NCBI RefSeq assembly: GCF_001940455.1
Contig: NZ_MKQR01000007.1
Span: 85,378 to 149,377, forward strand
DNA from: Actinokineospora bangkokensis
GTDB lineage: Bacteria; Actinomycetota; Actinomycetes; Mycobacteriales; Pseudonocardiaceae
DNA: 64,000 nt
Direction: 5' to 3'
Position 1 is the stretch's first letter, and every line of letters begins with the position of its first letter. The notes below the pieces were generated by a model. That model had not been told where the DNA came from and did no database searches. It was given only the letters and a program-made list of their open reading frames with translations. Made by a program: the position numbers and the translations under genes. Positions 1 to 64,000 of this stretch are shown piece by piece.

Positions 1-276
1 CCGGTGCTGCGGGCGTTCAGCCGGGTCGGCGGGGTGATCTTCGCCAAGGCCGCGCTGCGGCTGCGCGGCCAGGACGCGGGCGACCCGCGGCTGCCGCTGG
101 TGCCCGCCACCGCCGAGCAGCTCACCGCCATCGCGGGCGACCTGGCCGAGGCGGGCGTGCCGCTGGCCGAGAGCCCCCAGCAGCACCTGGCGGGGGCCCG
201 CATCGCGCACGCCGACGCCAACGCCGCCTACATCCCCACGACCACCCACACCAGCGCCGGGACGGTGCACCAGTGA
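1..276 (+). CDS. dapA: 4-hydroxy-tetrahydrodipicolinate synthase, C-terminal part (cut by window edge)
   Basis: This is the tail of DapA, which condenses pyruvate and aspartate semialdehyde in the lysine/DAP pathway. The reading frame is open from base 1, so the gene begins outside the window. The stretch GDPRLPLVPATAEQL matches the C-terminal helix region of actinobacterial DapA as I remember it. About 30 further residues (to ...TSAGTVHQ) extend past the usual family end. The stop overlaps the GTG of the RNase J gene by 4 bp, the same dapA-rnj pairing found in mycobacteria, so the two are translationally coupled. The active-site lysine region is not in view. The identification rests on the short C-terminal match plus gene order. 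Confidence 0.85.
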   Translation, partial: PVLRAFSRVGGVIFAKAALRLRGQDAGDPRLPLVPATAEQLTAIAGDLAEAGVPLAESPQQHLAGARIAHADANAAYIPTTTHTSAGTVHQ

Positions 277-1979
277 GCCCCAGCAGCCAGCCCAAGTCCG
301 GCAAGTGGCCGACCACCCCGCCGCCCCCGCTGCCCGATGGCGCCCTGCGCGTCGTCGCGCTCGGCGGCATCGGCGAGGTCGGGCGCAACATGACCGTGTT
401 CGAGTACGGCGGCCACCTGCTCATCGTCGACTGCGGGGTGCTCTTCCCCGAGGACCAGCAGCCCGGCGTCGACCTGATCCTGCCCGACTTCCGGGCCATC
501 GAGGACCGGATGGGCGAGATCGACGCCCTGGTCCTCACCCACGGCCACGAGGACCACATCGGCGCGGTGCCGTTCCTGCTGCGCCAGCGCCCCGACCTGC
601 CGGTGGTGGGCTCGCGGTTCACCCTCGCCCTGGTCGCGGCCAAGTGCAAGGAGCACCGGCTCAACCCGGTGCTGCGCGAGGTCAGCGAGGGCGACCGGGT
701 GGCCTACGGCGAGTTCGACTGCGAGTTCTTCGCCGTCAACCACTCCATCCCCGACGCGCTGGCCGTGGCCATCCGCACCCCGGCGGGGGTGGCCCTGCAC
801 ACCGGGGACATCAAGCTCGACCAGCTGCCCCTCGACGGGCGGCTGACCGACCTGGCGGGCTTCTCCCGGCTCGGCGACGAGGGCGTCGACCTGTTCTTGG
901 TCGACTCCACCAACGCCGAGGTGCCCGGCTTCGTCATCTCCGAGCGCGAGATCGGCCCGGTGCTCGACGGGGTCATCGCCCGCGCCGACCAGCGGGTGAT
1001 CGTCGCCTGCTTCGCCAGCCACGTGCACCGCGTCCAGCAGGTGCTCGACGTCGCCGTCGCGCACGGCCGCCGGGTCGCCCTGGTGGGCCGCTCGATGGTG
1101 CGCAACATGGGCATCGCCGCCGACCTGGGCCTGCTCAACGTCCCGGCGGGGCTGCTGGTCAACCTCGACGAGGCGATGGCCATGCCCGAGGAGCAGGTCC
1201 TGTTCGTCTCCACCGGCTCGCAGGGCGAACCGCTGTCCGCCCTGTCCAGGATGGCCCGCGGCGAGCACCGGCAGATCTCCATCCGCCCCGGCGACACCGT
1301 CGTGCTGGCCAGCTCCCTCATCCCGGGCAACGAGAACGCCGTCTTCGGCGTGGTCAACGGCCTGGTCCGGCTCGGCGCCGAGGTCGTGCACCAGGGCAAC
1401 GCCAAGGTGCACGTCTCCGGCCACGCCCCCGCGGGCGAGCTGCTGTTCCTCTACAACGCCGTGCGCCCCAGCAACGTCATGCCCGTGCACGGCGAGTGGC
1501 GCCACCTGCGCGCCAACGCCGCCCTGGCGGTCAAGACCGGTGTCCCCGAGGACCACGTCGTCATCGCCGAGGACGGCGTGGTGGTCGACATGGTCGACGG
1601 CCGGGCCGCGATCTCCGGGCGGGTCGACGTGGGGCACGTCTACGTCGACGGCCTGTCCGTCGGCGACGTGGGCGAGTCCACGCTGTCGGACCGGCTGGTG
1701 CTGGGCGAGGGCGGGTTCATCGCGATCACGGTGGTGGTGGAGTCCGCGACCGGGCGGGCGGTGTCGCCGCCGACGATCTCCGGGCGCGGCTTCTCCGACG
1801 ACCCCAAGGCGCTGGACGCGGTGGTGTCGCTGGTGGAGATGGAGCTGTCGCACACCGAGAGCGAGGGCATCACCGACACCCACCGGATCGCGCAGTCGGT
1901 GCGGCGGGTCGTGGGGCGCTGGGTCGCGGACACCTACCGGCGGCGGCCGATGATCGTGCCCACGGTCATCCCTGTGTGA
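273..1979 (+). CDS. rnj: Ribonuclease J
   Basis: Metallo-beta-lactamase/beta-CASP nuclease of 568 residues, the usual RNase J size. It is a 5'-3' exonuclease and endonuclease in mRNA decay and rRNA processing. The metal-binding motif HGHEDHIGA (within LTHGHEDHIG, around residue 90) and the downstream VSGHAPAGEL and MPVHGEWRHLR motifs are typical of the family. The GTG start overlaps the dapA stop (GTGA), so expression is coupled to dapA. An intrinsic terminator follows about 50 bp after the stop. No missing catalytic residue was noticed. Confidence is high because motif, length and neighbour agree. Confidence 0.97.
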   Translation: MSPSSQPKSGKWPTTPPPPLPDGALRVVALGGIGEVGRNMTVFEYGGHLLIVDCGVLFPEDQQPGVDLILPDFRAIEDRMGEIDALVLTHGHEDHIGAVPFLLRQRPDLPVVGSRFTLALVAAKCKEHRLNPVLREVSEGDRVAYGEFDCEFFAVNHSIPDALAVAIRTPAGVALHTGDIKLDQLPLDGRLTDLAGFSRLGDEGVDLFLVDSTNAEVPGFVISEREIGPVLDGVIARADQRVIVACFASHVHRVQQVLDVAVAHGRRVALVGRSMVRNMGIAADLGLLNVPAGLLVNLDEAMAMPEEQVLFVSTGSQGEPLSALSRMARGEHRQISIRPGDTVVLASSLIPGNENAVFGVVNGLVRLGAEVVHQGNAKVHVSGHAPAGELLFLYNAVRPSNVMPVHGEWRHLRANAALAVKTGVPEDHVVIAEDGVVVDMVDGRAAISGRVDVGHVYVDGLSVGDVGESTLSDRLVLGEGGFIAITVVVESATGRAVSPPTISGRGFSDDPKALDAVVSLVEMELSHTESEGITDTHRIAQSVRRVVGRWVADTYRRRPMIVPTVIPV

Positions 1980-2032
1980 GGTGCCCTGGGGGGTGTGTCG
2001 CCCCCCGGACCAAGCACAACCACCGCATCGAG

Positions 2033-2065
2033 CACCCCCGTAACCGGCCGCCGGTTGCGGGGGTG
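2033..2065 (+). terminator. Intrinsic terminator after rnj
   Basis: Inverted repeat CACCCCCGTAACCGGC / GCCGGTTGCGGGGGTG (16 bp, one G-U or mismatch) with almost no loop, 53 bp after the rnj stop. No long T-run follows, as is common for actinobacterial terminators. It probably ends dapA-rnj transcription. Confidence 0.7.
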
Positions 2066-2138
2066 GTTGCGTTGGGGGCAGGGAGAAGGACAGCGGGTGG
2101 CTGGGGGGTGGGGGTGCGGACAGGGCCGGCTTGGGTGG

Positions 2139-2237
2139 CTAGCGCTTGGCAGCGGCGATGACCACGGCGACGGTGGCCGCGGCCAGTTGGCGGAGGAGGG
2201 CGTTGCGGGCCCTGCGCTGGTCTCGGGTGCTGGACAT
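2139..2237 (-). CDS. Possible 32-residue basic/hydrophobic peptide
   Basis: Small open frame between rnj and the SulP gene, reading MSSTRDQRRARNALLRQLAA and then a hydrophobic Ala/Val/Ile stretch ending AAAKR. It is an Arg-rich N-terminal half followed by one short membrane-like segment. The ATG is preceded by AAGGGGG at a good ribosome-binding distance (8-nt spacer), which is the main evidence that it is translated. It lies about 100 bp downstream of the sulP-carbonic anhydrase gene on the same strand and could be its distal partner. No family is recognised, and it may be a chance ORF. Confidence 0.4.
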   Translation of the reverse strand: MSSTRDQRRARNALLRQLAAATVAVVIAAAKR

Positions 2238-2338
2238 GGGGTGACCCCCTTCACGGGTCCGGGTTCACGTGATGGGTGCATCGCGTGGGTCCCGGGATCC
2301 GTGACGGGGGTCACCCTGGGTGTCGTGCTGCTGTCAGG

Positions 2339-4597
2339 TCAGGAGACCACTGAGGGGGCCTGGCCGTTGGTGGAGGCGGGCAGGAGGGACGCCCGGTCGC
2401 CGGGCATGGGGGTGAACTTCTGGGCGTCGGCGTCGAGCATGAGCAGGGTGCCGGTGGGGATGTCGAAGAACAGGCCCACCAGGCGCACGTCCGCGTCGCG
2501 GACGTCCTGGATCTGCTTGAGGGATTCGAGCTGGACGGCGACGTTCACCATGGCGAGCTGGTCGACCTCGGACCAGCCGTCCTCGGCGGCGGCGGTGCCG
2601 AGGGGGTGGCCCGCCCGCCACTTGCTGACGCTGTCGGAGGCCCAGCGCAGCCAGCGGCCCACCGCGCCGTCGATGGCGTCGGAGGACAGGGCGGCGGTCA
2701 TCGCGCCGCAGCGGGAGTGGCCGCAGACGACGATGGTGGGCACGCCCAGGTTGACCACCGCGTACTGCACGGCGGCGTGCACCGACTCGTCCTCGGAGTC
2801 CGGGCCGGGCACCAGGTTGCCGACGTTGCGGATGGTGAACAGGTCACCAGGGCCGGAGGTGGTGATCACGTTCGGCACGATCCGGGAATCGGCGCAGGTG
2901 AGGAACAGCGCGTGCGGGGCCTGCGAGGCGGCCAGCTTCTCCAGCTGCGGGCGCACCAGCGGCGCGCTGCGCCGGTGGTACTCGCGGGCACCGGCGACCA
3001 GCGGGTCGCGGCGCTCCTGCACCGGGATCTCCGGCTCCTCGTCCTGCCACTGCGACCAGGCCAGGAAGATCCGGTTGCCCGGCTTGTGCTGCTCCTTGGC
3101 CGCGGTGGTGCCGGGGCCGCCGATCTCCTCGACGACGACGGTGCCGCCCTGGCCGACGTGGGTGGCCCGCCAGGTGGCCAGGTGCTCGTAGGCGGCGTGG
3201 TCGAGGTAGTCGACCACCAGCTCCACGGTCACGTGGGCGCCGCTGGGGACCTGGGCGAGCACCCGGGAGAGCCGGGGCACCGACAGGAAGCTCAGCGTGC
3301 CCTCGACGATGACCGAGTAGTGGTTGGGCTCCTCGTCCTCCTCGACGCGGACCCGGGCCCACACGACGCGGCGCAGCATGCCCAGCACGGCCACGGCCAC
3401 GCCGATCAGCACGCCCTCAAGCAGGTTCAGGAACACCACGCCGAGCACGGTGATGACGTAGACGTGCAGTTCGCCGTGCTTGCGGGCGACGCGCATGTCC
3501 GCGACCTTCACCAGCTGGATGCCGATGTGCACCAGCAGACCGGCCAGCGCGGCCATGGGCACCTGCTCCACCAGGCCGACCAGCAGCGCGGTGAACAGCA
3601 GCACCCACACGCCGTGCAGGATCGCCGAGGCGCGGGTGCGCGCGCCGACCCGGACGTTGGTCGAGGAGCGGACGATGACGCCGGTGATGGGCAGGCCGCC
3701 CAGCATGCCGGAGCCCAGGTTGCCCGCGCCCTGGCCGATCAGCTCGCGGTCGAGGTTGGAGCGGTGGCCCTCGCGCATCTTGTCGACCGAGACGGCCGAG
3801 AGCAGGCTCTCGACGCTGGCGATGATGGTCATGGTGACGACGCCGAGGGCGAACGCGCCCCACTGCCCGCTTTCGGGCAGGGTCGGCAGCGTGATCGCGG
3901 ACAGCGGGTTGTCCGGCAGGTCGACGCGCGCGAGGGTCAGCGCGGCGAGCGAGGCGATGGCGGTGACGAGCGTGATGGCCACCAGCGGGCCGGGGATCGC
4001 CCGGACCTTGGGCGGCAGCTTCGGCCAGATGAGCAGCAGGGCGATCACGCCGAGGCCGATGAAGGCGGCGGGGCCGTGCAGGTTCACCAGCTGGCTCGGC
4101 AGCTCGGAGATGTTCTCCCAGGCGCTGGACCCGGCGGCGCCGCCGAGCAGGACGTGCAGCTGGCCCAGGACGATGGTGACGCCGATGCCCGCGAGCATCG
4201 CGTGCACGACGGTGGGGGAGATGGCCAGCGCGGCGCGGCCGACGCGGCAGGCGCCGAGCAGCAGTTGCAGCGCGCCTGCGAGGACGGTGATGAGGCAGGT
4301 GGTCGTCCAGCCGAACTGGTCGACCAGCCCGGCGACGACGACGGTCAGCCCGGCCGCGGGGCCGCTGACCGTGAGGGGGGAACCGCCGAGCGACCCGGCG
4401 ACGATGCCGCCGACGACGGCGGCGATGAGCCCGGCCATGACCGGGGCGCCCGACGCCGCGGCGATGCCCAGCGAGAGCGGGACGGCGACGAGGAACACGA
4501 CCAACGAAGCGGGGACGTCGTGGCGGGCGTCCCGCTTCAGCCACGTCCCGATGCCGCCCTGCGGCGGGGCGTGGGCGTCGGTGCGTGCTGCACCCAT
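2339..4597 (-). CDS. SulP-family anion transporter fused to beta-carbonic anhydrase
   Basis: 752 residues. The first ~420 are a SulP membrane domain with about ten hydrophobic segments (from PASLVVFLVAVPLSLGIAAA on), followed by a STAS-like linker segment around residues 425-510 and a C-terminal beta-class carbonic anhydrase. The carbonic anhydrase shows the zinc ligands in TCADSR and VCGHSRCGA. SulP-carbonic anhydrase fusions are known in actinobacteria and proteobacteria and are thought to move bicarbonate or sulfate with on-site CO2/HCO3- interconversion; the substrate here is inferred. The ATG at 4597 was chosen because AGGAGG lies 5 nt upstream (AGGAGGTACCCCCATG). The frame is open 61 codons further upstream, but that part lacks family similarity. 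Confidence 0.92.
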   Translation of the reverse strand: MGAARTDAHAPPQGGIGTWLKRDARHDVPASLVVFLVAVPLSLGIAAASGAPVMAGLIAAVVGGIVAGSLGGSPLTVSGPAAGLTVVVAGLVDQFGWTTTCLITVLAGALQLLLGACRVGRAALAISPTVVHAMLAGIGVTIVLGQLHVLLGGAAGSSAWENISELPSQLVNLHGPAAFIGLGVIALLLIWPKLPPKVRAIPGPLVAITLVTAIASLAALTLARVDLPDNPLSAITLPTLPESGQWGAFALGVVTMTIIASVESLLSAVSVDKMREGHRSNLDRELIGQGAGNLGSGMLGGLPITGVIVRSSTNVRVGARTRASAILHGVWVLLFTALLVGLVEQVPMAALAGLLVHIGIQLVKVADMRVARKHGELHVYVITVLGVVFLNLLEGVLIGVAVAVLGMLRRVVWARVRVEEDEEPNHYSVIVEGTLSFLSVPRLSRVLAQVPSGAHVTVELVVDYLDHAAYEHLATWRATHVGQGGTVVVEEIGGPGTTAAKEQHKPGNRIFLAWSQWQDEEPEIPVQERRDPLVAGAREYHRRSAPLVRPQLEKLAASQAPHALFLTCADSRIVPNVITTSGPGDLFTIRNVGNLVPGPDSEDESVHAAVQYAVVNLGVPTIVVCGHSRCGAMTAALSSDAIDGAVGRWLRWASDSVSKWRAGHPLGTAAAEDGWSEVDQLAMVNVAVQLESLKQIQDVRDADVRLVGLFFDIPTGTLLMLDADAQKFTPMPGDRASLLPASTNGQAPSVVS

Positions 4598-4709
4598 GGG
4601 GGTACCTCCTGAGCTTGCGGTGTCAGTGGTTGCTGTGCGTCGTTGCACGGGCTGCGAGTGACCGTGTGCACATCGTGACGAAGATGACACAGGGTGCCGC
4701 GTTCGTCGA

Positions 4710-4831
4710 GTAAACGGATCTTTACCCACGGAGGTTCCGGTTCGGCACATCTCCGGCCAGTATTCACCCCATTGGCCCAATGGAGTGTGTTCCAGCTCTC
4801 AGAAGTGTAGCCGTTCTTTTGTGACGGTCAC
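4710..4831. promoter_or_regulatory. Palindrome-rich upstream region of the sulP-carbonic anhydrase gene
   Basis: The 343-bp gap 4598-4940 holds no convincing gene but three dyads: GTAAA-CGGATC-TTTAC (4710-4725), CCATTGG-C-CCAATGG (4769-4783) and GTGAC-G-GTCAC (4821-4831). All lie upstream of the minus-strand transporter and downstream of the GH13 gene. They look like operator sites. Which regulator would bind is unknown. Confidence 0.4.
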
Positions 4832-4940
4832 GCAAACAAACGTGCGGCTGACAAGGCAACTCCGGCGCACCCCGGGGTCGGCGTGCCGCCATTCGCAACT
4901 TGCAACAACCACTGACTGAGTGATTGCCCTTCCTTTACCT

Positions 4941-6581
4941 TCACCGTCGGTAGACGCGGGCCTCCCACGGTCGCAGCTCGGGTCCGCCACCCGGGTGGTT
5001 CCCCAGCACCAACGTGGCCTCCCACCAGGGGAAACCGAGGTCGGGGCGCTGCGGCTCGACGCCGAAGTTGGCCAGCACCAGCAGCGTCGAACCGGCATGT
5101 GAACGCGAGAAGGCATACACGTTCGGGTCATTCGGGAGGAGCAGCTCGAAATCGCCGTGCACGACCGTCGGATCCGAGTGGCGCAACTCGATGAGCGCGC
5201 GGTAGTGGTGGTACACCGAATCTGCGTCGGCTCGCGCTGCGGCCGCGTTCACCTCGTGGTAGTTCGGATTCACCGGGAGCCACGGCGTGCCCGTGGTGAA
5301 TCCCGCGTGCGCCGACCCGTCCCACTGCACGGGCGTCCTGGCGTTGTCCCGGCTCATCGCGCGCAGCCCGGGCAGCGCCGCGTCGCCCGCGAGCGCGTGG
5401 TGGTTCACCGACTCGATGTCGCGGAACTGCTCGCCGGAGGTGAACGGGTAGTTGGTCATCCCGATCTCCTCGCCCTGGTAGACGTAGGGCGTGCCGCGGT
5501 GCAGGTGCAGCACCGTGGCGAGGAGCTTGGCCGAGCGCACCCGGTGCTCGCCGTCGTCGCCGAAGCGCGAGACCACCCGCGGCTGGTCGTGGTTGTTCCA
5601 GTAGAGGCTGTTCCACCCCACGTCCGCGAGCCCGGCCTGCCAGCGCCCGAACGACGCCTTGAGGTCGCGCAGGTCCAGCCCGCGCACGTCCCACTTGGAC
5701 GGGCCCTGGTCGAGCTGCACGTGCTCGAACTGGAAGACCATGTCGACCTCGCCGCGCGCCGGGTCGGTGAGCAGCCGCGCCTGGTCGACGGTCACCCCGG
5801 GCATCTCCCCGACGGTCATCGTGCGGCCCTGGTAGTGGGCGAAGACCTCGCGGTGCATCTCCTGCAGGAACTCGTGCAACCGGGGCCCGTGCAGGTAGTG
5901 GGCGGACCCGTCGCCCCCGGGGCCGTCGGGCAGCGCGGTGTCCTTGGAGATCATGTTGATGACGTCCATGCGGAACCCGTCCACGCCGCGGTCGAGCCAC
6001 CACCGCATCATCGCGTGCACCGCGGCCCGCACCTCGGGGTTCTCCCAGTTGAGGTCGGGTTGCTTGCGGGAGAACAGGTGCAGGTAGTACTCACCGGTGG
6101 CCTCGTCCAGCTCCCACGCGGGGCCGGAGAAGAACGACGTCCAGTTCGTCGGCTCGGCCCCCGGCGCGCCCGCCGCCATGCCCTCCCGCGCAGGCCGCCA
6201 CCAGTACCAGTCGCGCTTGGGGTTGTCCCGGCTCGACCGCGACTCGACGAACCACGGGTGCTCGTCGGAGGTGTGGTTGACCACCAGGTCCATCACCAGC
6301 TTCATGCCGCGGGCGTGCACGGCGGCCAGCAGCCGGTCGAAGTCGGCCAGGGTGCCGAAGGTGGGGTCGATGTCCTGGTAGTCGCTGATGTCGTAGCCGT
6401 TGTCGTCCTGCGGCGAGGGGTACACCGGCGACAGCCACACCACGTCCACGCCCAGCTCCGCCAGGTGGTCGAGCTTGGACTCCACCCCGCGCAGGTCGCC
6501 GACGCCGTCGCCGTCGGAGTCGGCGAAGCTGCGGGGGTAGACCTGGTACACCACAGCGCTCTTCCACCAGGGTTCGCTCAT
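4941..6581 (-). CDS. GH13 alpha-glucosidase (oligo-1,6-glucosidase type)
   Basis: 546-residue cytoplasmic glycoside hydrolase (no signal peptide) that should release glucose from the non-reducing end of alpha-linked oligosaccharides. The N-terminus WWKSAVVYQVYPRSFADSDG is diagnostic for the GH13 alpha-glucosidase/oligo-1,6-glucosidase group. Catalytic residues visible are D206 in GFRMDVIN, E259 in TVGEMPG and D332 in NNHDQPR, with the conserved VVNHT motif near residue 101. The domain order is a TIM barrel with a B-domain insert (about 104-180) and a C-terminal beta domain. No sugar transporter or LacI regulator is adjacent, so the physiological substrate cannot be inferred. Trehalulose or sucrose activity is possible. 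Confidence 0.93.
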   Translation of the reverse strand: MSEPWWKSAVVYQVYPRSFADSDGDGVGDLRGVESKLDHLAELGVDVVWLSPVYPSPQDDNGYDISDYQDIDPTFGTLADFDRLLAAVHARGMKLVMDLVVNHTSDEHPWFVESRSSRDNPKRDWYWWRPAREGMAAGAPGAEPTNWTSFFSGPAWELDEATGEYYLHLFSRKQPDLNWENPEVRAAVHAMMRWWLDRGVDGFRMDVINMISKDTALPDGPGGDGSAHYLHGPRLHEFLQEMHREVFAHYQGRTMTVGEMPGVTVDQARLLTDPARGEVDMVFQFEHVQLDQGPSKWDVRGLDLRDLKASFGRWQAGLADVGWNSLYWNNHDQPRVVSRFGDDGEHRVRSAKLLATVLHLHRGTPYVYQGEEIGMTNYPFTSGEQFRDIESVNHHALAGDAALPGLRAMSRDNARTPVQWDGSAHAGFTTGTPWLPVNPNYHEVNAAAARADADSVYHHYRALIELRHSDPTVVHGDFELLLPNDPNVYAFSRSHAGSTLLVLANFGVEPQRPDLGFPWWEATLVLGNHPGGGPELRPWEARVYRR

Positions 6582-6595
6582 GCCCCCAGTGAACA

Positions 6596-6630
6596 GGGGC
6601 CCCGGGCGGTCCGCACCCGCCCGGGGCCCC
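6596..6630 (-). terminator. Intrinsic terminator after the S1 protease gene
   Basis: Perfect 14-bp inverted repeat GGGGCCCCGGGCGG / CCGCCCGGGGCCCC with a 7-nt loop, starting 9 bp past the protease stop and lying just upstream of the alpha-glucosidase start. It should separate the two transcription units. Confidence 0.8.
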
Positions 6631-6638
6631 GCGGTGGG

Positions 6639-7757
6639 TCAGGCGGTCTGCAGGGTCAGCCCGTACCGGCCCAGGATCTCGTTCACCGGCTGGTACCAGG
6701 TCTCGCCGCCGGAGGAGCAGTTGCCCCAGCCGCCGGAGGTCACGCCCTGGGCCTGGTCGCCGCTGATGAACGACCCGCCGGAGTCGCCCGGCTCGGCGCA
6801 CACGCTGGTCTTGGTCATCTGGTAGACCGCGCCCTGGCTGTAGTTCACGGTCTCGTTCTTGGCCAGGACGGTGCCGCAGTGCCAGTGGGTCGTGGACCCG
6901 GAGCGGCAGATGGACGCGCCGACCGGGGCCTCGTTCGACCCGCGCACCAGCTGGTCGGACACCGCGCCCCAGCCCAGGACGACGGGCACGGTCCACCAAC
7001 CGCCGCCCACCGGCACGTAGGCCATGTCGTCGCCGGGGAACTGCGAGGCGGCGAAGTTGCCGATCCGGGAGCCGTCCCACCCCGTCACCGACGCGCCCGC
7101 GCCGCCGCAGTGCCCGGCGCTGACGAACCCGCCGTGCACCGAGAAGCCGATGGAGCAGCGCACGTTGCCGTTGATGTAGTACGGGTCGCCGCCGACGGTG
7201 CCCGCGGCGAACGTCGTGGGCTTCTGACCACTTCGGACGGACACCGGCGCGACGGCCCCCGCCCGGGCCAGGAACGCGTCCACGTCGGCGCCCGGGGTGT
7301 TCACGGTGACCTCGACGGTGCCCGATCGTGGGTCGGTGCGCCACCCGCTCACGCCTGCGGGTGCGGCGAGGCCGTCAACGGCGGCCTTGGCCCGGTCCAA
7401 CTCCGCCGCGGAGCGCGTGGCGGTGGTCGTCTCCGCGCCGGTGGCGCGCACCGCGGCCGCGGCGGACTGGTCGGTCAGGGCCACGACGAGCCTGCCGGAG
7501 CGGGGGTCGAACCACGAGCCGCCGTAGCTGCTGCCCGCGGCGGCCTTCGCGGGGCCCTCGACCGCGGCGGCCACCCGCTCCTGGTCGAGCCGGGCCACCG
7601 CCTGCTCGGCGGTGAGCCCGAAGGCCTGCTGCACGGCGGGCACCAGGCCGGTGGAGTACGCGGGCACGGCCGTCGCGGGGGACGCCGCGACGGCCGTCAG
7701 CGCGCCCGCGACCAGGGCTCCGGACGCGGCGGCGCGCGCCAGGGTCGTTCGCATCAT
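6639..7757 (-). CDS. Secreted S1 (alpha-lytic/streptogrisin-type) serine protease with pro-region
   Basis: 372-residue pre-pro-protease. A signal peptide (about 1-30, ending SPATA), an N-terminal pro-region (about 31-185, needed for folding in this family) and a mature chymotrypsin-fold domain from about TVGGDPYYI are visible. Catalytic residues are H216 in SAGHCG, D244 in GDDMAYV and S326 in PGDSGGS. Cysteines at 201/217, 284/294 and 320/353 fit the three family disulfides. The start is either of two adjacent ATGs (7757 or 7754), preceded by GAGG. It probably acts outside the cell on proteins. The gene stands alone, with a strong terminator behind it. Confidence 0.95.
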   Translation of the reverse strand: MMRTTLARAAASGALVAGALTAVAASPATAVPAYSTGLVPAVQQAFGLTAEQAVARLDQERVAAAVEGPAKAAAGSSYGGSWFDPRSGRLVVALTDQSAAAAVRATGAETTTATRSAAELDRAKAAVDGLAAPAGVSGWRTDPRSGTVEVTVNTPGADVDAFLARAGAVAPVSVRSGQKPTTFAAGTVGGDPYYINGNVRCSIGFSVHGGFVSAGHCGGAGASVTGWDGSRIGNFAASQFPGDDMAYVPVGGGWWTVPVVLGWGAVSDQLVRGSNEAPVGASICRSGSTTHWHCGTVLAKNETVNYSQGAVYQMTKTSVCAEPGDSGGSFISGDQAQGVTSGGWGNCSSGGETWYQPVNEILGRYGLTLQTA

Positions 7758-7995
7758 GGGGGTTGCCTCTTTTCCTCAGCAGGGTGAGAGGAGGGGAGAG
7801 CGCGCTCACCTGCGAGGATGGTTAGCCGTTCACCAACCGGTCAAGCGCCGTTGCCGGGAATGGACCAGACCAATCCGAGTCGTTGCCCGAAAACCCCGGA
7901 GTCGGCCCCCGCCCCTGGACGGACCGGTCTGCGCCTGCGGGGTGGACTTGCACGTCAACGGCGGAAAATGAGGCTTCAACCTCTCGGTCGTCGGC

Positions 7996-8829
7996 CTACC
8001 GCGGTGCGGGCTTCCACGGGCTCGTGGCCGTCGTCGGCCGCGTCGGGTCGTGGAAGGCGGGCAGGTCCGGCTCGTCCGGGCGCAGCGGCACCAGGCCGTC
8101 GGTGATGGCCTGCATGATCCGCTTGTGCGCGCGCATCGCGTCGCCGGGCTTGGTGGCCGACAGGTCGGACAGGTCGACCTCGCCGCCGAAGTGCACCTTG
8201 AACACCGGGCGCCTGCGCACCGCCCGCAGGAACGAGGTCACCAGCGGTTTGACATCCTGCCACCCGCCGACCGACTCGGTCCCCCAGTACACCGCCTCGT
8301 GCGCGCCCCACTGGCTGATCGTCACCACCGGTACCCGACCGCCCAGCGCCATCCTGGCCACCCCGGTCTTGCCCTTCTCCGGCCACATCCCCGGGTCCAG
8401 GGTCACCCGGCCCTCGGGGTAGACCAGCAGCGGCACCTTGGCCGTCTTGAGCGTGTCCACCGCGACGGTGAACGCGTCGAGCACGGTGGCCTTGCCCCGG
8501 TCCACCCGCAGGTGGCCGCTGCGGCGCAGCAACCAGCCGACCACCGGGGCGTCGAGCAGGCCCGCGGTGAGCATGAAGCGGGGCAGGAAGCCCTGGGTCT
8601 TCGCCGCGGCCATGAGCACCATCGGGTCGAACATGCCGATGTGGTTGGCCGCCACCAGCACGGGCTTGCCGACCAGGTGGGCCGGGAACTCGCCGGTGAC
8701 CTCCAGCCTGCCCACCCCGCGCACCAGCAGCCGGTCGACCACGTTGAGCGCCCGCCAGACCACCGGGGTGTCGGAGATCGCCCTCCTCCGGCGTGTCGGC
8801 TCGTCCACGTCGCCCCGCAGCGCAACCAT
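7996..8829 (-). CDS. 1-acyl-sn-glycerol-3-phosphate acyltransferase (PlsC family)
   Basis: 277-residue acyltransferase of the PlsC superfamily, which acylates lysophosphatidate or related acceptors at the membrane. It shows the catalytic block NHIGMFDP (H-x4-D) near residue 62 and the acceptor-binding motif YPEGR near residue 140. A single acyltransferase domain fills the protein, and the N-terminus has no clear transmembrane helix. The gene is divergent from ftsK with a 141-bp gap. The 238-bp stretch between it and the protease start contains nothing I can identify. Specificity (lipid, lysocardiolipin or secondary metabolite) cannot be told from sequence. Confidence 0.88.
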   Translation of the reverse strand: MVALRGDVDEPTRRRRAISDTPVVWRALNVVDRLLVRGVGRLEVTGEFPAHLVGKPVLVAANHIGMFDPMVLMAAAKTQGFLPRFMLTAGLLDAPVVGWLLRRSGHLRVDRGKATVLDAFTVAVDTLKTAKVPLLVYPEGRVTLDPGMWPEKGKTGVARMALGGRVPVVTISQWGAHEAVYWGTESVGGWQDVKPLVTSFLRAVRRRPVFKVHFGGEVDLSDLSATKPGDAMRAHKRIMQAITDGLVPLRPDEPDLPAFHDPTRPTTATSPWKPAPR

Positions 8830-8970
8830 GGCCGAAGCATGGCACGGCCCAGGTCAGCCGGGTCCGGCAGGGTTGCCGCGCGCCCGGCCGCCGGGCCACG
8901 GGACGCCTGCGCCGCACGTTGCGCGGGTGAAAGCCGGGGCAGGCGGGGCTGGTGCGACTACCGTGGGGGC

Positions 8971-11496
8971 ATGTCCAGCCGCTCCACGACGCCCAAGAGC
9001 ACCGGGAACAGCCGCGCGCGGGCGTCCGCGGGCGGCTCGCGCAAGCCCGCCGGGTCCACCACCCGCGCGGGTGGCGCCAAGTCCGGCACCAGGACCACCC
9101 CGGCGCGGTCGAGCGCCCGCAAGGCGCCCGCCCGCAAGGCGCCGCCGCCCCCGCCGGGCAAGGGCGTCATCGCGACGATCTGGGGTGGGCTGGCCAAGGG
9201 GGTCGGCTCGCTGGCCCGCGCCATCGGGCGCACCAAGGAGCTCGACCCGGCGCACCGCCGCGACGGCGTCGCCTTCGGCCTGATCGCCCTCGGCCTCGTC
9301 CTCGGCGCGGCGGTGTACTGGCACGCCGCGGGCGTGGTCGGCCTGGGCCTGGAGATCGGCGTGCGCACGGTGTTCGGCGCGCTGTCGGTGGCCGTGCCGC
9401 CCGCGCTGTTCGTCGTCGGCGTCATCCTCATGCGCACCGACCCGCAGCCGGACAAGCGCCCCCGCTACGCCGTGGGCACCCTGCTCGTCGTGCTCGCGCT
9501 GCTGGGCGTGCTGCACGTGTTCGACGGCCAGCCCACCGACAACGACGGCCGCATGCACGCCGGGGGCGCGCTGGGCTACTTCTCCGGCGGCCTGCTGGCC
9601 AAGGGCGTCACCGCCTGGGTCGCGATCCCGGTGCTGGTGCTGGTGCTCGGCTTCGGCGTGCTGGTGTTCACCGGCACCCCGGTGCGCGAGATCCCCACCC
9701 GGCTGCGCGAGCTGGGCCGCGACCCCGAGGACGACGAGGTCGAGCACCTCGGCATCGACGAGTTCGACCTCGGTGGCGACGACCTGGCCGAGCCGCCGCT
9801 CAAGCCCCGCAAGCCGCGCGCCAGGAAGGCCGACCCCGCCGAGGACCCCGCGCAGACCCTCGCGCTGGAACCGCCGCCGACCGAGCCCGCCCCGGCCAAG
9901 CCGCGCACCAGGCCCGCCCAGGTCAAGGAGACCCCGCAGGTCACCGAGGCGCCGCGCGACCCGGACACCATCACCGTCACCCGCGTCGTCGACGGCGACT
10001 ACCGGCTGCCCGACCCGGGGCTGCTGGTCGCGGGCGACGCGCCCAAGGCCCGGTCCAAGGCCAACGACGCGATGATCGAGGCCATCACCGGCGTGCTGGA
10101 GCAGTTCAACGTCGACGCCCAGGTCACCGGCTTCACCCGCGGCCCGACGGTCACCCGCTACGAGGTGGAGCTGGGCCCGGGGGTCAAGGTCGAGAAGATC
10201 ACCGCGCTCACCAAGAACATCGCCTACGCGGTGGCCACCGACAACGTCCGGCTGCTCGCGCCCATCCCGGGCAAGTCCGCGGTGGGCATCGAGGTGCCCA
10301 ACGCCGACCGCGAGATGGTCCGCCTCGGCGACGTGCTGCGCTCGACCACCGCCGTGGGCGACGGGCACCCCATGGTGGTCGGCCTGGGCAAGGACATCGA
10401 GGGCCACATGATCACGGCCAACCTGGCCAAGATGCCGCACCTGCTGTGCGCGGGCTCCACCGGCTCCGGCAAGTCCAGCTTCGTCAACTCGATGCTCGTC
10501 TCGCTGCTGGCCAGGGCCACCCCGGACGAGGTCAGGATGATCCTCATCGACCCGAAGATGGTCGAGCTGACCCCCTACGAGGGCATCCCGCACCTGATCA
10601 CCCCCATCATCACCCAGCCCAAGAAGGCCGCGGCGGCGCTGAGCTGGCTGGTGGAGGAGATGGAGCAGCGCTACCAGGACATGCAGGCCAACCGGGTGCG
10701 CCACATCGACGACTTCAACAAGAAGGTGAAGTCCGGCGAGATCACCGCCCCGCCCGGCAGCGAGCGCGAGTACCGGCCCTACCCCTACATCCTGGCCATC
10801 GTCGACGAGCTGGCCGACCTGATGATGACCGCCCCGCGCGACGTCGAGGACGCCATCGTCCGGATCACCCAGAAGGCCCGCGCCGCGGGCATCCACCTGG
10901 TGCTGGCCACCCAGCGCCCGTCGGTGGACGTGGTCACCGGCCTGATCAAGACCAACGTGCCGTCCCGGCTGGCCTTCGCCACCTCGTCGCTGACCGACTC
11001 CCGGGTCATCCTCGACCAGCCGGGCGCGGAGAAGCTCATCGGCATGGGCGACGGGCTCTACCTGCCGATGGGCGCCTCCAAGCCGGTGCGCGTGCAGGGC
11101 GCCTACGTCTCCGACGAGGAGATCATGTCCGTCGTCGCCTTCACCAAGGAGCAGGCGCAGCCGGACTACACCGACGGCGTCACCTCGGCCAAGGCGGGCG
11201 AGGCCAAGGAGATCGACCCCGACATCGGCGACGACCTGGACCTGCTGCTCCAGGCCACCGAGCTGATCGTCACCTCCCAGTTCGGCTCCACCTCGATGCT
11301 CCAGCGCAAGCTGCGGGTCGGCTTCGCCAAGGCGGGCAGGCTGATGGACCTGCTGGAGACCCGCGGCGTGGTGGGCCCCTCGGAGGGGTCCAAGGCCCGC
11401 GACGTGCTCATCAAGCCCGACGAGCTCGACGGGGTGCTCTACACCATCCGGGGCGGTGGGCCGGTGTCGGTGGCCGACGACGAGGACGGGGAGTGA
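8971..11496 (+). CDS. ftsK: DNA translocase FtsK/SpoIIIE
   Basis: 841-residue septal DNA pump that clears chromosomes from the division plane and activates dimer resolution. The Lys/Arg/Pro-rich N-terminus is followed by about four transmembrane segments (residues ~95-235), a charged Pro-rich linker (~255-330) and the motor with Walker A GSTGSGKS (495-502) and the IVDELADLMM Walker B. The C-terminal winged-helix gamma domain ends LDGVLYTIRGGG. ATG 8971 was chosen because TACCGT lies exactly 6 nt upstream, fitting a leaderless transcript, and because the frame upstream is shadow coding. The synteny with argA and pgsA downstream is as in mycobacteria. Confidence 0.97.
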   Translation: MSSRSTTPKSTGNSRARASAGGSRKPAGSTTRAGGAKSGTRTTPARSSARKAPARKAPPPPPGKGVIATIWGGLAKGVGSLARAIGRTKELDPAHRRDGVAFGLIALGLVLGAAVYWHAAGVVGLGLEIGVRTVFGALSVAVPPALFVVGVILMRTDPQPDKRPRYAVGTLLVVLALLGVLHVFDGQPTDNDGRMHAGGALGYFSGGLLAKGVTAWVAIPVLVLVLGFGVLVFTGTPVREIPTRLRELGRDPEDDEVEHLGIDEFDLGGDDLAEPPLKPRKPRARKADPAEDPAQTLALEPPPTEPAPAKPRTRPAQVKETPQVTEAPRDPDTITVTRVVDGDYRLPDPGLLVAGDAPKARSKANDAMIEAITGVLEQFNVDAQVTGFTRGPTVTRYEVELGPGVKVEKITALTKNIAYAVATDNVRLLAPIPGKSAVGIEVPNADREMVRLGDVLRSTTAVGDGHPMVVGLGKDIEGHMITANLAKMPHLLCAGSTGSGKSSFVNSMLVSLLARATPDEVRMILIDPKMVELTPYEGIPHLITPIITQPKKAAAALSWLVEEMEQRYQDMQANRVRHIDDFNKKVKSGEITAPPGSEREYRPYPYILAIVDELADLMMTAPRDVEDAIVRITQKARAAGIHLVLATQRPSVDVVTGLIKTNVPSRLAFATSSLTDSRVILDQPGAEKLIGMGDGLYLPMGASKPVRVQGAYVSDEEIMSVVAFTKEQAQPDYTDGVTSAKAGEAKEIDPDIGDDLDLLLQATELIVTSQFGSTSMLQRKLRVGFAKAGRLMDLLETRGVVGPSEGSKARDVLIKPDELDGVLYTIRGGGPVSVADDEDGE

Positions 11497-11553
11497 CCGG
11501 GGCGGGCCCCCAGGTCTCGATGGCATAACGGGAGAGCGGGTTTCCGTCACCCG

Positions 11554-11586
11554 GACGTCGTAGTGGGCGACCAACACCACGACGTC
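11554..11586 (+). promoter_or_regulatory. Hairpin just upstream of the ribosome-binding site of the DUF5684-like gene
   Basis: Inverted repeat GACGTCGTAGTG / CACCACGACGTC (11 of 12 bp) with a 9-nt loop, ending 3 nt before the GGAAGGA ribosome-binding site (11590-11596). It could be an ftsK terminator or a leader structure affecting translation of the next gene. Confidence 0.45.
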
Positions 11587-11603
11587 TCCGGAAGGACAGC
11601 CCC

Positions 11604-12212
11604 GTGACCCCCGACGACTACTACACGACCTCGGCGGCGGTGGATTTCCCGTGGGGGATCTTCATCGCCGTCATGCTGATCTCCCTGGTGTTCGCCGTCA
11701 TCGGCGTCATCGCCCTGTGGAAGGTCTTCACCAAGGCGGGCGAGCCCGGCTGGGCCGCGATCGTCCCGATCTACAACACCGTCGTGCTGCTCAAGATCGC
11801 GGGCAAGCCGTGGTGGTGGCTCTTCCTGTTCCTCATCCCGGTCGCCAACATCGTCTTCCTGGTGCTCACCTACGCGGGCGTGGCCAGGGCGTTCGGCCGG
11901 GGCACCGGCTTCGTGGTGCTGATGGTGTTCCTGCCGTTCATCGCCTTCCTCGTCCTCGGCTTCGGCGACTCGCGCTACGTGGGCCCGGGCGGGGCGGGCC
12001 ACCAGTACGGGAACCCCGGCGCGCCGCAGGGCTACCAGCCGCAGGGGTACCAGCAGGGCGGCTACCAGCAGGGCGGATACCCGCAGCAGGGCTACCAGCA
12101 GGGCGGCTACCCCCAGCGGGGCGGCTACCCGCAGCAGCAGGGCTACCCCCAGCAGGGCGGCTACGGCCAGCAGGGCGGTTACCCGCAGCAGGGCGGGTAC
12201 GGCCGGGGCTGA
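11604..12212 (+). CDS. Small membrane protein (DUF5684-like) with Gln/Gly/Tyr-rich tail
   Basis: 202 residues. Three hydrophobic segments (about 18-42, 68-92 and 103-121) with KVFTKAGEPGWAAIVPIYN between the first two are typical of the DUF5684 / signal-peptidase-I-associated family. The C-terminal ~70 residues are a low-complexity tail of repeats such as GYQQGGYPQQ with no charge, presumably cytoplasmic or surface-exposed and disordered. The GTG start has GGAAGGA 7 nt upstream. The role is unknown; the hydrophobic core is seen in many actinobacteria. The tail is encoded by imperfect tandem DNA repeats (about 12030-12205). Confidence 0.8.
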   Translation: MTPDDYYTTSAAVDFPWGIFIAVMLISLVFAVIGVIALWKVFTKAGEPGWAAIVPIYNTVVLLKIAGKPWWWLFLFLIPVANIVFLVLTYAGVARAFGRGTGFVVLMVFLPFIAFLVLGFGDSRYVGPGGAGHQYGNPGAPQGYQPQGYQQGGYQQGGYPQQGYQQGGYPQRGGYPQQQGYPQQGGYGQQGGYPQQGGYGRG

Positions 12213-12328
12213 CCGCTGTCGTCCCGGACCGGGTCGGGCGCGCCCGCGCCACCCGGTCCGGGGGTGGCGCCCCACGAACAGGTGGCGCGCCGTGCAACCG
12301 GGCCCCGGCGCGAGTACGTCTTCACGGC

Positions 12329-12718
12329 ATGAGGACCGTCGGTCTCGTCATCGCCGTGCTGCTGCTCGCCGCCTGCGGGCAGACCGCCACCGGGTCGCCC
12401 CTGCCCTCCGCGCCCGCCACCCCCGCCCCCAACGCGGGCGAGGAGTTCACCGTCGAGCGGGGCAAGGCCGTGACCCTGGCCGCGGGCGGCCCCCAGGTGG
12501 GCTACGCCCGGCTCGTGCAGGACAGCCGCTGCCCCCAGGGCAAGCAGTGCGTGTGGGAGGGCGACGCCACCGTCGAGGTGACCGTCGACGGCCGCGCCGC
12601 CGAACTGCACACCAGCGACCGCTTCGCCACCAGCGCCCAGGTCGGGCGGTCCACCGTCCGCCTGGTCCGCCTGGACGTCCCCGGCACCATCGCGACGCTG
12701 GTGGTGACCGGGGCGTGA
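12329..12718 (+). CDS. Putative small secreted lipoprotein
   Basis: 129 residues. The N-terminus MRTVGLVIAVLLLAACGQ is a clear lipoprotein signal with lipobox LAAC (C16), so the mature protein should be lipid-anchored on the outer face of the membrane. A Pro/Ala-rich linker follows, then a beta-rich domain with a cysteine pair in CPQGKQCVWEGD. No family is recognised. The ATG is supported by the ideal signal peptide; the ribosome-binding site is not strong. The gene is convergent with the phospholipase gene, with only 22 bp between the stops. Confidence 0.75.
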   Translation: MRTVGLVIAVLLLAACGQTATGSPLPSAPATPAPNAGEEFTVERGKAVTLAAGGPQVGYARLVQDSRCPQGKQCVWEGDATVEVTVDGRAAELHTSDRFATSAQVGRSTVRLVRLDVPGTIATLVVTGA

Positions 12719-12740
12719 GCGCCCCGGCCCCCACCCGGCC

Positions 12741-13193
12741 TCAGTTGTTGCCGAACTGGCGGACGGCGGCGTAGTAGACGTTCGCCGTCGCCTCGCAGGT
12801 CGAGCTGCCCGCGCAGATGGTGTAGAGGTCGGACTTGAAGTTGTTGTCGATGCGCAGGCGGTTCGACTCGGTGAACCGGCTCTGCTTCTTGTAGTTGCGG
12901 TAGCCGAAGTCGTGCCGGTAGCAGGCCTTGACGAAGTTCCAGCCGAACGGGTTGTCCGGGGAGTTGGAGCAGCCGTCGGACGACCAGTCGAGCTGGGAGG
13001 CGTAGGGCCGCGCCGCGCGGGTGCTCTGGAACGTCGACAGGCTCTGGCTGAACAGGTAGGTGTCGGTGGTCGACTGGAGCTGCGACTGGCTCAGGTCGGC
13101 GGACGCGGTGCCCGCGCCCAGGACGAGCGCCACCGCGGCGACGGCCGAGGCGACGGCACCGCGCTGGGCGCGGCGCAGGGGGGAGGTGGCCAC
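12741..13193 (-). CDS. Secreted prokaryotic phospholipase A2
   Basis: 150 residues with a signal peptide (about 1-32, cleavage near TASA-D) and the Streptomyces-type phospholipase A2 domain. The catalytic His-Asp pair is H94-D95 in ACYRHDFGYRNY. The preceding LDWSSDGCSNSPDNPFGWNF carries the calcium-loop Asp residues, and four cysteines can form the two family disulfides. It should hydrolyse the sn-2 ester of phospholipids outside the cell. The GTG start at 13193 is backed by GAGGAG 5 nt upstream. Confidence 0.93.
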   Translation of the reverse strand: MATSPLRRAQRGAVASAVAAVALVLGAGTASADLSQSQLQSTTDTYLFSQSLSTFQSTRAARPYASQLDWSSDGCSNSPDNPFGWNFVKACYRHDFGYRNYKKQSRFTESNRLRIDNNFKSDLYTICAGSSTCEATANVYYAAVRQFGNN

Positions 13194-13317
13194 GGTGACT
13201 CCTCGCGGAGAGTGGGGAAATCCGGCCCCCCATTGATCCCACCGCCGACCACGCCCCGGGAACCCCGCCGGACCCCTGTCCGGGCGGCCCCGCCCACTAC
13301 CGCCGCGGCCCCACCCA

Positions 13318-13812
13318 CTACAGCTTGAGCAGCATGCGGGTGTTGCCGAGGGTGTTGGGCTTGACGTACTCCAGGTCGAGGAACTCGGCCACGCCCTCGT
13401 CCATCGACCGGCGCATCTCCTGGTACACCTCGTCGGTGACCGGGGTCCCGTCGATCTCGACGAACCCGTGCCGGGCGAAGAAGTCGGTCTCGAAGGTCAG
13501 CACGAAGATCCGCTGCAACCCCAGCTCGCGCGCCACCGCGATGAGCTGCTCGGCCAGCGCGTGCCCCACCCCGTACCCCTTGGCCTCGGGCAGCACCGCG
13601 ATCGTGCGGATCTCGGCGATGTCCTCCCACAGCACGTGCAGGGCCCCGCACCCCACCAGCCGCCCGTCCAGCTCCGCGACCCAGAACTCCTGGATGTCCT
13701 CGTACAGGGTCACCCAGGGCTTGGCCAGCAGCACCTTCCCGACGTAGGTGTCGATCACGGCCTTCATGTCCCGGACGTCGGTGGTCCTGGCCCTGCGCAC
13801 GAGCGGTTTCAC
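13318..13812 (-). CDS. argA: Single-domain GNAT N-acetylglutamate synthase
   Basis: 164-residue acetyltransferase closely resembling mycobacterial ArgA (Rv2747), which acetylates glutamate or glutamine with acetyl-CoA in the first arginine step. Conserved blocks are VRRARTTD at the N-terminus, GCGALHVLWEDIAEIRTIAV, the acetyl-CoA loop EAKGYGVGHAL, FVLTFETDFFARHGF and the C-terminal YVKPNTLGNTRMLLKL. The GTG at 13812 (VKPLVRRAR) was chosen because conserved sequence starts there; the ribosome-binding site is weak and the GTG at LVRR is an alternative. Its position between ftsK and pgsA matches mycobacterial synteny. Confidence 0.93.
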   Translation of the reverse strand: MKPLVRRARTTDVRDMKAVIDTYVGKVLLAKPWVTLYEDIQEFWVAELDGRLVGCGALHVLWEDIAEIRTIAVLPEAKGYGVGHALAEQLIAVARELGLQRIFVLTFETDFFARHGFVEIDGTPVTDEVYQEMRRSMDEGVAEFLDLEYVKPNTLGNTRMLLKL

Positions 13813-13957
13813 AAACCGCCAATCTAGTTGTGCGCGCGCCGCCACGACCCGCGGGAGGGCGGTGTCGCCCACCACGTGCCCGCCGCCCGCCCGGTTCGTC
13901 CCGCGTGCCGGGCCCGGACAGCGCTCCGCCCCGGTCGCGGCCGGGGCGGAGGGGGTC

Positions 13958-15253
13958 TCAGCGGATCCAGGGGACCCAGACGGTCCAGTCGTACCAGTCG
14001 GTGCCCGGCAGAGGGGGACGGGTGGTCGTCGTCGCCGGGGGCTTCGTGGTCGTCGCCGGGGGCTTGGGCGTAGTGGTCTGCACCGGCGGCTTGGTTGTGG
14101 TCGCCGGGGGCTTCGGCGTGGTGGTCTGCACCGGGGGCTTGGTGGTGGTGACCGGAGGCTTGGGCACCGTCGTCGGCTGCGTGGCGCCGGGGAGCTGCAC
14201 ACCGGGCACCTGGACACCGGGGAGCTGGACGCCCGGGACCTGCACGCCCGGCGCCACCGGCACCGTCACCGGCGGCACGGCGACCGGGGGGACGTTCACG
14301 CCGGGCAGCTTGCCCGCCTGCGGGGCCACCGTCGAGCCCGCCGCCGACAGGACGGCGCCGGGGTCGTGGACCGCGCCCGCGCGGACGTCGACGCCCGGGG
14401 GCGGGGACGCCGGGTTGGGCGGCGGGATGAGGGTGGGGGGCTGGGTCACGCCGCGGTCGTACGTGGTGGTCATCGTCAGGACCGAGCGCACGTAGTCGTC
14501 GGAGTGGTTGTAGCGGAAGATCGCCCGCGCCGCGTCCATCGGGTTCGACATGTCCGTGCCGCCCGCGCAGAGGAAGCGGGCGGCGGTGGCGGCCGCGTCG
14601 TAGAGGTTGTTCGGGTCGGCGGTGCCGTCCCCGCTGCCGTCGACGCCGTAGGTCTCCCACGTGGCGGGGATGAACTGCATCGGGCCCACCGCGCGGTCCC
14701 ACTGGTCGTCGCCGTCCCAGCGGCCGTGGTCGGTGTCGGCGACCTGCGCGGTGCCGGTGCCGTCGAGCACCGGGCCCAGGATCGGGGTCAGGGTGCGCCC
14801 GGTGGCGTCCACGGCGCCGCCCGCGGCGTGGTCGGACTCGACCCGGCCGATGGCCGCCAGCACCGTCCACCGGACCTTGCAGCCCGGCTGGGTGGCCCGC
14901 AGCAGCTGCTCGGCGCGCGCGTAGGCGAGCTTGGCCACCTCGGGCATGTCCGCCTCGGTGAGGTCGAGGTCGACCGTCGGCCACTGCGGGGCGGGCACGT
15001 CCTGGCCCTCGACCACCGCGTCGACCAGCGCCGGGCTGAGGTTGGGGTCGGTGGGCATCGAGCCGTCCACGGCGAGCACGCTCAGCGACGCGGGCACCGG
15101 CACCGACAGCTCCGGCGGCACGGCCTGCACCCCGGTCATCCCGGGCAGCTGGACGCCGTCACCGGTCGTGGCGACCAGGACGATCGCCACCGGGACGACG
15201 ACGGCCGCGGTGGCCGGGATCGCGCGCTTCTTGCGGTGCTTACCCCTGGGCAT
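13958..15253 (-). CDS. Lytic murein transglycosylase (MltB/SLT type) with Thr/Pro-rich tail
   Basis: 431 residues. A basic N-terminus (MPRGKHRKKRA) precedes a membrane anchor or signal segment (about 12-30), and a lytic transglycosylase domain spans about 100-290. The catalytic Glu lies in AAIGRVESDH, followed by GPMQFIPATW and the RFLCAGG and AIFRYNHSDDYV blocks of the family. It cleaves the glycan strands of peptidoglycan. The last ~130 residues are low complexity: GVQVPGVQLPG repeats, then TTTKPP/TTTPKPP repeats, probably a wall-spanning stalk. No ribosome-binding motif better than GGAGCTCC was found before the ATG. Confidence 0.9.
   Translation of the reverse strand: MPRGKHRKKRAIPATAAVVVPVAIVLVATTGDGVQLPGMTGVQAVPPELSVPVPASLSVLAVDGSMPTDPNLSPALVDAVVEGQDVPAPQWPTVDLDLTEADMPEVAKLAYARAEQLLRATQPGCKVRWTVLAAIGRVESDHAAGGAVDATGRTLTPILGPVLDGTGTAQVADTDHGRWDGDDQWDRAVGPMQFIPATWETYGVDGSGDGTADPNNLYDAAATAARFLCAGGTDMSNPMDAARAIFRYNHSDDYVRSVLTMTTTYDRGVTQPPTLIPPPNPASPPPGVDVRAGAVHDPGAVLSAAGSTVAPQAGKLPGVNVPPVAVPPVTVPVAPGVQVPGVQLPGVQVPGVQLPGATQPTTVPKPPVTTTKPPVQTTTPKPPATTTKPPVQTTTPKPPATTTKPPATTTTRPPLPGTDWYDWTVWVPWIR
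14021..14165. repeat. In-gene tandem repeats coding the Thr/Pro-rich stalk
   Basis: About two copies of a ~66-bp unit plus partial units inside the transglycosylase gene, coding alternating TTTKPP and VQTTTPKPP motifs. A second short repeat block at about 14190-14260 codes GVQVPGVQLPG. They keep the reading frame, so they are coding repeats prone to length variation, not CRISPR or mobile DNA. Confidence 0.7.
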
Positions 15254-15345
15254 GGCGTGGAGCTCCCACTGGTCAGCCGACGATGAGCCCCGTCACTCTG
15301 CACCATCGGAGGCCGATCCTGTTAGTCACGATTGAACCTGGTCGC

Positions 15346-15383
15346 AAACCCGGTGGTGACCGATGAACCACTCATCCGGGTTT
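15346..15383 (-). terminator. Terminator-like hairpin after the YjbR-like gene
   Basis: Interrupted inverted repeat AAACCCGG-x-GGT ... ACC-ACTCAT-CCGGGTTT, 28 bp past the stop of the minus-strand YjbR-like gene and about 90 bp ahead of the transglycosylase start. It probably insulates the two genes; a leader structure of the transglycosylase mRNA is possible. Confidence 0.5.
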
Positions 15384-15411
15384 TGTACCTGACGGACAGT
15401 TTTGGCACGCC

Positions 15412-15762
15412 TCACCCGTCGAACTCCGCCACCAGCGCCGCCGGCGCGCGCAACCGCCACGCCTCCAGCAGGACGTCCGCGAGCCCGTCGAGGTCCACCG
15501 CGGCCATCCTGACCAGGACCGACGCGTACCCGTCGTAGTGCGCGGTCGTGAAGAACCGGTCCGGGTCGGCCGCGATGAGCGCGTGCTTCTCGGACTCGTC
15601 GGCCACCACCACCAGCAGGCTGCCGTCGCCGCGCAGCCGGGCGAACAGCTTGCCGCCCACCCGGAAGCCCGGGGTCCCGTAGGAGGGCTTCTCGCTCGTG
15701 CCGGGCAGGGCCAGCGCGGCCCGGCGCACGTCGTCCTCGGTCACCACCCCGCCGATTGTCAC
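15412..15762 (-). CDS. MmcQ/YjbR-family DNA-binding-like protein
   Basis: 116 residues with the MmcQ/YjbR fold features: [25 protein letters not shown] near the N-terminus and [20 protein letters not shown] in the middle. The family has a double-wing fold resembling TfoX and is often annotated as DNA-binding, with no firmly known function. The start is uncertain: GTG 15762 ([11 protein letters not shown]) was taken because it lies close to the divergent rimO, but GTG at 15747 or 15744 is equally possible and nearer the family start. Confidence 0.8.
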
Positions 15763-15818
15763 GCGGTGACAGGGCCGGGCGCGATCCGGGGGCGCAACCC
15801 GGCGGTTACCCTGTCGTC

Positions 15819-17276
15819 GTGCCTTCTCCGTCCACATCCCGCCGTGTCGCCATGCTCACCCTCGGCTGCGCCCGCAACGAGGTCGACTCCGAGGAGTTGG
15901 CGGGCAGGCTCGCCGGTGGCGGCTGGGAGCTGGTGGACGGCGAGGCCGACCCCGACGTCATCGTCGTGAACACCTGCGGGTTCGTCGAGTCGGCCAAGAA
16001 GGACTCCGTCGACACCCTGCTCGCCGCTGCCGACACCGGCGCCAAGGTCGTCGCGGTGGGCTGCATGGCCGAGCGCTACGGCACCGAGCTGGCCGAGAGC
16101 CTGCCGGAGGCCAGCGCCGTGCTGGGCTTCGACCACTACCCCGACCTGGCCGAGCGGCTGGGCGACGTGGTGGCCGGGCACGCGGTCGCCTCGCACGTCC
16201 CGGTGGACCGGCGCACCCTGCTGCCGATCAGCCCGGTCGAGCGCCAGCAGGCCGCCGCCGAGGTCACCGTCCCCGGGCACGCCTGGGGCCCGCGGATCGA
16301 GCGCAAGCGCCTCGACGACGCCCCGGTCGCCTCGCTCAAGATCGCTTCCGGCTGCGACCGGCGCTGCTCGTTCTGCGCCATCCCCAGCTTCCGCGGCTCG
16401 TTCGTCTCCCGGCTGCCCGACGAGGTCGTCGCCGAGGGCGCCTGGCTGGCCGCCCAGGGCGTGCGCGAGCTGGTCCTGGTCAGCGAGAACTCCACCTCCT
16501 ACGGCAAGGACCTCGGCCGCGAGCACGCGGGCGACCGCGCGCTGGAGGCGGTGCTGACCCGGCTCGCCGCGATCCCCGGCATCGACCGGGTGCGGGTGTC
16601 CTACCTCCAGCCCGCCGAGACCCGGCCGAACCTGGTGCGCGCGATCGCCACCACGCCCGGGGTGGCGGACTACTTCGACATGTCGTTCCAGCACTCCAGC
16701 CAGCCCGTGCTGCGCCGGATGCGCCGCTTCGGCGACACCGACTCCTTCCTCAAGCTCGTCGGCCAGATCCGCGAGCACGCCCCCGCCGCGGGCATCCGGT
16801 CGAACTTCATCGTGGGCTTCCCCGGGGAGACCGAGGAGGACTTCGCCGAGCTGGTCCGCTTCGTCACCGAGGCGCGGCTGGACGCGGTCGGGGTGTTCGG
16901 CTACTCCGACGAGGACGGCACCGAGGCCGAGGACCTGCCGGGCAAGCTCGACGCCGACACCGTCGCCGCCCGGGTCGCGCGGCTGTCCGACCTGGTCGAG
17001 GAGCTGACCGCGCAGCGCGCCGAGGAGCGCGTCGGGTCCGAGGTCGTCGTGCTGGTGGAGCGCCTGGAGTCCGAGGAGGACGACTGCGCGGGCCGCGCCG
17101 CCCACCAGGCCCCCGAGGTCGACGGTGAGTGCGTGCTCGTCGCGGGCGGGCCGGTCGAGGTCGACGACCTGGCCGTCGGTGACCTGGTGCGCTGCCGGGT
17201 GGTCGACAGCGAGGGCGTCGACCTGCTGGTGGAACCGCTGGAGCTGCTGCCGCGCACCGCACCGGGCCCGGCGTGA
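15819..17276 (+). CDS. rimO: Ribosomal protein uS12 methylthiotransferase RimO
   Basis: 485-residue radical-SAM enzyme that adds a methylthio group to the conserved Asp of ribosomal protein S12. The N-terminal UPF0004 domain carries cluster cysteines C17, C53 and C82. The radical SAM triad is C179-x3-C183-x2-C186 in [17 protein letters not shown], which favours RimO over MiaB, and a TRAM domain forms the C-terminus (about 410-485). The GTG start was chosen because a TACCCT -10-like hexamer lies 6 nt upstream, fitting a leaderless mRNA. The stop overlaps the pgsA start by 4 bp, so the genes are coupled. Confidence 0.95.
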
Positions 17277-17995
17277 GCCGGGCGGCCGGCGGGCCGGGCG
17301 ACGCCGTGCCCGCGGTGACCGAGGTGGAGTGCACCGAGGTCCCGCCGGAGCAGGCGGCCGCGCTGGTGGCCGAGCCGGTCGCCGCCCCGGACCCCGGACC
17401 GCGCCAGCCCGCGCTGCCCGAGCCGACGCACGTCCCGGTGCTCAACATCGCCAACCTGCTCACCGTGTCGCGGCTGGTGCTGGTGCCGGTGTTCCTGCTG
17501 GCCCTGTTCACCGACGGCGGCACCGACCCGTTCTGGCGGCTGGTGGCGTTCGTGGTGTTCGCCGTCGCCTCGGTCACCGACCACGTCGACGGCAGGCTGG
17601 CCCGCAAGCACGGCCTCATCACCGACTTCGGCAAGATCGCGGACCCGATCGCGGACAAGGCGCTCACCGGGTCGGCGCTGGTGGGGCTGAGCCTGCTCGG
17701 CGACCTGCCGTGGTGGGTGACGCTGGTCATCGCCGTGCGCGAGGTCGGGGTGACCCTGCTGCGGTTCTGGGTCATCCGCCACGGCGTCATCCCGGCCAGC
17801 CGTGGCGGCAAGGCCAAGACCCTGGCGCAGGTGGTGGCCATCGGCTTCTTCCTGCTCCCGCTGCCCGCCTGGGTCGGCCCGGTGAACTGGGCGATCATGG
17901 CGGTGGCCCTGGTGCTCACCGTCGTCACCGGCGTGGACTACGTGGTGCGGGCGGTCCGGCTGCGGGCCAGGGGCAAGCGGGCGCTGGCCCCGTGA
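17273..17995 (+). CDS. pgsA: CDP-diacylglycerol-glycerol-3-phosphate 3-phosphatidyltransferase (PgsA type)
   Basis: 240-residue integral membrane CDP-alcohol phosphatidyltransferase that makes phosphatidylglycerol phosphate. It shows the complete catalytic signature D-x2-D-G-x2-A-R-x8-G-x3-D-x3-D starting at [13 protein letters not shown] (around residue 103). The first ~55 residues are a Pro/Ala/Glu-rich cytoplasmic extension before [17 protein letters not shown]. The GTG start overlaps the rimO stop and the gene's stop overlaps the cinA start, so rimO-pgsA-cinA is one coupled operon, as in other actinobacteria. Confidence 0.93.
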
Positions 17996-18495
17996 GCGGG
18001 CTGCTGGCCGGGCTGGACCCCGAGCTGCCCCGGTCCGTCGTCGCGGCCCTGCGGGCGCGCGGGGAGACCGTCGCCACCGCCGAGTCGCTGACCGCGGGGC
18101 TCGTCACGGCCGCGCTCACCGCCGTGCCCGGCTCCAGCGCCGTCGTCCGCGGCGGGGTCGTGGTGTACGCCACAGAGCTCAAGGCGGAGCTGGCCGGGGT
18201 CGACCCGGCGCTGCTGGCCGAGCGCGGCCCGGTGGACCCGGACGTCGCCCGCGCCCTCGCCGCGGGCGCCCGCGCCCGCTGCGGCGCCACCTACGGCCTG
18301 GGCCTGACCGGGGTCGCGGGCCCGGACCCGCAGGACGGCGCACCGGTCGGGACGGTGCACGTCGCGCTGGTCGGGCCGGGGTTCGGCGAGGTGGTCAGCC
18401 CGCTGTTCAGCGGCGGGCGGGAGGCGATCCGGACCGCTGCGGTGCGTGCCGCCCTTGACCTGGTCGCGGTCCGGCTCGGTACCCTCCAGGGGTGA
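17992..18495 (+). CDS. cinA: CinA C-terminal domain protein / nicotinamide-nucleotide amidase
   Basis: 167 residues comprising only the CinA C-terminal (PncC-like) domain, which deamidates nicotinamide mononucleotide in pyridine-nucleotide salvage. Motifs are TVATAESLTAGLV near residue 24, GGVVVYATELKAELAGV and GLTGVAGPDPQDGAPVGTVHVAL. The N-terminal COG1058 domain of full-length CinA is absent, as in many bacteria, so this is not a truncation. GTG overlaps the pgsA stop. The gene ends the rimO-pgsA-cinA unit, 240 bp ahead of clgR. Confidence 0.93.
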   Translation: MSGLLAGLDPELPRSVVAALRARGETVATAESLTAGLVTAALTAVPGSSAVVRGGVVVYATELKAELAGVDPALLAERGPVDPDVARALAAGARARCGATYGLGLTGVAGPDPQDGAPVGTVHVALVGPGFGEVVSPLFSGGREAIRTAAVRAALDLVAVRLGTLQG

Positions 18496-18558
18496 GGTGC
18501 TGCTCACTGTCGGTGGCCGAGCGGGCGCGATCCGTGCCGGGAGCGGGTGCGGTACCCC

Positions 18559-18596
18559 GGGAACACCCGGGGTTCACCACTCGTTCGCTCTTGGCG
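18559..18596 (+). promoter_or_regulatory. ECF-sigma-type promoter overlapping a ClgR box, upstream of clgR
   Basis: GGAAC (18560-18564), 17 nt, then CGTT (18582-18585): the pattern recognised by SigE/SigR-type ECF factors. Overlapping its -10 is GTTCGC-N5-GCG (18583-18596), which matches the ClgR operator published for Streptomyces as I recall it. The start codon is ~150 bp downstream. This suggests stress induction plus autoregulation, as known for mycobacterial clgR. Inferred from sequence only. Confidence 0.6.
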
Positions 18597-18734
18597 GACT
18601 ACCCGTGAAGCCGCTGCGCCGTGGCGGTGCCTCTCGGTAACGTTGTCCGCAGGACAGCCAGGTGCGGCCGCCGCTCCGAACAGGGGAGGCGGGGGTACCC
18701 GGACTTCACGTCCGCCGAGGAAGGGAGGTGCGCG

Positions 18735-19196
18735 ATGACCGTGCTGTTGCGCGAGGCGATCGGTGATCGGCTCCGACACGCCCGCACCAACCAGCAGCGC
18801 ACGCTGCGGGAGGTCTCGCGCTCCGCGCGCGTGAGCCTGGGCTACCTCTCCGAAGTGGAGCGGGGGCGCAAGGAGGCCTCCAGCGAGCTGCTGGCCGCCA
18901 TCTGCGACGCCCTGGAGCTGCCGCTGTCGGAACTGCTGCACAACGTGGCCTCGGACATCGGGGCGCTCACCGCGGTGGCCGACGCCGTGCCCGAGCGCGT
19001 GGGCGGCGAGCCGCTCGACGAGCGCCGGGAGCCGCGCGAGCGGGAGACCGCGGCGCGCGCGAGCGCCGAGGGCGGCAGGCTGGTGCCCGCCGTCGTCGGG
19101 GAGAACCTCGCCGACCTGCGGTTGCAGCCGGTGCTGCACCACCGCATCGACTCGTCGCTGGGCGGGACCAGGGCCGGGGCGGTCTTCGCCGCCTGA
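18735..19196 (+). CDS. clgR: ClgR, transcriptional activator of Clp protease and envelope stress genes
   Basis: 153-residue XRE-family regulator. The helix-turn-helix (about 9-65) reads [20 protein letters not shown] ... [20 protein letters not shown], the ClgR hallmark. The protein ends in two alanines, which could act as a Clp degradation signal as in other ClgR proteins (family knowledge). ATG has AAGGGAGG 6 nt upstream. It lies between the pgsA operon and pspA as in M. tuberculosis Rv2745c. A strong terminator follows, so cotranscription with pspA is not complete here. Confidence 0.95.
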
Positions 19197-19240
19197 GCCC
19201 GACCGCGACCCAGCCCGATCACGACCCAGCCGGACCGACC

Positions 19241-19284
19241 CGCAGCGGGCCCGGGAGCGCCACCGCGCTCCCGGGCCCGCTGCG
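19241..19284 (+). terminator. Strong intrinsic terminator between clgR and pspA
   Basis: Perfect 20-bp inverted repeat (CGCAGCGGGCCCGGGAGCGC and its complement) with a 4-nt loop, 45 bp after the clgR stop. Almost entirely GC and with no T-run. It should stop or attenuate clgR transcripts before pspA. Confidence 0.8.
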
Positions 19285-19518
19285 TCCCGGTGGGCACGTC
19301 CCCGGTCCAGGGGTGCCGCGCGTCTCGGTTCACCGTCGATTCCGCCGTTCGCCGGGCGCGCGGGCGATCATCGGTGAGAATGGCGGCTGTGGCTGGCGCG
19401 CCGGGCGGCGGGCCCCGGGGCGGCTCAGGGTGAACCCTGAAATGCGCCGGGTCCTGTGGAACCGTCCCGGCGCACCTGACACGATGGTGAGCACAAGCCC
19501 GGTGCCCGCGGGCCCGCC

Positions 19519-19544
19519 GGAACCCGCGGCGGCGCCGGGACGTT
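19519..19544 (+). promoter_or_regulatory. ECF-sigma-type promoter for pspA
   Basis: GGAAC (19519-19523), 17 nt, CGTT (19541-19544): the same elements and spacing as upstream of clgR. It lies about 100 bp before the pspA start. The rest of the 448-bp clgR-pspA gap shows only the terminator and no gene. Confidence 0.55.
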
Positions 19545-19644
19545 GCCCTTTCGCGGCCGTCGTGGTCCTGAGTGCGGCAGCGGGCCCCCTCCCCAGGGGG
19601 CCGAACCAGTGGACCGGGAAGCACGGAGAAGGCAGGCGGAGGAG

Positions 19645-20484
19645 ATGGCCAACCCGTTCGTGAAGTTCTGGAAGTACCTGATGGCGTCGTTCTCGTCGAA
19701 GATCGACGAGCACGCCGACCCGAAGGTGCAGATCCAGCAGGCCATCGAGGAGGCGCAGCGCCAGCACCAGGCGCTCTCGCAGCAGGCAGCCTCCGTGATC
19801 GGCAACCAGCGCCAGCTGGAGATGAAGCTCAACCGCCAGCTCGGCGACGTCGAGAAGCTCCAGTCCTCGGCCCGCCAGGCGCTGGTGCTGGCCGACGAGG
19901 CGCGGTCCAAGGGCGACGACGCCAAGGCCACCCAGTTCGAGCAGGCGGCGCAGTCCTTCGCCACCCAGCTGGTGACCGCCGAGCAGGGCATCGAGGACCT
20001 CAAGACGCTGCACGACCAGGCGCTGCAGGCCGCCGCGCAGGCCAAGCAGGCCGTCGAGCGCAACGCCATGGTGCTCCAGCAGAAGCTGGCCGAGCGCACC
20101 AAGCTGCTCAGCCAGCTCGAGCAGGCCAAGATGCAGGAGCAGGTGTCCAAGTCGCTCAACCAGATGAGCGAGCTGGCCGCCCCGGGCAACACCCCCTCGC
20201 TGGACGAGGTGCGCGACAAGATCGAGAAGCGCTACACCACGGCGCTGGGCTCGGCGGAGCTGGCGCAGAACTCCGTCCAGGGCCGGATGATGGAGGTCCA
20301 GGCCTCCACCACCGAGATGGCGGGCCAGTCCCGGCTCGACCAGATCCGCGCGTCGATGGCGGGCGGCCCGGTCGCGGGCCAGGTCACCAGCGGGTCCAGC
20401 TCGGCGCCCACGGCCAACATCCAGGCCGAGATCGCCCAGCGGGTCGCCCAGGAGCAGAAGGCGAACCCGCAGGCGGGCGCCTGA
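19645..20484 (+). CDS. pspA: Phage shock protein A homologue
   Basis: 279-residue PspA/IM30 family protein, the membrane-stress effector that coats damaged cytoplasmic membrane. Its N-terminus [20 protein letters not shown] is an amphipathic membrane-binding helix nearly identical to mycobacterial PspA (35-kDa antigen, Rv2744c). A long coiled coil follows (about 25-220), with conserved [20 protein letters not shown], and the tail is low complexity. The ATG is preceded by GGAGG very close by. It forms a unit with the next gene and, with clgR, an envelope-stress module. Confidence 0.96.
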
Positions 20485-20509
20485 GCGGGACGAGGGTGGG
20501 GGGTCGTGG

Positions 20510-21301
20510 ATGGGGTCGCGGCGGGATGAGTTCTTCCGGCTGAGCAGCCGCTTCCTGGAACGGGAGTTCCGCGACTTGTCCGCGCCCGTCCTCGCGCAGG
20601 TGCGCGCGGCCCTGGGCCGCCGCCGCGACGAGCGGGCGATCGCCCTGCGCAAGCGCAAGCGCTCCGCGCGCGCCACCCGGGCCTGGGGCGTCGGCACCGG
20701 CCTGGGTGGCGCGGGCGTGGCGGTCCAGGTGGCCGCCGCCGCGCCCGCCCCGACCCTGGTCGGGATGATCGCGCTGACCGCCGCGGCGGGCATCGGCACC
20801 GCCGCCGCGGGGGTGAAGTCCTGGCGGTTGCACCGCCAACCGCTGCCCGAGGCCCCGCCGCCGCCGGTGGCGCTGCCCGCCCGCGACTCCGCGGCCCGGG
20901 AGCCGGTGCGCAGGCTCACCGACGCCGCCGACACCCTCCGCGAGCTGCTGACCCAGCTCGGCCGCACCGCCGTGGTCCCGCCCGAGGACGTCGAGCACGC
21001 CCGCCGCTCCGGCGCCGAGGCCCACCGCGCCCTCGACGGCGTCGCCGCCCAGCTGCAAGCCGTCGAGCGGGCCCGCGACCACGCACCCGCCCGGGACAAG
21101 GGGCACCTCACCGAGGGCGTCCGCGCCCTGCGCAGGCAGCTCGACGAAGGCGTCGACGGCTACTGCGGCCTGGTGGCCGCCGCGGGCCGCGCCCTGGCCG
21201 AGAGCAGTGTCCACAGCCACCGCCCGGACCGCCACGAGCTCACCGACGCCTCGGACCGGCTCTCCGCGCTCGCCCTCGCCCTGCGCGACCTCGCCCGCTG
21301 A
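20510..21301 (+). CDS. PspM-like membrane partner of PspA
   Basis: 263 residues, directly behind pspA (25-bp gap), the place of mycobacterial Rv2743c (PspM). The N-terminal ~50 residues are strongly basic (RRDEFF..., RKRKRSARATR). A hydrophobic hairpin (about 57-103) probably forms two membrane helices, and the C-terminal half is helical and charged (about 125-263). Sequence similarity to PspM is by layout rather than motif, so the function (membrane anchor of the Psp complex) is inferred from position. Confidence 0.75.
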   Translation: MGSRRDEFFRLSSRFLEREFRDLSAPVLAQVRAALGRRRDERAIALRKRKRSARATRAWGVGTGLGGAGVAVQVAAAAPAPTLVGMIALTAAAGIGTAAAGVKSWRLHRQPLPEAPPPPVALPARDSAAREPVRRLTDAADTLRELLTQLGRTAVVPPEDVEHARRSGAEAHRALDGVAAQLQAVERARDHAPARDKGHLTEGVRALRRQLDEGVDGYCGLVAAAGRALAESSVHSHRPDRHELTDASDRLSALALALRDLAR

Positions 21302-21520
21302 AACACGCCCGCTGACACACGCGCGCCGCGCGCCCGTGACGCGGCACGCCGCGCGGTCACGTCCGGTCACCGGACCCGGGCCGCCCGCGCGTTCCCGCAG
21401 CCCACGGCTGGGGCATCGGGGTGAACATCACGGTGTCGCATCGACTGGTCGACTACGTGCTGTGGCACCATGCTCGGCAACCGGTCGGGGGCACCGGGGC
21501 TGCGGAGGGGCGAGTTGACG

Positions 21521-22798
21521 GTGTGGTCCGTGCACGGGGACGGCCGTCGACTGCACGACGGCGAGGTCGTCGCGCCCGATGAGCGGCTGAGCTGGCCGTT
21601 GACCGCCGGGCTCGGCGTGCAGCACGTGGCCGCCATGTTCTCGGCCACCGTGCTCGTGCCCACCGCCACCGGCTTCCCGGTCACCAGCACCCTGCTGTTC
21701 TCCGGCCTGGGCACACTGCTCTTCCTGGTCGTGACCCGCAACCGCGTCCCGGCCTACCTCGGCTCGTCGTTCGCCTTCATCGCCCCGCTGACCGCCGCGA
21801 GCGGGGAGACCGCCGCCGCCAAGCTCGGCGGGGTGCTGGTGGCGGGGCTGCTGCTCATCGGCGTGGGCATCGCGGTCAAGGCGCTGGGCGTGCGGCTGCT
21901 GGAGTCGGTGATGCCCCCGGTGGTCACCGGCGCGGTCGTGCTGGTCATCGGGCTGGCCCTGGTCGACTCGGCCACCGTCGAGTTCGGCGCGCAGCCGTTG
22001 ATCGGCGTGGTCACCCTCGCGCTGGTGCTGGGCTGCACCCTCGTCCCGCGCGGGCTGCTGTCGCGGGTGTCGATCCTGGTGGGCATGGTCGCCGGGTGGC
22101 TGCTGGCCGCGCTCACCGGCGGCATCGACCCGGTCAAGCTCGACCGGGTCGGCGCGGCGGCCTGGGTCGGGCTGCCGCAGCTGCAGAGCCCGGAGCTGCG
22201 CCCGTCGGTGATCCTGCTGGTGATCCCGGTGGTGCTGGTGCTGGTCGCGGAGAACGTCGGCCACGTCAAGGCCGTCGCCGCGGTGACCGGCCGCAACCTC
22301 GACGGCAACGTGGGCGACGCGCTCATCGCCAACGGCCTGGCGACCGCGCTGGCCGGGTCGGGCGGCGGCTCGGGCACCACCACCTACGCCGAGAACATCG
22401 GCGTCATGGCGATCAGCCGGGTGTACTCCACCGCCACCTACCTCGTCGCCGGGCTGATCGCGGTGCTGCTGTCGCTGAGCCCGAAGTTCGGCGCGGTGAT
22501 CGACACCGTGCCGCCGGGCGTGCTCGGCGGGGCGTCGCTGCTGCTCTACGGCATGATCGGCCTGGTCGGCGTGCGGATCTGGCAGCGCGACGGGGTGGAC
22601 TTCACCGACCCGGTGAACCTCGCGGTGGTCGCCGTGGCGGTGGCCGCGGGCGTGGGGGACCTGACGATCACCCTGGGCGGCATGACCATCGGCGGCATCG
22701 CCTGGGGCTCCATCGCGGTGGTCGCGGGCCACCCGCTGCTGCGCTGGCTGCGCCGCCTGGGCGGGGGCCGGGTCAGCGGGAGTCGGCCACCCGGTTGA
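21521..22798 (+). CDS. NCS2-family uracil/xanthine permease
   Basis: 425-residue nucleobase:cation symporter with about 12-14 hydrophobic segments. Family blocks are [17 protein letters not shown] near residue 32, [24 protein letters not shown] and [18 protein letters not shown] (about 282-300). Subfamily signals favour uracil, which fits the neighbouring pyrD. The GTG at 21521 was chosen (AGGGG 10 nt upstream; homologues start shortly before VHGDGR); an ATG 17 codons upstream lacks a site. Its 3' end overlaps the convergent pyrD end by 26 bp. Confidence 0.92.
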
Positions 22799-23819
22799 CC
22801 GCCCGCACCAGCGGCGGGCCGCCGTAGATGAACCCGGTGTAGAGCTGCACGAGGCTCGCGCCCGCGTCGAACATCCGCGCCGCGCTGTCGGCGTCGGTGA
22901 TCCCGCCGACGCCGATCACGGGCAGCTCGCCCCCGGTCTGCGCGGTCACGAACGACACGACCTGCCGGGCGCGCTCGGCCAGCGGCCTGCCGCTGAGCCC
23001 GCCCGCCTCGGCCAGCCCGACCTCCCGGTCGGCGGGGGCCAGCCCGTCGCGGCCCAGGGTGGTGTTGGTGGCGATCAACCCGGCGACGCTGTGGTCGGCG
23101 CACACCTGGAGCACGTCGGAGACCGCCGCGTCGGTGAGGTCGGGGGCGATCTTGACCAGCAGCGGGGTCGGCGGCAGCTCGCCCGCCAGCGCCTCGACCT
23201 CCCGGCGCAGCTCGCCCACCAGCTCGCCCAGCTGCTCCTTGTCCTGCAACCCGCGCAGGCCCGGGGTGTTGGGGGAGCTGACGTTGATGGCGAAGTAGTC
23301 CGCGAAGCGGTGCAGGGCCCGCAGCGAGTACCGGTAGTCCTCGACCGCGTCCTCGACGGGGGTCACCTTGGACTTGCCGATCGAGACGCCCAGCGGCACC
23401 CCGGGCGGCCCCTGCCTGGTCAGGGTGGCGGCCAGCGCGTCGGCCCCGGCGTTGTTGAACCCCATCCGGTTGACGATCGCCCCGGACTCGACCAGCCTGC
23501 GCAGCCGCGGCTTCGGGTTGCCCGGCTGCGGGTGCCGGGTGACCGTGCCGACCTCGACGAACCCGAAGCCCAGCCCGCGCCACGCCCGCAGCGCCGTGCC
23601 GTCCTTGTCCGCCCCGGCGCCGAGCCCCACCGCGCCGGGGAAGCGCACCCCGAACACCGTGCGCGGCGTGCGCGGGCCGAACACCCTGGCCAGCGCGTCC
23701 ACCGCGGGCGGCACCGCGCCCAGCCGCCCCAGGCCGCGGAGCACCTGCTCGTGGGCCACCTCGGGGTCGCCCCCACCGAGCTTGAACAGGACGCTGCGCG
23801 AGAACTGCCGGTACACCAC
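22773..23819 (-). CDS. pyrD: Quinone-dependent dihydroorotate dehydrogenase (class 2)
   Basis: 348-residue FMN enzyme oxidising dihydroorotate in pyrimidine synthesis, linked to the respiratory quinone pool at the membrane. Class 2 features are the N-terminal membrane-associating helix ([12 protein letters not shown]...), [41 protein letters not shown] with the catalytic Ser, [13 protein letters not shown] and the FMN-phosphate motif GVGGI. The start is one of two adjacent GTGs (23819 or 23816); no clear ribosome-binding site is present. It is divergent from the coiled-coil gene with a 45-bp gap. Confidence 0.95.
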
Positions 23820-23864
23820 GCGGCCAATCGTGTCACGCGCCGCGCGCGGGGCCAGGATGGACCC

Positions 23865-24686
23865 GTGACCGACGACCCCGACGAGGTTGACGACCTCTAC
23901 GCCCTGCCGCGCGAGGAGTTCACCGCCGCCCGCAACCAGCTGGCCAGGGCGGCGCGCAAGGCGGGCGAGAAGGAGCGGGCCGCCGAGGTCGAGAAGCTGG
24001 CCAAGCCCACCACCGCGGCGTGGCTGGTCAACCGCCTGGTGCGGCAGCGCCCGGACGCCCTGCGCTCGCTGCTCGACCTGGGGCAGGACCTGCGCGCGGC
24101 GCACTCGGCGGGTGCGGGGGAGGACCTGCGGGCGCTGACCCGGCGCCGCACGGAACTGCTGCGCGAGCTGGTCGACGCCGCGGCGGACGGCGAGCAGCTC
24201 AGCGAACCGGTGACCCGGGAGCTGGAGGAGATGTTCACCGCGGCGATCACCGACGAGGACGCCGCCGCCCGGCTCGCCGCGGGTCGGGTCACCACGGTGA
24301 AGGACCTGCACGTCACGCAGGTGTGGCCGGGGTTGGCGGTCGCACCCGCCACCCGGCCCGCGCAGTCCCGCGCGGACAAGGCCGCGGCGCCGAAGAAGCC
24401 GAGGGCCGACGCGGCGCTGGTGAAGCAGGCGCGGGCGGCGGTCAAGGAGGCCGAGTCCACGCGCGCGGACGCCGACCGGGCGGTGACCGACGCGGAGTCC
24501 GCGATCGAGGCCGCCGAGCAGCGGGTGCGGGAGCTCAACGCGCTGCTGGACGAGGCGGAAAGCGCGGAACTCGAGTCCCGCCGGGCGTTGCAGGTGGCCC
24601 GCCGCGAGGCCAAGGCCGCCGAGCGCGCCGCGGGCCAGGCCTGGCGGCGCCTGCGCCAGGTCGAGGGCACCGACGCGGGGGAGTAG
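23865..24686 (+). CDS. Coiled-coil protein of unknown function
   Basis: 273 residues. The N-terminal third ([20 protein letters not shown], then [17 protein letters not shown]) is a conserved hypothetical domain seen in actinobacteria; I know no function for it. The middle is Ala/Pro-rich with a basic patch. The last ~100 residues are a long Ala/Glu/Arg coiled coil resembling segments of SMC-like or stalk proteins. GTG is preceded by CAGGAT 6 nt upstream, which could be a leaderless -10 or a weak AGGA site. No partner gene is in the same unit. Confidence 0.75.
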
Positions 24687-24734
24687 GGCGGGCGGGGGAG
24701 TAGGGCAGGCGGGGCATTCGGAAAGCCCCGGAAA

Positions 24735-24970
24735 AGGGCACAGCCCCTGGGCGACTCCTCCGCGAGGGAGGCCCGTGGCGGACTACCACGGAAGCCCAGG
24801 GGCCGGGTGACTGCCTGGTATTCGCCGACCACGCGCCGCGCCTACGGCACCGGGTACCCGGTGTCTGCCGTGGGCGGAGCCGGCGTCCATCGTTGATGGG
24901 TGGTCCTTAGCGGACAGCCACCTCACGCGTCCTACCGGAACTCACTGGTGGACCACCTCCTCTCTCGTGT
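24735..24970 (-). ncRNA. Candidate standalone structured RNA (~235-260 nt)
   Basis: A 394-bp gap without a normal gene carries dense base-pairing potential on the minus strand, with its own promoter just upstream (24977-25005). In order: AGAGAGGAGGTGGTCC (24965-24950), whose GGTGGTCC pairs perfectly with GGACCACC (24906-24899); hairpins CATC-AAC-GATG and a stem around the palindrome ACCGGGTACCCGGT (24849-24862); finally a junction closed by GCCCCTGGGC/GCCCAGGGGC (24743-24752 with 24794-24803) holding two inner hairpins and followed by CCCTTTT. No gene follows on this strand, so it is not a riboswitch. It resembles the abundant actinobacterial RNAs (Ms1/MTS2823, raiA motif) in size and isolation; family membership is not established. 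Confidence 0.6.
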
Positions 24971-24976
24971 ACCTCG

Positions 24977-25005
24977 AATGTAGGCCGATTCGCGCCGCGT
25001 GACAA
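24977..25005 (-). promoter_or_regulatory. Housekeeping-sigma promoter of the structured RNA
   Basis: On the minus strand TTGTCA (25005-25000), a 17-nt spacer, then TACATT (24982-24977), close to the TTGACA/TANNNT consensus with ideal spacing. Transcription should start near 24970. It is the best-formed sigma-A-type promoter noticed in the window. Confidence 0.65.
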
Positions 25006-25117
25006 CGCATTAAGACCTCACCCGTACGGCTGCTGCTAAGGTGATCAACCAAGTGCGGAGCGTGTAGGAATTTCACCCACGTGGGGCTTCGCCAGGCGCT
25101 CTGGGGGGAACGGGTCG

Positions 25118-25546
25118 GTGCGGAGCTCGCTCAGCAGGTCAAGCCGCGTGGCCCTCGGCGCCGTCGTCGGCGCCACCGCCGCGGCCCTGTTCTACGAGGG
25201 CGTGGCCGCCGACCCGCTCAGCGAGCTGCCCGCCTCCCGCCCGGCCGCCGAGGCCGTCCCCGAGCCCATCCCCGCCACCATCAGCGACGGCCCCACGATC
25301 GCCGTCGTCACCGCCGTCTCGCTGGTCAGCACGCCCGCGTCCAGCGCGCCCCCGACCACGACGACCGAGGCGGTGGCGACGACCACCACCACGACCGAGG
25401 TCGCGCCGCCGCCCCCGGCGCCGGTGACCACCACGACGACGACCACGGCCCGCCCGGTCCCGACGACGACCACGACCAAGCCGCCGCCCCCGCCGCCCAC
25501 CACGACCACGACGACGAAGAAGCCGTGCGGGCTGCTGTGGTGCTGA
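25118..25546 (+). CDS. Thr/Pro-rich membrane-anchored or secreted protein
   Basis: 142 residues. A basic N-terminus followed by VALGAVVGATAAALFYEGVA forms a signal peptide or anchor. The rest is low complexity: a Pro/Ala region and then long Thr runs alternating with Pro (residues about 75-135), ending with KKPCGLLWC. Such Thr/Pro stretches are often O-mannosylated wall-spanning stalks in actinobacteria (general knowledge). The C-terminal CGLLWC cysteine pair is the only distinctive motif. GTG start with a G-rich ribosome-binding site (GGGGGGAA). No known family. Confidence 0.65.
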   Translation: MRSSLSRSSRVALGAVVGATAAALFYEGVAADPLSELPASRPAAEAVPEPIPATISDGPTIAVVTAVSLVSTPASSAPPTTTTEAVATTTTTTEVAPPPPAPVTTTTTTTARPVPTTTTTKPPPPPPTTTTTTKKPCGLLWC

Positions 25547-25553
25547 GCGGGTC

Positions 25554-26357
25554 TCACCCCGAGGAGCGCGGCCCCGCCTGGCACACCGGGCAGAAGTAGG
25601 CCACGCGCTCCCGCACGTCCGCCCCCTGCACCCCGGCGACGACCGGTCCGCCGCACCGCAGGCACCCGCTGCGCCGCCGCCCGTACACCCACAGGTCCCG
25701 CCCGCGCCGCAGGTCCCCGGTCGTGTTCCGGTCCACCACGAGCTTGTTCTTGTCCAGCAGCTCCCGCGACAGCCGCACCGCCTCCCCGGCGTCCACGGCG
25801 GACACCGGCGACCACGGGGTGACCCCGAGGATGTGGCAGACCTCGGCCTTGTAGACGTTGCCCACCCCGGCCATCACCCGCTGGTCGAGCAGGGCCAGCC
25901 CCAGCGCCCGGTCGGGCTCGGCCGCCAGCCGCCGGACCGCCTCGGCCTCCAGCTCCGGGCCCCAACCCGGGTCCAGCAGGTCGGGCCCCAGGTGCCCCAC
26001 GAGCCGGGACTCCTCGTCGGTGGGCACCAGGGCCATCTCGTGCAGGTTGAACCCCACCGCCTGCCGCTCGGCGTTGACCAGCAGGGCGCGGACCTGGTGC
26101 GCCGGGCGGCGCCACCGCATCCGCGGGGTGTAGACGTCCCAGGCGCCGTCCATCATGAGGTGGCTGCGCAGGCTGAGGTTGCGGTCGAAGCGGATGAACA
26201 GGTGCTTGCCCGCGCTGCGCACGCCCACCACCACCCGGCCCTTGAGGTCCACCGTGGACAGCCGGGGGTGGCGCAGCTCGCCGCGGGTCAGGGGGTGGTC
26301 GACCAGCGCCGTCCGCAGGCGGGCGGCGGCGCGGTAGACGGTGTCGCCCTCAGGCAC
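25554..26357 (-). CDS. nei: Formamidopyrimidine-DNA glycosylase / endonuclease VIII family protein
   Basis: 267-residue base-excision-repair glycosylase/AP lyase. The N-terminus after Met is PEGDTVYRAA, giving the catalytic P2 and E3. AGKHLFIRF supplies the conserved lysine, GVGNVYKAEVCHILGVTPWSP the helix-two-turn-helix, and the C-terminal zinc finger is C-x2-C ... C-x2-C (CLRCGG ... FCPVCQ). It resembles mycobacterial Nei2. The GTG start lies inside the end of the upstream ParA-like gene (8-bp overlap), implying cotranscription and translational coupling. Confidence 0.93.
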   Translation of the reverse strand: MPEGDTVYRAAARLRTALVDHPLTRGELRHPRLSTVDLKGRVVVGVRSAGKHLFIRFDRNLSLRSHLMMDGAWDVYTPRMRWRRPAHQVRALLVNAERQAVGFNLHEMALVPTDEESRLVGHLGPDLLDPGWGPELEAEAVRRLAAEPDRALGLALLDQRVMAGVGNVYKAEVCHILGVTPWSPVSAVDAGEAVRLSRELLDKNKLVVDRNTTGDLRRGRDLWVYGRRRSGCLRCGGPVVAGVQGADVRERVAYFCPVCQAGPRSSG

Positions 26358-27216
26358 CGGCGGCGTCCGCTGGGTCGGTGGAGCCCGCCTCGTCGTCGTC
26401 CGGCCAGGCGATCGCCTGGTGGCGGCCCCGGCCACCGGTGCGCAGGACGCGGGCCAGCAGCAGGTTGAAGGCCAGCGACACCTCGCGCGCGCCCGGGGTG
26501 TGCCACTGGTGGATGGGCATGCACGCGCCCTGCGCCTGCTGCACCGCGAGCCGGTCCGGCAGGGCGACCGGCATCACCAGCGACCCGAAGTTCTCCCGCA
26601 GCTCCGCGATCCGGAACTGGTGCTCGTAGGAGTGCGTGCGCACCTTGTTCACCACCACCCCGAGCGGCACCAGGTTCGGGTTGTGCTCCTCGCGGGTCTG
26701 CTCGACGGCCTCGAACGCCCGCTGCGCGCCGGAGACCGCGTACAGGGTGGGCTCGGTCACCAGCAGCGCGCCCTGCGCGGCCACCAGCGCCGAGCGGGTC
26801 AACCGGCCCAGCGACGGCGGGCAGTCCATGAGCACCAGCTGGTAGGGCAGCTCGCCCTCGGCCAGCAGGTTCTCCAGCTCGGCCAGGGCGCGGCCCAGCT
26901 TCTCCAGCCTGCGCTGCCCGGGGTCGGGGTCGTTGAGCGCCTCCAGCTCCTCCGAGCCCACCATCACGTCGACCTCGTCGCTCCAGGCCGACGGGGCGAT
27001 GGCGGCGCGCAGCACCGCCGGGCGCGGGGTCTCCAGCACGTCGGCGAGGGTGGCCTCGGTCTCGGCGGGGTCGAGCGTGGCGGTCGCGTTGCACTGCGGG
27101 TCCAGGTCGACGACCAGGGTGCGCGCGCCCCGGCGGAGCGCGGCCGAGGCCAGGCCGAGCACCACCGTGGTCTTGCCGACGCCACCCTTGAGGCTGAGCA
27201 CTGCCACCGTTCGCAC
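26350..27216 (-). CDS. ParA/Soj-family ATPase
   Basis: 288-residue P-loop ATPase with the deviant Walker A motif LKGGVGKTT (signature K10, K15), VVDLDPQCNAT as Walker A' and VLMDCPPSLGRL. The family positions DNA, plasmids or protein complexes on membranes or nucleoid; no parB gene or parS-like site is adjacent, so it is an orphan ParA. The Asp/Pro-rich C-terminus (WPDDDEAGSTDPADAAGA) is unusual. On the minus strand TAAGGT lies 7 nt before the GTG start, fitting a leaderless mRNA. The gene is divergent from the methyltransferase gene and overlaps nei by 8 bp. Confidence 0.9.
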   Translation of the reverse strand: MRTVAVLSLKGGVGKTTVVLGLASAALRRGARTLVVDLDPQCNATATLDPAETEATLADVLETPRPAVLRAAIAPSAWSDEVDVMVGSEELEALNDPDPGQRRLEKLGRALAELENLLAEGELPYQLVLMDCPPSLGRLTRSALVAAQGALLVTEPTLYAVSGAQRAFEAVEQTREEHNPNLVPLGVVVNKVRTHSYEHQFRIAELRENFGSLVMPVALPDRLAVQQAQGACMPIHQWHTPGAREVSLAFNLLLARVLRTGGRGRHQAIAWPDDDEAGSTDPADAAGA

Positions 27217-27250
27217 GCCCTAGACCTTAGAGTCTCTAGAGTTCGTGTCC

Positions 27251-27952
27251 ATGCGACCGGATGCTGTTCGCCAGGTGCTCGACGCCGAGCTGTCCGCCGC
27301 CCGCGCGCGCCGGGGCGGCGCGCCGCTGGTGCTCGACGTCGGCGCGGGCAGCGGTGTGCTCGCGGTCTCCCTGGCCGCCGACGGGTGCGCGGTCACCGTC
27401 GTCGAGCCCAGCCCGAACGCGCTGGCCACGCTGCACCGGCGGGCCGCGGAGGCGGGCGTGGCCGACCGCATCACCGCCGTGCAGGCCGACAGCGACACCG
27501 TCGCCGACCACGTGCCCGGCGGGGGCGCCGACCTGGTGCTGGCGCACGGCCTGCTGGAGGTCGTCGACGACCCCGCCGCCACCGCGGCCGCCCTGGCCGG
27601 GGCGGTGGCCCCCGGCGGCGCGCTGTCGGTGGTGGTCGCCAACCGGTTCGCCGCCATCGTCCAGCGGGCCATGTCGGGCAAGGTCACCGCCGCTAGGGCG
27701 CTGCTGGACGACCCAGCCAGCCCGGGGGAGACCCTGCTGCGCCTGTTCGACGTCGACGGGCTCGGCGCGCTGCTCACCGGCGCGGGCCTGGAGGTCGAGC
27801 TGGTGCAGGGCCAGGGCGTGCTGTCGGACCTGGTCACCGGCGCGGTGCAGGAGGCGAACCGGGCGGGGCTGGCCGAGCTGGAGCTGGCCGCGGCCCGCGT
27901 GCCCCCGCTGCGCGACATCGCCACCCGGCTGCACGCCATCGCCCGGCGCTGA
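27251..27952 (+). CDS. Class I SAM-dependent methyltransferase
   Basis: 233 residues with a Rossmann methyltransferase fold: motif I VLDVGAGSGVLAVSLA near residue 27, acidic residue in VVEPSPNAL, motif II/III around GADLVLAHGLLEVVDDP and VAPGGALSVVVAN. It resembles the SmtA/CmoM type. Substrate is unknown. ATG 27251 was chosen because TAGAGT (27237-27242) lies 8 nt upstream, consistent with a leaderless or nearly leaderless transcript; GTG 27245 is the alternative. It shares a 34-bp divergent promoter region with the ParA gene, including the palindrome CTCTAGAG. Confidence 0.88.
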   Translation: MRPDAVRQVLDAELSAARARRGGAPLVLDVGAGSGVLAVSLAADGCAVTVVEPSPNALATLHRRAAEAGVADRITAVQADSDTVADHVPGGGADLVLAHGLLEVVDDPAATAAALAGAVAPGGALSVVVANRFAAIVQRAMSGKVTAARALLDDPASPGETLLRLFDVDGLGALLTGAGLEVELVQGQGVLSDLVTGAVQEANRAGLAELELAAARVPPLRDIATRLHAIARR

Positions 27953-27982
27953 CTGTCGGTCCGCTGTGGTTCCCTGTGGGGT

Positions 27983-29260
27983 GTGGGGCGCAGCGCTGAC
28001 CTGCCCAGGGGGCTGGTCGAGAAGTACCGGGCCGGGCCGGGCGGGTGGCCGGACGACACCGGCTGCCCGATGCTGCACGTCGACATGGACGCCTTCTACG
28101 CGTCGGTGGAGATCCGCGAGCGGCCCGAGCTGGCGGACCGGCCGGTGGTGGTCGGCGGGGTCGGGGTGCGCGGGGTGGTGTCCTCGGCCAACTACATCGC
28201 CCGCGAGTACGGCGTGCGCTCGGCGATGCCCACCGGCCAGGCGCGCAGGCTCTGCCCCACCGCGGTGTTCCTCCCGCCCACCTTCCCGCTCTACCAGGAG
28301 GTGTCCGCCGGGGTCCTGGCGATCTTCCGGGAGATCACCCCGCTGGTCGAGCCGCTGAGCCTGGACGAGGCGTTCCTCGACGTCTCCGGCGCGCTGCGCA
28401 GGCTGCGCACCACCCCGGCGGGCATCGGCGCGCTGGTCCGCCGCCGGGTGCGCGCCGAGCACGGCATCGTGTGCTCGGTGGGCGTGGGGCCGACGAAGTT
28501 CGTCGCCAAGCTCGCCTCCGGGCTGGCCAAGCCGGACGGGATGCTCGTGGTGCCCCGGTCCGAGGTGCTGGCGTTCCTGCACCCGCTGCCGGTCTCGGCG
28601 CTGTGGGGGGTGGGGAAGAAGACCGCGGAGAAGCTGCGCGACGTCGGCCTGGAGCGGGTCAGCGACGTCGCCGCCACCCCGCTGCCCCGGCTGCGGCGCA
28701 TGGTCGGCGTCGCCATGGCCGACCACCTGCACGCGCTCTCGCACGGCCACGACGACCGGGCCGTGGTGCCCGAGAGCGCGGAGAAGTCGATCGGCGCCGA
28801 GGAGACCTTCGAGACCGACCACTTCGACCGCGAGCTGCTGCGCCGCGAGCTGCTGCGGCTCGCGGAGCGGACGGCGGCGTCGCTGCGCGCCCGCGGCCTG
28901 CGCGGGCGCACGGTGGCGATCAAGGTCCGGTACAGCGACTTCACCACCATCTCCCGCAGCCGCACGCTGCCGGTGGCCACCGACGTCACCCAGGAGATCT
29001 TCCGCACCGCCGCGCAGCTGCTCGCCGAGCAGGCCCCGCCCGGCGCCGTGCGGCTGATCGGGGTGCGGGTCGAGCAGCTCGGCGCGGACGGCACCGAGCA
29101 GCTGGCCCTCGACGCCCCGGAGCAGGGGTGGCGCGAGGCCGACCAGGCCGCCGACAAGGCCAGGCTCAAGTTCGGCAGCGCCGCCATCCGCCCCGCCGCG
29201 CTGCTGGGCAAGGCGCCGGACCGCTCGGGCGCCACCGAACCGCGGCCCCCGCGCGGGTAG
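27983..29260 (+). CDS. dinB: DNA polymerase IV (Y-family)
   Basis: 425-residue translesion polymerase. Catalytic acidic residues are in HVDMDAFYASVE (around residue 34) and SLDEAFLDVS (around 125). The steric-gate region, the helix-hairpin-helix WGVGKKTAEKLRDVGL and the little-finger domain (about 260-375) are complete. A ~25-residue N-terminal extension precedes the catalytic core. The C-terminus (DRSGATEPRPPRG) does not show a clear beta-clamp-binding motif; the internal QLALD at about 376 could serve. No SOS box is seen upstream. A terminator overlaps the stop codon. Confidence 0.95.
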   Translation: MGRSADLPRGLVEKYRAGPGGWPDDTGCPMLHVDMDAFYASVEIRERPELADRPVVVGGVGVRGVVSSANYIAREYGVRSAMPTGQARRLCPTAVFLPPTFPLYQEVSAGVLAIFREITPLVEPLSLDEAFLDVSGALRRLRTTPAGIGALVRRRVRAEHGIVCSVGVGPTKFVAKLASGLAKPDGMLVVPRSEVLAFLHPLPVSALWGVGKKTAEKLRDVGLERVSDVAATPLPRLRRMVGVAMADHLHALSHGHDDRAVVPESAEKSIGAEETFETDHFDRELLRRELLRLAERTAASLRARGLRGRTVAIKVRYSDFTTISRSRTLPVATDVTQEIFRTAAQLLAEQAPPGAVRLIGVRVEQLGADGTEQLALDAPEQGWREADQAADKARLKFGSAAIRPAALLGKAPDRSGATEPRPPRG

Positions 29261-29288
29261 CGGTCGACCGGCCGCCACCCGCGCGGGG
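29247..29288 (+). terminator. Intrinsic terminator overlapping the dinB stop
   Basis: Perfect 12-bp inverted repeat CCCCGCGCGGGT / ACCCGCGCGGGG with a GC-rich 18-nt loop that can itself pair. The left arm covers the last dinB codons. Confidence 0.7.
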
Positions 29289-29346
29289 TGTTCCCGGGCC
29301 GCCCACCAGGCATGATCGCCCCGCCGCGAGAAGTTCCGCCGGACCT

Positions 29347-29373
29347 GGTTTGCCGCCCCACCCGTTCGGGTAA
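29347..29373 (+). promoter_or_regulatory. Sigma-F/B-type promoter for rsbW-sigF
   Basis: GGTTT (29347-29351), 16 nt, GGGTAA (29368-29373), the GGTTT-N15-17-GGGTA pattern of actinobacterial SigF/SigB promoters. It lies about 135 bp before rsbW and implies autoregulation of the sigma-F operon. Confidence 0.65.
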
Positions 29374-29516
29374 TAGGTCTCGGGCCTTGTCCCCCACGAG
29401 CCAACCGCTGTGGGGCGGGGTGGTGAAGGCACCGCGAGCGGTGTGCGTCCCGCCCCGTCCCACCACTTCGCCCGTGGCGGTACGGTCCGCGGGGACAACG
29501 GCGGCAGGAGGTAGGA

Positions 29517-29948
29517 GTGTCTGAGGTCGAAACCAGCCCGGTCGTCCGCACGCACGGGGTGCGGACCGTCGAGGTGAAGGTCTTCGCCGACGCCGAGCAG
29601 GTTCCCCTGGTGCGGTCGTTCGCCGCCGACGTGGCGATGCGCATGGACTTCGACCTCGACGCGATCGAGGACCTGCGGATGGCCGTCGACGAGGCCTGCT
29701 CGCTGCTCGTGCGCGCGGCCGCCCCCGGGGTCACCCTGGCGTGCGCGTTCGAGCCCGGCGACCAGCGGTTGGGCGTGCGCGCCAGCGTGGAGTCCGCCTC
29801 CGACGAGCCGCCCTCGGCCGACGCGATGGGCTGGCAGATCCTCACCGCGCTGGCCGCCGACGTCGACGAGCGGGTCGAGAGCACCGGGGCGGGCCACCGG
29901 CTCACCGTCGAGCTGACCTGCGGGCCGGACCGGAACGGCTCGCCGTGA
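29517..29948 (+). CDS. rsbW: Anti-sigma factor (RsbW/UsfX-like serine kinase)
   Basis: 143-residue HATPase_c protein. The ATP-binding N-box is DLRMAVDEACSLLV (around residue 60), and the rest follows RsbW folds. It should bind and inactivate the sigma factor encoded next to it and phosphorylate an anti-anti-sigma (STAS) partner. GTG with AGGAGG upstream. The stop overlaps the sigF start by 4 bp, the standard rsbW-sigF arrangement. The G-box glycines are degenerate (MGWQILTALAADV), as in mycobacterial UsfX, so kinase activity is less certain than binding. Confidence 0.9.
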   Translation: MSEVETSPVVRTHGVRTVEVKVFADAEQVPLVRSFAADVAMRMDFDLDAIEDLRMAVDEACSLLVRAAAPGVTLACAFEPGDQRLGVRASVESASDEPPSADAMGWQILTALAADVDERVESTGAGHRLTVELTCGPDRNGSP

Positions 29949-30730
29949 CCGGCCGCGGTGGTGAGGAGCGGCTCACCAAGGAGGAGCGCGACGCCCGGGA
30001 CGCGGCGCGCTTCCGGGAGCTGGCCGGGCTGGCGACCACCGACCCCCGGCACGCCGCGCTGCGCGGCGAGCTGGTGGCCGACCACATGGACCTGGCGCGC
30101 AACCTCGCCCGCAAGTTCGACCGGCGCGGCGACCAGCTCGAGGACCTGGTGCAGGTGGCCACCATCGGCCTGATCAAGGCGGTGGACCGGTTCGAGGCCG
30201 AGCGCGGCAACTTCTACGCCTTCGCCATCCCGACGATCATGGGTGAGCTGCGCAGGCACTTCCGGGACACCGGGTGGGCGGTGCGGGTGCCGCGCCAGCT
30301 CAAGGAGCTGCACGTCACCGTCGCCGCGGGCCGCAACGAGCTGAGCCAGCGGCTGGGCCGCTCGCCCAAGCCCAGCGAGCTGGCCGAGCACCTGGGCCTG
30401 TCGCTGGAGCAGGTCTACGAGGCGCTGGTGGCCAGCGCGGGCAAGCAGGGCACCTCGCTCGACGCCCGGCTGGCCGAGCCCTCCGGGGACCGGTTCGGCT
30501 ACGAGGACGAGCGGCTGGCGGAGGTGGACAACCGGCGCGCCCTCGGCCCGCTGCTGGCCGAGCTGCCCGAGCGCGAGCAGAAGATCATCGTGCTGCGGTT
30601 CTTCCGCGGCCTGAGCCAGGCCGACATCGCCCGCCGCGTCGGGGTCTCGCAGATGCAGGTCTCCCGGCTGCTGGCCAAGACGCTGGAGCGGCTGCGCGCC
30701 GCCCTCGGCGAGGACACCCTGGCGGGCTGA
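29945..30730 (+). CDS. sigF: RNA polymerase sigma factor of the SigF/SigB subfamily
   Basis: 261-residue group 3 sigma factor controlling stress or developmental genes. Region 2 contains NLARKFDRRGDQLEDLVQVA and FAIPTIMGELRRHFRDTGWA (diagnostic of the B/F/G family), region 3 is VRVPRQLKEL onward, and region 4.2 ends with QADIARRVGVSQMQVSRLLA. Coupled to rsbW by a GTGA overlap. The upstream promoter matches its own expected recognition sequence. A bidirectional terminator lies between it and whiD. Confidence 0.95.
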   Translation: MTGRGGEERLTKEERDARDAARFRELAGLATTDPRHAALRGELVADHMDLARNLARKFDRRGDQLEDLVQVATIGLIKAVDRFEAERGNFYAFAIPTIMGELRRHFRDTGWAVRVPRQLKELHVTVAAGRNELSQRLGRSPKPSELAEHLGLSLEQVYEALVASAGKQGTSLDARLAEPSGDRFGYEDERLAEVDNRRALGPLLAELPEREQKIIVLRFFRGLSQADIARRVGVSQMQVSRLLAKTLERLRAALGEDTLAG

Positions 30731-30763
30731 GCCGGTGACCGCGAGACAGCCGGGGACGTCCGC

Positions 30764-30795
30764 GGCCCTGGCCCCGCGCGAGCGGGACCAGGGCC
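30764..30795. terminator. Bidirectional terminator between sigF and the whiB-type gene
   Basis: GGCCCTGGCCCCGC / GCGGGACCAGGGCC, 13 of 14 bp paired with a 4-nt loop, in the 136-bp gap between two convergent genes. Confidence 0.7.
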
Positions 30796-30866
30796 GGGCG
30801 GTGCCCACGCCGCCGGGGCGCGGCCCCGTGGCGCCGGGCGGCGGGGCACCCGCCGTGCGGTCGGTC

Positions 30867-31166
30867 CTAGGAGACCACGCGCAGCGCCCGGCGGCGCTGG
30901 GCGATCAGGGTGCGGCGCTCGCCCTCGCCCATGGCGCCCCAGATGCCGTAGGGCTCCTGCACCGCCAGCGCGTGCTCGCGGCACTGCGCCAGCACCGGGC
31001 AGGCCCGGCAGATCTGCTTGGCGCGCTCCTCGCGGGCGTGCCTGGCCGGACCGCGCTCGGCGTCCGGGTGGAAGAACACGGTGCTGTCCACGCCCCGGCA
31101 GGACCCCTCGAGCTGCCACGCCCACTCGTCGGACACCGGCTTGGGCAGTCGGGTGATCTCGGCCAT
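30867..31166 (-). CDS. whiD: WhiB-family iron-sulfur regulator, WhiD/WhiB3 type
   Basis: 99 residues with four cluster cysteines C23, C53, C56 and C62 and the WhiB turn GIWGAM. The segments WAWQLEGSCRGVDSTVFFHP and EPYGIWGAM match the WhiD/WhiB3 subgroup, which senses redox/NO through a 4Fe-4S cluster and works with the primary sigma factor in development or redox balance. The usual G[VI]WGG has Ala for the last Gly. ATG with GGAGGGAG upstream. A sigma-F-type promoter about 55 bp upstream suggests control by the neighbouring sigma factor. Confidence 0.93.
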   Translation of the reverse strand: MAEITRLPKPVSDEWAWQLEGSCRGVDSTVFFHPDAERGPARHAREERAKQICRACPVLAQCREHALAVQEPYGIWGAMGEGERRTLIAQRRRALRVVS

Positions 31167-31219
31167 CGGGGCTCCCTCCTCATGTCCCCGCACCGCACCG
31201 CGGGGAGCGCGATCACGAC

Positions 31220-31246
31220 TTACCCCGGCCCCCGAAGGGCGAAACC
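31220..31246 (-). promoter_or_regulatory. Sigma-F/B-type promoter for the whiD-like gene
   Basis: On the minus strand GGTTT (31246-31242), 16 nt, GGGTAA (31225-31220): identical boxes and spacing to the rsbW-sigF promoter. The predicted start is ~45 nt ahead of the whiD ATG. Confidence 0.6.
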
Positions 31247-31355
31247 GGTCCGGTTGCGGCAGGATCCGGCGTCCGCCCGGAGGGTGGTCGGGGTCGGGCA
31301 GCACTACTGTCAGCAGCGAGCGGGCGGCGACCCGCAGGCACACGGAAGGATCGAC

Positions 31356-31667
31356 GTGGAGATCAACAGCGAGGGCACCGACCCGGTCGTGGTGGCCGTC
31401 ACCGGCGAGGTCGACCTGGCCACGGCGCCGCAGCTGGAGCAGGAGCTGGCCGACGCGCTGGCCACCCCCGGCGCCACCGGCGTGCGGGTGGACCTGTCCG
31501 GCGTGGAGTTCATGGACTCCGCCGGGCTGCGCGTCCTGGTCGCCGCGCTCAAGAGCGCCGAGGACGCGGGCCTCACCCTGACCCTGGCCGCCCCGCACGA
31601 GCGGGTGCGGCGGATCATCGAGATCACCGGTCTGTCCGAGGTGTTCGGCCTCGCGGGCAAGGCCTGA
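31356..31667 (+). CDS. STAS-domain anti-anti-sigma factor
   Basis: 103 residues forming one STAS domain. The phosphorylatable Ser is in VEFMDSAGLRVLVAAL (S56), the RsbV/SpoIIAA signature, and VVAVTGEVDLATAP marks the first strand. In the dephosphorylated form it should capture an RsbW-type anti-sigma factor and free its sigma factor. GTG with GGAAGGA 5 nt upstream. Followed by an HATPase gene and phosphatase genes on the same strand, so the module is complete. Confidence 0.92.
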   Translation: MEINSEGTDPVVVAVTGEVDLATAPQLEQELADALATPGATGVRVDLSGVEFMDSAGLRVLVAALKSAEDAGLTLTLAAPHERVRRIIEITGLSEVFGLAGKA

Positions 31668-31689
31668 GGCCCCCGGTGCCCGCCCGGGC

Positions 31690-31715
31690 GGTTCACCCCG
31701 CCCGCGCGGGGGTAC
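31690..31715 (+). promoter_or_regulatory. Sigma-F/B-like promoter ahead of the HATPase gene
   Basis: GGTTC (31690-31694), 15 nt, GGGTAC (31710-31715). One base off in the -35 and one base shorter spacing than the other two copies, so weaker evidence. Confidence 0.4.
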
Positions 31716-31848
31716 ACCACAGCGCGTGGACATGGGGCACGCCCGGCGGACGCCGGTTCTCGACAGGCAGGCGCTCACCCGCGAGCGCGTCGTGTGGTCC
31801 GGTCGCACCCGGCGCCCCGCGGCGCCGGGGTGGCAGGACCGGAGGGCG

Positions 31849-32328
31849 GTGGGTGCGGCGGTGAACGCGGTGGCGCCCGAGGGCGGTCGGGTCCGGCGGC
31901 TGGCGACGAGGTTGCCCGCCGCGGAGTCCTCCGTCGCCGAGGCCAGGGACTTCGTGGCGGCCGCCCTCGCCTCCTGGTCGGTGGCCAGGGGCCCGGCGGG
32001 CGACATCGTGCTCGCCGTCTCCGAGCTGGTCACCAACGCCGTCGAGCACGGCTGCGGCGAGGTGGACGTGCAGGTCACCCAGGTCGGCGACCGGGTCAGG
32101 CTGCGGGTGGGCGACCGGTCCGCCGGGGTGCCGGTGCGCCGCTCGCCATCACTGCTGTCCGAGCGCAGCCGCGGGCTGGTCATCGTCGAGGCGCTGAGCA
32201 CCGGGTGGGGCTACGAGGGCCTCGACGGCGGGCCGGGCACCGAGGGCGGCAAGTGGGTGTGGGCGGAGTTCGCCGTGCCCGCGCCCGTCGCCCCCGCCCA
32301 GGTCGCCGACGACCACGCCACCGCCTGA
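31849..32328 (+). CDS. RsbW-like ATP-binding regulator
   Basis: 159-residue HATPase_c protein: N-box DIVLAVSELVTNAVEHG (about 61-77), LRVGDRSAGVPV as the G1 region and RSRGLVIVEAL as G2, then a WVWAEF end strand. Such proteins are anti-sigma factors or STAS-protein kinases. The frame is open upstream to GTG 31726; GTG 31849 was chosen because GGAGG precedes it and family similarity starts ~20 residues later, but the start is uncertain. Which sigma factor it binds is unknown, since sigF has its own rsbW. Confidence 0.85.
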   Translation: MGAAVNAVAPEGGRVRRLATRLPAAESSVAEARDFVAAALASWSVARGPAGDIVLAVSELVTNAVEHGCGEVDVQVTQVGDRVRLRVGDRSAGVPVRRSPSLLSERSRGLVIVEALSTGWGYEGLDGGPGTEGGKWVWAEFAVPAPVAPAQVADDHATA

Positions 32329-32409
32329 CCCGCGCGACGCCCGCCCCCGCGCCCGGGTAGCAGTACGCTGGTACCACCTCCTGGCTTCGGAGGCGGAAGG
32401 CGTGGCGCG

Positions 32410-33747
32410 ATGACCCCCGGGACCACGGGTCCCGCCCTCGGCGGACCTGTCCCCCTGCTCGGCGCGACCGGCGCCGGGGACGACACCCCCCACCACCGGC
32501 TCGGTGAGGCCCAGCGGCGCGCCGAGTTCGCGGGCGAGGTGTCCACCGCCCTCGCGGGTTCGCTCAACGTCCGCCGCACCGTGCTGCGGCTGCTCGACCT
32601 CATCCGGCCCGCGCTCGCGGACTGGGCGCTCATCGTCATGCCGGACGCCAAGCTCGGCCGCCTCGTGCTGCACGGCGGCGCCGACCCCCGGACCTCCCGC
32701 ACCACCGCCCGCAACCCCGCCGAGGAGCTGGGCGTGGGCCGCATCCTGCGCTCGGGGCGCACCGAACTGCTGCACGTCGCCGTCGACGACGACACCGTCG
32801 ACGGCCTGGACAGCCTCATCCCCGACGACGACCTGCGCGCCGAGGCCACCGACCTGCGCCCCGCCGACGTGCTCGGCGTCGCCCTCACCGCCCGCGGCAG
32901 CCACCTCGGCGTGCTCGTCCTCGTGCGCGGCGCGGGCCGCGGCTTCCCCGTCGAGGACGTGGCGCTGGCCGAGCAGGTCGCCTCCCGCGCCGCGGTCGCC
33001 CTGGACTCCGCCCGCCTCTACGAGGACCGCTCGCGGGTCGCCTCGGTTCTCCAGGCGGGCCTGCGCCCGCCCGCGCTGCCCAGCGTCCCCGGGCTGCGGC
33101 TGGCGGCCCGGTTCCGCGCCGCCGCCGAGCACGTCGACATCGGCGGCGACTTCTACGACGCGCACGGCTCCGGCGACGACTGGCTGCTCGCGCTGGGCGA
33201 CGTCTGCGGCAAGGGGGTGGAGGCCGCGGTGCTCAACGGCCGCGCCCGGCAGAGCATCCGCACCGCCGTGCACTTCGACCGCTCGCCCGCGGCCGTGCTC
33301 GGCGCGCTCAACAGCGCCCTGTACGAGGAGGACTCCGACCGGTTCGTCACCGCCGTCTGCACCAGGGTGCGCCCCGGCCCGGACGGCGCGGACCTCACCG
33401 TGTCGGTCGCGGGGCACCCGGCGCCGCTGCTGCTGCGCGCCGACGGCACCCTGCGCGAGCTGGAGGTGGCGGGCATCGTGGCGGGTGTGCTGCCCTCCGC
33501 CGCCTTCACCGAGGTCCACGCCCGGCTCGACCCCGGCGACACGCTGCTGATGTTCACCGACGGCACCTACGAGGCCCGCGGCCAGCACGGCGTCTACGGC
33601 ATGGACCGGCTGAGGGCCCTGCTGCCGGTGTACGCCGGGGCCGGGCCCGAGGCGGTGTGCGAGGCCGTGGAGCAGGACGTGGTCGAGTTCCTCGGTGGCC
33701 GCCCGCATGACGACATGGCCCTGTTCGCCGTGTCGAGCGCGCCGTGA
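32410..33747 (+). CDS. GAF-PP2C serine phosphatase (RsbU/SpoIIE family)
   Basis: 445 residues. A GAF sensor (about 45-205) is followed by a PP2C phosphatase domain (about 215-445) with all metal-binding acidic motifs: GGDFYDA, GDVCGKGVEAA, FTDGTYEAR and PHDDMALF. It should dephosphorylate STAS proteins and so switch the sigma factor on when its GAF domain senses a signal. The stop overlaps the start of the cobalamin-binding gene by 4 bp, and that gene overlaps the second STAS gene, so the three form one tightly coupled signalling operon. Confidence 0.93.
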   Translation: MTPGTTGPALGGPVPLLGATGAGDDTPHHRLGEAQRRAEFAGEVSTALAGSLNVRRTVLRLLDLIRPALADWALIVMPDAKLGRLVLHGGADPRTSRTTARNPAEELGVGRILRSGRTELLHVAVDDDTVDGLDSLIPDDDLRAEATDLRPADVLGVALTARGSHLGVLVLVRGAGRGFPVEDVALAEQVASRAAVALDSARLYEDRSRVASVLQAGLRPPALPSVPGLRLAARFRAAAEHVDIGGDFYDAHGSGDDWLLALGDVCGKGVEAAVLNGRARQSIRTAVHFDRSPAAVLGALNSALYEEDSDRFVTAVCTRVRPGPDGADLTVSVAGHPAPLLLRADGTLRELEVAGIVAGVLPSAAFTEVHARLDPGDTLLMFTDGTYEARGQHGVYGMDRLRALLPVYAGAGPEAVCEAVEQDVVEFLGGRPHDDMALFAVSSAP

Positions 33748-34787
33748 CCGCCACCGGGGCCGACGCGCCCCCCGACGCCTTCGCCGCCGCGCTGGTCGCC
33801 GCCGACCTCGACGCCGCCACCGCCGCGGTGACCGCCCTGCTCGACGCGGGCACCGACCCGCTGGCGGTGCTGGTCGACGTGATCGGCCCGGCGCAGCGGC
33901 GCGCGGGCGACCGATGGCAGCGCGGGGAGTGGTCGGTCGCCCAGGAGCACGCCGCCACCGCCGTCGCCGTCGCGGCCACCGAGGTCGTCGCCCGGCGGGT
34001 CGCGCGGACCCCCGCCACCCGGGGCCGGGTGGTGGTCGCCTGCGCCGAGCGCGAGTGGCACGCGCTGGCCGCCTCCCTGGTCGGCTGCGCGCTGCGCACC
34101 GCGGGCTGGGAGGTCACCCAGCTCGGCGCCAGCACGTCCCCGCTGCGGCTGAGCCAGTACCTGCACGACCTGGGCCCGGACGCCACGGCGGTGAGCGCGT
34201 CGGTGCTGGGCGCGCTGCCCAACACCCGCCGGTTCATCGAGGCCTCGACCACCGCGGGCATCCCGGTCGTGGTGGGCGGGCCCGCCTTCGGCCCGGACGC
34301 CACCCGCGCGCTGGCCCTCGGCGCGACCGCCTGGGCCCCGGACGCCCGGACCGCCATCGATGTCGTGGCCGGGCTGCCGCTGGTGGTGCCCGCCGCGCCC
34401 CCGCTGCCCGCCGACGCCGTGGCCGAGCAGGCGGCGCTGGAGCTGTCCCACCAGCGGCTCGTGGTCGACCTCGCGGCCCGCTGGATGCCCGGGGCGGCGG
34501 TCACCGGCACCCCGCCGCTGCACGGCATCGCCGCGGTCGTCGGCGACGTGGTCGCGCAGGCCCTGCACGCGGTCTCGGCCGCGCTGCTCACCGGCGACCC
34601 GCGCCCGCTGCCCGCGATCCGCGGCTGGGCCCGGGAGCTGCTGGTCGCCCGCGGCGCCGACCCCGAGCTGGCCACCGCCCTGGGCGTCGAACTGGCCGCG
34701 GTGCTGCGCGAACACCCCCTCGCCCTGGACCTCGTCGAGCGCCACTGGTGCGGCGCGCCCCTCACGTCTGGACCGCAGCCCTCATGA
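33744..34787 (+). CDS. Cobalamin-binding (CarH-like sensor) protein in partner-switching operon
   Basis: 347 residues. Residues about 10-90 match the B12-binding four-helix module, and W58-x9-E68-H69 (in RWQRGEWSVAQEH) is the exact W...EH motif that contacts adenosylcobalamin in the CarH photoreceptor. Residues about 92-215 form the Rossmann B12 domain with E104-W-H106 (lower-ligand His of the ExHxx[GA] motif, Ala at the last position) and GGPAF. The last ~130 residues (about 220-347) are a helical domain I do not recognise; there is no MerR DNA-binding domain. Its position between PP2C and STAS genes, with overlaps on both sides, suggests a light- or cobalamin-responsive input to partner switching (inference). 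Confidence 0.85.
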   Translation: MTATGADAPPDAFAAALVAADLDAATAAVTALLDAGTDPLAVLVDVIGPAQRRAGDRWQRGEWSVAQEHAATAVAVAATEVVARRVARTPATRGRVVVACAEREWHALAASLVGCALRTAGWEVTQLGASTSPLRLSQYLHDLGPDATAVSASVLGALPNTRRFIEASTTAGIPVVVGGPAFGPDATRALALGATAWAPDARTAIDVVAGLPLVVPAAPPLPADAVAEQAALELSHQRLVVDLAARWMPGAAVTGTPPLHGIAAVVGDVVAQALHAVSAALLTGDPRPLPAIRGWARELLVARGADPELATALGVELAAVLREHPLALDLVERHWCGAPLTSGPQPS

Positions 34788-35098
34788 GCGACTTCCACCA
34801 CACCACCGACACCAGCGGGGGCCGGGTCCTGGTCACCGCCGGGGGCGAGCTGGACATGCACACCTCGGTGGCGTTCCGCCAGGTGCTGCTCGACCTGCTC
34901 GACAAGGGCACCGAGGTCGTGGTGGACCTCGGCGGCCTCACCTTCATCGACTCCAGCGGGCTGAGCGCGTTCATCGCCGCGCACAAGCGCGCCGCGACCC
35001 TCGACGGCGCCGCGCTGGTGCTCGACCAGGTGCCGCCGTTCCTCGACCGCATCCTCGCGGTCACCGGCCTGGCCTCGGTGCTCCCGGTCCGGGGCTGA
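34784..35098 (+). CDS. STAS-domain anti-anti-sigma factor (second copy)
   Basis: 104-residue single STAS domain with the phospho-acceptor Ser in LTFIDSSGLSAFIAAHKRA (about residue 50) and VTAGGELDMHTS at the start. ATG overlaps the previous stop (ATGA), so it is translated together with the cobalamin protein and is its likely partner. It differs clearly from the STAS protein at 31.4 kb, so the two probably serve different kinases. Confidence 0.92.
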   Translation: MSDFHHTTDTSGGRVLVTAGGELDMHTSVAFRQVLLDLLDKGTEVVVDLGGLTFIDSSGLSAFIAAHKRAATLDGAALVLDQVPPFLDRILAVTGLASVLPVRG

Positions 35099-35128
35099 GC
35101 CCAGGCCCTTCGCCCGTCGTGCCGCGGC

Positions 35129-36280
35129 TCAGGCCTGCGGGCCGTGCCAGTCCAGGCAGACCACCACGGCGTCGTCGTCCAGCTCGCGGTTGTCGCGCAG
35201 CACGGCCAGCTCCGAGAGCACCGCGCGCACCGCCTGCGCGGGCGGCAACCCGCGGGTGGTGCGGGCGGTGCGGGGCAGCGCCACCTCGGAGTACCGCCGC
35301 TCCCCGTCGGAGGAGTCGAACACCCCGTCGCTGATCGCCAGCAGCCGGTCGCCGGGCCGCAGCGAGTCCGCCTGCACCCGGTACCGGGTCTCCTCCAGCG
35401 ACCCCAGCGGCACCTGCTGCTCCACCTCGACGCGGGTGCACGCGCCCTCCCGCACCCGCCACAGCTGCGGGGACCCGCAGTCGACCACCGCCAGCGCCCC
35501 GGTGCGCAGGTCGACGGTCAGCAGCAGGCCCGCGACGAACCGCTCCCCGCCGAACTGCCCCCACACCGCCTGGTCGGCCAGCGCGGCCGCCTCCGCGATG
35601 CCGTGCCCGGAGCGGCGGGCGTTGCGCATCGCGGTGATGGCGATGGTGGTCAGCAGGGCCGCCTCCAGCCCTTCGCCCATGCCGTTGGTGAGGGTCAGGG
35701 TGAGCGAGCCGGGGTCCACGCTCCAGTCGAAGTTGTCCCCGCGCACCCCGTAGGCGGGTTCGAGCTGCCCCGCGAGGGTGAACTCCGGGCAGGCCAACCC
35801 GCGCCCGGGCAGCAGCTCCCACTGCATCTCGGCGGCCACGGTCATCCGCCGGTCGCGCCGCGCCCTGGCCAGCTCGTCGGTGCCCACCTCGGCCACCCGC
35901 AGCGCGTCGGCCACCGCGTCGGCCACCTCGGCCAGCTCCGCCAACCGCTCGATGCCCACCGGCTCGCCCGGCGTCCCCGACAGCACCCCCAGGCAGTCCC
36001 CCCGGCACAGCAGCGGCAGGTGCACACCCCCGTCCCCGTCGACCACGGCCCGCTGCTCGCGGAACGCCGCCCCGGGCGTGGAGGTGCTGGTCGGCACCAC
36101 GTCCTCCGGGTCGGTGATCGACACCAACCGGGCGGCGGCGTAGTCCACCAACCGCACCCGCGGGTCGCCCAACCCGGTGTGCTCGGCGAGCAGCGGCCCC
36201 AATCGCCCGGCGAAGGCGTGCAGGGGCAGTGCTCTCAGGGTGGTCTCCAGCGCGCGCAGGGCTTCGGCGGCGGTGGTCAC
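35129..36280 (-). CDS. PP2C/SpoIIE-family phosphatase-like protein with altered metal site
   Basis: 383 residues: an N-terminal sensor-like region (about 1-130), a linker helix, and a SpoIIE-type domain (about 150-383). D182 in GDNFDW and the acidic motifs AISDGVFD and LDDDAVVV are present. The position equal to the Asp of GDVxGxG or SDGMG reads TNGMGEG, Asn199. In SpoIIE that Asp is a manganese ligand, so activity may be changed or lost. GTG start with GGAGGAG 3-5 nt upstream. It is on the opposite strand to the other partner-switching genes, divergent from the MarR gene. Confidence 0.87.
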   Translation of the reverse strand: MTTAAEALRALETTLRALPLHAFAGRLGPLLAEHTGLGDPRVRLVDYAAARLVSITDPEDVVPTSTSTPGAAFREQRAVVDGDGGVHLPLLCRGDCLGVLSGTPGEPVGIERLAELAEVADAVADALRVAEVGTDELARARRDRRMTVAAEMQWELLPGRGLACPEFTLAGQLEPAYGVRGDNFDWSVDPGSLTLTLTNGMGEGLEAALLTTIAITAMRNARRSGHGIAEAAALADQAVWGQFGGERFVAGLLLTVDLRTGALAVVDCGSPQLWRVREGACTRVEVEQQVPLGSLEETRYRVQADSLRPGDRLLAISDGVFDSSDGERRYSEVALPRTARTTRGLPPAQAVRAVLSELAVLRDNRELDDDAVVVCLDWHGPQA

Positions 36281-36334
36281 GGGCTCCTCCGGGGGAACAG
36301 GCAGGCGTGGCCGCCGGTGTGCGAGAGTTGAAGT

Positions 36335-36832
36335 ATGGCTGCGCCGCTGGGCCCCGTGCCCCCGGGGCCGGATCGGGACGACCCCGCCGACCACACCCGG
36401 CTGGAGGCCGACGCCTCCGCCCTGACCCTCGTCCTGGCCAAGGCCACCGCCTCGGTCTACCCCAAGGTCCCCGCCGCCCAGCTCCGCGCCCTGCAGTTCA
36501 TCGGCGACCACGAACCGGTCAACCTCACCCGCCTCACCGAGGAGCTGGGCACCATCCCCTCCTCCGCCAGCCGCATCTGCGACCGCCTCCAGGCCTCCGG
36601 CCTCCTCGACCGCCGCCCCGCCACCACCGACCGCCGAGAGGTCGAACTCCTCCTCACCAGCGACGGCCGCAGCCTCCTGCACCGCCTCAAGGAAGCCCGC
36701 CGCGAGGGCCTCGCCCACATCCTCGACGCGATGCCCGCCCCCGCCCGCACCGCCCTCCTCCACGGCCTCTCCGAGTTCGCCGCCATAGCCACCCCAACCC
36801 CCCAGCCCCACCCCCACCGCGACACAGCCTGA
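36335..36832 (+). CDS. MarR-family transcriptional regulator
   Basis: 165 residues with a MarR winged helix (about 48-118): LRALQFIGDHEPVNLTRLTE, the recognition helix in GTIPSSASRICDRLQASGLL and the wing DRREVELLLTSDGR. The ligand is unknown. It is divergent from the PP2C-like gene with only 54 bp between starts, so it may regulate that gene and itself. The Pro-rich head and tail (PTPQPHPH) are probably disordered. No clear ribosome-binding site is present, so it may be leaderless. Confidence 0.88.
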   Translation: MAAPLGPVPPGPDRDDPADHTRLEADASALTLVLAKATASVYPKVPAAQLRALQFIGDHEPVNLTRLTEELGTIPSSASRICDRLQASGLLDRRPATTDRREVELLLTSDGRSLLHRLKEARREGLAHILDAMPAPARTALLHGLSEFAAIATPTPQPHPHRDTA

Positions 36833-36897
36833 CCTCACCCCCTCCCGCCCCCGGCAACCCCAAAGCCCCACCACCCTCCGCCACCCCCATGCCCCGT

Positions 36898-37026
36898 GGC
36901 AAAGCCCATCCCTAAAGCCGTCGTTTGGCCAGCCCCACCCCCACCCCGCAAACCATGGTGCCCAGCCCCACCACCAGCTCGGCACCCCCAACACCGCTCA
37001 GCTGAGCAAGAAGGCATGGGCTTTGC
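36898..37026. repeat. Outer inverted repeat and central palindrome in the MarR-PHP intergenic region
   Basis: GCAAAGCCCAT (36899-36909) and its perfect complement ATGGGCTTTGC (37016-37026) flank ~106 bp that include the 12-bp palindrome GCTCAGCTGAGC (36996-37007). No ORF with good support lies here. With the hairpin at 37061-37149 this makes the 405-bp gap 36833-37237 the most repeat-dense non-coding stretch of the window. Confidence 0.5.
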
Positions 37027-37060
37027 TCAGACCCCCGGCCTGACCCAGTCCCGGCCGCTC

Positions 37061-37149
37061 GTAGCTCGGGAGGTGGCGTGTCAAGGGTGGGCGAAGCCCA
37101 TCGCGAAGCGACGCCGAAGGCGCCCTTGACTCGCCACCTCCCGAGTTAC
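37061..37149. repeat. Large imperfect palindrome, REP-like element
   Basis: Arms of 29 nt (from GTAGCTCGGGAGGTGGCGTG to 37089; complement 37121-37149), about 26 of 29 paired, around a 31-nt loop that itself holds GGGCGAAGCCC. It looks like an extragenic palindromic repeat element rather than a terminator, being ~90 bp away from either gene end. Confidence 0.55.
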
Positions 37150-37237
37150 ACACTCGCGGCCCCCGAGGACAGGCCCCCACTAAGCCACGCGAACAGGCAC
37201 CACTGCGCCCCGCGGACCCCCAAGCACCACCCAACGC

Positions 37238-38248
37238 TCACCCCCGCCGAGCCACCCCGGCCAGCAACGCGTCCGCCGACCGCGTGTTGATCACCCGGTC
37301 CGCCTCGATCCCGCACTCCTCCGCCCGTTCACACCCGTACGGCAGCCAGTCCAACTGCCCCGGCGCGTGCGCGTCCGAGTCGATCGCGAACTCGCACCCC
37401 AGGTCCCGCGCCACCCCCAGCAGCCGCCGCGGCGGGTCCAACCGCTCCGGCCGCGAGTTGATCTCCACGGCCACCCCGAACTCCGCGCACGCGGCGAACA
37501 CCGCCTCCGCGTCGAACTCCGACTCCGGCCGCGGCTTGCCGGTCACCAGCCGCCCGGTGCAGTGGCCGAGCACGTCCACGTGCGGGTTCGCCACCGCCGT
37601 CAGCATCCGCTCGGTCATCTCGGGCCCGGGCATCCGCAGCTTGGAGTGCACCGAGGCGACCACCAGGTCGACCCGCGACAGCAGGTCGTCGGTCTGGTCG
37701 AGGGAGCCGTCGAGCAGGATGTCGACCTCGATGCCGGTGAGCAGCAGGAACGGCGCCAGCTCCAGGTTCAGCTCGGCCACCTCCACCAGCTGCCGCTCCA
37801 GCCGCTCGGCGGACAGCCCGTTGGCCACCCGCAGCCTGGGGGAGTGGTCGGTCAGCACCATCCACTCGTGGCCGAGGGCGATGGCGGCCTCGGCCATCTC
37901 CCGGATCGGGCTGCCGCCGTCGGACCAGTCGGAGTGGGTGTGGCAGTCGCCGCGCAGCCGGGCCCGCAGCTGCGCGCCGCCGGCGACGGGTTTGCCCGCG
38001 GCCGCCTCCAGCCGCGTCAGGTACTCCGGCTCGCCGCCCGCCAGGCACTCGGCGATCACGGTGGCGATCGAGTCGCCCACGCCGGGCAGCTTGCGCAGCG
38101 TGCCGGTGCGGTAGCGCAGGTCCAGCTCGCCCTCGGGCAGGTTCGCGAGGGTCGACGCCGCCCGCCGGAAGGCCCGCACCTTCTGGGTGTGCTCGCCCGC
38201 CCGTTCGAGGAACAGGGCGATCTGCTTCATCGCGGCCACCGGATCCAT
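37238..38248 (-). CDS. PHP-domain phosphoesterase with Pol-X-type HhH N-terminus
   Basis: 336 residues. Residues 1-~80 resemble the N-terminal DNA-binding domain of bacterial DNA polymerase X (AGEHTQKVRAFRRAASTLAN and the hairpin LPGVGDSIATVIAE). Residues ~98-336 are a PHP metal-dependent phosphoesterase with GDCHTHSDWSDG, MVLTDHS, GIEVDIL, VASVHSKL, EINSRPERLDPP and DSDAHAPGQLDWLPYG. The polymerase palm and fingers are missing. It may act as a 3'-end or AP-site phosphoesterase in DNA repair, or as a small-molecule phosphatase; both are inferences. ATG at 38248 was taken as the first Met before the conserved region. Confidence 0.88.
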   Translation of the reverse strand: MDPVAAMKQIALFLERAGEHTQKVRAFRRAASTLANLPEGELDLRYRTGTLRKLPGVGDSIATVIAECLAGGEPEYLTRLEAAAGKPVAGGAQLRARLRGDCHTHSDWSDGGSPIREMAEAAIALGHEWMVLTDHSPRLRVANGLSAERLERQLVEVAELNLELAPFLLLTGIEVDILLDGSLDQTDDLLSRVDLVVASVHSKLRMPGPEMTERMLTAVANPHVDVLGHCTGRLVTGKPRPESEFDAEAVFAACAEFGVAVEINSRPERLDPPRRLLGVARDLGCEFAIDSDAHAPGQLDWLPYGCERAEECGIEADRVINTRSADALLAGVARRG

Positions 38249-38339
38249 GCCGACAGGAAACAGGACACACCCGTGTGATGCATGCCGGGACTCGCGGGTA
38301 CTCCCCGGTGAGGAACGCGTGCACGACGAGGAGGGCCCC

Positions 38340-40361
38340 ATGGACATCCCCACGACCCCGGCCGTGTCGACCGGACCGCTGACCGAGCTGCTCGACGGTC
38401 GCTGGGGCCACGTCCGCCGGGAGGCGCGCAAGCGCATGGCGGAGATGCCCCCGCCCGCCGCCTACGACCTCACCACCGAGCAGCACCGCGCCCAGGTGTT
38501 CGACGAGCTCAAGCTGCTCGCGGACGCGGGCTACCCCCGCATCGGGTTCCCCGAGGAGTACGGCGGCGACGGCGACACCGGCGGCTCGCTCACGTCGTTC
38601 GAAATGCTCGGCTTTGGTGACCTCTCGCTCATGGTCAAGGCGGGCGTGCAGTGGGGCCTGTTCGGCGGCGCGGTGGAGGCCCTGGGAACCCGGCGCCACC
38701 ACGACGCCGTGCTGCGCGGGATCATGGACCTGGACATCCCCGGCTGCTTCGCGATGACCGAGACCGGGCACGGCTCCGACGTGCAGCACCTGCGCACCAC
38801 GGCCACCTACGACCCGGGGACCCGCGAGTTCGTCCTGCACACCCCGCACGAGTCCGCCCGCAAGGACTACATCGGCAACGCCGCCCGCGACGGCCGCATG
38901 GCCGTGGTGTTCGCCCAGCTCATCACCGGCGGCCAGACCCGGGGCGTGCACGCGCTGCTGGTGCGCATCCGCGATGAGCAGGGCGCCACCGTGCCCGGGG
39001 TCACCATCGAGGACTGCGGGCGCAAGGCCGGGCTCAACGGCGTCGACAACGGCCGGATCTGGTTCGACCACCTCCGCGTCCCCCGGGAGTCGCTGCTCAA
39101 CCGCTACGGCGACGTCGCCGAGGACGGCACCTACAGCAGCCCGATCGAGGGCGACGGCCGCCGCTTCTTCACCATGCTCGGCACCCTCATCCGCGGCCGG
39201 ATCAGCGTCGCGGGCGCCGCGGGCAGCGCCGCGAAGTCCGCGCTGGCCATCGCCGTGCGCTACGGGCTGACCCGCCGCCAGTTCGAGGCGCCCGGCGGCG
39301 ACGGCGAGGTCGTGGTGCTGGACTACCTGGCCCACCAGCGCAAGCTGCTGCCCGCCCTGGCGACCAGCTACGCCCTGCACTTCGCGCAGGAGGAGCTGGT
39401 GACGACCCTGCACGAGCTGGCCGGGGTGGAGTTCACCGACGGCGAGCGCTCCGGCGACGACGACCCCGACCACGAGCACCGCCAGCGCGAGCTGGAATCG
39501 CGCGCGGCCGGGCTCAAGGCGGCCGGGACCTGGCACGCCTCGCGCACCATCCAGGCCTGCCGGGAGGCCTGCGGCGGCGCGGGCTACCTGGCCGAGAACC
39601 GCCTGCCGCAGCTGCGCGCCGACACCGACGTGTTCACCACGTTCGAGGGCGACAACACCGTGCTGCTCCAGCTGGTCGCCAAGGGCCTGCTCACCGGCTA
39701 CCGCCAGCACGTCGGGGAGCTGGGCAGCGTGGGGATGGCCCGGTTCATCGCCGACCAGGTGGTGAGCACGGTCGTCGAGCGCACCGCGGCCCGCTCCGCG
39801 ATCGAGCGGTTGGTGAACGCGGTCACCCCGAACGACGAGGAGACCGATCTGCTCGACCGGGGCTGGCACGTCAAGCTGTTCGAGGACCGGGAGAAGCACG
39901 TCCTCGACACGGTCGTGCGCAGGCTGCGCCACGCGGGTGATGACGGCGCCGACCCGTTCGAGGTGTTCAACGACGCCCAGGACCACGTCCTGCGCGCGGC
40001 CCGCGTGCACGTGGACCGGATCGTGCTGGAGGCGTTCATCGCGGGCATCGAGCGCTGCACCGACGAACCCACCAAGCAGCTGCTCAACCGGGTGTGCGAC
40101 CTGCACGTGCTGGCCAACGTCGAGGCCGACCTGGACTGGTTCCTCGGCCACGGCAGGCTCACCACCGCCCGCGCCAAGGCCGTCACCGGGGCGGTCAACG
40201 CGCTGTGCAAGCACCTGCGCCCGCACGCGGCCACCCTGGTCGACGCCTTCGCCATCCCGGAGGAGCTGATCGCGGCCCCGATCGCCACCGGCGCCGAGGC
40301 CGCCCGCCAGGACGCGCAGCGCGCCCACGAAGCCGAACAGCTCTCGGGTACCACCCGGTAA
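38340..40361 (+). CDS. Acyl-CoA dehydrogenase / oxidase-like flavoprotein
   Basis: 673 residues, larger than ordinary ~385-residue acyl-CoA dehydrogenases. The dehydrogenase core spans about 1-460 (CFAMTETGHGSDVQHLRT for substrate/FAD contact, NGVDNGRIWFDHLRVP, ACGGAGYLAENRLP, and DTDVFTTFEGDNTVLLQLVAKG with the catalytic acidic region). A C-terminal domain (about 470-673) corresponds to the acyl-CoA oxidase C-terminal helices. It catalyses alpha,beta-desaturation of acyl-CoAs in fatty-acid breakdown. ATG with GAGGAGG 5 nt upstream fixes the start. It is divergent from the PHP gene. Confidence 0.93.
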   Translation: MDIPTTPAVSTGPLTELLDGRWGHVRREARKRMAEMPPPAAYDLTTEQHRAQVFDELKLLADAGYPRIGFPEEYGGDGDTGGSLTSFEMLGFGDLSLMVKAGVQWGLFGGAVEALGTRRHHDAVLRGIMDLDIPGCFAMTETGHGSDVQHLRTTATYDPGTREFVLHTPHESARKDYIGNAARDGRMAVVFAQLITGGQTRGVHALLVRIRDEQGATVPGVTIEDCGRKAGLNGVDNGRIWFDHLRVPRESLLNRYGDVAEDGTYSSPIEGDGRRFFTMLGTLIRGRISVAGAAGSAAKSALAIAVRYGLTRRQFEAPGGDGEVVVLDYLAHQRKLLPALATSYALHFAQEELVTTLHELAGVEFTDGERSGDDDPDHEHRQRELESRAAGLKAAGTWHASRTIQACREACGGAGYLAENRLPQLRADTDVFTTFEGDNTVLLQLVAKGLLTGYRQHVGELGSVGMARFIADQVVSTVVERTAARSAIERLVNAVTPNDEETDLLDRGWHVKLFEDREKHVLDTVVRRLRHAGDDGADPFEVFNDAQDHVLRAARVHVDRIVLEAFIAGIERCTDEPTKQLLNRVCDLHVLANVEADLDWFLGHGRLTTARAKAVTGAVNALCKHLRPHAATLVDAFAIPEELIAAPIATGAEAARQDAQRAHEAEQLSGTTR

Positions 40362-40388
40362 CCGGGGGGTGGCCAAAACCCGATCGAC

Positions 40389-40478
40389 CCCGATCCAGGA
40401 TCGGGTAGTCGCCGGGCGCGGCGCACCGTATCCTGGGAGTCGACGCCCCCTACGGAGGGGGCCCGCCGGGTCCGGCGG
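40389..40478 (+). promoter_or_regulatory. Leader region of the DUF3040 gene: palindrome, promoter and two hairpins
   Basis: CCCGATCC-A-GGATCGGG (40389-40405) is a perfect 17-bp palindrome after the acyl-CoA dehydrogenase stop (terminator or operator). A TATCCT -10-like hexamer (40429-40434) follows, then tandem hairpins GCCCCC-TACGGA-GGGGGC (40445-40462) and CCGCCGG-GT-CCGGCGG (40463-40478) near the 5' end of the predicted mRNA. Confidence 0.5.
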
Positions 40479-40525
40479 CAACCCGTGATCGCCCGGCGCC
40501 CGCGACTGTGCCGGAGGAGGAACGC

Positions 40526-40930
40526 ATGCCACTCTCCGAGCACGAGCAGCGACTGCTCGACCAGATCGAGCGCGCGCTCTACGCCGAGGATCCCAAGTTC
40601 GCGTCCACCGTCCGAGGTGCCCGCCTGCGCAGGCCGTCCCGGCGGCGGCGCCTGCTGGGCATCGCCCTGTTCATCGTGGGCGCGGCCCTGCTGGTCCTCG
40701 GAGTGGCGCTGAACCTCTGGTTCCCCGTCGTCAGCCTGCTCGGCTTCCTCGTGATGTTCGGTGGCGTCCTGCTGACGCTCACCTCCCTGCGCCGCGGCGC
40801 CGCCGACCCCGGCGGCGGCGAGGGCGGGACCGAGTCCCGCGGCGGCGGCGCCACCCCGGCCCGCAACCGCAGCTCGTTCTCCCAACGCATGGAGGAGCGC
40901 TTCAAGCGACGCTTCGACGAGGAGCGCTGA
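40526..40930 (+). CDS. DUF3040 membrane protein
   Basis: 134 residues. The N-terminal motif MPLSEHEQRLLDQIERALYA is the DUF3040 signature. A basic stretch (RRPSRRRR) leads into two hydrophobic segments (about 43-62 and 66-88), and the C-terminus is basic. The gene sits upstream of the dcw cluster in many actinobacteria; its function is unknown. ATG with GGAGGAGG 5 nt upstream. A textbook terminator follows, so here it is a single-gene unit separated from mraZ by the moxR operon. Confidence 0.93.
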   Translation: MPLSEHEQRLLDQIERALYAEDPKFASTVRGARLRRPSRRRRLLGIALFIVGAALLVLGVALNLWFPVVSLLGFLVMFGGVLLTLTSLRRGAADPGGGEGGTESRGGGATPARNRSSFSQRMEERFKRRFDEER

Positions 40931-40962
40931 CCCGGGTCCCACCCGGGTCACCCCGCACCACC

Positions 40963-41004
40963 GACACCGCCTGCTTCCCCCGGGAAGCAGGCGGTGTTGT
41001 TTTC
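40963..41004 (+). terminator. Textbook intrinsic terminator after DUF3040
   Basis: Perfect 16-bp stem ACACCGCCTGCTTCCC / GGGAAGCAGGCGGTGT with a 3-nt loop, followed by TGTTTTCCCC. The next ~230 bp up to the convergent transglutaminase gene hold nothing recognised. Confidence 0.92.
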
Positions 41005-41235
41005 CCCACGTCCCGCCCCGGCTGCCGGGGCTTTCCTCGCTGCTGAGCTGTTCCCAGCCGCCGTTGCCACCGGTTGATCCGCAACCCACCAGCTCACCCT
41101 CACCCGTGGCCGACCGCAACCGCCCATCCACAGGCCCGGGGGGACCCCCGTTTTCCACGTTTCCACAGCACCACGACAAAAGCAGGGCGGTGGCCAGCCG
41201 GGGTGTGGACAACCCCAGGCCAACGGCCGCGGGAG

Positions 41236-43695
41236 TCAGTCCTGGGGCGGGTCCTGCCGGGGCTTGCGGGGTGGGCGGACGACGGAGCGTGGCCAGAGGC
41301 GGGAGCGCCAGTCGAGGGGGGCGGTGCGGCGCAGGCCGCGGACCACCTCGTCGAAGGCGGTGGTGAGGTGGGGGTCGGGGGACTGGCCGCCGTACCAGGA
41401 GCGCTCGACGGAGGTGACGACGGTGCGCAGCGCGGTCTGGCCCTGTTCGTCGAGGCTGTGGGCCTTGACGAGGCGGCGGGCGGCGGTGCGGACGGTGTCG
41501 GACGGGGGGACCTCGGAGCCGCGGTCCCAGGATTCGGCCAGCAGCTCCTGCCAGGCGGCGCTGGCGGCGGACGGGTCCTGGTGGGTGAGGGCTTCGCGGT
41601 GCTCCCGGCGCTGCCAGCCGCGGACGGCGAGGGGGACCGCGAGCAGGACGGCGAGGACGAGGAGGGCGCCGAGGAACCAGGACAGGGCCGAGAGCAGGAA
41701 GAACAGCGCCAGCGCACCGGCAGCGGCGGCGGCCGCGGCGGGCAGGCGGGCGGCCCTGGCCCGGGTCCTGCTCGCCAGGACGGACAGCGCCGCGCAGACC
41801 GCGACCAGCGCGAGGGCGACCCAGACCTGCCAGGGGAGGGCGAAGCCGGTGGTGGTCGCGCCCTGGCCCGGCGCGGCCTCGTCGGTGGCGGCGGGGGCCT
41901 GCTCGCCGGTGGTGGTCGGGGCGTTCTCCGCGCTGCCGGTGGGGACCTGCTCCTCGGGCGCGGTCGTCGTCGCGCCGCCCGCGCTGGGGTCGGCGGCGTA
42001 CGGGGGCTGGTAGCCGCGGCCGTCGCTGAGGGGGGTCGGGTCGAACAGGACCCAGCCGTTGTTGGGGAAGAAGACCTCGACCCAGGCGTGCGCGTCCTGG
42101 GTGGTGATCGAGCGGTAGTCGCCGGAGGCGAAGCCCGCCGTGTAGCCGATGGCCACGCGCGAGGGCAGGCCAGCCGCCCTGGCCAGCACGGCCATCGCCG
42201 ACGCGTACTGCTCGCAGAAGCCGACCTTGGAGTCGAACAGGAAGTCGGTCAGCGCCGCCTCGTCGCTGGAGGCCGCGGTCTGGGTGCGGTACTCGAAGCC
42301 GTTGCTGCGGTCGAAGTACTGCAACAGCGCCATCGCCCGGTCGTAGGCGGTGGCCTTGCCCCTGGTCAGGGTCTCGGCCAGCTCGGCCACCCTGGGGCTG
42401 ATGCCCTCGGCGTCGCGGTAGACCGGGTCCAGGCCGTCGTAGTCGGTTCCGGAGGCGCGCAGGTCCTCGACGCTGGGCTGGCTCAGGTCGGCGTCCTCGA
42501 CGTACTGGTCGAGCTTGCGGGTGGTGCGCGAGTACACCATGCCGCCGCTCTGGTCGTAGTACATGTCCTGCGGCAGGTCCGCCATCCGCCGGGGGATGCC
42601 GTAGACGGGGGCCCACAGGTCGTTGGAGCCGACCGGTTCGATCTCGATCCGCGTCACCGAGCCGCTGCCGCGGTCGCCCAGGCCCGCGGGCAGCGGGCCG
42701 TTGGCCGGGATCGCGTCGGACAGGGTGTCGGCGGCGATCCAGCCACCGGTGGGCTCGAAGCGGGGCAGCGTCATCGCGCGCAGGTAGCGGTTCTCGTTGC
42801 CCAGCCCGCGCACCCGGAACAGCTCCACGTTGCTGCCCTGGTCGAGCATGCCGCGCAGCGAGGTGAACGGCTTGAGCGCCAACCCGCCCGCCCCGTTGCC
42901 GGTGCCGCCCGCGCCGGGCAGCCCGCCGACGGTGCCGATGCCGGTCACCGCCACGCCCGCGACCAGGCCCAGCGCCAGCGCGCCGGACACGACGGCGACC
43001 GGTGAGCCCAGGCCCCGGCCGCCCGCGGGGATGGACGGGCGGTTGCGCCACAGTTGGTGCCGGTGCGCGCCGTCGACCGCCAGCAGGCCCGTGAACGACA
43101 GCGCGCCCAGCACGAACGACCACCAGGGCAGCAGGTCGTCGGCCAGCGAGGCGGGCACCGCGTAGACGCACAGCAGCACCAGCCCGCACGCCGCGGGCGC
43201 GCCCGCGGCCACCGCGAGGGTGTCCACCAGCACCGCCACCAAGCCGATGGCGATCACCACCAGGCACAGCACCGGCGCCGAGGCGTCCACCGGCGGCACG
43301 CCCACGCGCACCGCCTCCACGGACCGGCCCAGCACCTCGCCGAGCGCGGCGATCGCGTCCGGCCCAGGCAGCACGCCCAGGATGCCCTCGTCGGTGAACA
43401 GCGCCACCACCAGCAGCAGCAGCGAGACCAGCTGCGCCAGGCCGACGGCCAGGGTGGGTGTGCGGATCGACCGCAGGCCCATGCCGACCGCGGCCACCAC
43501 GATGATCGCGATGCCCGCGTAGCCGAGCCAGCGCAGGCCCTCGATCACCCCGGCGAGCGCCGTCGACGCGCACAGGGTGGTCAGCGCGGCCACCGCGGGG
43601 GTGACCGTCGTCGACCACTGCGCCGCGTCCGGGGTGCGCTCGTCCGGCGGCCCGGGGGCCAGCTGGGGTGCGGCGTGGTGCTGGGTCGTCGTCAT
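41236..43695 (-). CDS. TgpA-like membrane transglutaminase
   Basis: 819 residues. About six N-terminal membrane helices (residues 20-260, with a gap), an extracytoplasmic transglutaminase core (about 300-600), one further helix pair (about 640-700) and a cytoplasmic DUF4129-like tail. The catalytic triad motifs are VGFCEQYASAMAVLARAAGLPSR's start (Cys), TTQDAHAWVEVFF (His) and VLFDPTP (Asp). A Thr/Glu/Ala-rich linker follows the core. The ATG overlaps the DUF58 stop (ATGA), completing the moxR-DUF58-tgpA operon common in actinobacteria. Its substrate outside the cell is unknown. Confidence 0.92.
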   Translation of the reverse strand: MTTTQHHAAPQLAPGPPDERTPDAAQWSTTVTPAVAALTTLCASTALAGVIEGLRWLGYAGIAIIVVAAVGMGLRSIRTPTLAVGLAQLVSLLLLVVALFTDEGILGVLPGPDAIAALGEVLGRSVEAVRVGVPPVDASAPVLCLVVIAIGLVAVLVDTLAVAAGAPAACGLVLLCVYAVPASLADDLLPWWSFVLGALSFTGLLAVDGAHRHQLWRNRPSIPAGGRGLGSPVAVVSGALALGLVAGVAVTGIGTVGGLPGAGGTGNGAGGLALKPFTSLRGMLDQGSNVELFRVRGLGNENRYLRAMTLPRFEPTGGWIAADTLSDAIPANGPLPAGLGDRGSGSVTRIEIEPVGSNDLWAPVYGIPRRMADLPQDMYYDQSGGMVYSRTTRKLDQYVEDADLSQPSVEDLRASGTDYDGLDPVYRDAEGISPRVAELAETLTRGKATAYDRAMALLQYFDRSNGFEYRTQTAASSDEAALTDFLFDSKVGFCEQYASAMAVLARAAGLPSRVAIGYTAGFASGDYRSITTQDAHAWVEVFFPNNGWVLFDPTPLSDGRGYQPPYAADPSAGGATTTAPEEQVPTGSAENAPTTTGEQAPAATDEAAPGQGATTTGFALPWQVWVALALVAVCAALSVLASRTRARAARLPAAAAAAAGALALFFLLSALSWFLGALLVLAVLLAVPLAVRGWQRREHREALTHQDPSAASAAWQELLAESWDRGSEVPPSDTVRTAARRLVKAHSLDEQGQTALRTVVTSVERSWYGGQSPDPHLTTAFDEVVRGLRRTAPLDWRSRLWPRSVVRPPRKPRQDPPQD

Positions 43696-44992
43696 GTGCC
43701 CGCTCCGGCGATCATCGTCCCGTCGCGGCGGGACCCGGTGCGGCCGAGGTTCGCCCACACGCGGTTCATCGGGGTGTCCGGCGTGGCCACGGTGACGCCC
43801 CACCCCGCGCCGCTGAGCAGCGCGGCGGCGGCCGCCGGGTCCGCGCCCGGCTGCTCACCGCGGCTCCACGCCCCGGTGTCGAGCAGGACGGCCAGGCTGC
43901 GCGAGCCCCGGCTGCGGAACCGCAGCAGCCTGCCCAGCTCGTCCGGGGTGGCCGAGCCGAGCACCGCGATCAGCTCCTGGCCCCCGCCCGGGTCCGCCGG
44001 GCAGGAGATCTCGCGCTGGTGGCCCGGTTGCAGCGCGGCCAGCGCGTCGAGCACCGCCGCGTCGCTGTGGCCGCCGTCGCCGGTGTCGGAGACCAGCACG
44101 GTGCCGGTCTCGGTGACCAGCCGCACCTGGTGGCCGTAGCGGTGTAGGTGCACGCACACGCTCGCGGCGAAGGACACCGCCCACTCCAGGCTGGAGTCCG
44201 CGCCGCCGCCGCGGTGGCCGTGCGCCCGGTGGTCGAGCAGGACCGTCGTCCCGCCCCGCCACGGGCTCTCCTCCACCCGCACCATCATCTCGTCGCGCTT
44301 GGCCGTCGAGCGCCAGTGCACCTTGCGCAGGTCGTCGCCCTGCCGGTAGGGGCGCACCACGGCGTCGTCCTCGCCCTGGCCCGCCGAGAGCCGGTGCGAC
44401 CCGTCGTCGCCGGCGCCCAGCCCGGACCCGCCGGGCGCGCTGCTGAGCGGGAACACCCGGGGCACCACGACCAGCCGGGACGTGCCCGCCAGCTCGCGCT
44501 CGTACTCGGCCAGCCCGAACGGGTCGCTGATCGTCGCCTTGAGCGGTCCGAGCGCCTGGATGCCGCGCAGCATCGGCCGCACCGTGTACTGCAACTGCGT
44601 CCCGGAGTGCCGGGGCAGCCGCTCGATGAGGAACCGGGGCTTGCCGCCCAGCGCGTAGGGGACGCCGTCGGAGACCAGCAGGCCCACGGTGGGCAGCCTG
44701 CCGGTGCTGCGCACCGCGAGCACCACCTCGGCCCGCCCGCCCACCGGCACCCGGACGGGAGCGATGTACCGCCGCGCCTGCAGGCCGACCCTGGTCGCGG
44801 AGGTCAGCGCGGTCACCAGCAGCGGCAGCGCGACGACGAACACCGACACGCGCAGCAGGTCGCGCTCGTTGAGCACCACCGAGCACAGCGCCGCGGCCAC
44901 CCCGGCGGCCAGCAGGCACCGGCCGCGGGTGGTCAGGCCGGACAGGGCGCCGCGCAGGCCACCGCGGTCGCGCGTCGGCGGGGGACCGGGTC

Positions 44993-44996
<4 letters not shown>
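43692..44996 (-). CDS. DUF58 protein of the MoxR-linked operon, probable CTG start
   Basis: 434 residues: two N-terminal membrane helices (from CLLAAGVAAALCSVVL on), an extracytoplasmic-looking beta region, and the DUF58 core with SDPFGLAEYERE, VRPYRQGDDLRKVHWRSTAK and a von-Willebrand-like C-terminal part. It partners MoxR ATPases in chaperone-like assembly (family view). In this frame there is no ATG, GTG or TTG between the MoxR stop region and the first helix. CTG at 44996 overlaps the moxR stop (CTGA) and has AAGGGG 7 nt upstream, so a CTG start is proposed; a GTG inside helix one would delete the anchor. Confidence 0.85.
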
Positions 44997-46228
<1,232 letters not shown>

Positions 46229-46331
46229 GCGACCTCCTGCTGGTTCACGGCGGCCATCCAGGTCCGCTCGCCGCCGCCCCCCGAACCGGCGGCAGGGAGC
46301 GGTGCCGGACTCACGCCATCGCAAGTCCCGT

Positions 46332-46536
46332 GCCGAACGCCAGCCTGTCATCCAGTGTGTCAAACCGCGGCGAGGTACCCCACCCCTCCGGACAGGAGTG
46401 CTCATCCCGGACACGTCCCGGCCCGTTCGGCGGGAGGCCGTCCGGCCGCCGCCGAACGCGCGCCGGTTCGGCCGAAGGGCCGACCCCCGGGCCGGTCGGA
46501 CGGTCCCCGAGGGCAGTTCCGGCGCCTGGGCCGAAC
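46332..46536. promoter_or_regulatory. Cluster of GCCGAAC/GTTCGGC motifs upstream of moxR
   Basis: Five copies of the 7-mer GCCGAAC in either orientation (46332, 46425, 46451, 46466 and 46530 as start positions) within ~205 bp, one inside the palindrome TTCGGCCGAA (46467-46476), plus GTTGC-N4-GCAAC at 46544-46557. The region is the non-coding gap between moxR and mraZ, most likely the moxR control region. Binding protein unknown. Confidence 0.4.
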
Positions 46537-46828
46537 GGGTGCCGTTGCAAACGCAACATCTCTGCGGGTTGACTCTGTGTGAACGAGTGGCGCGCGGCCC
46601 GGCCCGGCGACCCGCGTTCCCCCACCGCGCCCCACGGAGTCCCCCACAGCGCCCCACAACCCGCCCTGACGTGCGGCAGGAGGGGGCTCGCGGCCCCTCT
46701 GGAGGGCTGCTGGCGGCGCTTCGCCGGTAACCCTAGTCAGTGGTGCCCCCACCGCCCCCCACTCCGACCCCCACCCCTTCACCTGCGGAAACAGCGGATC
46801 TCGCGGCGCTGGACAGGCTCCGTTCGCG

Positions 46829-46870
46829 TTGACTGTGGGCGGAAGTGGGGTACTGTGGGGCCAAGTGGGG
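46829..46870 (+). promoter_or_regulatory. mraZ promoter with four MraZ-type boxes
   Basis: TTGACT (46829-46834), 16 nt, TACTGT (46851-46856) form a housekeeping-type promoter. Through and after it run GTGGGC, GTGGGG, GTGGGG, GTGGGG at 46835, 46845, 46855 and 46865, a strict 10-bp period. MraZ binds direct TGGGN repeats with this period upstream of its own gene in other bacteria, so this is very likely the autoregulatory site of the dcw operon. Confidence 0.85.
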
Positions 46871-46924
46871 CGGCAGGGGGCTCCACGACCGATCCGACGG
46901 GTTCGGTGGGGAGGTGAGGGCCGG

Positions 46925-47356
46925 GTGTTCCTCGGCACGCACACCCCCAAGCTCGACGACAAGGGGCGGCTGACACTGCCTGCCAAGTTCCGAGACGCCC
47001 TCGCGGGTGGGTTGATGGTCACGAAGGGTCAGGACCACTGCCTCTTCGTGTTCCCGCGGGCGGAGTTCGAGGAGATGGCTCGCAAGGTCGCCGCCGCACC
47101 CCTGACGAACGAAGCGGTGCGCGCCTACCAGCGGTACCTGTTCGCCGGAACGGACGAGCAGCGACCCGATGGCCAGGGGCGAATCGCGATCGCACCGGAG
47201 CTGCGGCGCTACGCGGGCCTGTCCAAGGACTGCGTCGTCATCGGGGCGATCACCAGGCTGGAGATCTGGGACGCGCAGGCGTGGCAGACCTACCTGGACG
47301 AGCACGAGGAGGACTACTCCCAAGCGCGGGAGGAGGTCCTGCCCGGCGTGTTCTGA
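46925..47356 (+). CDS. mraZ: Transcriptional regulator MraZ
   Basis: 143 residues with two SpoVT/AbrB-like repeats: [20 protein letters not shown] at the start (DDKGR..LPAKFR motif) and [20 protein letters not shown] in the second half. It is a DNA-binding repressor of the division and cell-wall cluster and opens that cluster here. GTG start 54 bp behind the last GTGGGG box. The 197-bp gap to rsmH shows no gene of its own. Confidence 0.97.
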
Positions 47357-47553
47357 GGTCGACCCGGTCGACCTCGGCACCGGCGGGGACGAGGGGGACA
47401 CGGGTGCCGCCAGGCCTCGGTCCGCTCGCCTTCGGCCTTGGCACACCTTCCCCGGTGCCAAGTCCGACGAGCGGGCGGGGACCTGGCGGCATCCGACCAT
47501 CCGGCGCGTCGCGGGGAGAGCGCGGCGCGGGCCGGGAGTTCGGAGGAAGGGTT

Positions 47554-48516
47554 GTGCGCGTGACCGAACGGCCTCGGCACGTCCCGGTGCTGCTCGACCG
47601 CATCCTCGAGCTCTTCGCCCCCGCGCTGGCCGACCGCGACGCGGTCGTGGTCGACGCCACCCTCGGCCTCGGCGGCCACGCCGACGCGCTGCTCAGCGCC
47701 CACCCCCGGCTCACCCTGGTCGGCCTCGACCGCGACCCGCAGGCCCTGGCGCTCGCGGGCGAGCGGCTGGCCCGCCACGGCTCCCGGGTCCACCTGGTGC
47801 ACACCGTCTACGACGGCCTCCCCGACGCGCTCGCGGGCCTCGGCCTGCGCCGGGTGCAGGGCGTGCTGTTCGACCTCGGCGTGTCCTCCATGCAGCTCGA
47901 CGTCGCCGAGCGCGGCTTCGCCTACTCCCGCGACGCCCCGCTCGACATGCGGATGGACCCCACCACCGGGCAGACCGCCGCCGACGTGCTCAACACCTAC
48001 TCCCACGGCGACCTCACCAGGGTCCTGCGCGACTACGGCGAGGAGCGGTTCGCCGCCAAGATCGCCAAGGCCGTGCTGGCCGAGCGCGACAAGGAGCCGT
48101 TCACCTCCAGCGCCCGGCTGGTCGAGCTGCTCTACGCCGTGCTCCCGGCGGCCAGCCTGCGCACCGGCGGCCACCCGGCCAAGCGCACCTTCCAGGCCCT
48201 GCGCGTGGAGGTCAACGCCGAGCTGGACGTGCTGCGCCGCGCCGTCCCCGCCGCGATCGCCGCGCTGGCCGTGGGCGGGCGCATCGTCGTGGAGTCCTAC
48301 CAGTCCCTAGAGGACCGGATCGTCAAGCGCGCCCTCACCGAGCTGGCGCGCTCGTCGGCCCCACCCGACCTGCCCGTCGAGCTCCCCGAGCACGCCCCGC
48401 AGCTGCGCCTGCTCACCCGCGGCGCCGAGATGGCCGACGAGCAGGAGACCGAGCACAACCCCCGCGCGCAGTCGGTGCGCCTGCGCGCGGCAGAACGCGT
48501 CAAGGAGGCCCCGTGA
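47554..48516 (+). CDS. rsmH: 16S rRNA (cytosine-1402-N4)-methyltransferase
   Basis: 320-residue SAM methyltransferase (MraW) acting on the decoding centre of 16S rRNA. Motifs are [27 protein letters not shown] (SAM site), [31 protein letters not shown] and [16 protein letters not shown] 47554 has GGAGG 7 nt upstream; GTG 47560 is an alternative. The stop overlaps the ftsL start by 4 bp, so the two are coupled. Confidence 0.96.
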
Positions 48517-49295
48517 CCGCGCCCGCCAGGAAGACCGAGCAGGCGCCCGCCGCGGAGCCCGTCGACCAGCCGCGCAGGCCCGTGCGCCGCCGGACGACCA
48601 CCGCCCGCCGCGGCACCGCCGAGGCGTTGCAGACCCCCCGGCGCGCGGCCGAACGCGCGACCGCGCCCGCCGAGGAGAAGGCGGGCCGCACCCGCACGGC
48701 CGCCGCCGAGCGCGCCTACGCCCGCCGCGCCCAGCGCGAGGGCCGTCCCCCGGCGCACAACTCCAACCACCGCCGCTCCACCGCGACCGCCACCACGACC
48801 GAGGCCACCCCCGGCCGCGCGTCGTTCGTGGTGCTGGTCATCGTGGTGCTGTGCGCGGGCGTGGCCGCGACGCTGTGGCTGACCACCCAGGCCATCGCGG
48901 ACTCCTACCGGTTGGAGGCCGCCAAGCAGGCCGTCACCGAGCTGTCCGAGCGCGAGGCCCAGCTCCAGCGCGAGGTCTCCCGCGAGGAGTCGGCCTCGGC
49001 GCTGGCCGAGCGCGCCCGCGCCCTGGGCATGGTCCCCGGCGGCGACCCCGGGCACATCGTGGTCGGCGCGAACGGCGAGGTCACCGTGATCGGCGACCCC
49101 ACCCCGGCCGCCACCCCGGCCCCCGTCCTGTCCCCGCAGGAGATCGCCGCCCAGCAGCAGGCAGCGCAGGAACAGGCAGCGCAGGAACAGGCCGCGCGGG
49201 ACCAGGCAGCGCGGGACCAGGCCGCCCAGCAGCAGGCGAACCAGCCCGCGGGGCAGACCCCGCAGGGGCAGCCCGCCCCCGCGGCCGGTGGCTGA
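48513..49295 (+). CDS. ftsL: FtsL-like septum-formation protein with Ala/Gln repeat tail
   Basis: 260 residues, bitopic membrane protein. The ~100-residue cytoplasmic part is rich in Arg/Ala/Thr, a membrane helix lies at about 104-125 ([20 protein letters not shown]), then a leucine-zipper-like coiled coil ([20 protein letters not shown]) and the conserved [14 protein letters not shown]. It belongs to the divisome subcomplex with FtsQ and FtsB-type proteins. The C-terminus carries five 5-residue Ala-Ala-Gln-Glu-Gln type repeats and is Pro-rich. It lies exactly between rsmH and ftsI as expected; the N-terminal and C-terminal extensions are longer than in most bacteria. Confidence 0.88.
49161..49235 (+). 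repeat. Five 15-bp tandem repeats in ftsL
   Basis: Units GCAGCGCAGGAACAG (twice, identical), GCCGCGCGGGACCAG, GCAGCGCGGGACCAG and GCCGCCCAGCAGCAG. Frame-preserving coding repeats that can change length by slippage. Confidence 0.85.
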
Positions 49296-49501
49296 TGCCG
49301 GTCAGCCACCGCGGTCCTGGTCGGTGCTCCCCGCCGCGCGGGGGGCGCGCCCCGGCGGGTCGGTCGTGACGTGATGGTGTCGATGGATCTCCTCTCCGGT
49401 GGGTGCCCGCCTGGAGTCCGGCGTGGAGCGTCGCGGTGCGACGGTCCACAGCGGCGGGTCGGTGCGCGGGTTCGAGTGGTGCGTGGGAAGGGTGACCGCT
49501 G

Positions 49502-51457
49502 ATGGCGAACCAGTACCGGGGTGGACCCGGCGGCAGGCGGCCCGCGGTGCGCCGCGTCCCGGGCCCGGTGCGCCAGCGGCCGCGCCCCCCGGTGCCGCAC
49601 GGCAAGCTCCGGCGGGTCGCCAAGCGCGCGGCGGGCACCGACCACCGGGTGCGGGTCGTCGTCGTGCGGTTCCTGCTCATCGCCTCCCTGGTCGCGGCGG
49701 GGATGAAGCTGGTCCAGGTCCAGGGGTTCGAGGCCGAGGCGCTGGCGTCGCGGGCCGAGCGCCAGCGGACCGAGACCATCCCGATCCCGGCGACCCGCGG
49801 GTCCATCCTCGACCGCGACGGCGTGCGGCTGGCGTTCACCGTCGAGACCCGGGCCATCGCCTACCGCCCCATCGCCCAGCGCGCCGAGATCGACAAGGCC
49901 AACGCCGCCGACCCCACCAAGCCCCTGTCGTTCGACCAGGAGACCGCCGACATCGCCCGGCGCATGCACGAGGTGCTCGGTGACCAGGTGAACGAGGCGG
50001 ACCTGCTGACCAAGCTGCGCTCGGACACCAAGTTCGTCTACCTGGTCACCAACGCCGACCCCGCGGGCACCCGCGTCCTCAAGCAGGAGTTCCCGCAGCT
50101 CAACGTCGAGGACCGGGCGATGCGCGAGTACCCGGGCGGCAGCCTCGCGGCCAACGTCGTCGGCTACGCGAACTGGCGCAGCGACGACACCGACACCGAC
50201 AAGCACAACCTGCACGGCCTCGTCGGCCTGGAGGCCCTGCGCGACAACGTCCTGTCCGGCACCCCCGGCAGCCAGGTCGTCGAGACCCAGAGCGGCACTG
50301 ACGTGGTCATCCCCGGCACCGAGCGCGACCAGCACCCCGCCGTCGACGGGTCGGACCTGCAGCTCACCATCGACTCCGACCTGCAGTACTACGTCCAGCA
50401 GAAGGCCGCCGAGTACGCCAAGCGCTCCGGCGCGCAGAGCGCCAGCGTCGTGGTCATGGACGCCAAGACCGGTGAGGTCTACGCCCTGGCGAACGACAAG
50501 ACGTTCGACCCCTCCCAGCCCGGCGGCCTCGACCCCGCCCTGCTGGCCAACCCGGCCGTCACCACCCCGTACGAGCCCGGGTCGGTGAACAAGATCGTCA
50601 CCGCGATGGCCGCCATCGAGTACGGCATCACCACCCCCGACGCGGTGCAGACCGTGCCCGGCTCGATCAAGGTCGCGGACCGCACCGTGGGCGACGCCTG
50701 GTCCCACGGCCCGATCAAGCTGTCCACCACCGGCATCTTCGCCAAGTCCTCCAACGTCGGCACCCTGATGCTCGCCGACCAGGTGGGACCCGACCGCTAC
50801 GCGGACATGCTCGCCCGACTCGGCATCGGCAAGCGCACCGGCATCGGCCTGCCCGGCGAGAGCCCCGGCAGCCTGCTGCCGCAGAACCAGTGGTCCGGCA
50901 GCACCTTCGGCAACCTGCCCATCGGCCAAGGCCTGTCCATGACGGTCCTGCAGATGGCAGGCATGTACCAGGCCATCGCCAACGACGGCGTCCGCGTCCC
51001 ACCCCGGATCGTCTCCGCCACCATCGCCCCGGACGGCACCCGCACCGCCGAACCCCGCCCCGAGGGCGTCCGCGTCGTCAGCCCCGAGACCGCCAAGACG
51101 GTCCGCGACATGCTCCGCTCGGTGGTGCAGAAGGCCCCGCACCAGAACAGCGGCACCGCCCCCGACGCCGCCCTGACCGGCTACCAGATCTCCGGCAAGA
51201 CCGGCACCGCCCAGCAGTACGACCCAGCCCTGGGCCGCTACAGCGACAGCAACTACTGGATCACCTTCGCGGGCATCCTCCCCGCCGACAACCCCCGCTT
51301 CGTCGTCGGCATGGTCTACGACAAGCCCGTCTACACCTCACCGCAAGGCCACTCCGCCGCCCTCTTCTTCCACGACATCGCCTCCTACATCGCGCAGCGG
51401 TACGACATCCCGCTGTCCAAGGAGCAGTCACCGGTGGTGCCGTTGCAACTGCCGTGA
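49502..51457 (+). CDS. ftsI: Division-specific transpeptidase (PBP3, FtsI)
   Basis: 651 residues, class B penicillin-binding protein cross-linking septal peptidoglycan. A basic cytoplasmic N-terminus, one membrane helix (about 54-72), the pedestal domain starting ATRGSILDRDG, and the transpeptidase domain with S361-V-N-K364, S416-S-N418 and K566-T-G568. A PASTA domain is absent. ATG with a weak GAAGGG site. The 206-bp ftsL-ftsI gap holds no recognised element. It should be followed by murE, but a beta-lactamase gene on the other strand intervenes. Confidence 0.97.
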   Translation: MANQYRGGPGGRRPAVRRVPGPVRQRPRPPVPHGKLRRVAKRAAGTDHRVRVVVVRFLLIASLVAAGMKLVQVQGFEAEALASRAERQRTETIPIPATRGSILDRDGVRLAFTVETRAIAYRPIAQRAEIDKANAADPTKPLSFDQETADIARRMHEVLGDQVNEADLLTKLRSDTKFVYLVTNADPAGTRVLKQEFPQLNVEDRAMREYPGGSLAANVVGYANWRSDDTDTDKHNLHGLVGLEALRDNVLSGTPGSQVVETQSGTDVVIPGTERDQHPAVDGSDLQLTIDSDLQYYVQQKAAEYAKRSGAQSASVVVMDAKTGEVYALANDKTFDPSQPGGLDPALLANPAVTTPYEPGSVNKIVTAMAAIEYGITTPDAVQTVPGSIKVADRTVGDAWSHGPIKLSTTGIFAKSSNVGTLMLADQVGPDRYADMLARLGIGKRTGIGLPGESPGSLLPQNQWSGSTFGNLPIGQGLSMTVLQMAGMYQAIANDGVRVPPRIVSATIAPDGTRTAEPRPEGVRVVSPETAKTVRDMLRSVVQKAPHQNSGTAPDAALTGYQISGKTGTAQQYDPALGRYSDSNYWITFAGILPADNPRFVVGMVYDKPVYTSPQGHSAALFFHDIASYIAQRYDIPLSKEQSPVVPLQLP

Positions 51458-51564
51458 TCGGTGGTGCTGGGACTCCGCTTGCGCAGAGCGTGAAAGAGCG
51501 CGGGAGTGCGGGGTTGAGCCCAGGTGGGTGGTGGGGTGCGCGGGCCAAGCAGCTGCCGGATGGT

Positions 51565-51596
51565 GGGGTCTGTCCTGACCGGTCAGGACAGACCCC
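51565..51596. terminator. Perfect 32-bp palindrome between ftsI and bla
   Basis: GGGGTCTGTCCTGACC followed directly by its complement GGTCAGGACAGACCCC: a 16-bp stem without spacer, in the 207-bp gap between convergent ftsI and bla. On the plus strand it is followed by CCTTA. It fits a bidirectional terminator. Confidence 0.8.
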
Positions 51597-51664
51597 CCTT
51601 ACGGCTTGCGAAGGGTCGAGAAGTGGTTTCGGTGAGCGCATGGACCTCCTGGGGGTCGTGGCTG

Positions 51665-52609
51665 TCAGGTGAGGGCTCGCGCGATGGTGCGGGTTGCCTC
51701 GGCGAGCGTGGGGCGGGTGGTGGCGCCGGGTTTGGTGGGGGCGGTGAACAGGACGATGACCCAGGGGGCTCGGCCGGGGGGTTGGATGGTGGCCGCGTTG
51801 TTGACCTCGCCCTGGGAGCCTGAGCCGGACTTGTCGGCCACGTCCCAGGTCGGGGGGAGGCCTGCTCGGATCAGGTCCTTGCCGGTGGTGCTGGCGCGCA
51901 TCCAGGTGAGGAGCTGGGTGCGGTTCTCCGCGGACAGGGCGTTCTCCACCGTCAGCTTGCGCAGGGTTGCCGCGTAGGCCGCCGGGGTGGAGGTGTCCCG
52001 GGTGTCGCCCGGGGTGGTGTCGTTGAGGGTCGGTTCTGTGCGGTCGCAGCGGCTGGTGGTGTCTCCCAGGGTGCGGAGGTAGGCCGTCAGGCCCTCGGGC
52101 TCCCCGACGAGGGGGAGCAGGAGGTTGTAGGCCGGGTTGTCACTGACTGTCAGGGCTGCCTCGCACAGGGCTGCCACGGTCATGCCCTCGGACACGTGCT
52201 GGGCGGTGGTGGGGGAGTGCGCCAGGAGGTCGGCCGGGGTGTAGCGGATCACGCGGTCCAGCAGGCCCGGCTGCCCCGACCGGGCCTGCAGCACTGCCGA
52301 CGACACGAGGACCTTGGCCGTCGAGCACATCAGGAACCGCTCGTCCGCGCGGTGGCGGACCTCGGTGCCCGATCCGGTGTCCACCGCGTACACCCCGAGC
52401 CGACCCCCCATCACCTCCTCCAGGGCCGCCAGCTCGCGCTGCGCCGTCGCCACCGCGGGGGTCGGATCCCGTGGGGCGTCGGAGGTCGAGCCGGTCGGTC
52501 CCGGGGGAGCGGCCGGTGTGGACGGACTCGCACACCCGGCCAGCACCGCGCCCAGCCCTCCCAGGAGGACCGTGCGCCGGGTCGTGGACGGGTATCGCGC
52601 GTGGGTCAC
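51665..52609 (-). CDS. bla: Class A beta-lactamase (Tat/lipoprotein-type signal)
   Basis: 314 residues. The N-terminus has twin arginines (TTRRTVLLGG) and a lipobox LAGC (C26), so the enzyme is probably Tat-exported and lipid-anchored. Class A motifs are complete: S96-T-A-K99, S156-D-N158, E192 in TEPTLND, and K260-S-G. It should hydrolyse beta-lactams outside the membrane. GTG with AGGAG 7 nt upstream. It sits on the opposite strand inside the dcw cluster, between ftsI and murE, and its wobble positions look slightly less GC-saturated than its neighbours', which hints at later acquisition. Confidence 0.95.
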   Translation of the reverse strand: MTHARYPSTTRRTVLLGGLGAVLAGCASPSTPAAPPGPTGSTSDAPRDPTPAVATAQRELAALEEVMGGRLGVYAVDTGSGTEVRHRADERFLMCSTAKVLVSSAVLQARSGQPGLLDRVIRYTPADLLAHSPTTAQHVSEGMTVAALCEAALTVSDNPAYNLLLPLVGEPEGLTAYLRTLGDTTSRCDRTEPTLNDTTPGDTRDTSTPAAYAATLRKLTVENALSAENRTQLLTWMRASTTGKDLIRAGLPPTWDVADKSGSGSQGEVNNAATIQPPGRAPWVIVLFTAPTKPGATTRPTLAEATRTIARALT

Positions 52610-52695
52610 TGCGCACTCCTCGCGGTCGGTGTCGGTTTCCCACCGGAAGGACGCATGAATCGGTCGAACGTTGCCGCGAGCCCGCGGCTGCCGTA

Positions 52696-52711
52696 GTGAA
52701 CATGTGTTCGA
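52696..52711. promoter_or_regulatory. LexA/SOS-box-like dyad upstream of bla
   Basis: On the minus strand TCGAAC-ACAT-GTTCAC, 10 of 12 conserved positions of the actinobacterial SOS box TCGAAC-N4-GTTCGA. It lies 87 bp upstream of the bla start and 166 bp from the murE start. Could also be the site of another regulator. Confidence 0.4.
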
Positions 52712-52876
52712 CATTACCGCGTCCGCGCTGCTCCGGACGTGCGCGGAAGCTGCTCCAACCGATCGTGTCACGCACCGCCGGACGGGCTCACCCGCACCGC
52801 CGTACCCCATGCGCCCGGGGCGCGGTGATCGAGGGGCCGCGCGGTAGCCCTGCGTGCGCAGGTAGCCTTCCGCCCC

Positions 52877-54448
52877 GTGCCCGCCAAGCTCGACGGCAAG
52901 GCAGTCACAGCGCCGCCTCGCCCCTCCCGAACCCAGCCCGTGCCACTGGCCACACTGGCCTCCCGCGCCTCCGCGCGCCCACACGGGTCCGACCGCCCCG
53001 GTGCCGCACCGGTGTCCGATGTGGCCGTCACCGGCGCGACCCTGCGCGCCCAGCACGTGCTGCCCGGAGACCTGTTCGCCGGGCTGCCCGGCGCCCGCGC
53101 GCACGGGGCCGACTTCGCCGCCCAGGCAGCCGCCGCCGGGGCTGTCGCGGTGCTGACCGACGAGGCGGGCGCAGCGCGCCCCGCCGTGCGCGACAGCGGG
53201 CTGCCGGTGCTGGTGCACCCGGACCCGCGCGGCGTGCTCGGCCCCCTCGCGGGCTTCATCTACGGCGAGCCCTCGCTCGCGCTGAAGGTCCTGGGCGTCA
53301 CCGGGACCTCCGGCAAGACCACCACCACGCACATGGTCGAGTCCGGCCTCGCCGCCGCGGGGCTGACGACCGGCCTGATCGGCACGGTGGAGACCCGCAT
53401 CGCTGGGGAGCGGCTGTCCAGCGCGTTCACCACCCCCGAGGCCCCTGACCTGCAAGCGCTGTTCGCGGTGATGCTCGAACGCGGCGTCACGCACGTGCCG
53501 ATGGAGGTCTCCAGCCACGCGCTGAGCCTCGGCCGGGTGGCGGGCACGCGGTTCGCCGCCGGGGCGTTCACCAACCTCTCCCAGGACCACCTGGACTTCC
53601 ACCCCGACATGGAGGACTACTTCCAGGCGAAGGCGCTGCTGTTCGACGGCCGCTCCGCCCGCGAGGTCGTCTGCGTCGACACCGACTGGGGCCGCCGCCT
53701 GGTGACCCCGCGGACGGTCACCGTCGCCACCGGCGGCGACGCGCACTGGACCGCCTCCGGCGCGTCCACCTCGCTGTCGGGCGAGCAGTCGTTCACCATC
53801 CACGGCCCCGGCGGCCGCGAGCTGGCCGCGACGCTGCCCATCCCCGGCACCTTCAACGTGGCGAACGCGCTGGTCGCCGCCGCCGTGCTCGCCGAGGTGG
53901 GCATCTCCGACGAGGACATCGTGCGCGGGCTGGCCCGGGTGCGGGTGCCCGGGCGGATGGAGCGCGTTGCGCTCGGCCAGGACTTCACCGCCGTCGTCGA
54001 CTACTCGCACAAGCCCGAGGCGGTCGCGCTCGCGCTGGACGCCATGCGCGCCCGCTCCGACGGCCGGTTGATCACCGTGCTCGGCTGCGGCGGCGACCGC
54101 GACACCGGCAAGCGCCCGCTGATGGGCGCCGAGGCGGCCCGGCGCAGCGACCTGCTGGTGGTCACCGACGACAACCCGCGCTCGGAGTCCCCGGCCGCGA
54201 TCCGCGCCGCGGTGGTCGAGGGCGCCCGCGCGGTGCCCGAGGGCCAGCGCGGCGAGGTGCTCGACATCGGTGACCGCAGGCGGGCCATCGCCACCGCGGT
54301 CGCCGCCGCCCGCTCCGGCGACGTCGTCGTCATCGCGGGCAAGGGCCACGAGACCGGCCAGGAGGTCGCGGGCGTGGTCCACCCCTTCTCCGACCGCGAC
54401 GAGCTGGAGGCGGCCATCCGCGAACGACTGGACTCGGTGACCCGGTGA
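52877..54448 (+). CDS. murE: UDP-MurNAc-tripeptide synthetase (meso-DAP-adding)
   Basis: 523-residue Mur ligase adding meso-diaminopimelate to UDP-MurNAc-L-Ala-D-Glu in the cytoplasm. ATP motif GVTGTSGKTTTTHMV, carbamoyl-lysine region, and the DAP-selecting motif DNPRSESP are visible; the latter predicts a DAP-type wall. An N-terminal ~25-residue extension precedes the first domain. GTG with TAGCCT 8 nt upstream may be near-leaderless, which would give the mur genes their own promoter after the bla interruption. The stop overlaps murF by 4 bp. Confidence 0.97.
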   Translation: MPAKLDGKAVTAPPRPSRTQPVPLATLASRASARPHGSDRPGAAPVSDVAVTGATLRAQHVLPGDLFAGLPGARAHGADFAAQAAAAGAVAVLTDEAGAARPAVRDSGLPVLVHPDPRGVLGPLAGFIYGEPSLALKVLGVTGTSGKTTTTHMVESGLAAAGLTTGLIGTVETRIAGERLSSAFTTPEAPDLQALFAVMLERGVTHVPMEVSSHALSLGRVAGTRFAAGAFTNLSQDHLDFHPDMEDYFQAKALLFDGRSAREVVCVDTDWGRRLVTPRTVTVATGGDAHWTASGASTSLSGEQSFTIHGPGGRELAATLPIPGTFNVANALVAAAVLAEVGISDEDIVRGLARVRVPGRMERVALGQDFTAVVDYSHKPEAVALALDAMRARSDGRLITVLGCGGDRDTGKRPLMGAEAARRSDLLVVTDDNPRSESPAAIRAAVVEGARAVPEGQRGEVLDIGDRRRAIATAVAAARSGDVVVIAGKGHETGQEVAGVVHPFSDRDELEAAIRERLDSVTR

Positions 54449-55905
54449 TCCCGCTGACGCTGCGCGAGGTCGCCGACGCCGTCGGCGGCACCCTGCACGA
54501 CGCCGACCCGGGCGCGGTGGTGGCGGGGACGGTCGAGTTCGACTCCCGGGCCGTCACCGCGGGCGGGCTGTTCGTCGCCCTGCCCGGGGAGAAGGTCGAC
54601 GGGCACGACTTCGCCGCCAAGGCGCTCGCCCAGGGCGCGGTCGCGGTGCTGGCCGCGCGCCCGGTGGGCGGCCCCGCCGTGGTGGTGCCGCCGGTGTCCG
54701 AGGCGCACACCCGCTCGGTGGCCCTGACCGGCGACACCGACGGCTCCGGCGCCGCCGTGCTGGCCGCCCTGGCCAAGCTGGCCAGGGTCGTGGTCGACCG
54801 GCTGACCGCCCGCGGCCTGACCGTGGTGGGCGTGACCGGGTCGTCGGGCAAGACCTCGACGAAGGACCTCATCGCGCAGGTGCTGGCCCCGATGGGCCCG
54901 ACGGTGGCCCCGCCCGGCTCCTTCAACAGCGAGCTGGGCCACCCCTGGACCGCGCTGCGCGCCGACGAGGGCACCCGGTACCTGGTGCTGGAGCTGTCCG
55001 CGCGCGGGCCGGGGCACATCGCCGCGCTCTGCGACACCGCCCCGCCGCGCATCGGCGCCGTGCTCAACGTCGGCAGCGCGCACCTGGGCGAGTTCGGCAC
55101 CCGCGAGGACATCGCCAAGACCAAGGGCGAGCTGGTGGAGAAGCTGCCCGAGGACGGCGTCGCCGTGCTCAACGCCGACGACCCGCTGGTCGCGGCCATG
55201 GCGAGCCGCACCAGGGCCAGGGTCGTGCTGGTCGGCGAGGCCGCGGGCGCGCACGTGCGGGCCGCGGACATCCGCCTCGACGAGCAGGCCAGGGCCACCT
55301 TCCGCCTGGTCAGCCCGCAGGGCGAGGCCGACGTCGCGCTGGGCCTGCACGGCGCCCACCACGTCGGCAACGCGCTGAGCGCGGCCGCGATCGCCCTGGA
55401 GCTGGGCGCGACGCCCGCCGAGGTGGCCGAGCGGCTCTCCGGCGCCCGCCGGGTCTCGGCGCGCCGGATGGAGGTGATCACCCGGCCGGACGGCGTCACG
55501 GTGGTCAACGACTCCTACAACGCCAACCCGGAATCGGTGCGCGCGGCGCTCAAGACGCTGGCGACGATGGCCCGCACGGGCAACCGCAGGCGGTCCTGGG
55601 CCGTCCTGGGTGTCATGGGCGAGCTGGGCGACGACCACGTCGCCGCGCACGACGAGGTGGGCAGGCTCGCCGTTCGACTGGACATCAACCGCCTGGTGGT
55701 GGTCGGCGCGGACGCCCGGCCGATGCACCAGGGGGCGAGCCTGGAGGGCTCGTGGGGAGAGGAGTCGGTGCTGGTGGCGGACGTCGATGCCGCGGTCGCG
55801 CTGCTGCGCGCCGAACTGGCACCCGGTGACGTCGTTCTCGTGAAGGCGTCCAAGGTCGCCGCCCTGTGGCGGGTCGCGGACGCGCTGCTGGAGGCGGGCG
55901 AGTGA
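54445..55905 (+). CDS. murF: UDP-MurNAc-pentapeptide synthetase
   Basis: 486-residue Mur ligase adding D-Ala-D-Ala to the UDP-MurNAc-tripeptide. Shows [25 protein letters not shown] cut into its usual blocks, ATP site [23 protein letters not shown] and [19 protein letters not shown] overlaps the murE stop and the end overlaps mraY, so the ligases are coupled. Length and motifs are normal for the family. Confidence 0.97.
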
Positions 55906-56999
55906 AGAGCATCCTCATCGCGGCGGCGGTCGCGATGGTCGTGTCCATCCTGCTCACGCCGTACCTGATCCGGGTGTTCTCCCGGCAGGGCTTCGGGCAG
56001 GAGATCCGCGAGGAGGGCCCGGAGGGCCACAAGAGCAAGCGCGGCACCCCGACCATGGGCGGCGTGGCGATCATCATCGCGATGTGGGCGGGCTACGGCA
56101 CCTCGCACGTCGTCAACGCCACCTCCTCCCCGCGCGGGGAATCCCCGACCGCCTCGGGCCTGCTGGTGCTGATGCTGGCCACCGGCCTGGGCCTGGTCGG
56201 CTTCCTCGACGACTTCATCAAGATCCGCAAGCAGCGGAACCTGGGGCTGAACAAGACGGCCAAGCTGGTCGGGCAGCTGGTGGTGGCGATCGCCTTCGCC
56301 GTGCTGGCGCTGCGCTTCCCCGACGAGCGCGAGCTGACCCCGGCCTCGGACAACCTGTCGTTCGTCCGCGACATCTCCATCGTGTCCTTCGGCGCGCTGG
56401 GCTTCATCGTCTTCTGCTACCTGGCGGTCTCGGCCTGGTCGAACGCGGTGAACTTCACCGACGGCCTCGACGGCCTGGCCGGTGGCTCCTCGGCGATGGT
56501 GCTGGGCACCTACGTGGTGATCGCGTTCTGGCAGTTCAGCCACGACTGCGGGCGGCTGCCCGAGGCGGCCTGCTACGACGTGCGCGACCCGCTGGACCTG
56601 GCGATCGTGGCGGCGGCGTCGATGGGCGCCTGCATCGGGTTCCTGTGGTGGAACGCCGCCCCGGCGAAGATCTTCATGGGCGACACCGGCTCGCTGGCCC
56701 TCGGCGGCTTGGTGGCGGGGCTGGCGATGGCCACCCGCACCGAGCTGCTGATGATCATCATCGGTGGCCTGTTCGTGGTCGAGATGGTGTCGGTGGTGCT
56801 GCAGATCGCGGTGTTCCGCACGACCAGGCGCCGGTTGTTCCGGATGGCGCCGTTCCACCACCACTTCGAGCTCGCAGGCTGGGCGGAGACCACCGTCATC
56901 ATCCGGTTCTGGCTGCTGGCGGGCGTCTGCGCGATGTTCGGCCTTGGCCTGTTCTACGCCGACTGGTTGTCGGCGGGCGGTGTGGGCGGCGGTCTGTGA
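55902..56999 (+). CDS. mraY: Phospho-N-acetylmuramoyl-pentapeptide transferase
   Basis: 365-residue, ~10-helix membrane enzyme making lipid I from UDP-MurNAc-pentapeptide and undecaprenyl phosphate. Conserved blocks: [13 protein letters not shown] (KRGTPTMGG), [48 protein letters not shown] and [18 protein letters not shown] 55902 overlaps the murF stop; a start 12 codons earlier lies inside murF and is less likely. Confidence 0.97.
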
Positions 57000-58390
57000 C
57001 GGGGCTGCTGGCGGGCCGGTCGGTCCTGGTCGCGGGCGCGGGGGTCGCGGGCCGCGGGGTCGCGGCGGCCCTGGTCGCCGAGGGCGCGCGGGTGGTGGTG
57101 GCCGACGGCGACGCCGAGCGGCTGGCCGCGCTGGCCGACCTGGGCGTGGCCACCGCGCTGGCCCCGCAGGAGCCGCCGCCGGGCACCGAGCTGGTCGTGA
57201 CCAGCCCGGGCTGGCGGCCGGACAGCCCGCTGCTGGCGGCGGCCGCCGCGGCCGGGGTCGAGGTGGTCGGGGACGTCGAGCTTGCCTGGCGGATCGCCCA
57301 GGAGCTCGCGGACCCGCCGACCTGGCTGGCGGTGACCGGCACCAACGGCAAGACCAGCACGGTGATGATGCTGGAGTCGATGCTGCGCGCCGCCGGGCTG
57401 GACGCGGTGGCCTGCGGCAACGTCGGCCTGCCCGTGGTGGACGCGGTGCGCTCGGGGCACTCGGTGCTGGCCGTGGAGCTGTCGAGCTTCCAGCTGCACT
57501 GGCAGTCCTCGATGCGCGCGCACGCCTCGGTCGTGCTCAACGTCGCCGAGGACCACCTGGACTGGCACGGCGGCATGGCCGACTACGCCGCCGCCAAGGG
57601 GAAGGTGCACACCGGCGCGAAGGTCGTCGTGCACAACACCGCCGACGAGTGGTCGCAGCGGTTGGCCGCCGAGCACCAGGGCACCCACGTCGGCTTCGGC
57701 CTGGGCACGCCCCGGCCCGGCGAGCTGGGCCTGGTCGAGGACCTGCTGGTCGACCGCGCCTTCGTCGACGACCCGCAGACGATGGCCGAGGAGCTGTTCA
57801 CCCTCGCCGACGTGCGCCCGCAGGTGCCGCACGCGGTGGCCAACGCCCTGGCCGCCGCCGCCCTGGCCCGCGCGCACGGCGTGCCCGCCGACGCCGTCCG
57901 GCGCGGGCTGCTGGACTACCAGCCCGGCGCGCACCGCTCGGTGCCGGTCGGCGAGCTCGACGGCGTGCGCTACGTCAACGACTCCAAGGCCACCAACCCG
58001 CACGCGGCGGGCAGCTCGCTGCGCGCCCACGAGAGCGTGGTGTGGATCGCGGGCGGTCTGCTCAAGGGCGCCTCGGTGGACGAGCTGGTGCGGGAGGTGG
58101 CCGGGCGGCTGCGCGCTGCGGTGCTCCTCGGCCGCGACGCCGAGGTCGTGGCCGCCTCGCTGGCGCGACACGCCCCCGAGGTCCCCGTGCACCGGGTGCC
58201 GCCGGGAGACGATGACCCCATGACCGCCGCCGTCCGCGCCGCCCGCGCCGCGGCCCGACCGGGTGATGTCGTGCTGCTCGCCCCGGCCGCCGCCTCGATG
58301 GACCAGTTCCGCGACTACGCCCACCGGGGGGACGCGTTCGCCGGTGCGGTGCGCGACCTGCTCGCCGGCGGTGCCCCCGGGACCGGCTGA
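56996..58390 (+). CDS. murD: UDP-MurNAc-L-alanine:D-glutamate ligase
   Basis: 464-residue cytoplasmic Mur ligase. N-terminal Rossmann motif [16 protein letters not shown] site [35 protein letters not shown] and [11 protein letters not shown] are all typical of MurD. GTG overlaps the mraY stop. Its last base is shared with the ftsW ATG. Confidence 0.97.
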
Positions 58391-59853
58391 TGGTCACCCA
58401 GGCCGAGGGCGGGTCCGCCGGGCGGGCGCGCAGGCCCGCGCGCGCCCCGGGCCGGGTCGCCGCCGTCCGCGTCGCGCTGACCGCGTGGCTGGGCAGGCCG
58501 CTGGCCTCCTTCCACCTCGTGCTGGCCGTGTTCGGCCTGCTCACCGTGCTCGGCCTGGTGATGGTGCTCTCGGCGTCGTCGGTGGTGTCCTTCCGCACCG
58601 GCGACGGGCTCTACACCGTGTTCATCAAGCAGCTGGTGTACGTCGGCGTCGGGTCGGTGGTGTTCTGGCTGGCGCTGCGCACGCCGCTGGAGAAGATCGC
58701 CTCGTACAGCGGGGCCGTGCTCATCGCCAGCATCGCCTGCCTGGCCGCGGTGCTGACGCCGCTGGGCGCCACGCTCAACGGCACGCGCAGCTGGTTCGTC
58801 CTCGGGCCCATCTCGTTCCAGCCGATCGAGGTGTGCAAGCTGGCGCTGGCGCTGTGGGGGGCGCAGGTGCTGGTCGCGAAGCGGGCCGTGCTGCACCGCT
58901 ACCGCCACCTGCTCGTGCCGGTGGTCCCGGTGGCGCTGCTGATGTTCGCGCTGGTGATGCTGCAACCCGACCTGGGCGGCACGGTGACCCTGGGCGTGGT
59001 GCTGATCGCGCTGCTGTGGTTCGCCGGTGCCCCGCTGCGCATCTTCGGCGCGCTGGCCGCGGGCGGCGTCGCCGGGGTGGCCCTGCTGGCGGTGGGCACC
59101 GAGTACCGGCTCGACCGGGTGCTCAGCTTCCTCAGCCCGGAGGCCGACCAGCTGGGCAAGGGCTACCAGGCGGTGCAGGCGCAGCTGGCGCTGGCCGACG
59201 GCGGGCTGTTCGGCCGCGGCCTCGGGCAGGGCCCGTCCAAGTGGGACTTCCTGCCCAACGTGCACAACGACTTCATCTTCGCCCTGATCGGCGACGAGCT
59301 CGGGTTCCTGGGCTGCTCGCTGGTGCTGGGGCTGTTCGCCATGGTCGCGGTGGTCGGCATGCGGGTGGCCACCCGCAACATCGACCCGTGGGTCCGGATG
59401 GTGTCCGCGACGCTGACGGTGTGGCTGGTCGCCCAGGCCGCGATCAACATCGGCTACGTCGTCGGGCTGCTGCCGGTCACCGGGATCACGCTGCCGATGA
59501 TCTCCTCCGGGGGTACCTCGGTGGTGGTGACCATGGCGGTGTTCGGCCTGCTGGCCAACTGCGCGCGGCACGAGCCCGAGGCCGTGTCCGCGCTGCGCTC
59601 GCAGGGCCCCGGCCGGTTCGGCAAGCTGCTGCGCCTGCCCGCCCCGGAGCCCTACAAGCCGCCGAAGAAGCGCAGGCCCGCTCGCCCGTCCGCACCGCCG
59701 CGGGCGGCGGGCAGGCCCGCGGGCCACCGGGGCGCGCCGCCGCAGGAGCTGCGCAGGCGCGCCGGGTACGGCCGGGCAGCGGGTGGTGCGCCCGTGGCCA
59801 GGCAGAAGAAGAGCCGCGGGGCACCGCGGACCGCTGAAGGAGGACGTCGTTGA
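58390..59853 (+). CDS. ftsW: Septal peptidoglycan polymerase FtsW
   Basis: 487-residue SEDS glycosyltransferase with about ten membrane helices, working with FtsI to build septal glycan strands. Family landmarks: [59 protein letters not shown] split by position, and [12 protein letters not shown]. The first ~45 residues (Arg/Ala-rich) and the last ~90 (Lys/Arg/Pro/Ala-rich cytoplasmic tail, about 400-487) are long basic extensions seen in actinobacterial FtsW. ATG overlaps murD by one base; the end overlaps murG. Confidence 0.97.
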
Positions 59854-60983
59854 CCGTTGGTCCCACCGGTGGGAGCGCCGCGGGGCGCCGGGGCCCGTGC
59901 GTGGTGGTCGCGGGGGGTGGCACGGCGGGGCACATCGAGCCCGCGCTGGCGCTGGCCGACGCGGTGATGCGGTTGCGCCCGGACGCCAGGGTGGTGGCGC
60001 TGGGCACCGAGCGCGGTCTGGAGCGCACGATCGTCCCGCAGCGCGGCTACCCGCTGGAGATGATCCCGCCGGTCCCGATGCCGCGCAAGCCCAACGTCGA
60101 CCTGCTCAAGCTGCCGCTGAAGGTGCGCTCGGCGATCAAGGACACCCGTGAGGTGCTCGACCGGGTCGGCGCCGACGTCGTGGTCGGGTTCGGCGGCTAC
60201 GTCGCGCTGCCCGCCTACCTCGCCGCGCGCGGCCGGGTGCCGATCGTGGTGCACGACTCCAACGCCAAGGCGGGCCTGGCCAACAAGGTCGGCGCGCGCT
60301 TCGCCGAGCGGGTCGCGGTGGCGGTGCCGGACACCGGCCTGCCCGACGAGGAGGTCATCGGGATCCCGCTGCGGCAGTCGATCCTGGGCCTGGACCGGGT
60401 GGCGCTGCGCGCGGAGGCCCGCCGCTTCTTCGGCCTGCACCCCACCGCGCCGACGCTGCTGGTGACCGGCGGGTCGCAGGGCGCGCAGTCGATCAACGCG
60501 GCGGTGGCGGGCGCGGCGCCGGACCTGGCCGCGGCGGGCATCGGCGTGCTGCACGCCTACGGCCGCCGGAACACCCTCGCGGTGCAGCAGATCATGGGCG
60601 CGCCGCCGTACGTCGCGGTGCCCTACCTGGAGCGGATGGACCTGGCGCTGGCCGCCGCCGACGCGACCCTGTGCCGGTGCGGGGCGATGACCGTCGCCGA
60701 GGTGTCGGCGGTCGGCCTGCCCGCGGTGTACGTGCCGCTGCCGCACGGCAACGGCGAGCAGGCGCTCAACGCCCAGCCGGTCGTCGACGCCGGGGGCGCG
60801 GTGCTGGTGCCGGACGCGGAGCTGAGCCCGCGGCGGGTGGCCGAGGCGGTCATCCCGATCCTGCGCGACCGGGCCCGCACGCAGGCGATGGCCCAGGCCG
60901 CGCGCGGCAGCGGGCACCGCGAGGCCGCCGACGTGCTGGCCAGGATGGTGCTGGAGGCCGCGGAGCGGGGTGCCCGGCGATGA
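59850..60983 (+). CDS. murG: Lipid II synthase (UDP-GlcNAc transferase) MurG, TTG start
   Basis: 377-residue membrane-associated GT-B glycosyltransferase converting lipid I to lipid [16 protein letters not shown] is the lipid-binding glycine loop (Ala replaces one Gly, as usual in actinobacteria), [13 protein letters not shown] and [14 protein letters not shown] are the donor loops, and [14 protein letters not shown] binds UDP-GlcNAc. The start is TTG at 59850, overlapping the ftsW stop, with AAGGAGG 6 nt upstream; no other start fits the frame. Confidence 0.96.
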
Positions 60984-62398
60984 CCGGACCGCTGGAGCCC
61001 GCGCTGCTCGACCGCGCGCACCTCGTCGGCATCGGCGGGGCCGGGATGAGCGGCATCGCCCGCATCCTGCTGGCCCGGGGCCTGCCGGTGTCCGGGTCCG
61101 ACGCCAAGGAGTCCCGGGCCAACCTCGCGCTGCGCGCCCAGGGCGCCCGGATCGCGGTGGGCCAGGCCGCGGCGAACCTCGACCTGCTCGACGGCGGCCC
61201 GACCGCGGTGGTGGTGTCCACCGCGATCAAGCCGGACAACCCGGAGCTGGTGGCGGCGCGCGAGCGCGGCCTGCCGGTGCTGCACCGCTCCGAGGCGCTG
61301 GCCGCGCTGATGGCGGGCGACCGGGTGGCCTGCATCGCGGGCACGCACGGCAAGACCTCCACCACCTCGATGCTGACCGTGGCGTTGCAGCACTGCAGGC
61401 TCGACCCGTCGTTCGCCATCGGCGGCGACCTCAACGAGTCCGGCGCCAACGCCCACCACGGCAGCGGCGGGATCTTCGTGGCCGAGGCCGACGAGAGCGA
61501 CGGGTCGTTCCTGGTGTTCTCCCCGTCGGTGGCGGTGGTGACCAACGTCGAGGCCGACCACCTCGACCACCACGGCACCGTCGAGGCCTACACCGAGGTG
61601 TTCGACCGGTTCGCCGCGCGGGTCGAGCCCGGCGGCGTCCTGGTGGCCTGCGCCGACGACCCCGGGTCGGCCGCGCTGGCCGACCGGGTCGAGGCCGCGG
61701 GCGCGCGGGTGCGCCGGTACGGGCGCACCGCGTCCGGGCCGGAGGACGCGGTGCTGCTGGACTACCGGGCCGAGGGCGGCCTGGGCGAGGCGCGGGTGTC
61801 GGTGTCCGGGCAGGAGCTGCTGCTGCGGGTCGCCCTGCCCGGCGAGCACATGGCCCTGAACGCGATCGCGGCGTTCCTGGCCGGGCTGGAGCTGGGCGCC
61901 CCGCCCACCGAGCTGGGCGAGGGCATCGCCGCGTTCGGCGGGGTGCGCAGGCGCTTCGAGCTCAAGGGCAGCGCGGCGGGCGTGCGGGTCTACGACGACT
62001 ACGCCCACCACCCCACCGAGGTCGCCGCCCAGCTGGCCGCGGTGCGCCCGGCGGCGGGCGACGGCCGGGTCGTGGTGGTGTTCCAGCCGCACATGTACTC
62101 CCGGACCAGGACCTTCGCCGCCGAGTTCGGCGCGGCGCTGGCCGCCGCCGACGAGGTCCTGGTGCTCGACGTGTTCGGCGCCCGCGAGGAGCCGGAGCCG
62201 GGGGTCAGCGGCGCGCTGGTGGCCGACGCGGTGCCGCTGCCCGCCGACCGGGTCCACTACGAGCCCGCGTTCGACAAGGCGACGGCGCTGGTGGCGGGCC
62301 TGGTGCGCGACGGCGACCTGGTGCTGACCATGGGCGCGGGCGACGTGACGATGCTCGGCCCCGAGCTGCTCGCCGAGCTGGAGCGGCGCACCGGATGA
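60980..62398 (+). CDS. murC: UDP-N-acetylmuramate:L-alanine ligase
   Basis: 472-residue Mur ligase, first amino-acid addition in wall precursor synthesis. Motifs are [20 protein letters not shown] site [47 protein letters not shown] and [12 protein letters not shown] overlaps the murG stop, and the end overlaps ftsQ. Normal length and complete motifs. Confidence 0.97.
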
Positions 62399-63144
62399 CC
62401 GGGACCGTCCACCAGCGGACCAGGGCGCGGCGCAGGCCACCGCGCGCCGGGGAGCGCCCGCCCCGCCGCGCGCGCAGGCGCACCCCGCGCCGGTACCTGG
62501 TCCGCCGGTGGACGGTGCTGGGGTCGTTCCTGCTGGTCACCGCGCTGGTGGTGGTCGTGTGGTTCACCCCGGTGATCGGTGTGCGGGACGTGCAGGTCAG
62601 CGGCACCAGCGGGCTCAGCGCCGACGCGGTGCGCGAGGCCGCCGCCGTGGCCGCGGGCACCCCGCTGGTGCGGCTGGACACCGACGAGGTGGCCGAGCGG
62701 GTGCGGCGGCTGCCCCGGGTCGACACCGTGCAGGTCACCCGGTCGTTCCCGGGGACCGTGCGGATCTCGGTCACCGAGCGCACCCCGGTGCTGGCGGTGG
62801 CCGAGCAGGACGGGGTGCACCTGCTCGACGCGTCGGGCTTCGACTACAGCACGGTCGCCACCGCGCCCGCCGGCCTGCCCGCCCTCACCGCCGCCGACCA
62901 GCCCAGCCGGGAGGCCGCGGCCATCGCGGTCGCGGCGCTGCCCGAGGCCCTGGTCCGCCAGGTCGCGGGCGTGGCCGCGCCCACCCCGGCCGACGTCCGG
63001 CTCACCCTGGGCGACGGGCGGGTCGTGGTGTGGGGCGGGCCGGAGGACTCCCCGCGCAAGGCCGCCGTGCTGGGCCCGCTGCTCACCCGTCCGGGCAAGA
63101 CCTACGACGTGGCGGCCCCCGAGTTCCCCACGATCGCGGGATAA
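62395..63144 (+). CDS. ftsQ: Cell-division protein FtsQ
   Basis: 249 residues, bitopic divisome scaffold. A strongly Arg-rich cytoplasmic head (about 1-38), one membrane helix (about 40-60), the POTRA domain starting [20 protein letters not shown], and the beta domain ([10 protein letters not shown]-like [18 protein letters not shown]). ATG overlaps the murC stop. Normally ftsZ follows; here a DinB-superfamily gene intervenes. Confidence 0.95.
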
Positions 63145-63183
63145 GCGCTCGAAACTGTCGGGGGTCTGCGCCAGGATGCCCCC

Positions 63184-63693
63184 ATGACCTCCGCGCCCCC
63201 CGACACCCGCGTCGACCCGCCCGACGTCGGCGACGAGGTCGCGCAGGTCAACGGCTTCCTCGACTACCTGCGCGGCACGGTGGTGCGCAAGGCGCACGGG
63301 CTGTCGGAGGTCGACGCCCGCCGCGCCGTGCTGCCCTCGCCGCTGATGACGGTCGCGGGCCTGCTCGGGCACCTGCGGTGGGTGGAGGCGCACTGGTTCG
63401 GCGTGGTGCTCGACGGCCAGCACGACCGCGCGCCCTGGGACCCGGCCGACCCGGACGCGGAGTTCCGCGTCCCGGACGGGGTCCCGCTGGCCCGGCTGGT
63501 CGAGGAGTACGAGGCGGAGTGCGCGCACAGCCGGGGGGTCGCGGCCGGGATGGCCTTCGACGACACCGGCACGTTCGAGGGCCGCACGGTCTCGCTGCGC
63601 TGGGTGCTGCTGCACATGGTCGAGGAGACCGGCAGGCACGCCGGGCACCTCGACGCCATCCGCGAGCTGCTGGACGGTGCGACGGGGGAGTGA
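63184..63693 (+). CDS. DinB-superfamily (DUF664) protein between ftsQ and ftsZ
   Basis: 169 residues with a DinB four-helix-bundle layout: FLDYLRGTVVRKAHGLSE, LMTVAGLLGHLRWVEAHWFG (first metal His) and LLHMVEETGRHAGHLDAIRE (HxxxH-type metal ligands). Related proteins are mycothiol- or bacillithiol-dependent transferases or of unknown function; the motif set here fits the DUF664 group. ATG preceded by CAGGAT and six bases, so leaderless or weakly initiated. Same strand as its neighbours but not overlapping them. Its link to division is unknown. Confidence 0.9.
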   Translation: MTSAPPDTRVDPPDVGDEVAQVNGFLDYLRGTVVRKAHGLSEVDARRAVLPSPLMTVAGLLGHLRWVEAHWFGVVLDGQHDRAPWDPADPDAEFRVPDGVPLARLVEEYEAECAHSRGVAAGMAFDDTGTFEGRTVSLRWVLLHMVEETGRHAGHLDAIRELLDGATGE

Positions 63694-63892
63694 CCGGGGC
63701 CCGACAGCGGGGGGCGTGCACGTCCCGTGACCAACAACCGCGACGCCGCTCGGCGTGGCGGCTGGATACCGCGTCCCGCTATGCCTACCTTCCTTGATTA
63801 GTCCGGGGTTGACATAACTCCCGCTCTCTGGTTGACGCCGAGGGCCGGCCCCGGCAGGCACACCGCAGGGCATCCGATCAGGAAGGCGGCTC
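63694..63892 (+). promoter_or_regulatory. Upstream region of ftsZ
   Basis: 199 bp without a gene. Contains the small hairpin ACGCCG-CT-CGGCGT, a TACCTT -10-like hexamer (63786-63791) with a poor -35, and TTGACATAAC (63809-63818), an AT-richer block that stands out in this GC-rich DNA. GGAAGG (63881-63886) is the ftsZ ribosome-binding site. Likely the ftsZ promoter zone; exact promoter not fixed. Confidence 0.45.
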
Positions 63893-64000
63893 ATGACGCC
63901 CCCGCACAACTACCTCGCCGTGATAAAGGTCGTCGGCATCGGTGGCGGCGGCGTGAACGCCGTCAACCGCATGATCGAGGTCGGTCTCAAGGGTGTCGAG
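63893..64000 (+). CDS. ftsZ: Cell-division GTPase FtsZ, N-terminal part (cut by window edge)
   Basis: First 36 residues of FtsZ, the tubulin-like ring protein. [20 protein letters not shown] then [16 protein letters not shown] is the universal N-terminal nucleotide-binding start ([13 protein letters not shown]). ATG with GGAAGG 6 nt upstream. The frame continues past the window. Confidence 0.98.

Follow-up and report, generated by a model that had tools for sequence, protein, structure and literature searches.

An Ms_IGR-5 RNA of Actinokineospora bangkokensis that may imitate the start region of an mRNA

The window analysed here, a stretch of 64,000 nucleotides of Actinokineospora bangkokensis (contig NZ_MKQR01000007.1), carries on its minus strand an RNA gene (Table 1) in a gap between a plus-strand frame ending at 24686 and the next plus-strand frame, which starts at 25081 or 25118. 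A cmscan of the whole window assigned this gene to Rfam RF02471 (Ms_IGR-5), with 87.6 bits against a cut-off of 45 (E 4.9e-18) and a match that runs from 24970 to 24735 and covers the full model (positions 1-184 of 184); the genome holds one copy. The window RNA is a member of this known family and, as the match is end to end, the option of a new family raised by the first-pass annotation falls. The same annotation had also named Ms1, 6S and raiA as possible identities, but a permissive scan of 24500-25200 (E up to 1) returned RF02471 alone and no match to any of the three, with the limit that the Rfam library used, which presumably includes a raiA-motif model, may not include one for Ms1. The rest of that early description of the locus stood up well: this is a free-standing RNA of actinobacteria, some 236 nt long and equipped with a promoter-like site, the elements TTGTCA-N17-TACATT are present on the minus strand (25005-24977), the gap lies where it was placed, and no minus-strand coding gene follows closely, the nearest one identified downstream being pyrD, by eye about 0.9 kb on. 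Judged by its letters, the gene has a promoter-like site at its front and a terminator-like end, and in many homologs a -10-like TAnnnT was seen by eye just 5' of an ACAC or ACCA start. The fold of 24985-24700 (286 nt with flanks) has a z-score of -2.80, and 2 of 200 shuffled sequences were equally stable. A second cmscan match above cut-off in the window is an mraW RNA (RF01746; 47396-47504, plus strand, 68.2 bits).

Table 1. Coordinates of the Ms_IGR-5 gene and its features, numbered from the first letter of the window.
Feature	Position	Strand	Basis or remark
RNA gene RF02471 (Ms_IGR-5)	24735..24970	-	cmscan, full length, 87.6 bits
Predicted RNA ends	likely 5' A24970; likely 3' 24735-24732	-	sequence; homolog starts
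-35-like TTGTCA	25000..25005 (25005-25000)	-	sequence
-10-like TACATT	24977..24982 (24982-24977)	-	sequence; spacer 17 bases
Helix P1a, 5' strand	24966..24969	-	partner 24927-24924; 94.2% of cells paired
16-base site complementary to 16S rRNA 3' tail (G-U allowed)	24950..24965	-	comparison of relatives
Shine-Dalgarno GGAGG	24960-24956	-	within 16-base site
Short reading frame GTG...TAA, 12 codons, VSSGRTREVAVR (first residue read as Met)	24907..24945	-	frame test, 130 loci
Pseudoknot strand GGAC, within reading frame	24929..24932	-	partner 24783-24780
Helix P1a, 3' strand, within reading frame	24924..24927	-	holds the two top covarying pairs
Helix P2, 5' strand (3' half of reading frame)	24914..24922	-	partner 24814-24806
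P2b: last sense codon CGC	24910..24912	-	pairs with GCG 24825-24823; weaker
Bulge AAUACCA (common form AAUNCCA)	24816..24822	-	alignment A1
Helix P2, 3' strand	24806..24814	-	A1 pair counts
Terminal stem P3, 5' arm	24794..24804	-	RNAalifold, 14 close relatives; partner 24752-24742
Pseudoknot partner GUCC, P3 hairpin loop	24780..24783	-	covariation, permutation
Terminal stem P3, 3' arm, then GUGCCCUUUU	24742..24752	-	RNAalifold; sequence

Li 2013 described Ms_IGR-5 in M. smegmatis, and passages of later papers that mention it record its expression in S. lividans (SLIV_16488; PMC8079986), a transcription unit of its own as an sRNA in S. avermitilis (PMC8780764) and, in M. smegmatis, an overlap with ncMSMEG15794c (PMC10454040). 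The papers found in the open PMC subset, outside which Li 2013 lies, name it as an sRNA without function, and the search of that subset returned no function for it; a term search of the main text of a RIP-seq paper (PMC11077062) did not find IGR-5 named. For the M. tuberculosis RNA, in the Rv0812-Rv0813c gap, the literature search found no name. As for scr4389, its choice as a counterpart of Ms_IGR-5 was a guess for which no link was found.

Relatives were collected by three kinds of search. A scan of genome contigs with a 19-base motif returned at least 119 loci from Mycobacterium, Nocardia, Rhodococcus, Amycolatopsis, Pseudonocardia, Micromonospora, Nocardioides and others, with Cellulomonas, Geodermatophilaceae and Frankiales as further sources; these motif-picked loci are excluded from the frame test given below. 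The Rfam model, run on a phylum sample of 396 genomes, gave 86 matches in 85 of them (E<=0.01), 35 of which lay above the cut-off, and a first set of 70 was made of 69 RF02471 loci and the window (of the 70 loci used, 30 were returned by the search and 40 were fetched). A further model, R1, was built from an alignment of 56 homologs (A1), namely 52 of 65 model-selected loci after removal of near-duplicates, the window and three loci of a short form. R1 matched 144 of the 396 genomes at E<=0.001 and did not find the RNA in the other 252 of this sample; set against the 85 genomes reached by RF02471 at a laxer E, this means that the family is wider than the Rfam model shows. A held-out set of 60 loci lies outside the alignment behind R1, but it was picked with R1, and both the stop region and the 16S site are part of that model's sequence profile. 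A core pattern, consisting of a Shine-Dalgarno-like stretch and a stop, was passed by 185 of 189 loci (the exceptions are L029, L049, L064 and L066); no model-selected locus was lost by it, as all 70 pass, and among the remaining loci, which are not model-selected, it introduces a bias towards a 16S match. One locus at a contig edge (L039) was dropped, leaving 184, and in six of these the 3' segment was not located by the profile, leaving 178 rows, 175 of them unique. The loci behind all counts include kin and are not independent. Two outlying hits are recorded for completeness: L049, on a contig labelled Bacteroidetes, has the 19-base motif and lacks the core pattern, and may be due to chance or mislabelling, while a putative viral copy (L265), the single match of one pattern in viral contigs, sits inside a long opposite-strand frame and looks like chance.

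The 5' start of the relatives resembles AGAAAGGAGGTGGTCC. Against the 16S tail GGATCACCTCCTTTCT and with G-U counted, this region gives an uninterrupted run of 16 pairs in 163 of 184 loci, and 183 of the 184 reach 15 or more. These figures are biased upward because the loci had passed a pattern requiring a Shine-Dalgarno-like stretch; in the held-out loci the corresponding counts are 55 of 60 and 60 of 60. In most loci the complement extends to the last base of 16S. Of 16 searched genomes that bear the RNA, 10 gave an exact match to the tail itself, taken as GGCTGGATCACCTCCTTTCT, one more matched it with two mismatches, and the other five gave no match; a looser tail pattern matched in 4 of 12 genomes, six of them among the 16, and gave no match in eight. 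The four 16S tails that were examined (L259, L261, L262 and L264) all end in CCTCCTTTCT, that of L259 coming from a genome already counted among the ten exact ones and the other three from further genomes. Because the 3' end of the window genome's own 16S was not found in the assembly, its tail is taken here to follow that of the relatives. Long tail-complementary sites appear to be unusual in this genome, as AGGAGGTGRTCC occurs just six times in 7.45 Mb, one occurrence being Ms_IGR-5 (the reversed pattern occurs 15 times). By computed energies, the window's duplex with the tail has 16 pairs and -27.9 kcal/mol, compared with -12.3 for a plain Shine-Dalgarno sequence, and in 56 of 56 homologs the duplex (median -29.9 kcal/mol) gains more than it costs to open the site. 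In the homolog folds GGAGG is itself partly paired, with a median unpaired probability of 0.43 and values above 0.5 in 22 of 56.

Downstream of this site, in an RNA that the first-pass annotation had taken as noncoding, lies a conserved short reading frame. The frame test covered 130 model-selected loci from 32 family codes and looked for a start 7-13 nt after GGAGG. A stop codon stands at a fixed site in 130 of 130 loci (TAG 100, TGA 26, TAA 4, and no TGG), and an in-frame start with no stop in between is present in 128, 106 of them with a canonical codon; two loci have no in-frame start at this spacing. The same test applied to the other frames gave 2 of 130 in +1 and 0 of 130 in +2, and the expectation from shuffled loops is 20 of 130 (11.8 canonical). 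All tested members of 30 of the 32 family codes have the start, and the remaining two codes have it in 3 of 4 and 2 of 3. Most of the 128 starts are weak, with TTG in 63, CTG in 10, ATC in 6 and ATT in 6 (85 together; the last three codons account for 22), next to ATG in 33 and GTG in 10; TAG stops and TTG starts are rare choices in high-GC actinobacteria. Across the family the frame is 10-17 codons long.

The first set had given a similar picture with a wider spacing of 4-16: among its 60 parsed loci the stop is at a single site in 60, ATG, GTG or TTG is in frame in 42 (the other frames have 9 and 0), and with near-cognate starts the counts become 59 in frame, 16 in +1 and 0 in the other. Its ten unparsed members (nine on the other strand, one with a variant site) are all part of the 130-locus test. 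In the held-out set, at a spacing of 7-13, 53 of 54 loci parsed by rule have an in-frame start, against 1 and 0; the remaining six of the 60, read one by one, each have a short open frame, and they too count in the 130-locus test. The distance from the Shine-Dalgarno sequence to GAGGTG takes values between 29 and 46 and does not change in steps of three, which argues that the frame is preserved by shifting the start. Ribosome-protected reads are reported on Ms_IGR-5 in M. abscessus and M. smegmatis in PMC4974804, which also states that most characterised E. coli noncoding RNAs show ribosome footprints, and for this reason we regard the Ribo-seq support as weak.

These observations bear on the reading of Ms_IGR-5 as an ordinary base-pairing sRNA, in which the frame would be an accident of RNA structure and GGAGG would pair with target mRNAs. 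Many sRNAs use G-rich stretches, Rfam classes this RNA as an sRNA and its stems are strong and covarying, all of which fit; against it, the frame is kept even though its spacer (29 to 46) changes by non-multiples of three, the letters of the stop vary within TAG, TGA and TAA only, and the complement goes on to the terminal base of 16S in most loci. We therefore consider this account unlikely. In another reading Ms_IGR-5 could be a cap that sits on the 16S tail while 30S subunits are idle, protects it against RNase R or other 3' exonucleases and is removed by translation. The 3' tail of 16S is a weak spot of the molecule, and the complement covers it to the terminal base in most loci, but a cap by itself requires no start codon, frame or stop, and its probability seems to us low.

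The peptides differ widely among loci; judged from these comparisons, what is kept seems to be translation as such and not the peptide product. That the tiny peptide is the product of a dual-function RNA is, in our opinion, very improbable: an EV near the C-terminal end is common, but its codons, GAGGUG, are part of the P2 strand, and the frames of the short-form clade end instead in GGGSS, GGDCS or similar (L177, L178, L181, L200 and L207). This short form, in which the stop is offset by 14 bases and the peptide differs, is seen in L172, L177, L178 and L181, where a hairpin follows directly after P2 and the P3 loop with GUCC is absent; judged by the peptide, L200, L207, L224, L236, L237 and L244 also belong to it.

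The frame is in fact embedded in the fold. A mutual-information scan of the 175 unique homologs, made without a preset structure, placed P1a at the top of its list (for example C-G 151, A-U 15, G-C 6 and U-A 3 for a pair), with P2 also top-ranked (C-G, U-G, U-A, G-C and A-U); lower in the list came P2b and a pseudoknot between GGAC, GGAU or CGAC in the frame and GUCC, AUCC or GUCG in the P3 loop, and many of the 45 listed pairs are non-standard, from neighbour and clade effects. On A1, changes on both sides were found in 3 of 4 pairs of P1a (94.2% of cells paired), 5 of 9 of P2 (93.9%) and 1 of 3 of P2b (79.6%). For the structure as a whole, the 129 cells with both-side changes compare with 39 in shuffled alignments and with at most 32 when the structure is slid, so that the structure stands out from the controls by this cell count and by its score, but not by its count of nine both-side-changed pairs on A1 (7.3 in shuffles, 54 of 500 of which reach it, and 11 at slide -1). 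By permutation, P1a is fully paired in 151 of 175 rows against an expected 90.7, lower P2 in 163 of 174 against 99.4, P2b in 141 of 175 against 118.8, and the pseudoknot in 159 of 175 against a mean of 139.8 and a maximum of 147 in 2000 permutations; the procedure is uninformative for upper P2 (GGUG:CACC), because its 5' side never varies. Among 30 rows in which GGAC has changed, 16 pair fully with their own loop, as compared with 10 that would do so with the commonest loop, and 12 of the remaining rows are aligned as GACC and perhaps shifted. RNAalifold, run on 14 close relatives, returns P1a, P1b, P2 and P3, and several pairs of P3 have changed on both sides.

One of these helices, P1b (GUCC:GGAC), does not hold as a conserved element: 82.6% of its cells are paired on A1, 0 of 4 pairs have changed on both sides, and its 148 fully paired rows of 175 show no excess over the 146.6 given by permutation. 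As P1b and the pseudoknot use the same GGAC they cannot coexist, and P1b competes with the 16S site too; this leaves two explanations for P1b, an alternative state of the RNA or a side effect of the 16S site being fixed. The first helix of the RF02471 structure line, in which GGUGGU from the 16S site faces GCUGCC from the frame, was likewise rejected, with 83.7% of cells paired on A1, no both-side change and a result equal to that of shuffles. The stems that had been read from the window's letters are all there, namely GGTGGTCC (24957-24950) with GGACCACC (24906-24899), the palindrome ACCGGGTACCCGGT at 24862-24849, and the closing stem GGCCCCTGGGC (24804-24794) with GCCCAGGGGCT (24752-24742), which encloses two hairpins and is followed by GTGCCCTTTT. 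The expectation that stems would be conserved and covary was borne out, but not for the first of these: GGTGGTCC is the 16S-tail site, and its pairing with GGACCACC is not the conserved one, as GGACCACC is present in just part of the 14 close relatives. The conserved P1a, P2, P2b and pseudoknot were absent from that list.

Frames neighbouring the RNA were clustered around 185 loci, with at least 1 kb of downstream sequence in 165 and at least 3 kb in 104, and no neighbour family was constant across them. The most frequent one, with a PF08768 heme-binding domain, is convergent and found at 45 loci; the second (34 loci) is the antisense frame of the PF08768 family, overlapping it in 41 of 41 cases, and a class IV aminotransferase family occurs at 31 loci, mostly upstream of the RNA. 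The window RNA is surrounded by a convergent frame that has no Pfam match, pyrD, an Fpg-like glycosylase and a ParA-like ATPase. Same-strand frames closely downstream were seen at 15 loci, mostly of Micromonosporaceae, with a metallo-beta-lactamase-like frame (the L135 family), and at 12 loci, mostly of Geodermatophilaceae, with a frame without Pfam match (the L052 family); both families are clade-bound. Control in cis of one fixed neighbour was set aside, no same-strand downstream family running through the 185 loci, and the lack of a constant neighbour makes action in trans most likely.

This context weighs on the leader-peptide attenuators, such as those of the trp type and the whiB7 leader of actinobacteria, which share with Ms_IGR-5 a short frame, a disposable peptide and alternative helices (translation being predicted in our case). 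An attenuator, in which translation of the short frame would decide on termination at P3 ahead of a downstream gene, would account for a frame that lies over mutually exclusive pairings and is followed by a strong stem, for the clear terminator-like hairpin of some members (L177 and L178) and for the close same-strand frames of two clades (15 and 12 loci). Those frames, however, are confined to their clades, and Ms_IGR-5 differs from the known leaders in having no set-wide regulated same-strand gene in cis; the commonest neighbour family (45 of 185 loci) and, in the window, the next gene are both convergent, and the family second in number (34) is the antisense frame of the commonest one. We accordingly judge an attenuator to be improbable.

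A docking site for the 16S tail together with a hidden mini-gene indicates that the RNA probably works by engaging ribosomes, and the reading we favour, and hold to be reasonably probable from what the sequences suggest, is that of a free-standing RNA that imitates the start region of an mRNA for this purpose. A 30S subunit would be captured by pairing of its 16S tail with the site, which would lie in a bulge closed by P1a; initiation would follow on a mostly weak start codon, and a ribosome running to the stop would have to open P1a, the pseudoknot and P2. The RNA would thus switch between a folded and a ribosome-opened state, and would act in trans, through the binding of the ribosome or by exposing a region such as AAUNCCA, and not through the peptide or on a fixed neighbour. 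As outcome we infer a ribosome decoy or a translation sensor. A more specific version, which is doubtful although it deserves mention, makes Ms_IGR-5 the ribosome's counterpart of 6S RNA: a decoy of the 30S subunit or ribosome that pairs with the whole 16S tail and is freed when translation resumes, release being accompanied by synthesis of a throw-away peptide, much as 6S RNA comes free through the synthesis of a short pRNA.

6S RNA and Ms1 RNA are free-standing, structured RNAs that bind a core machine. Ms_IGR-5 is likewise free-standing and structured and would also bind such a machine, but their partner is RNA polymerase whereas Ms_IGR-5 appears to carry signals for the ribosome. The raiA-motif RNA is another free-standing RNA of actinobacteria, like Ms_IGR-5 in this, but its model gave no match (E up to 1). 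Actinobacteria are not known to have Hfq or 6S RNA. With the Rfam entry, the window RNA shares the sequence family, the size, the single copy, the terminal stem-loop P3 and expression as an sRNA in relatives; in the RF02471 model, however, P1a and P2 are single-stranded, and a pseudoknot is beyond what a covariance model can represent. By this comparison, the 16S-tail complement, the short frame and the combination of P1a, P2 and pseudoknot seem to be new, and the mRNA-like, ribosome-engaging reading was not met in the open PMC literature, although priority cannot be claimed as Li 2013 lies outside it. Ms_IGR-5 is widespread within its phylum, with mycobacteria and streptomycetes among its many actinobacterial carriers. 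It seems to be translated for translation's sake, with features that would make it testable; if it does bind or sense ribosomes, it would represent a new layer of translation control in these bacteria, antibiotic producers included.

A minor observation concerns the middle domain, which often mimics the 16S tail (L205, L216, L180, L147, L150 and the window, at 24906-24899), with up to 12 pairs with the Shine-Dalgarno site and 8 in the window. A mimic of at least nine pairs was found in 47 of 223 loci against 15.3 expected, and one of at least eight in 67 against 40.5, counts that include related loci and to which local GGAGG..CCUCC hairpins contribute. These numbers are suggestive of an RNA that could mask its own ribosome site with a copy of the 16S tail.
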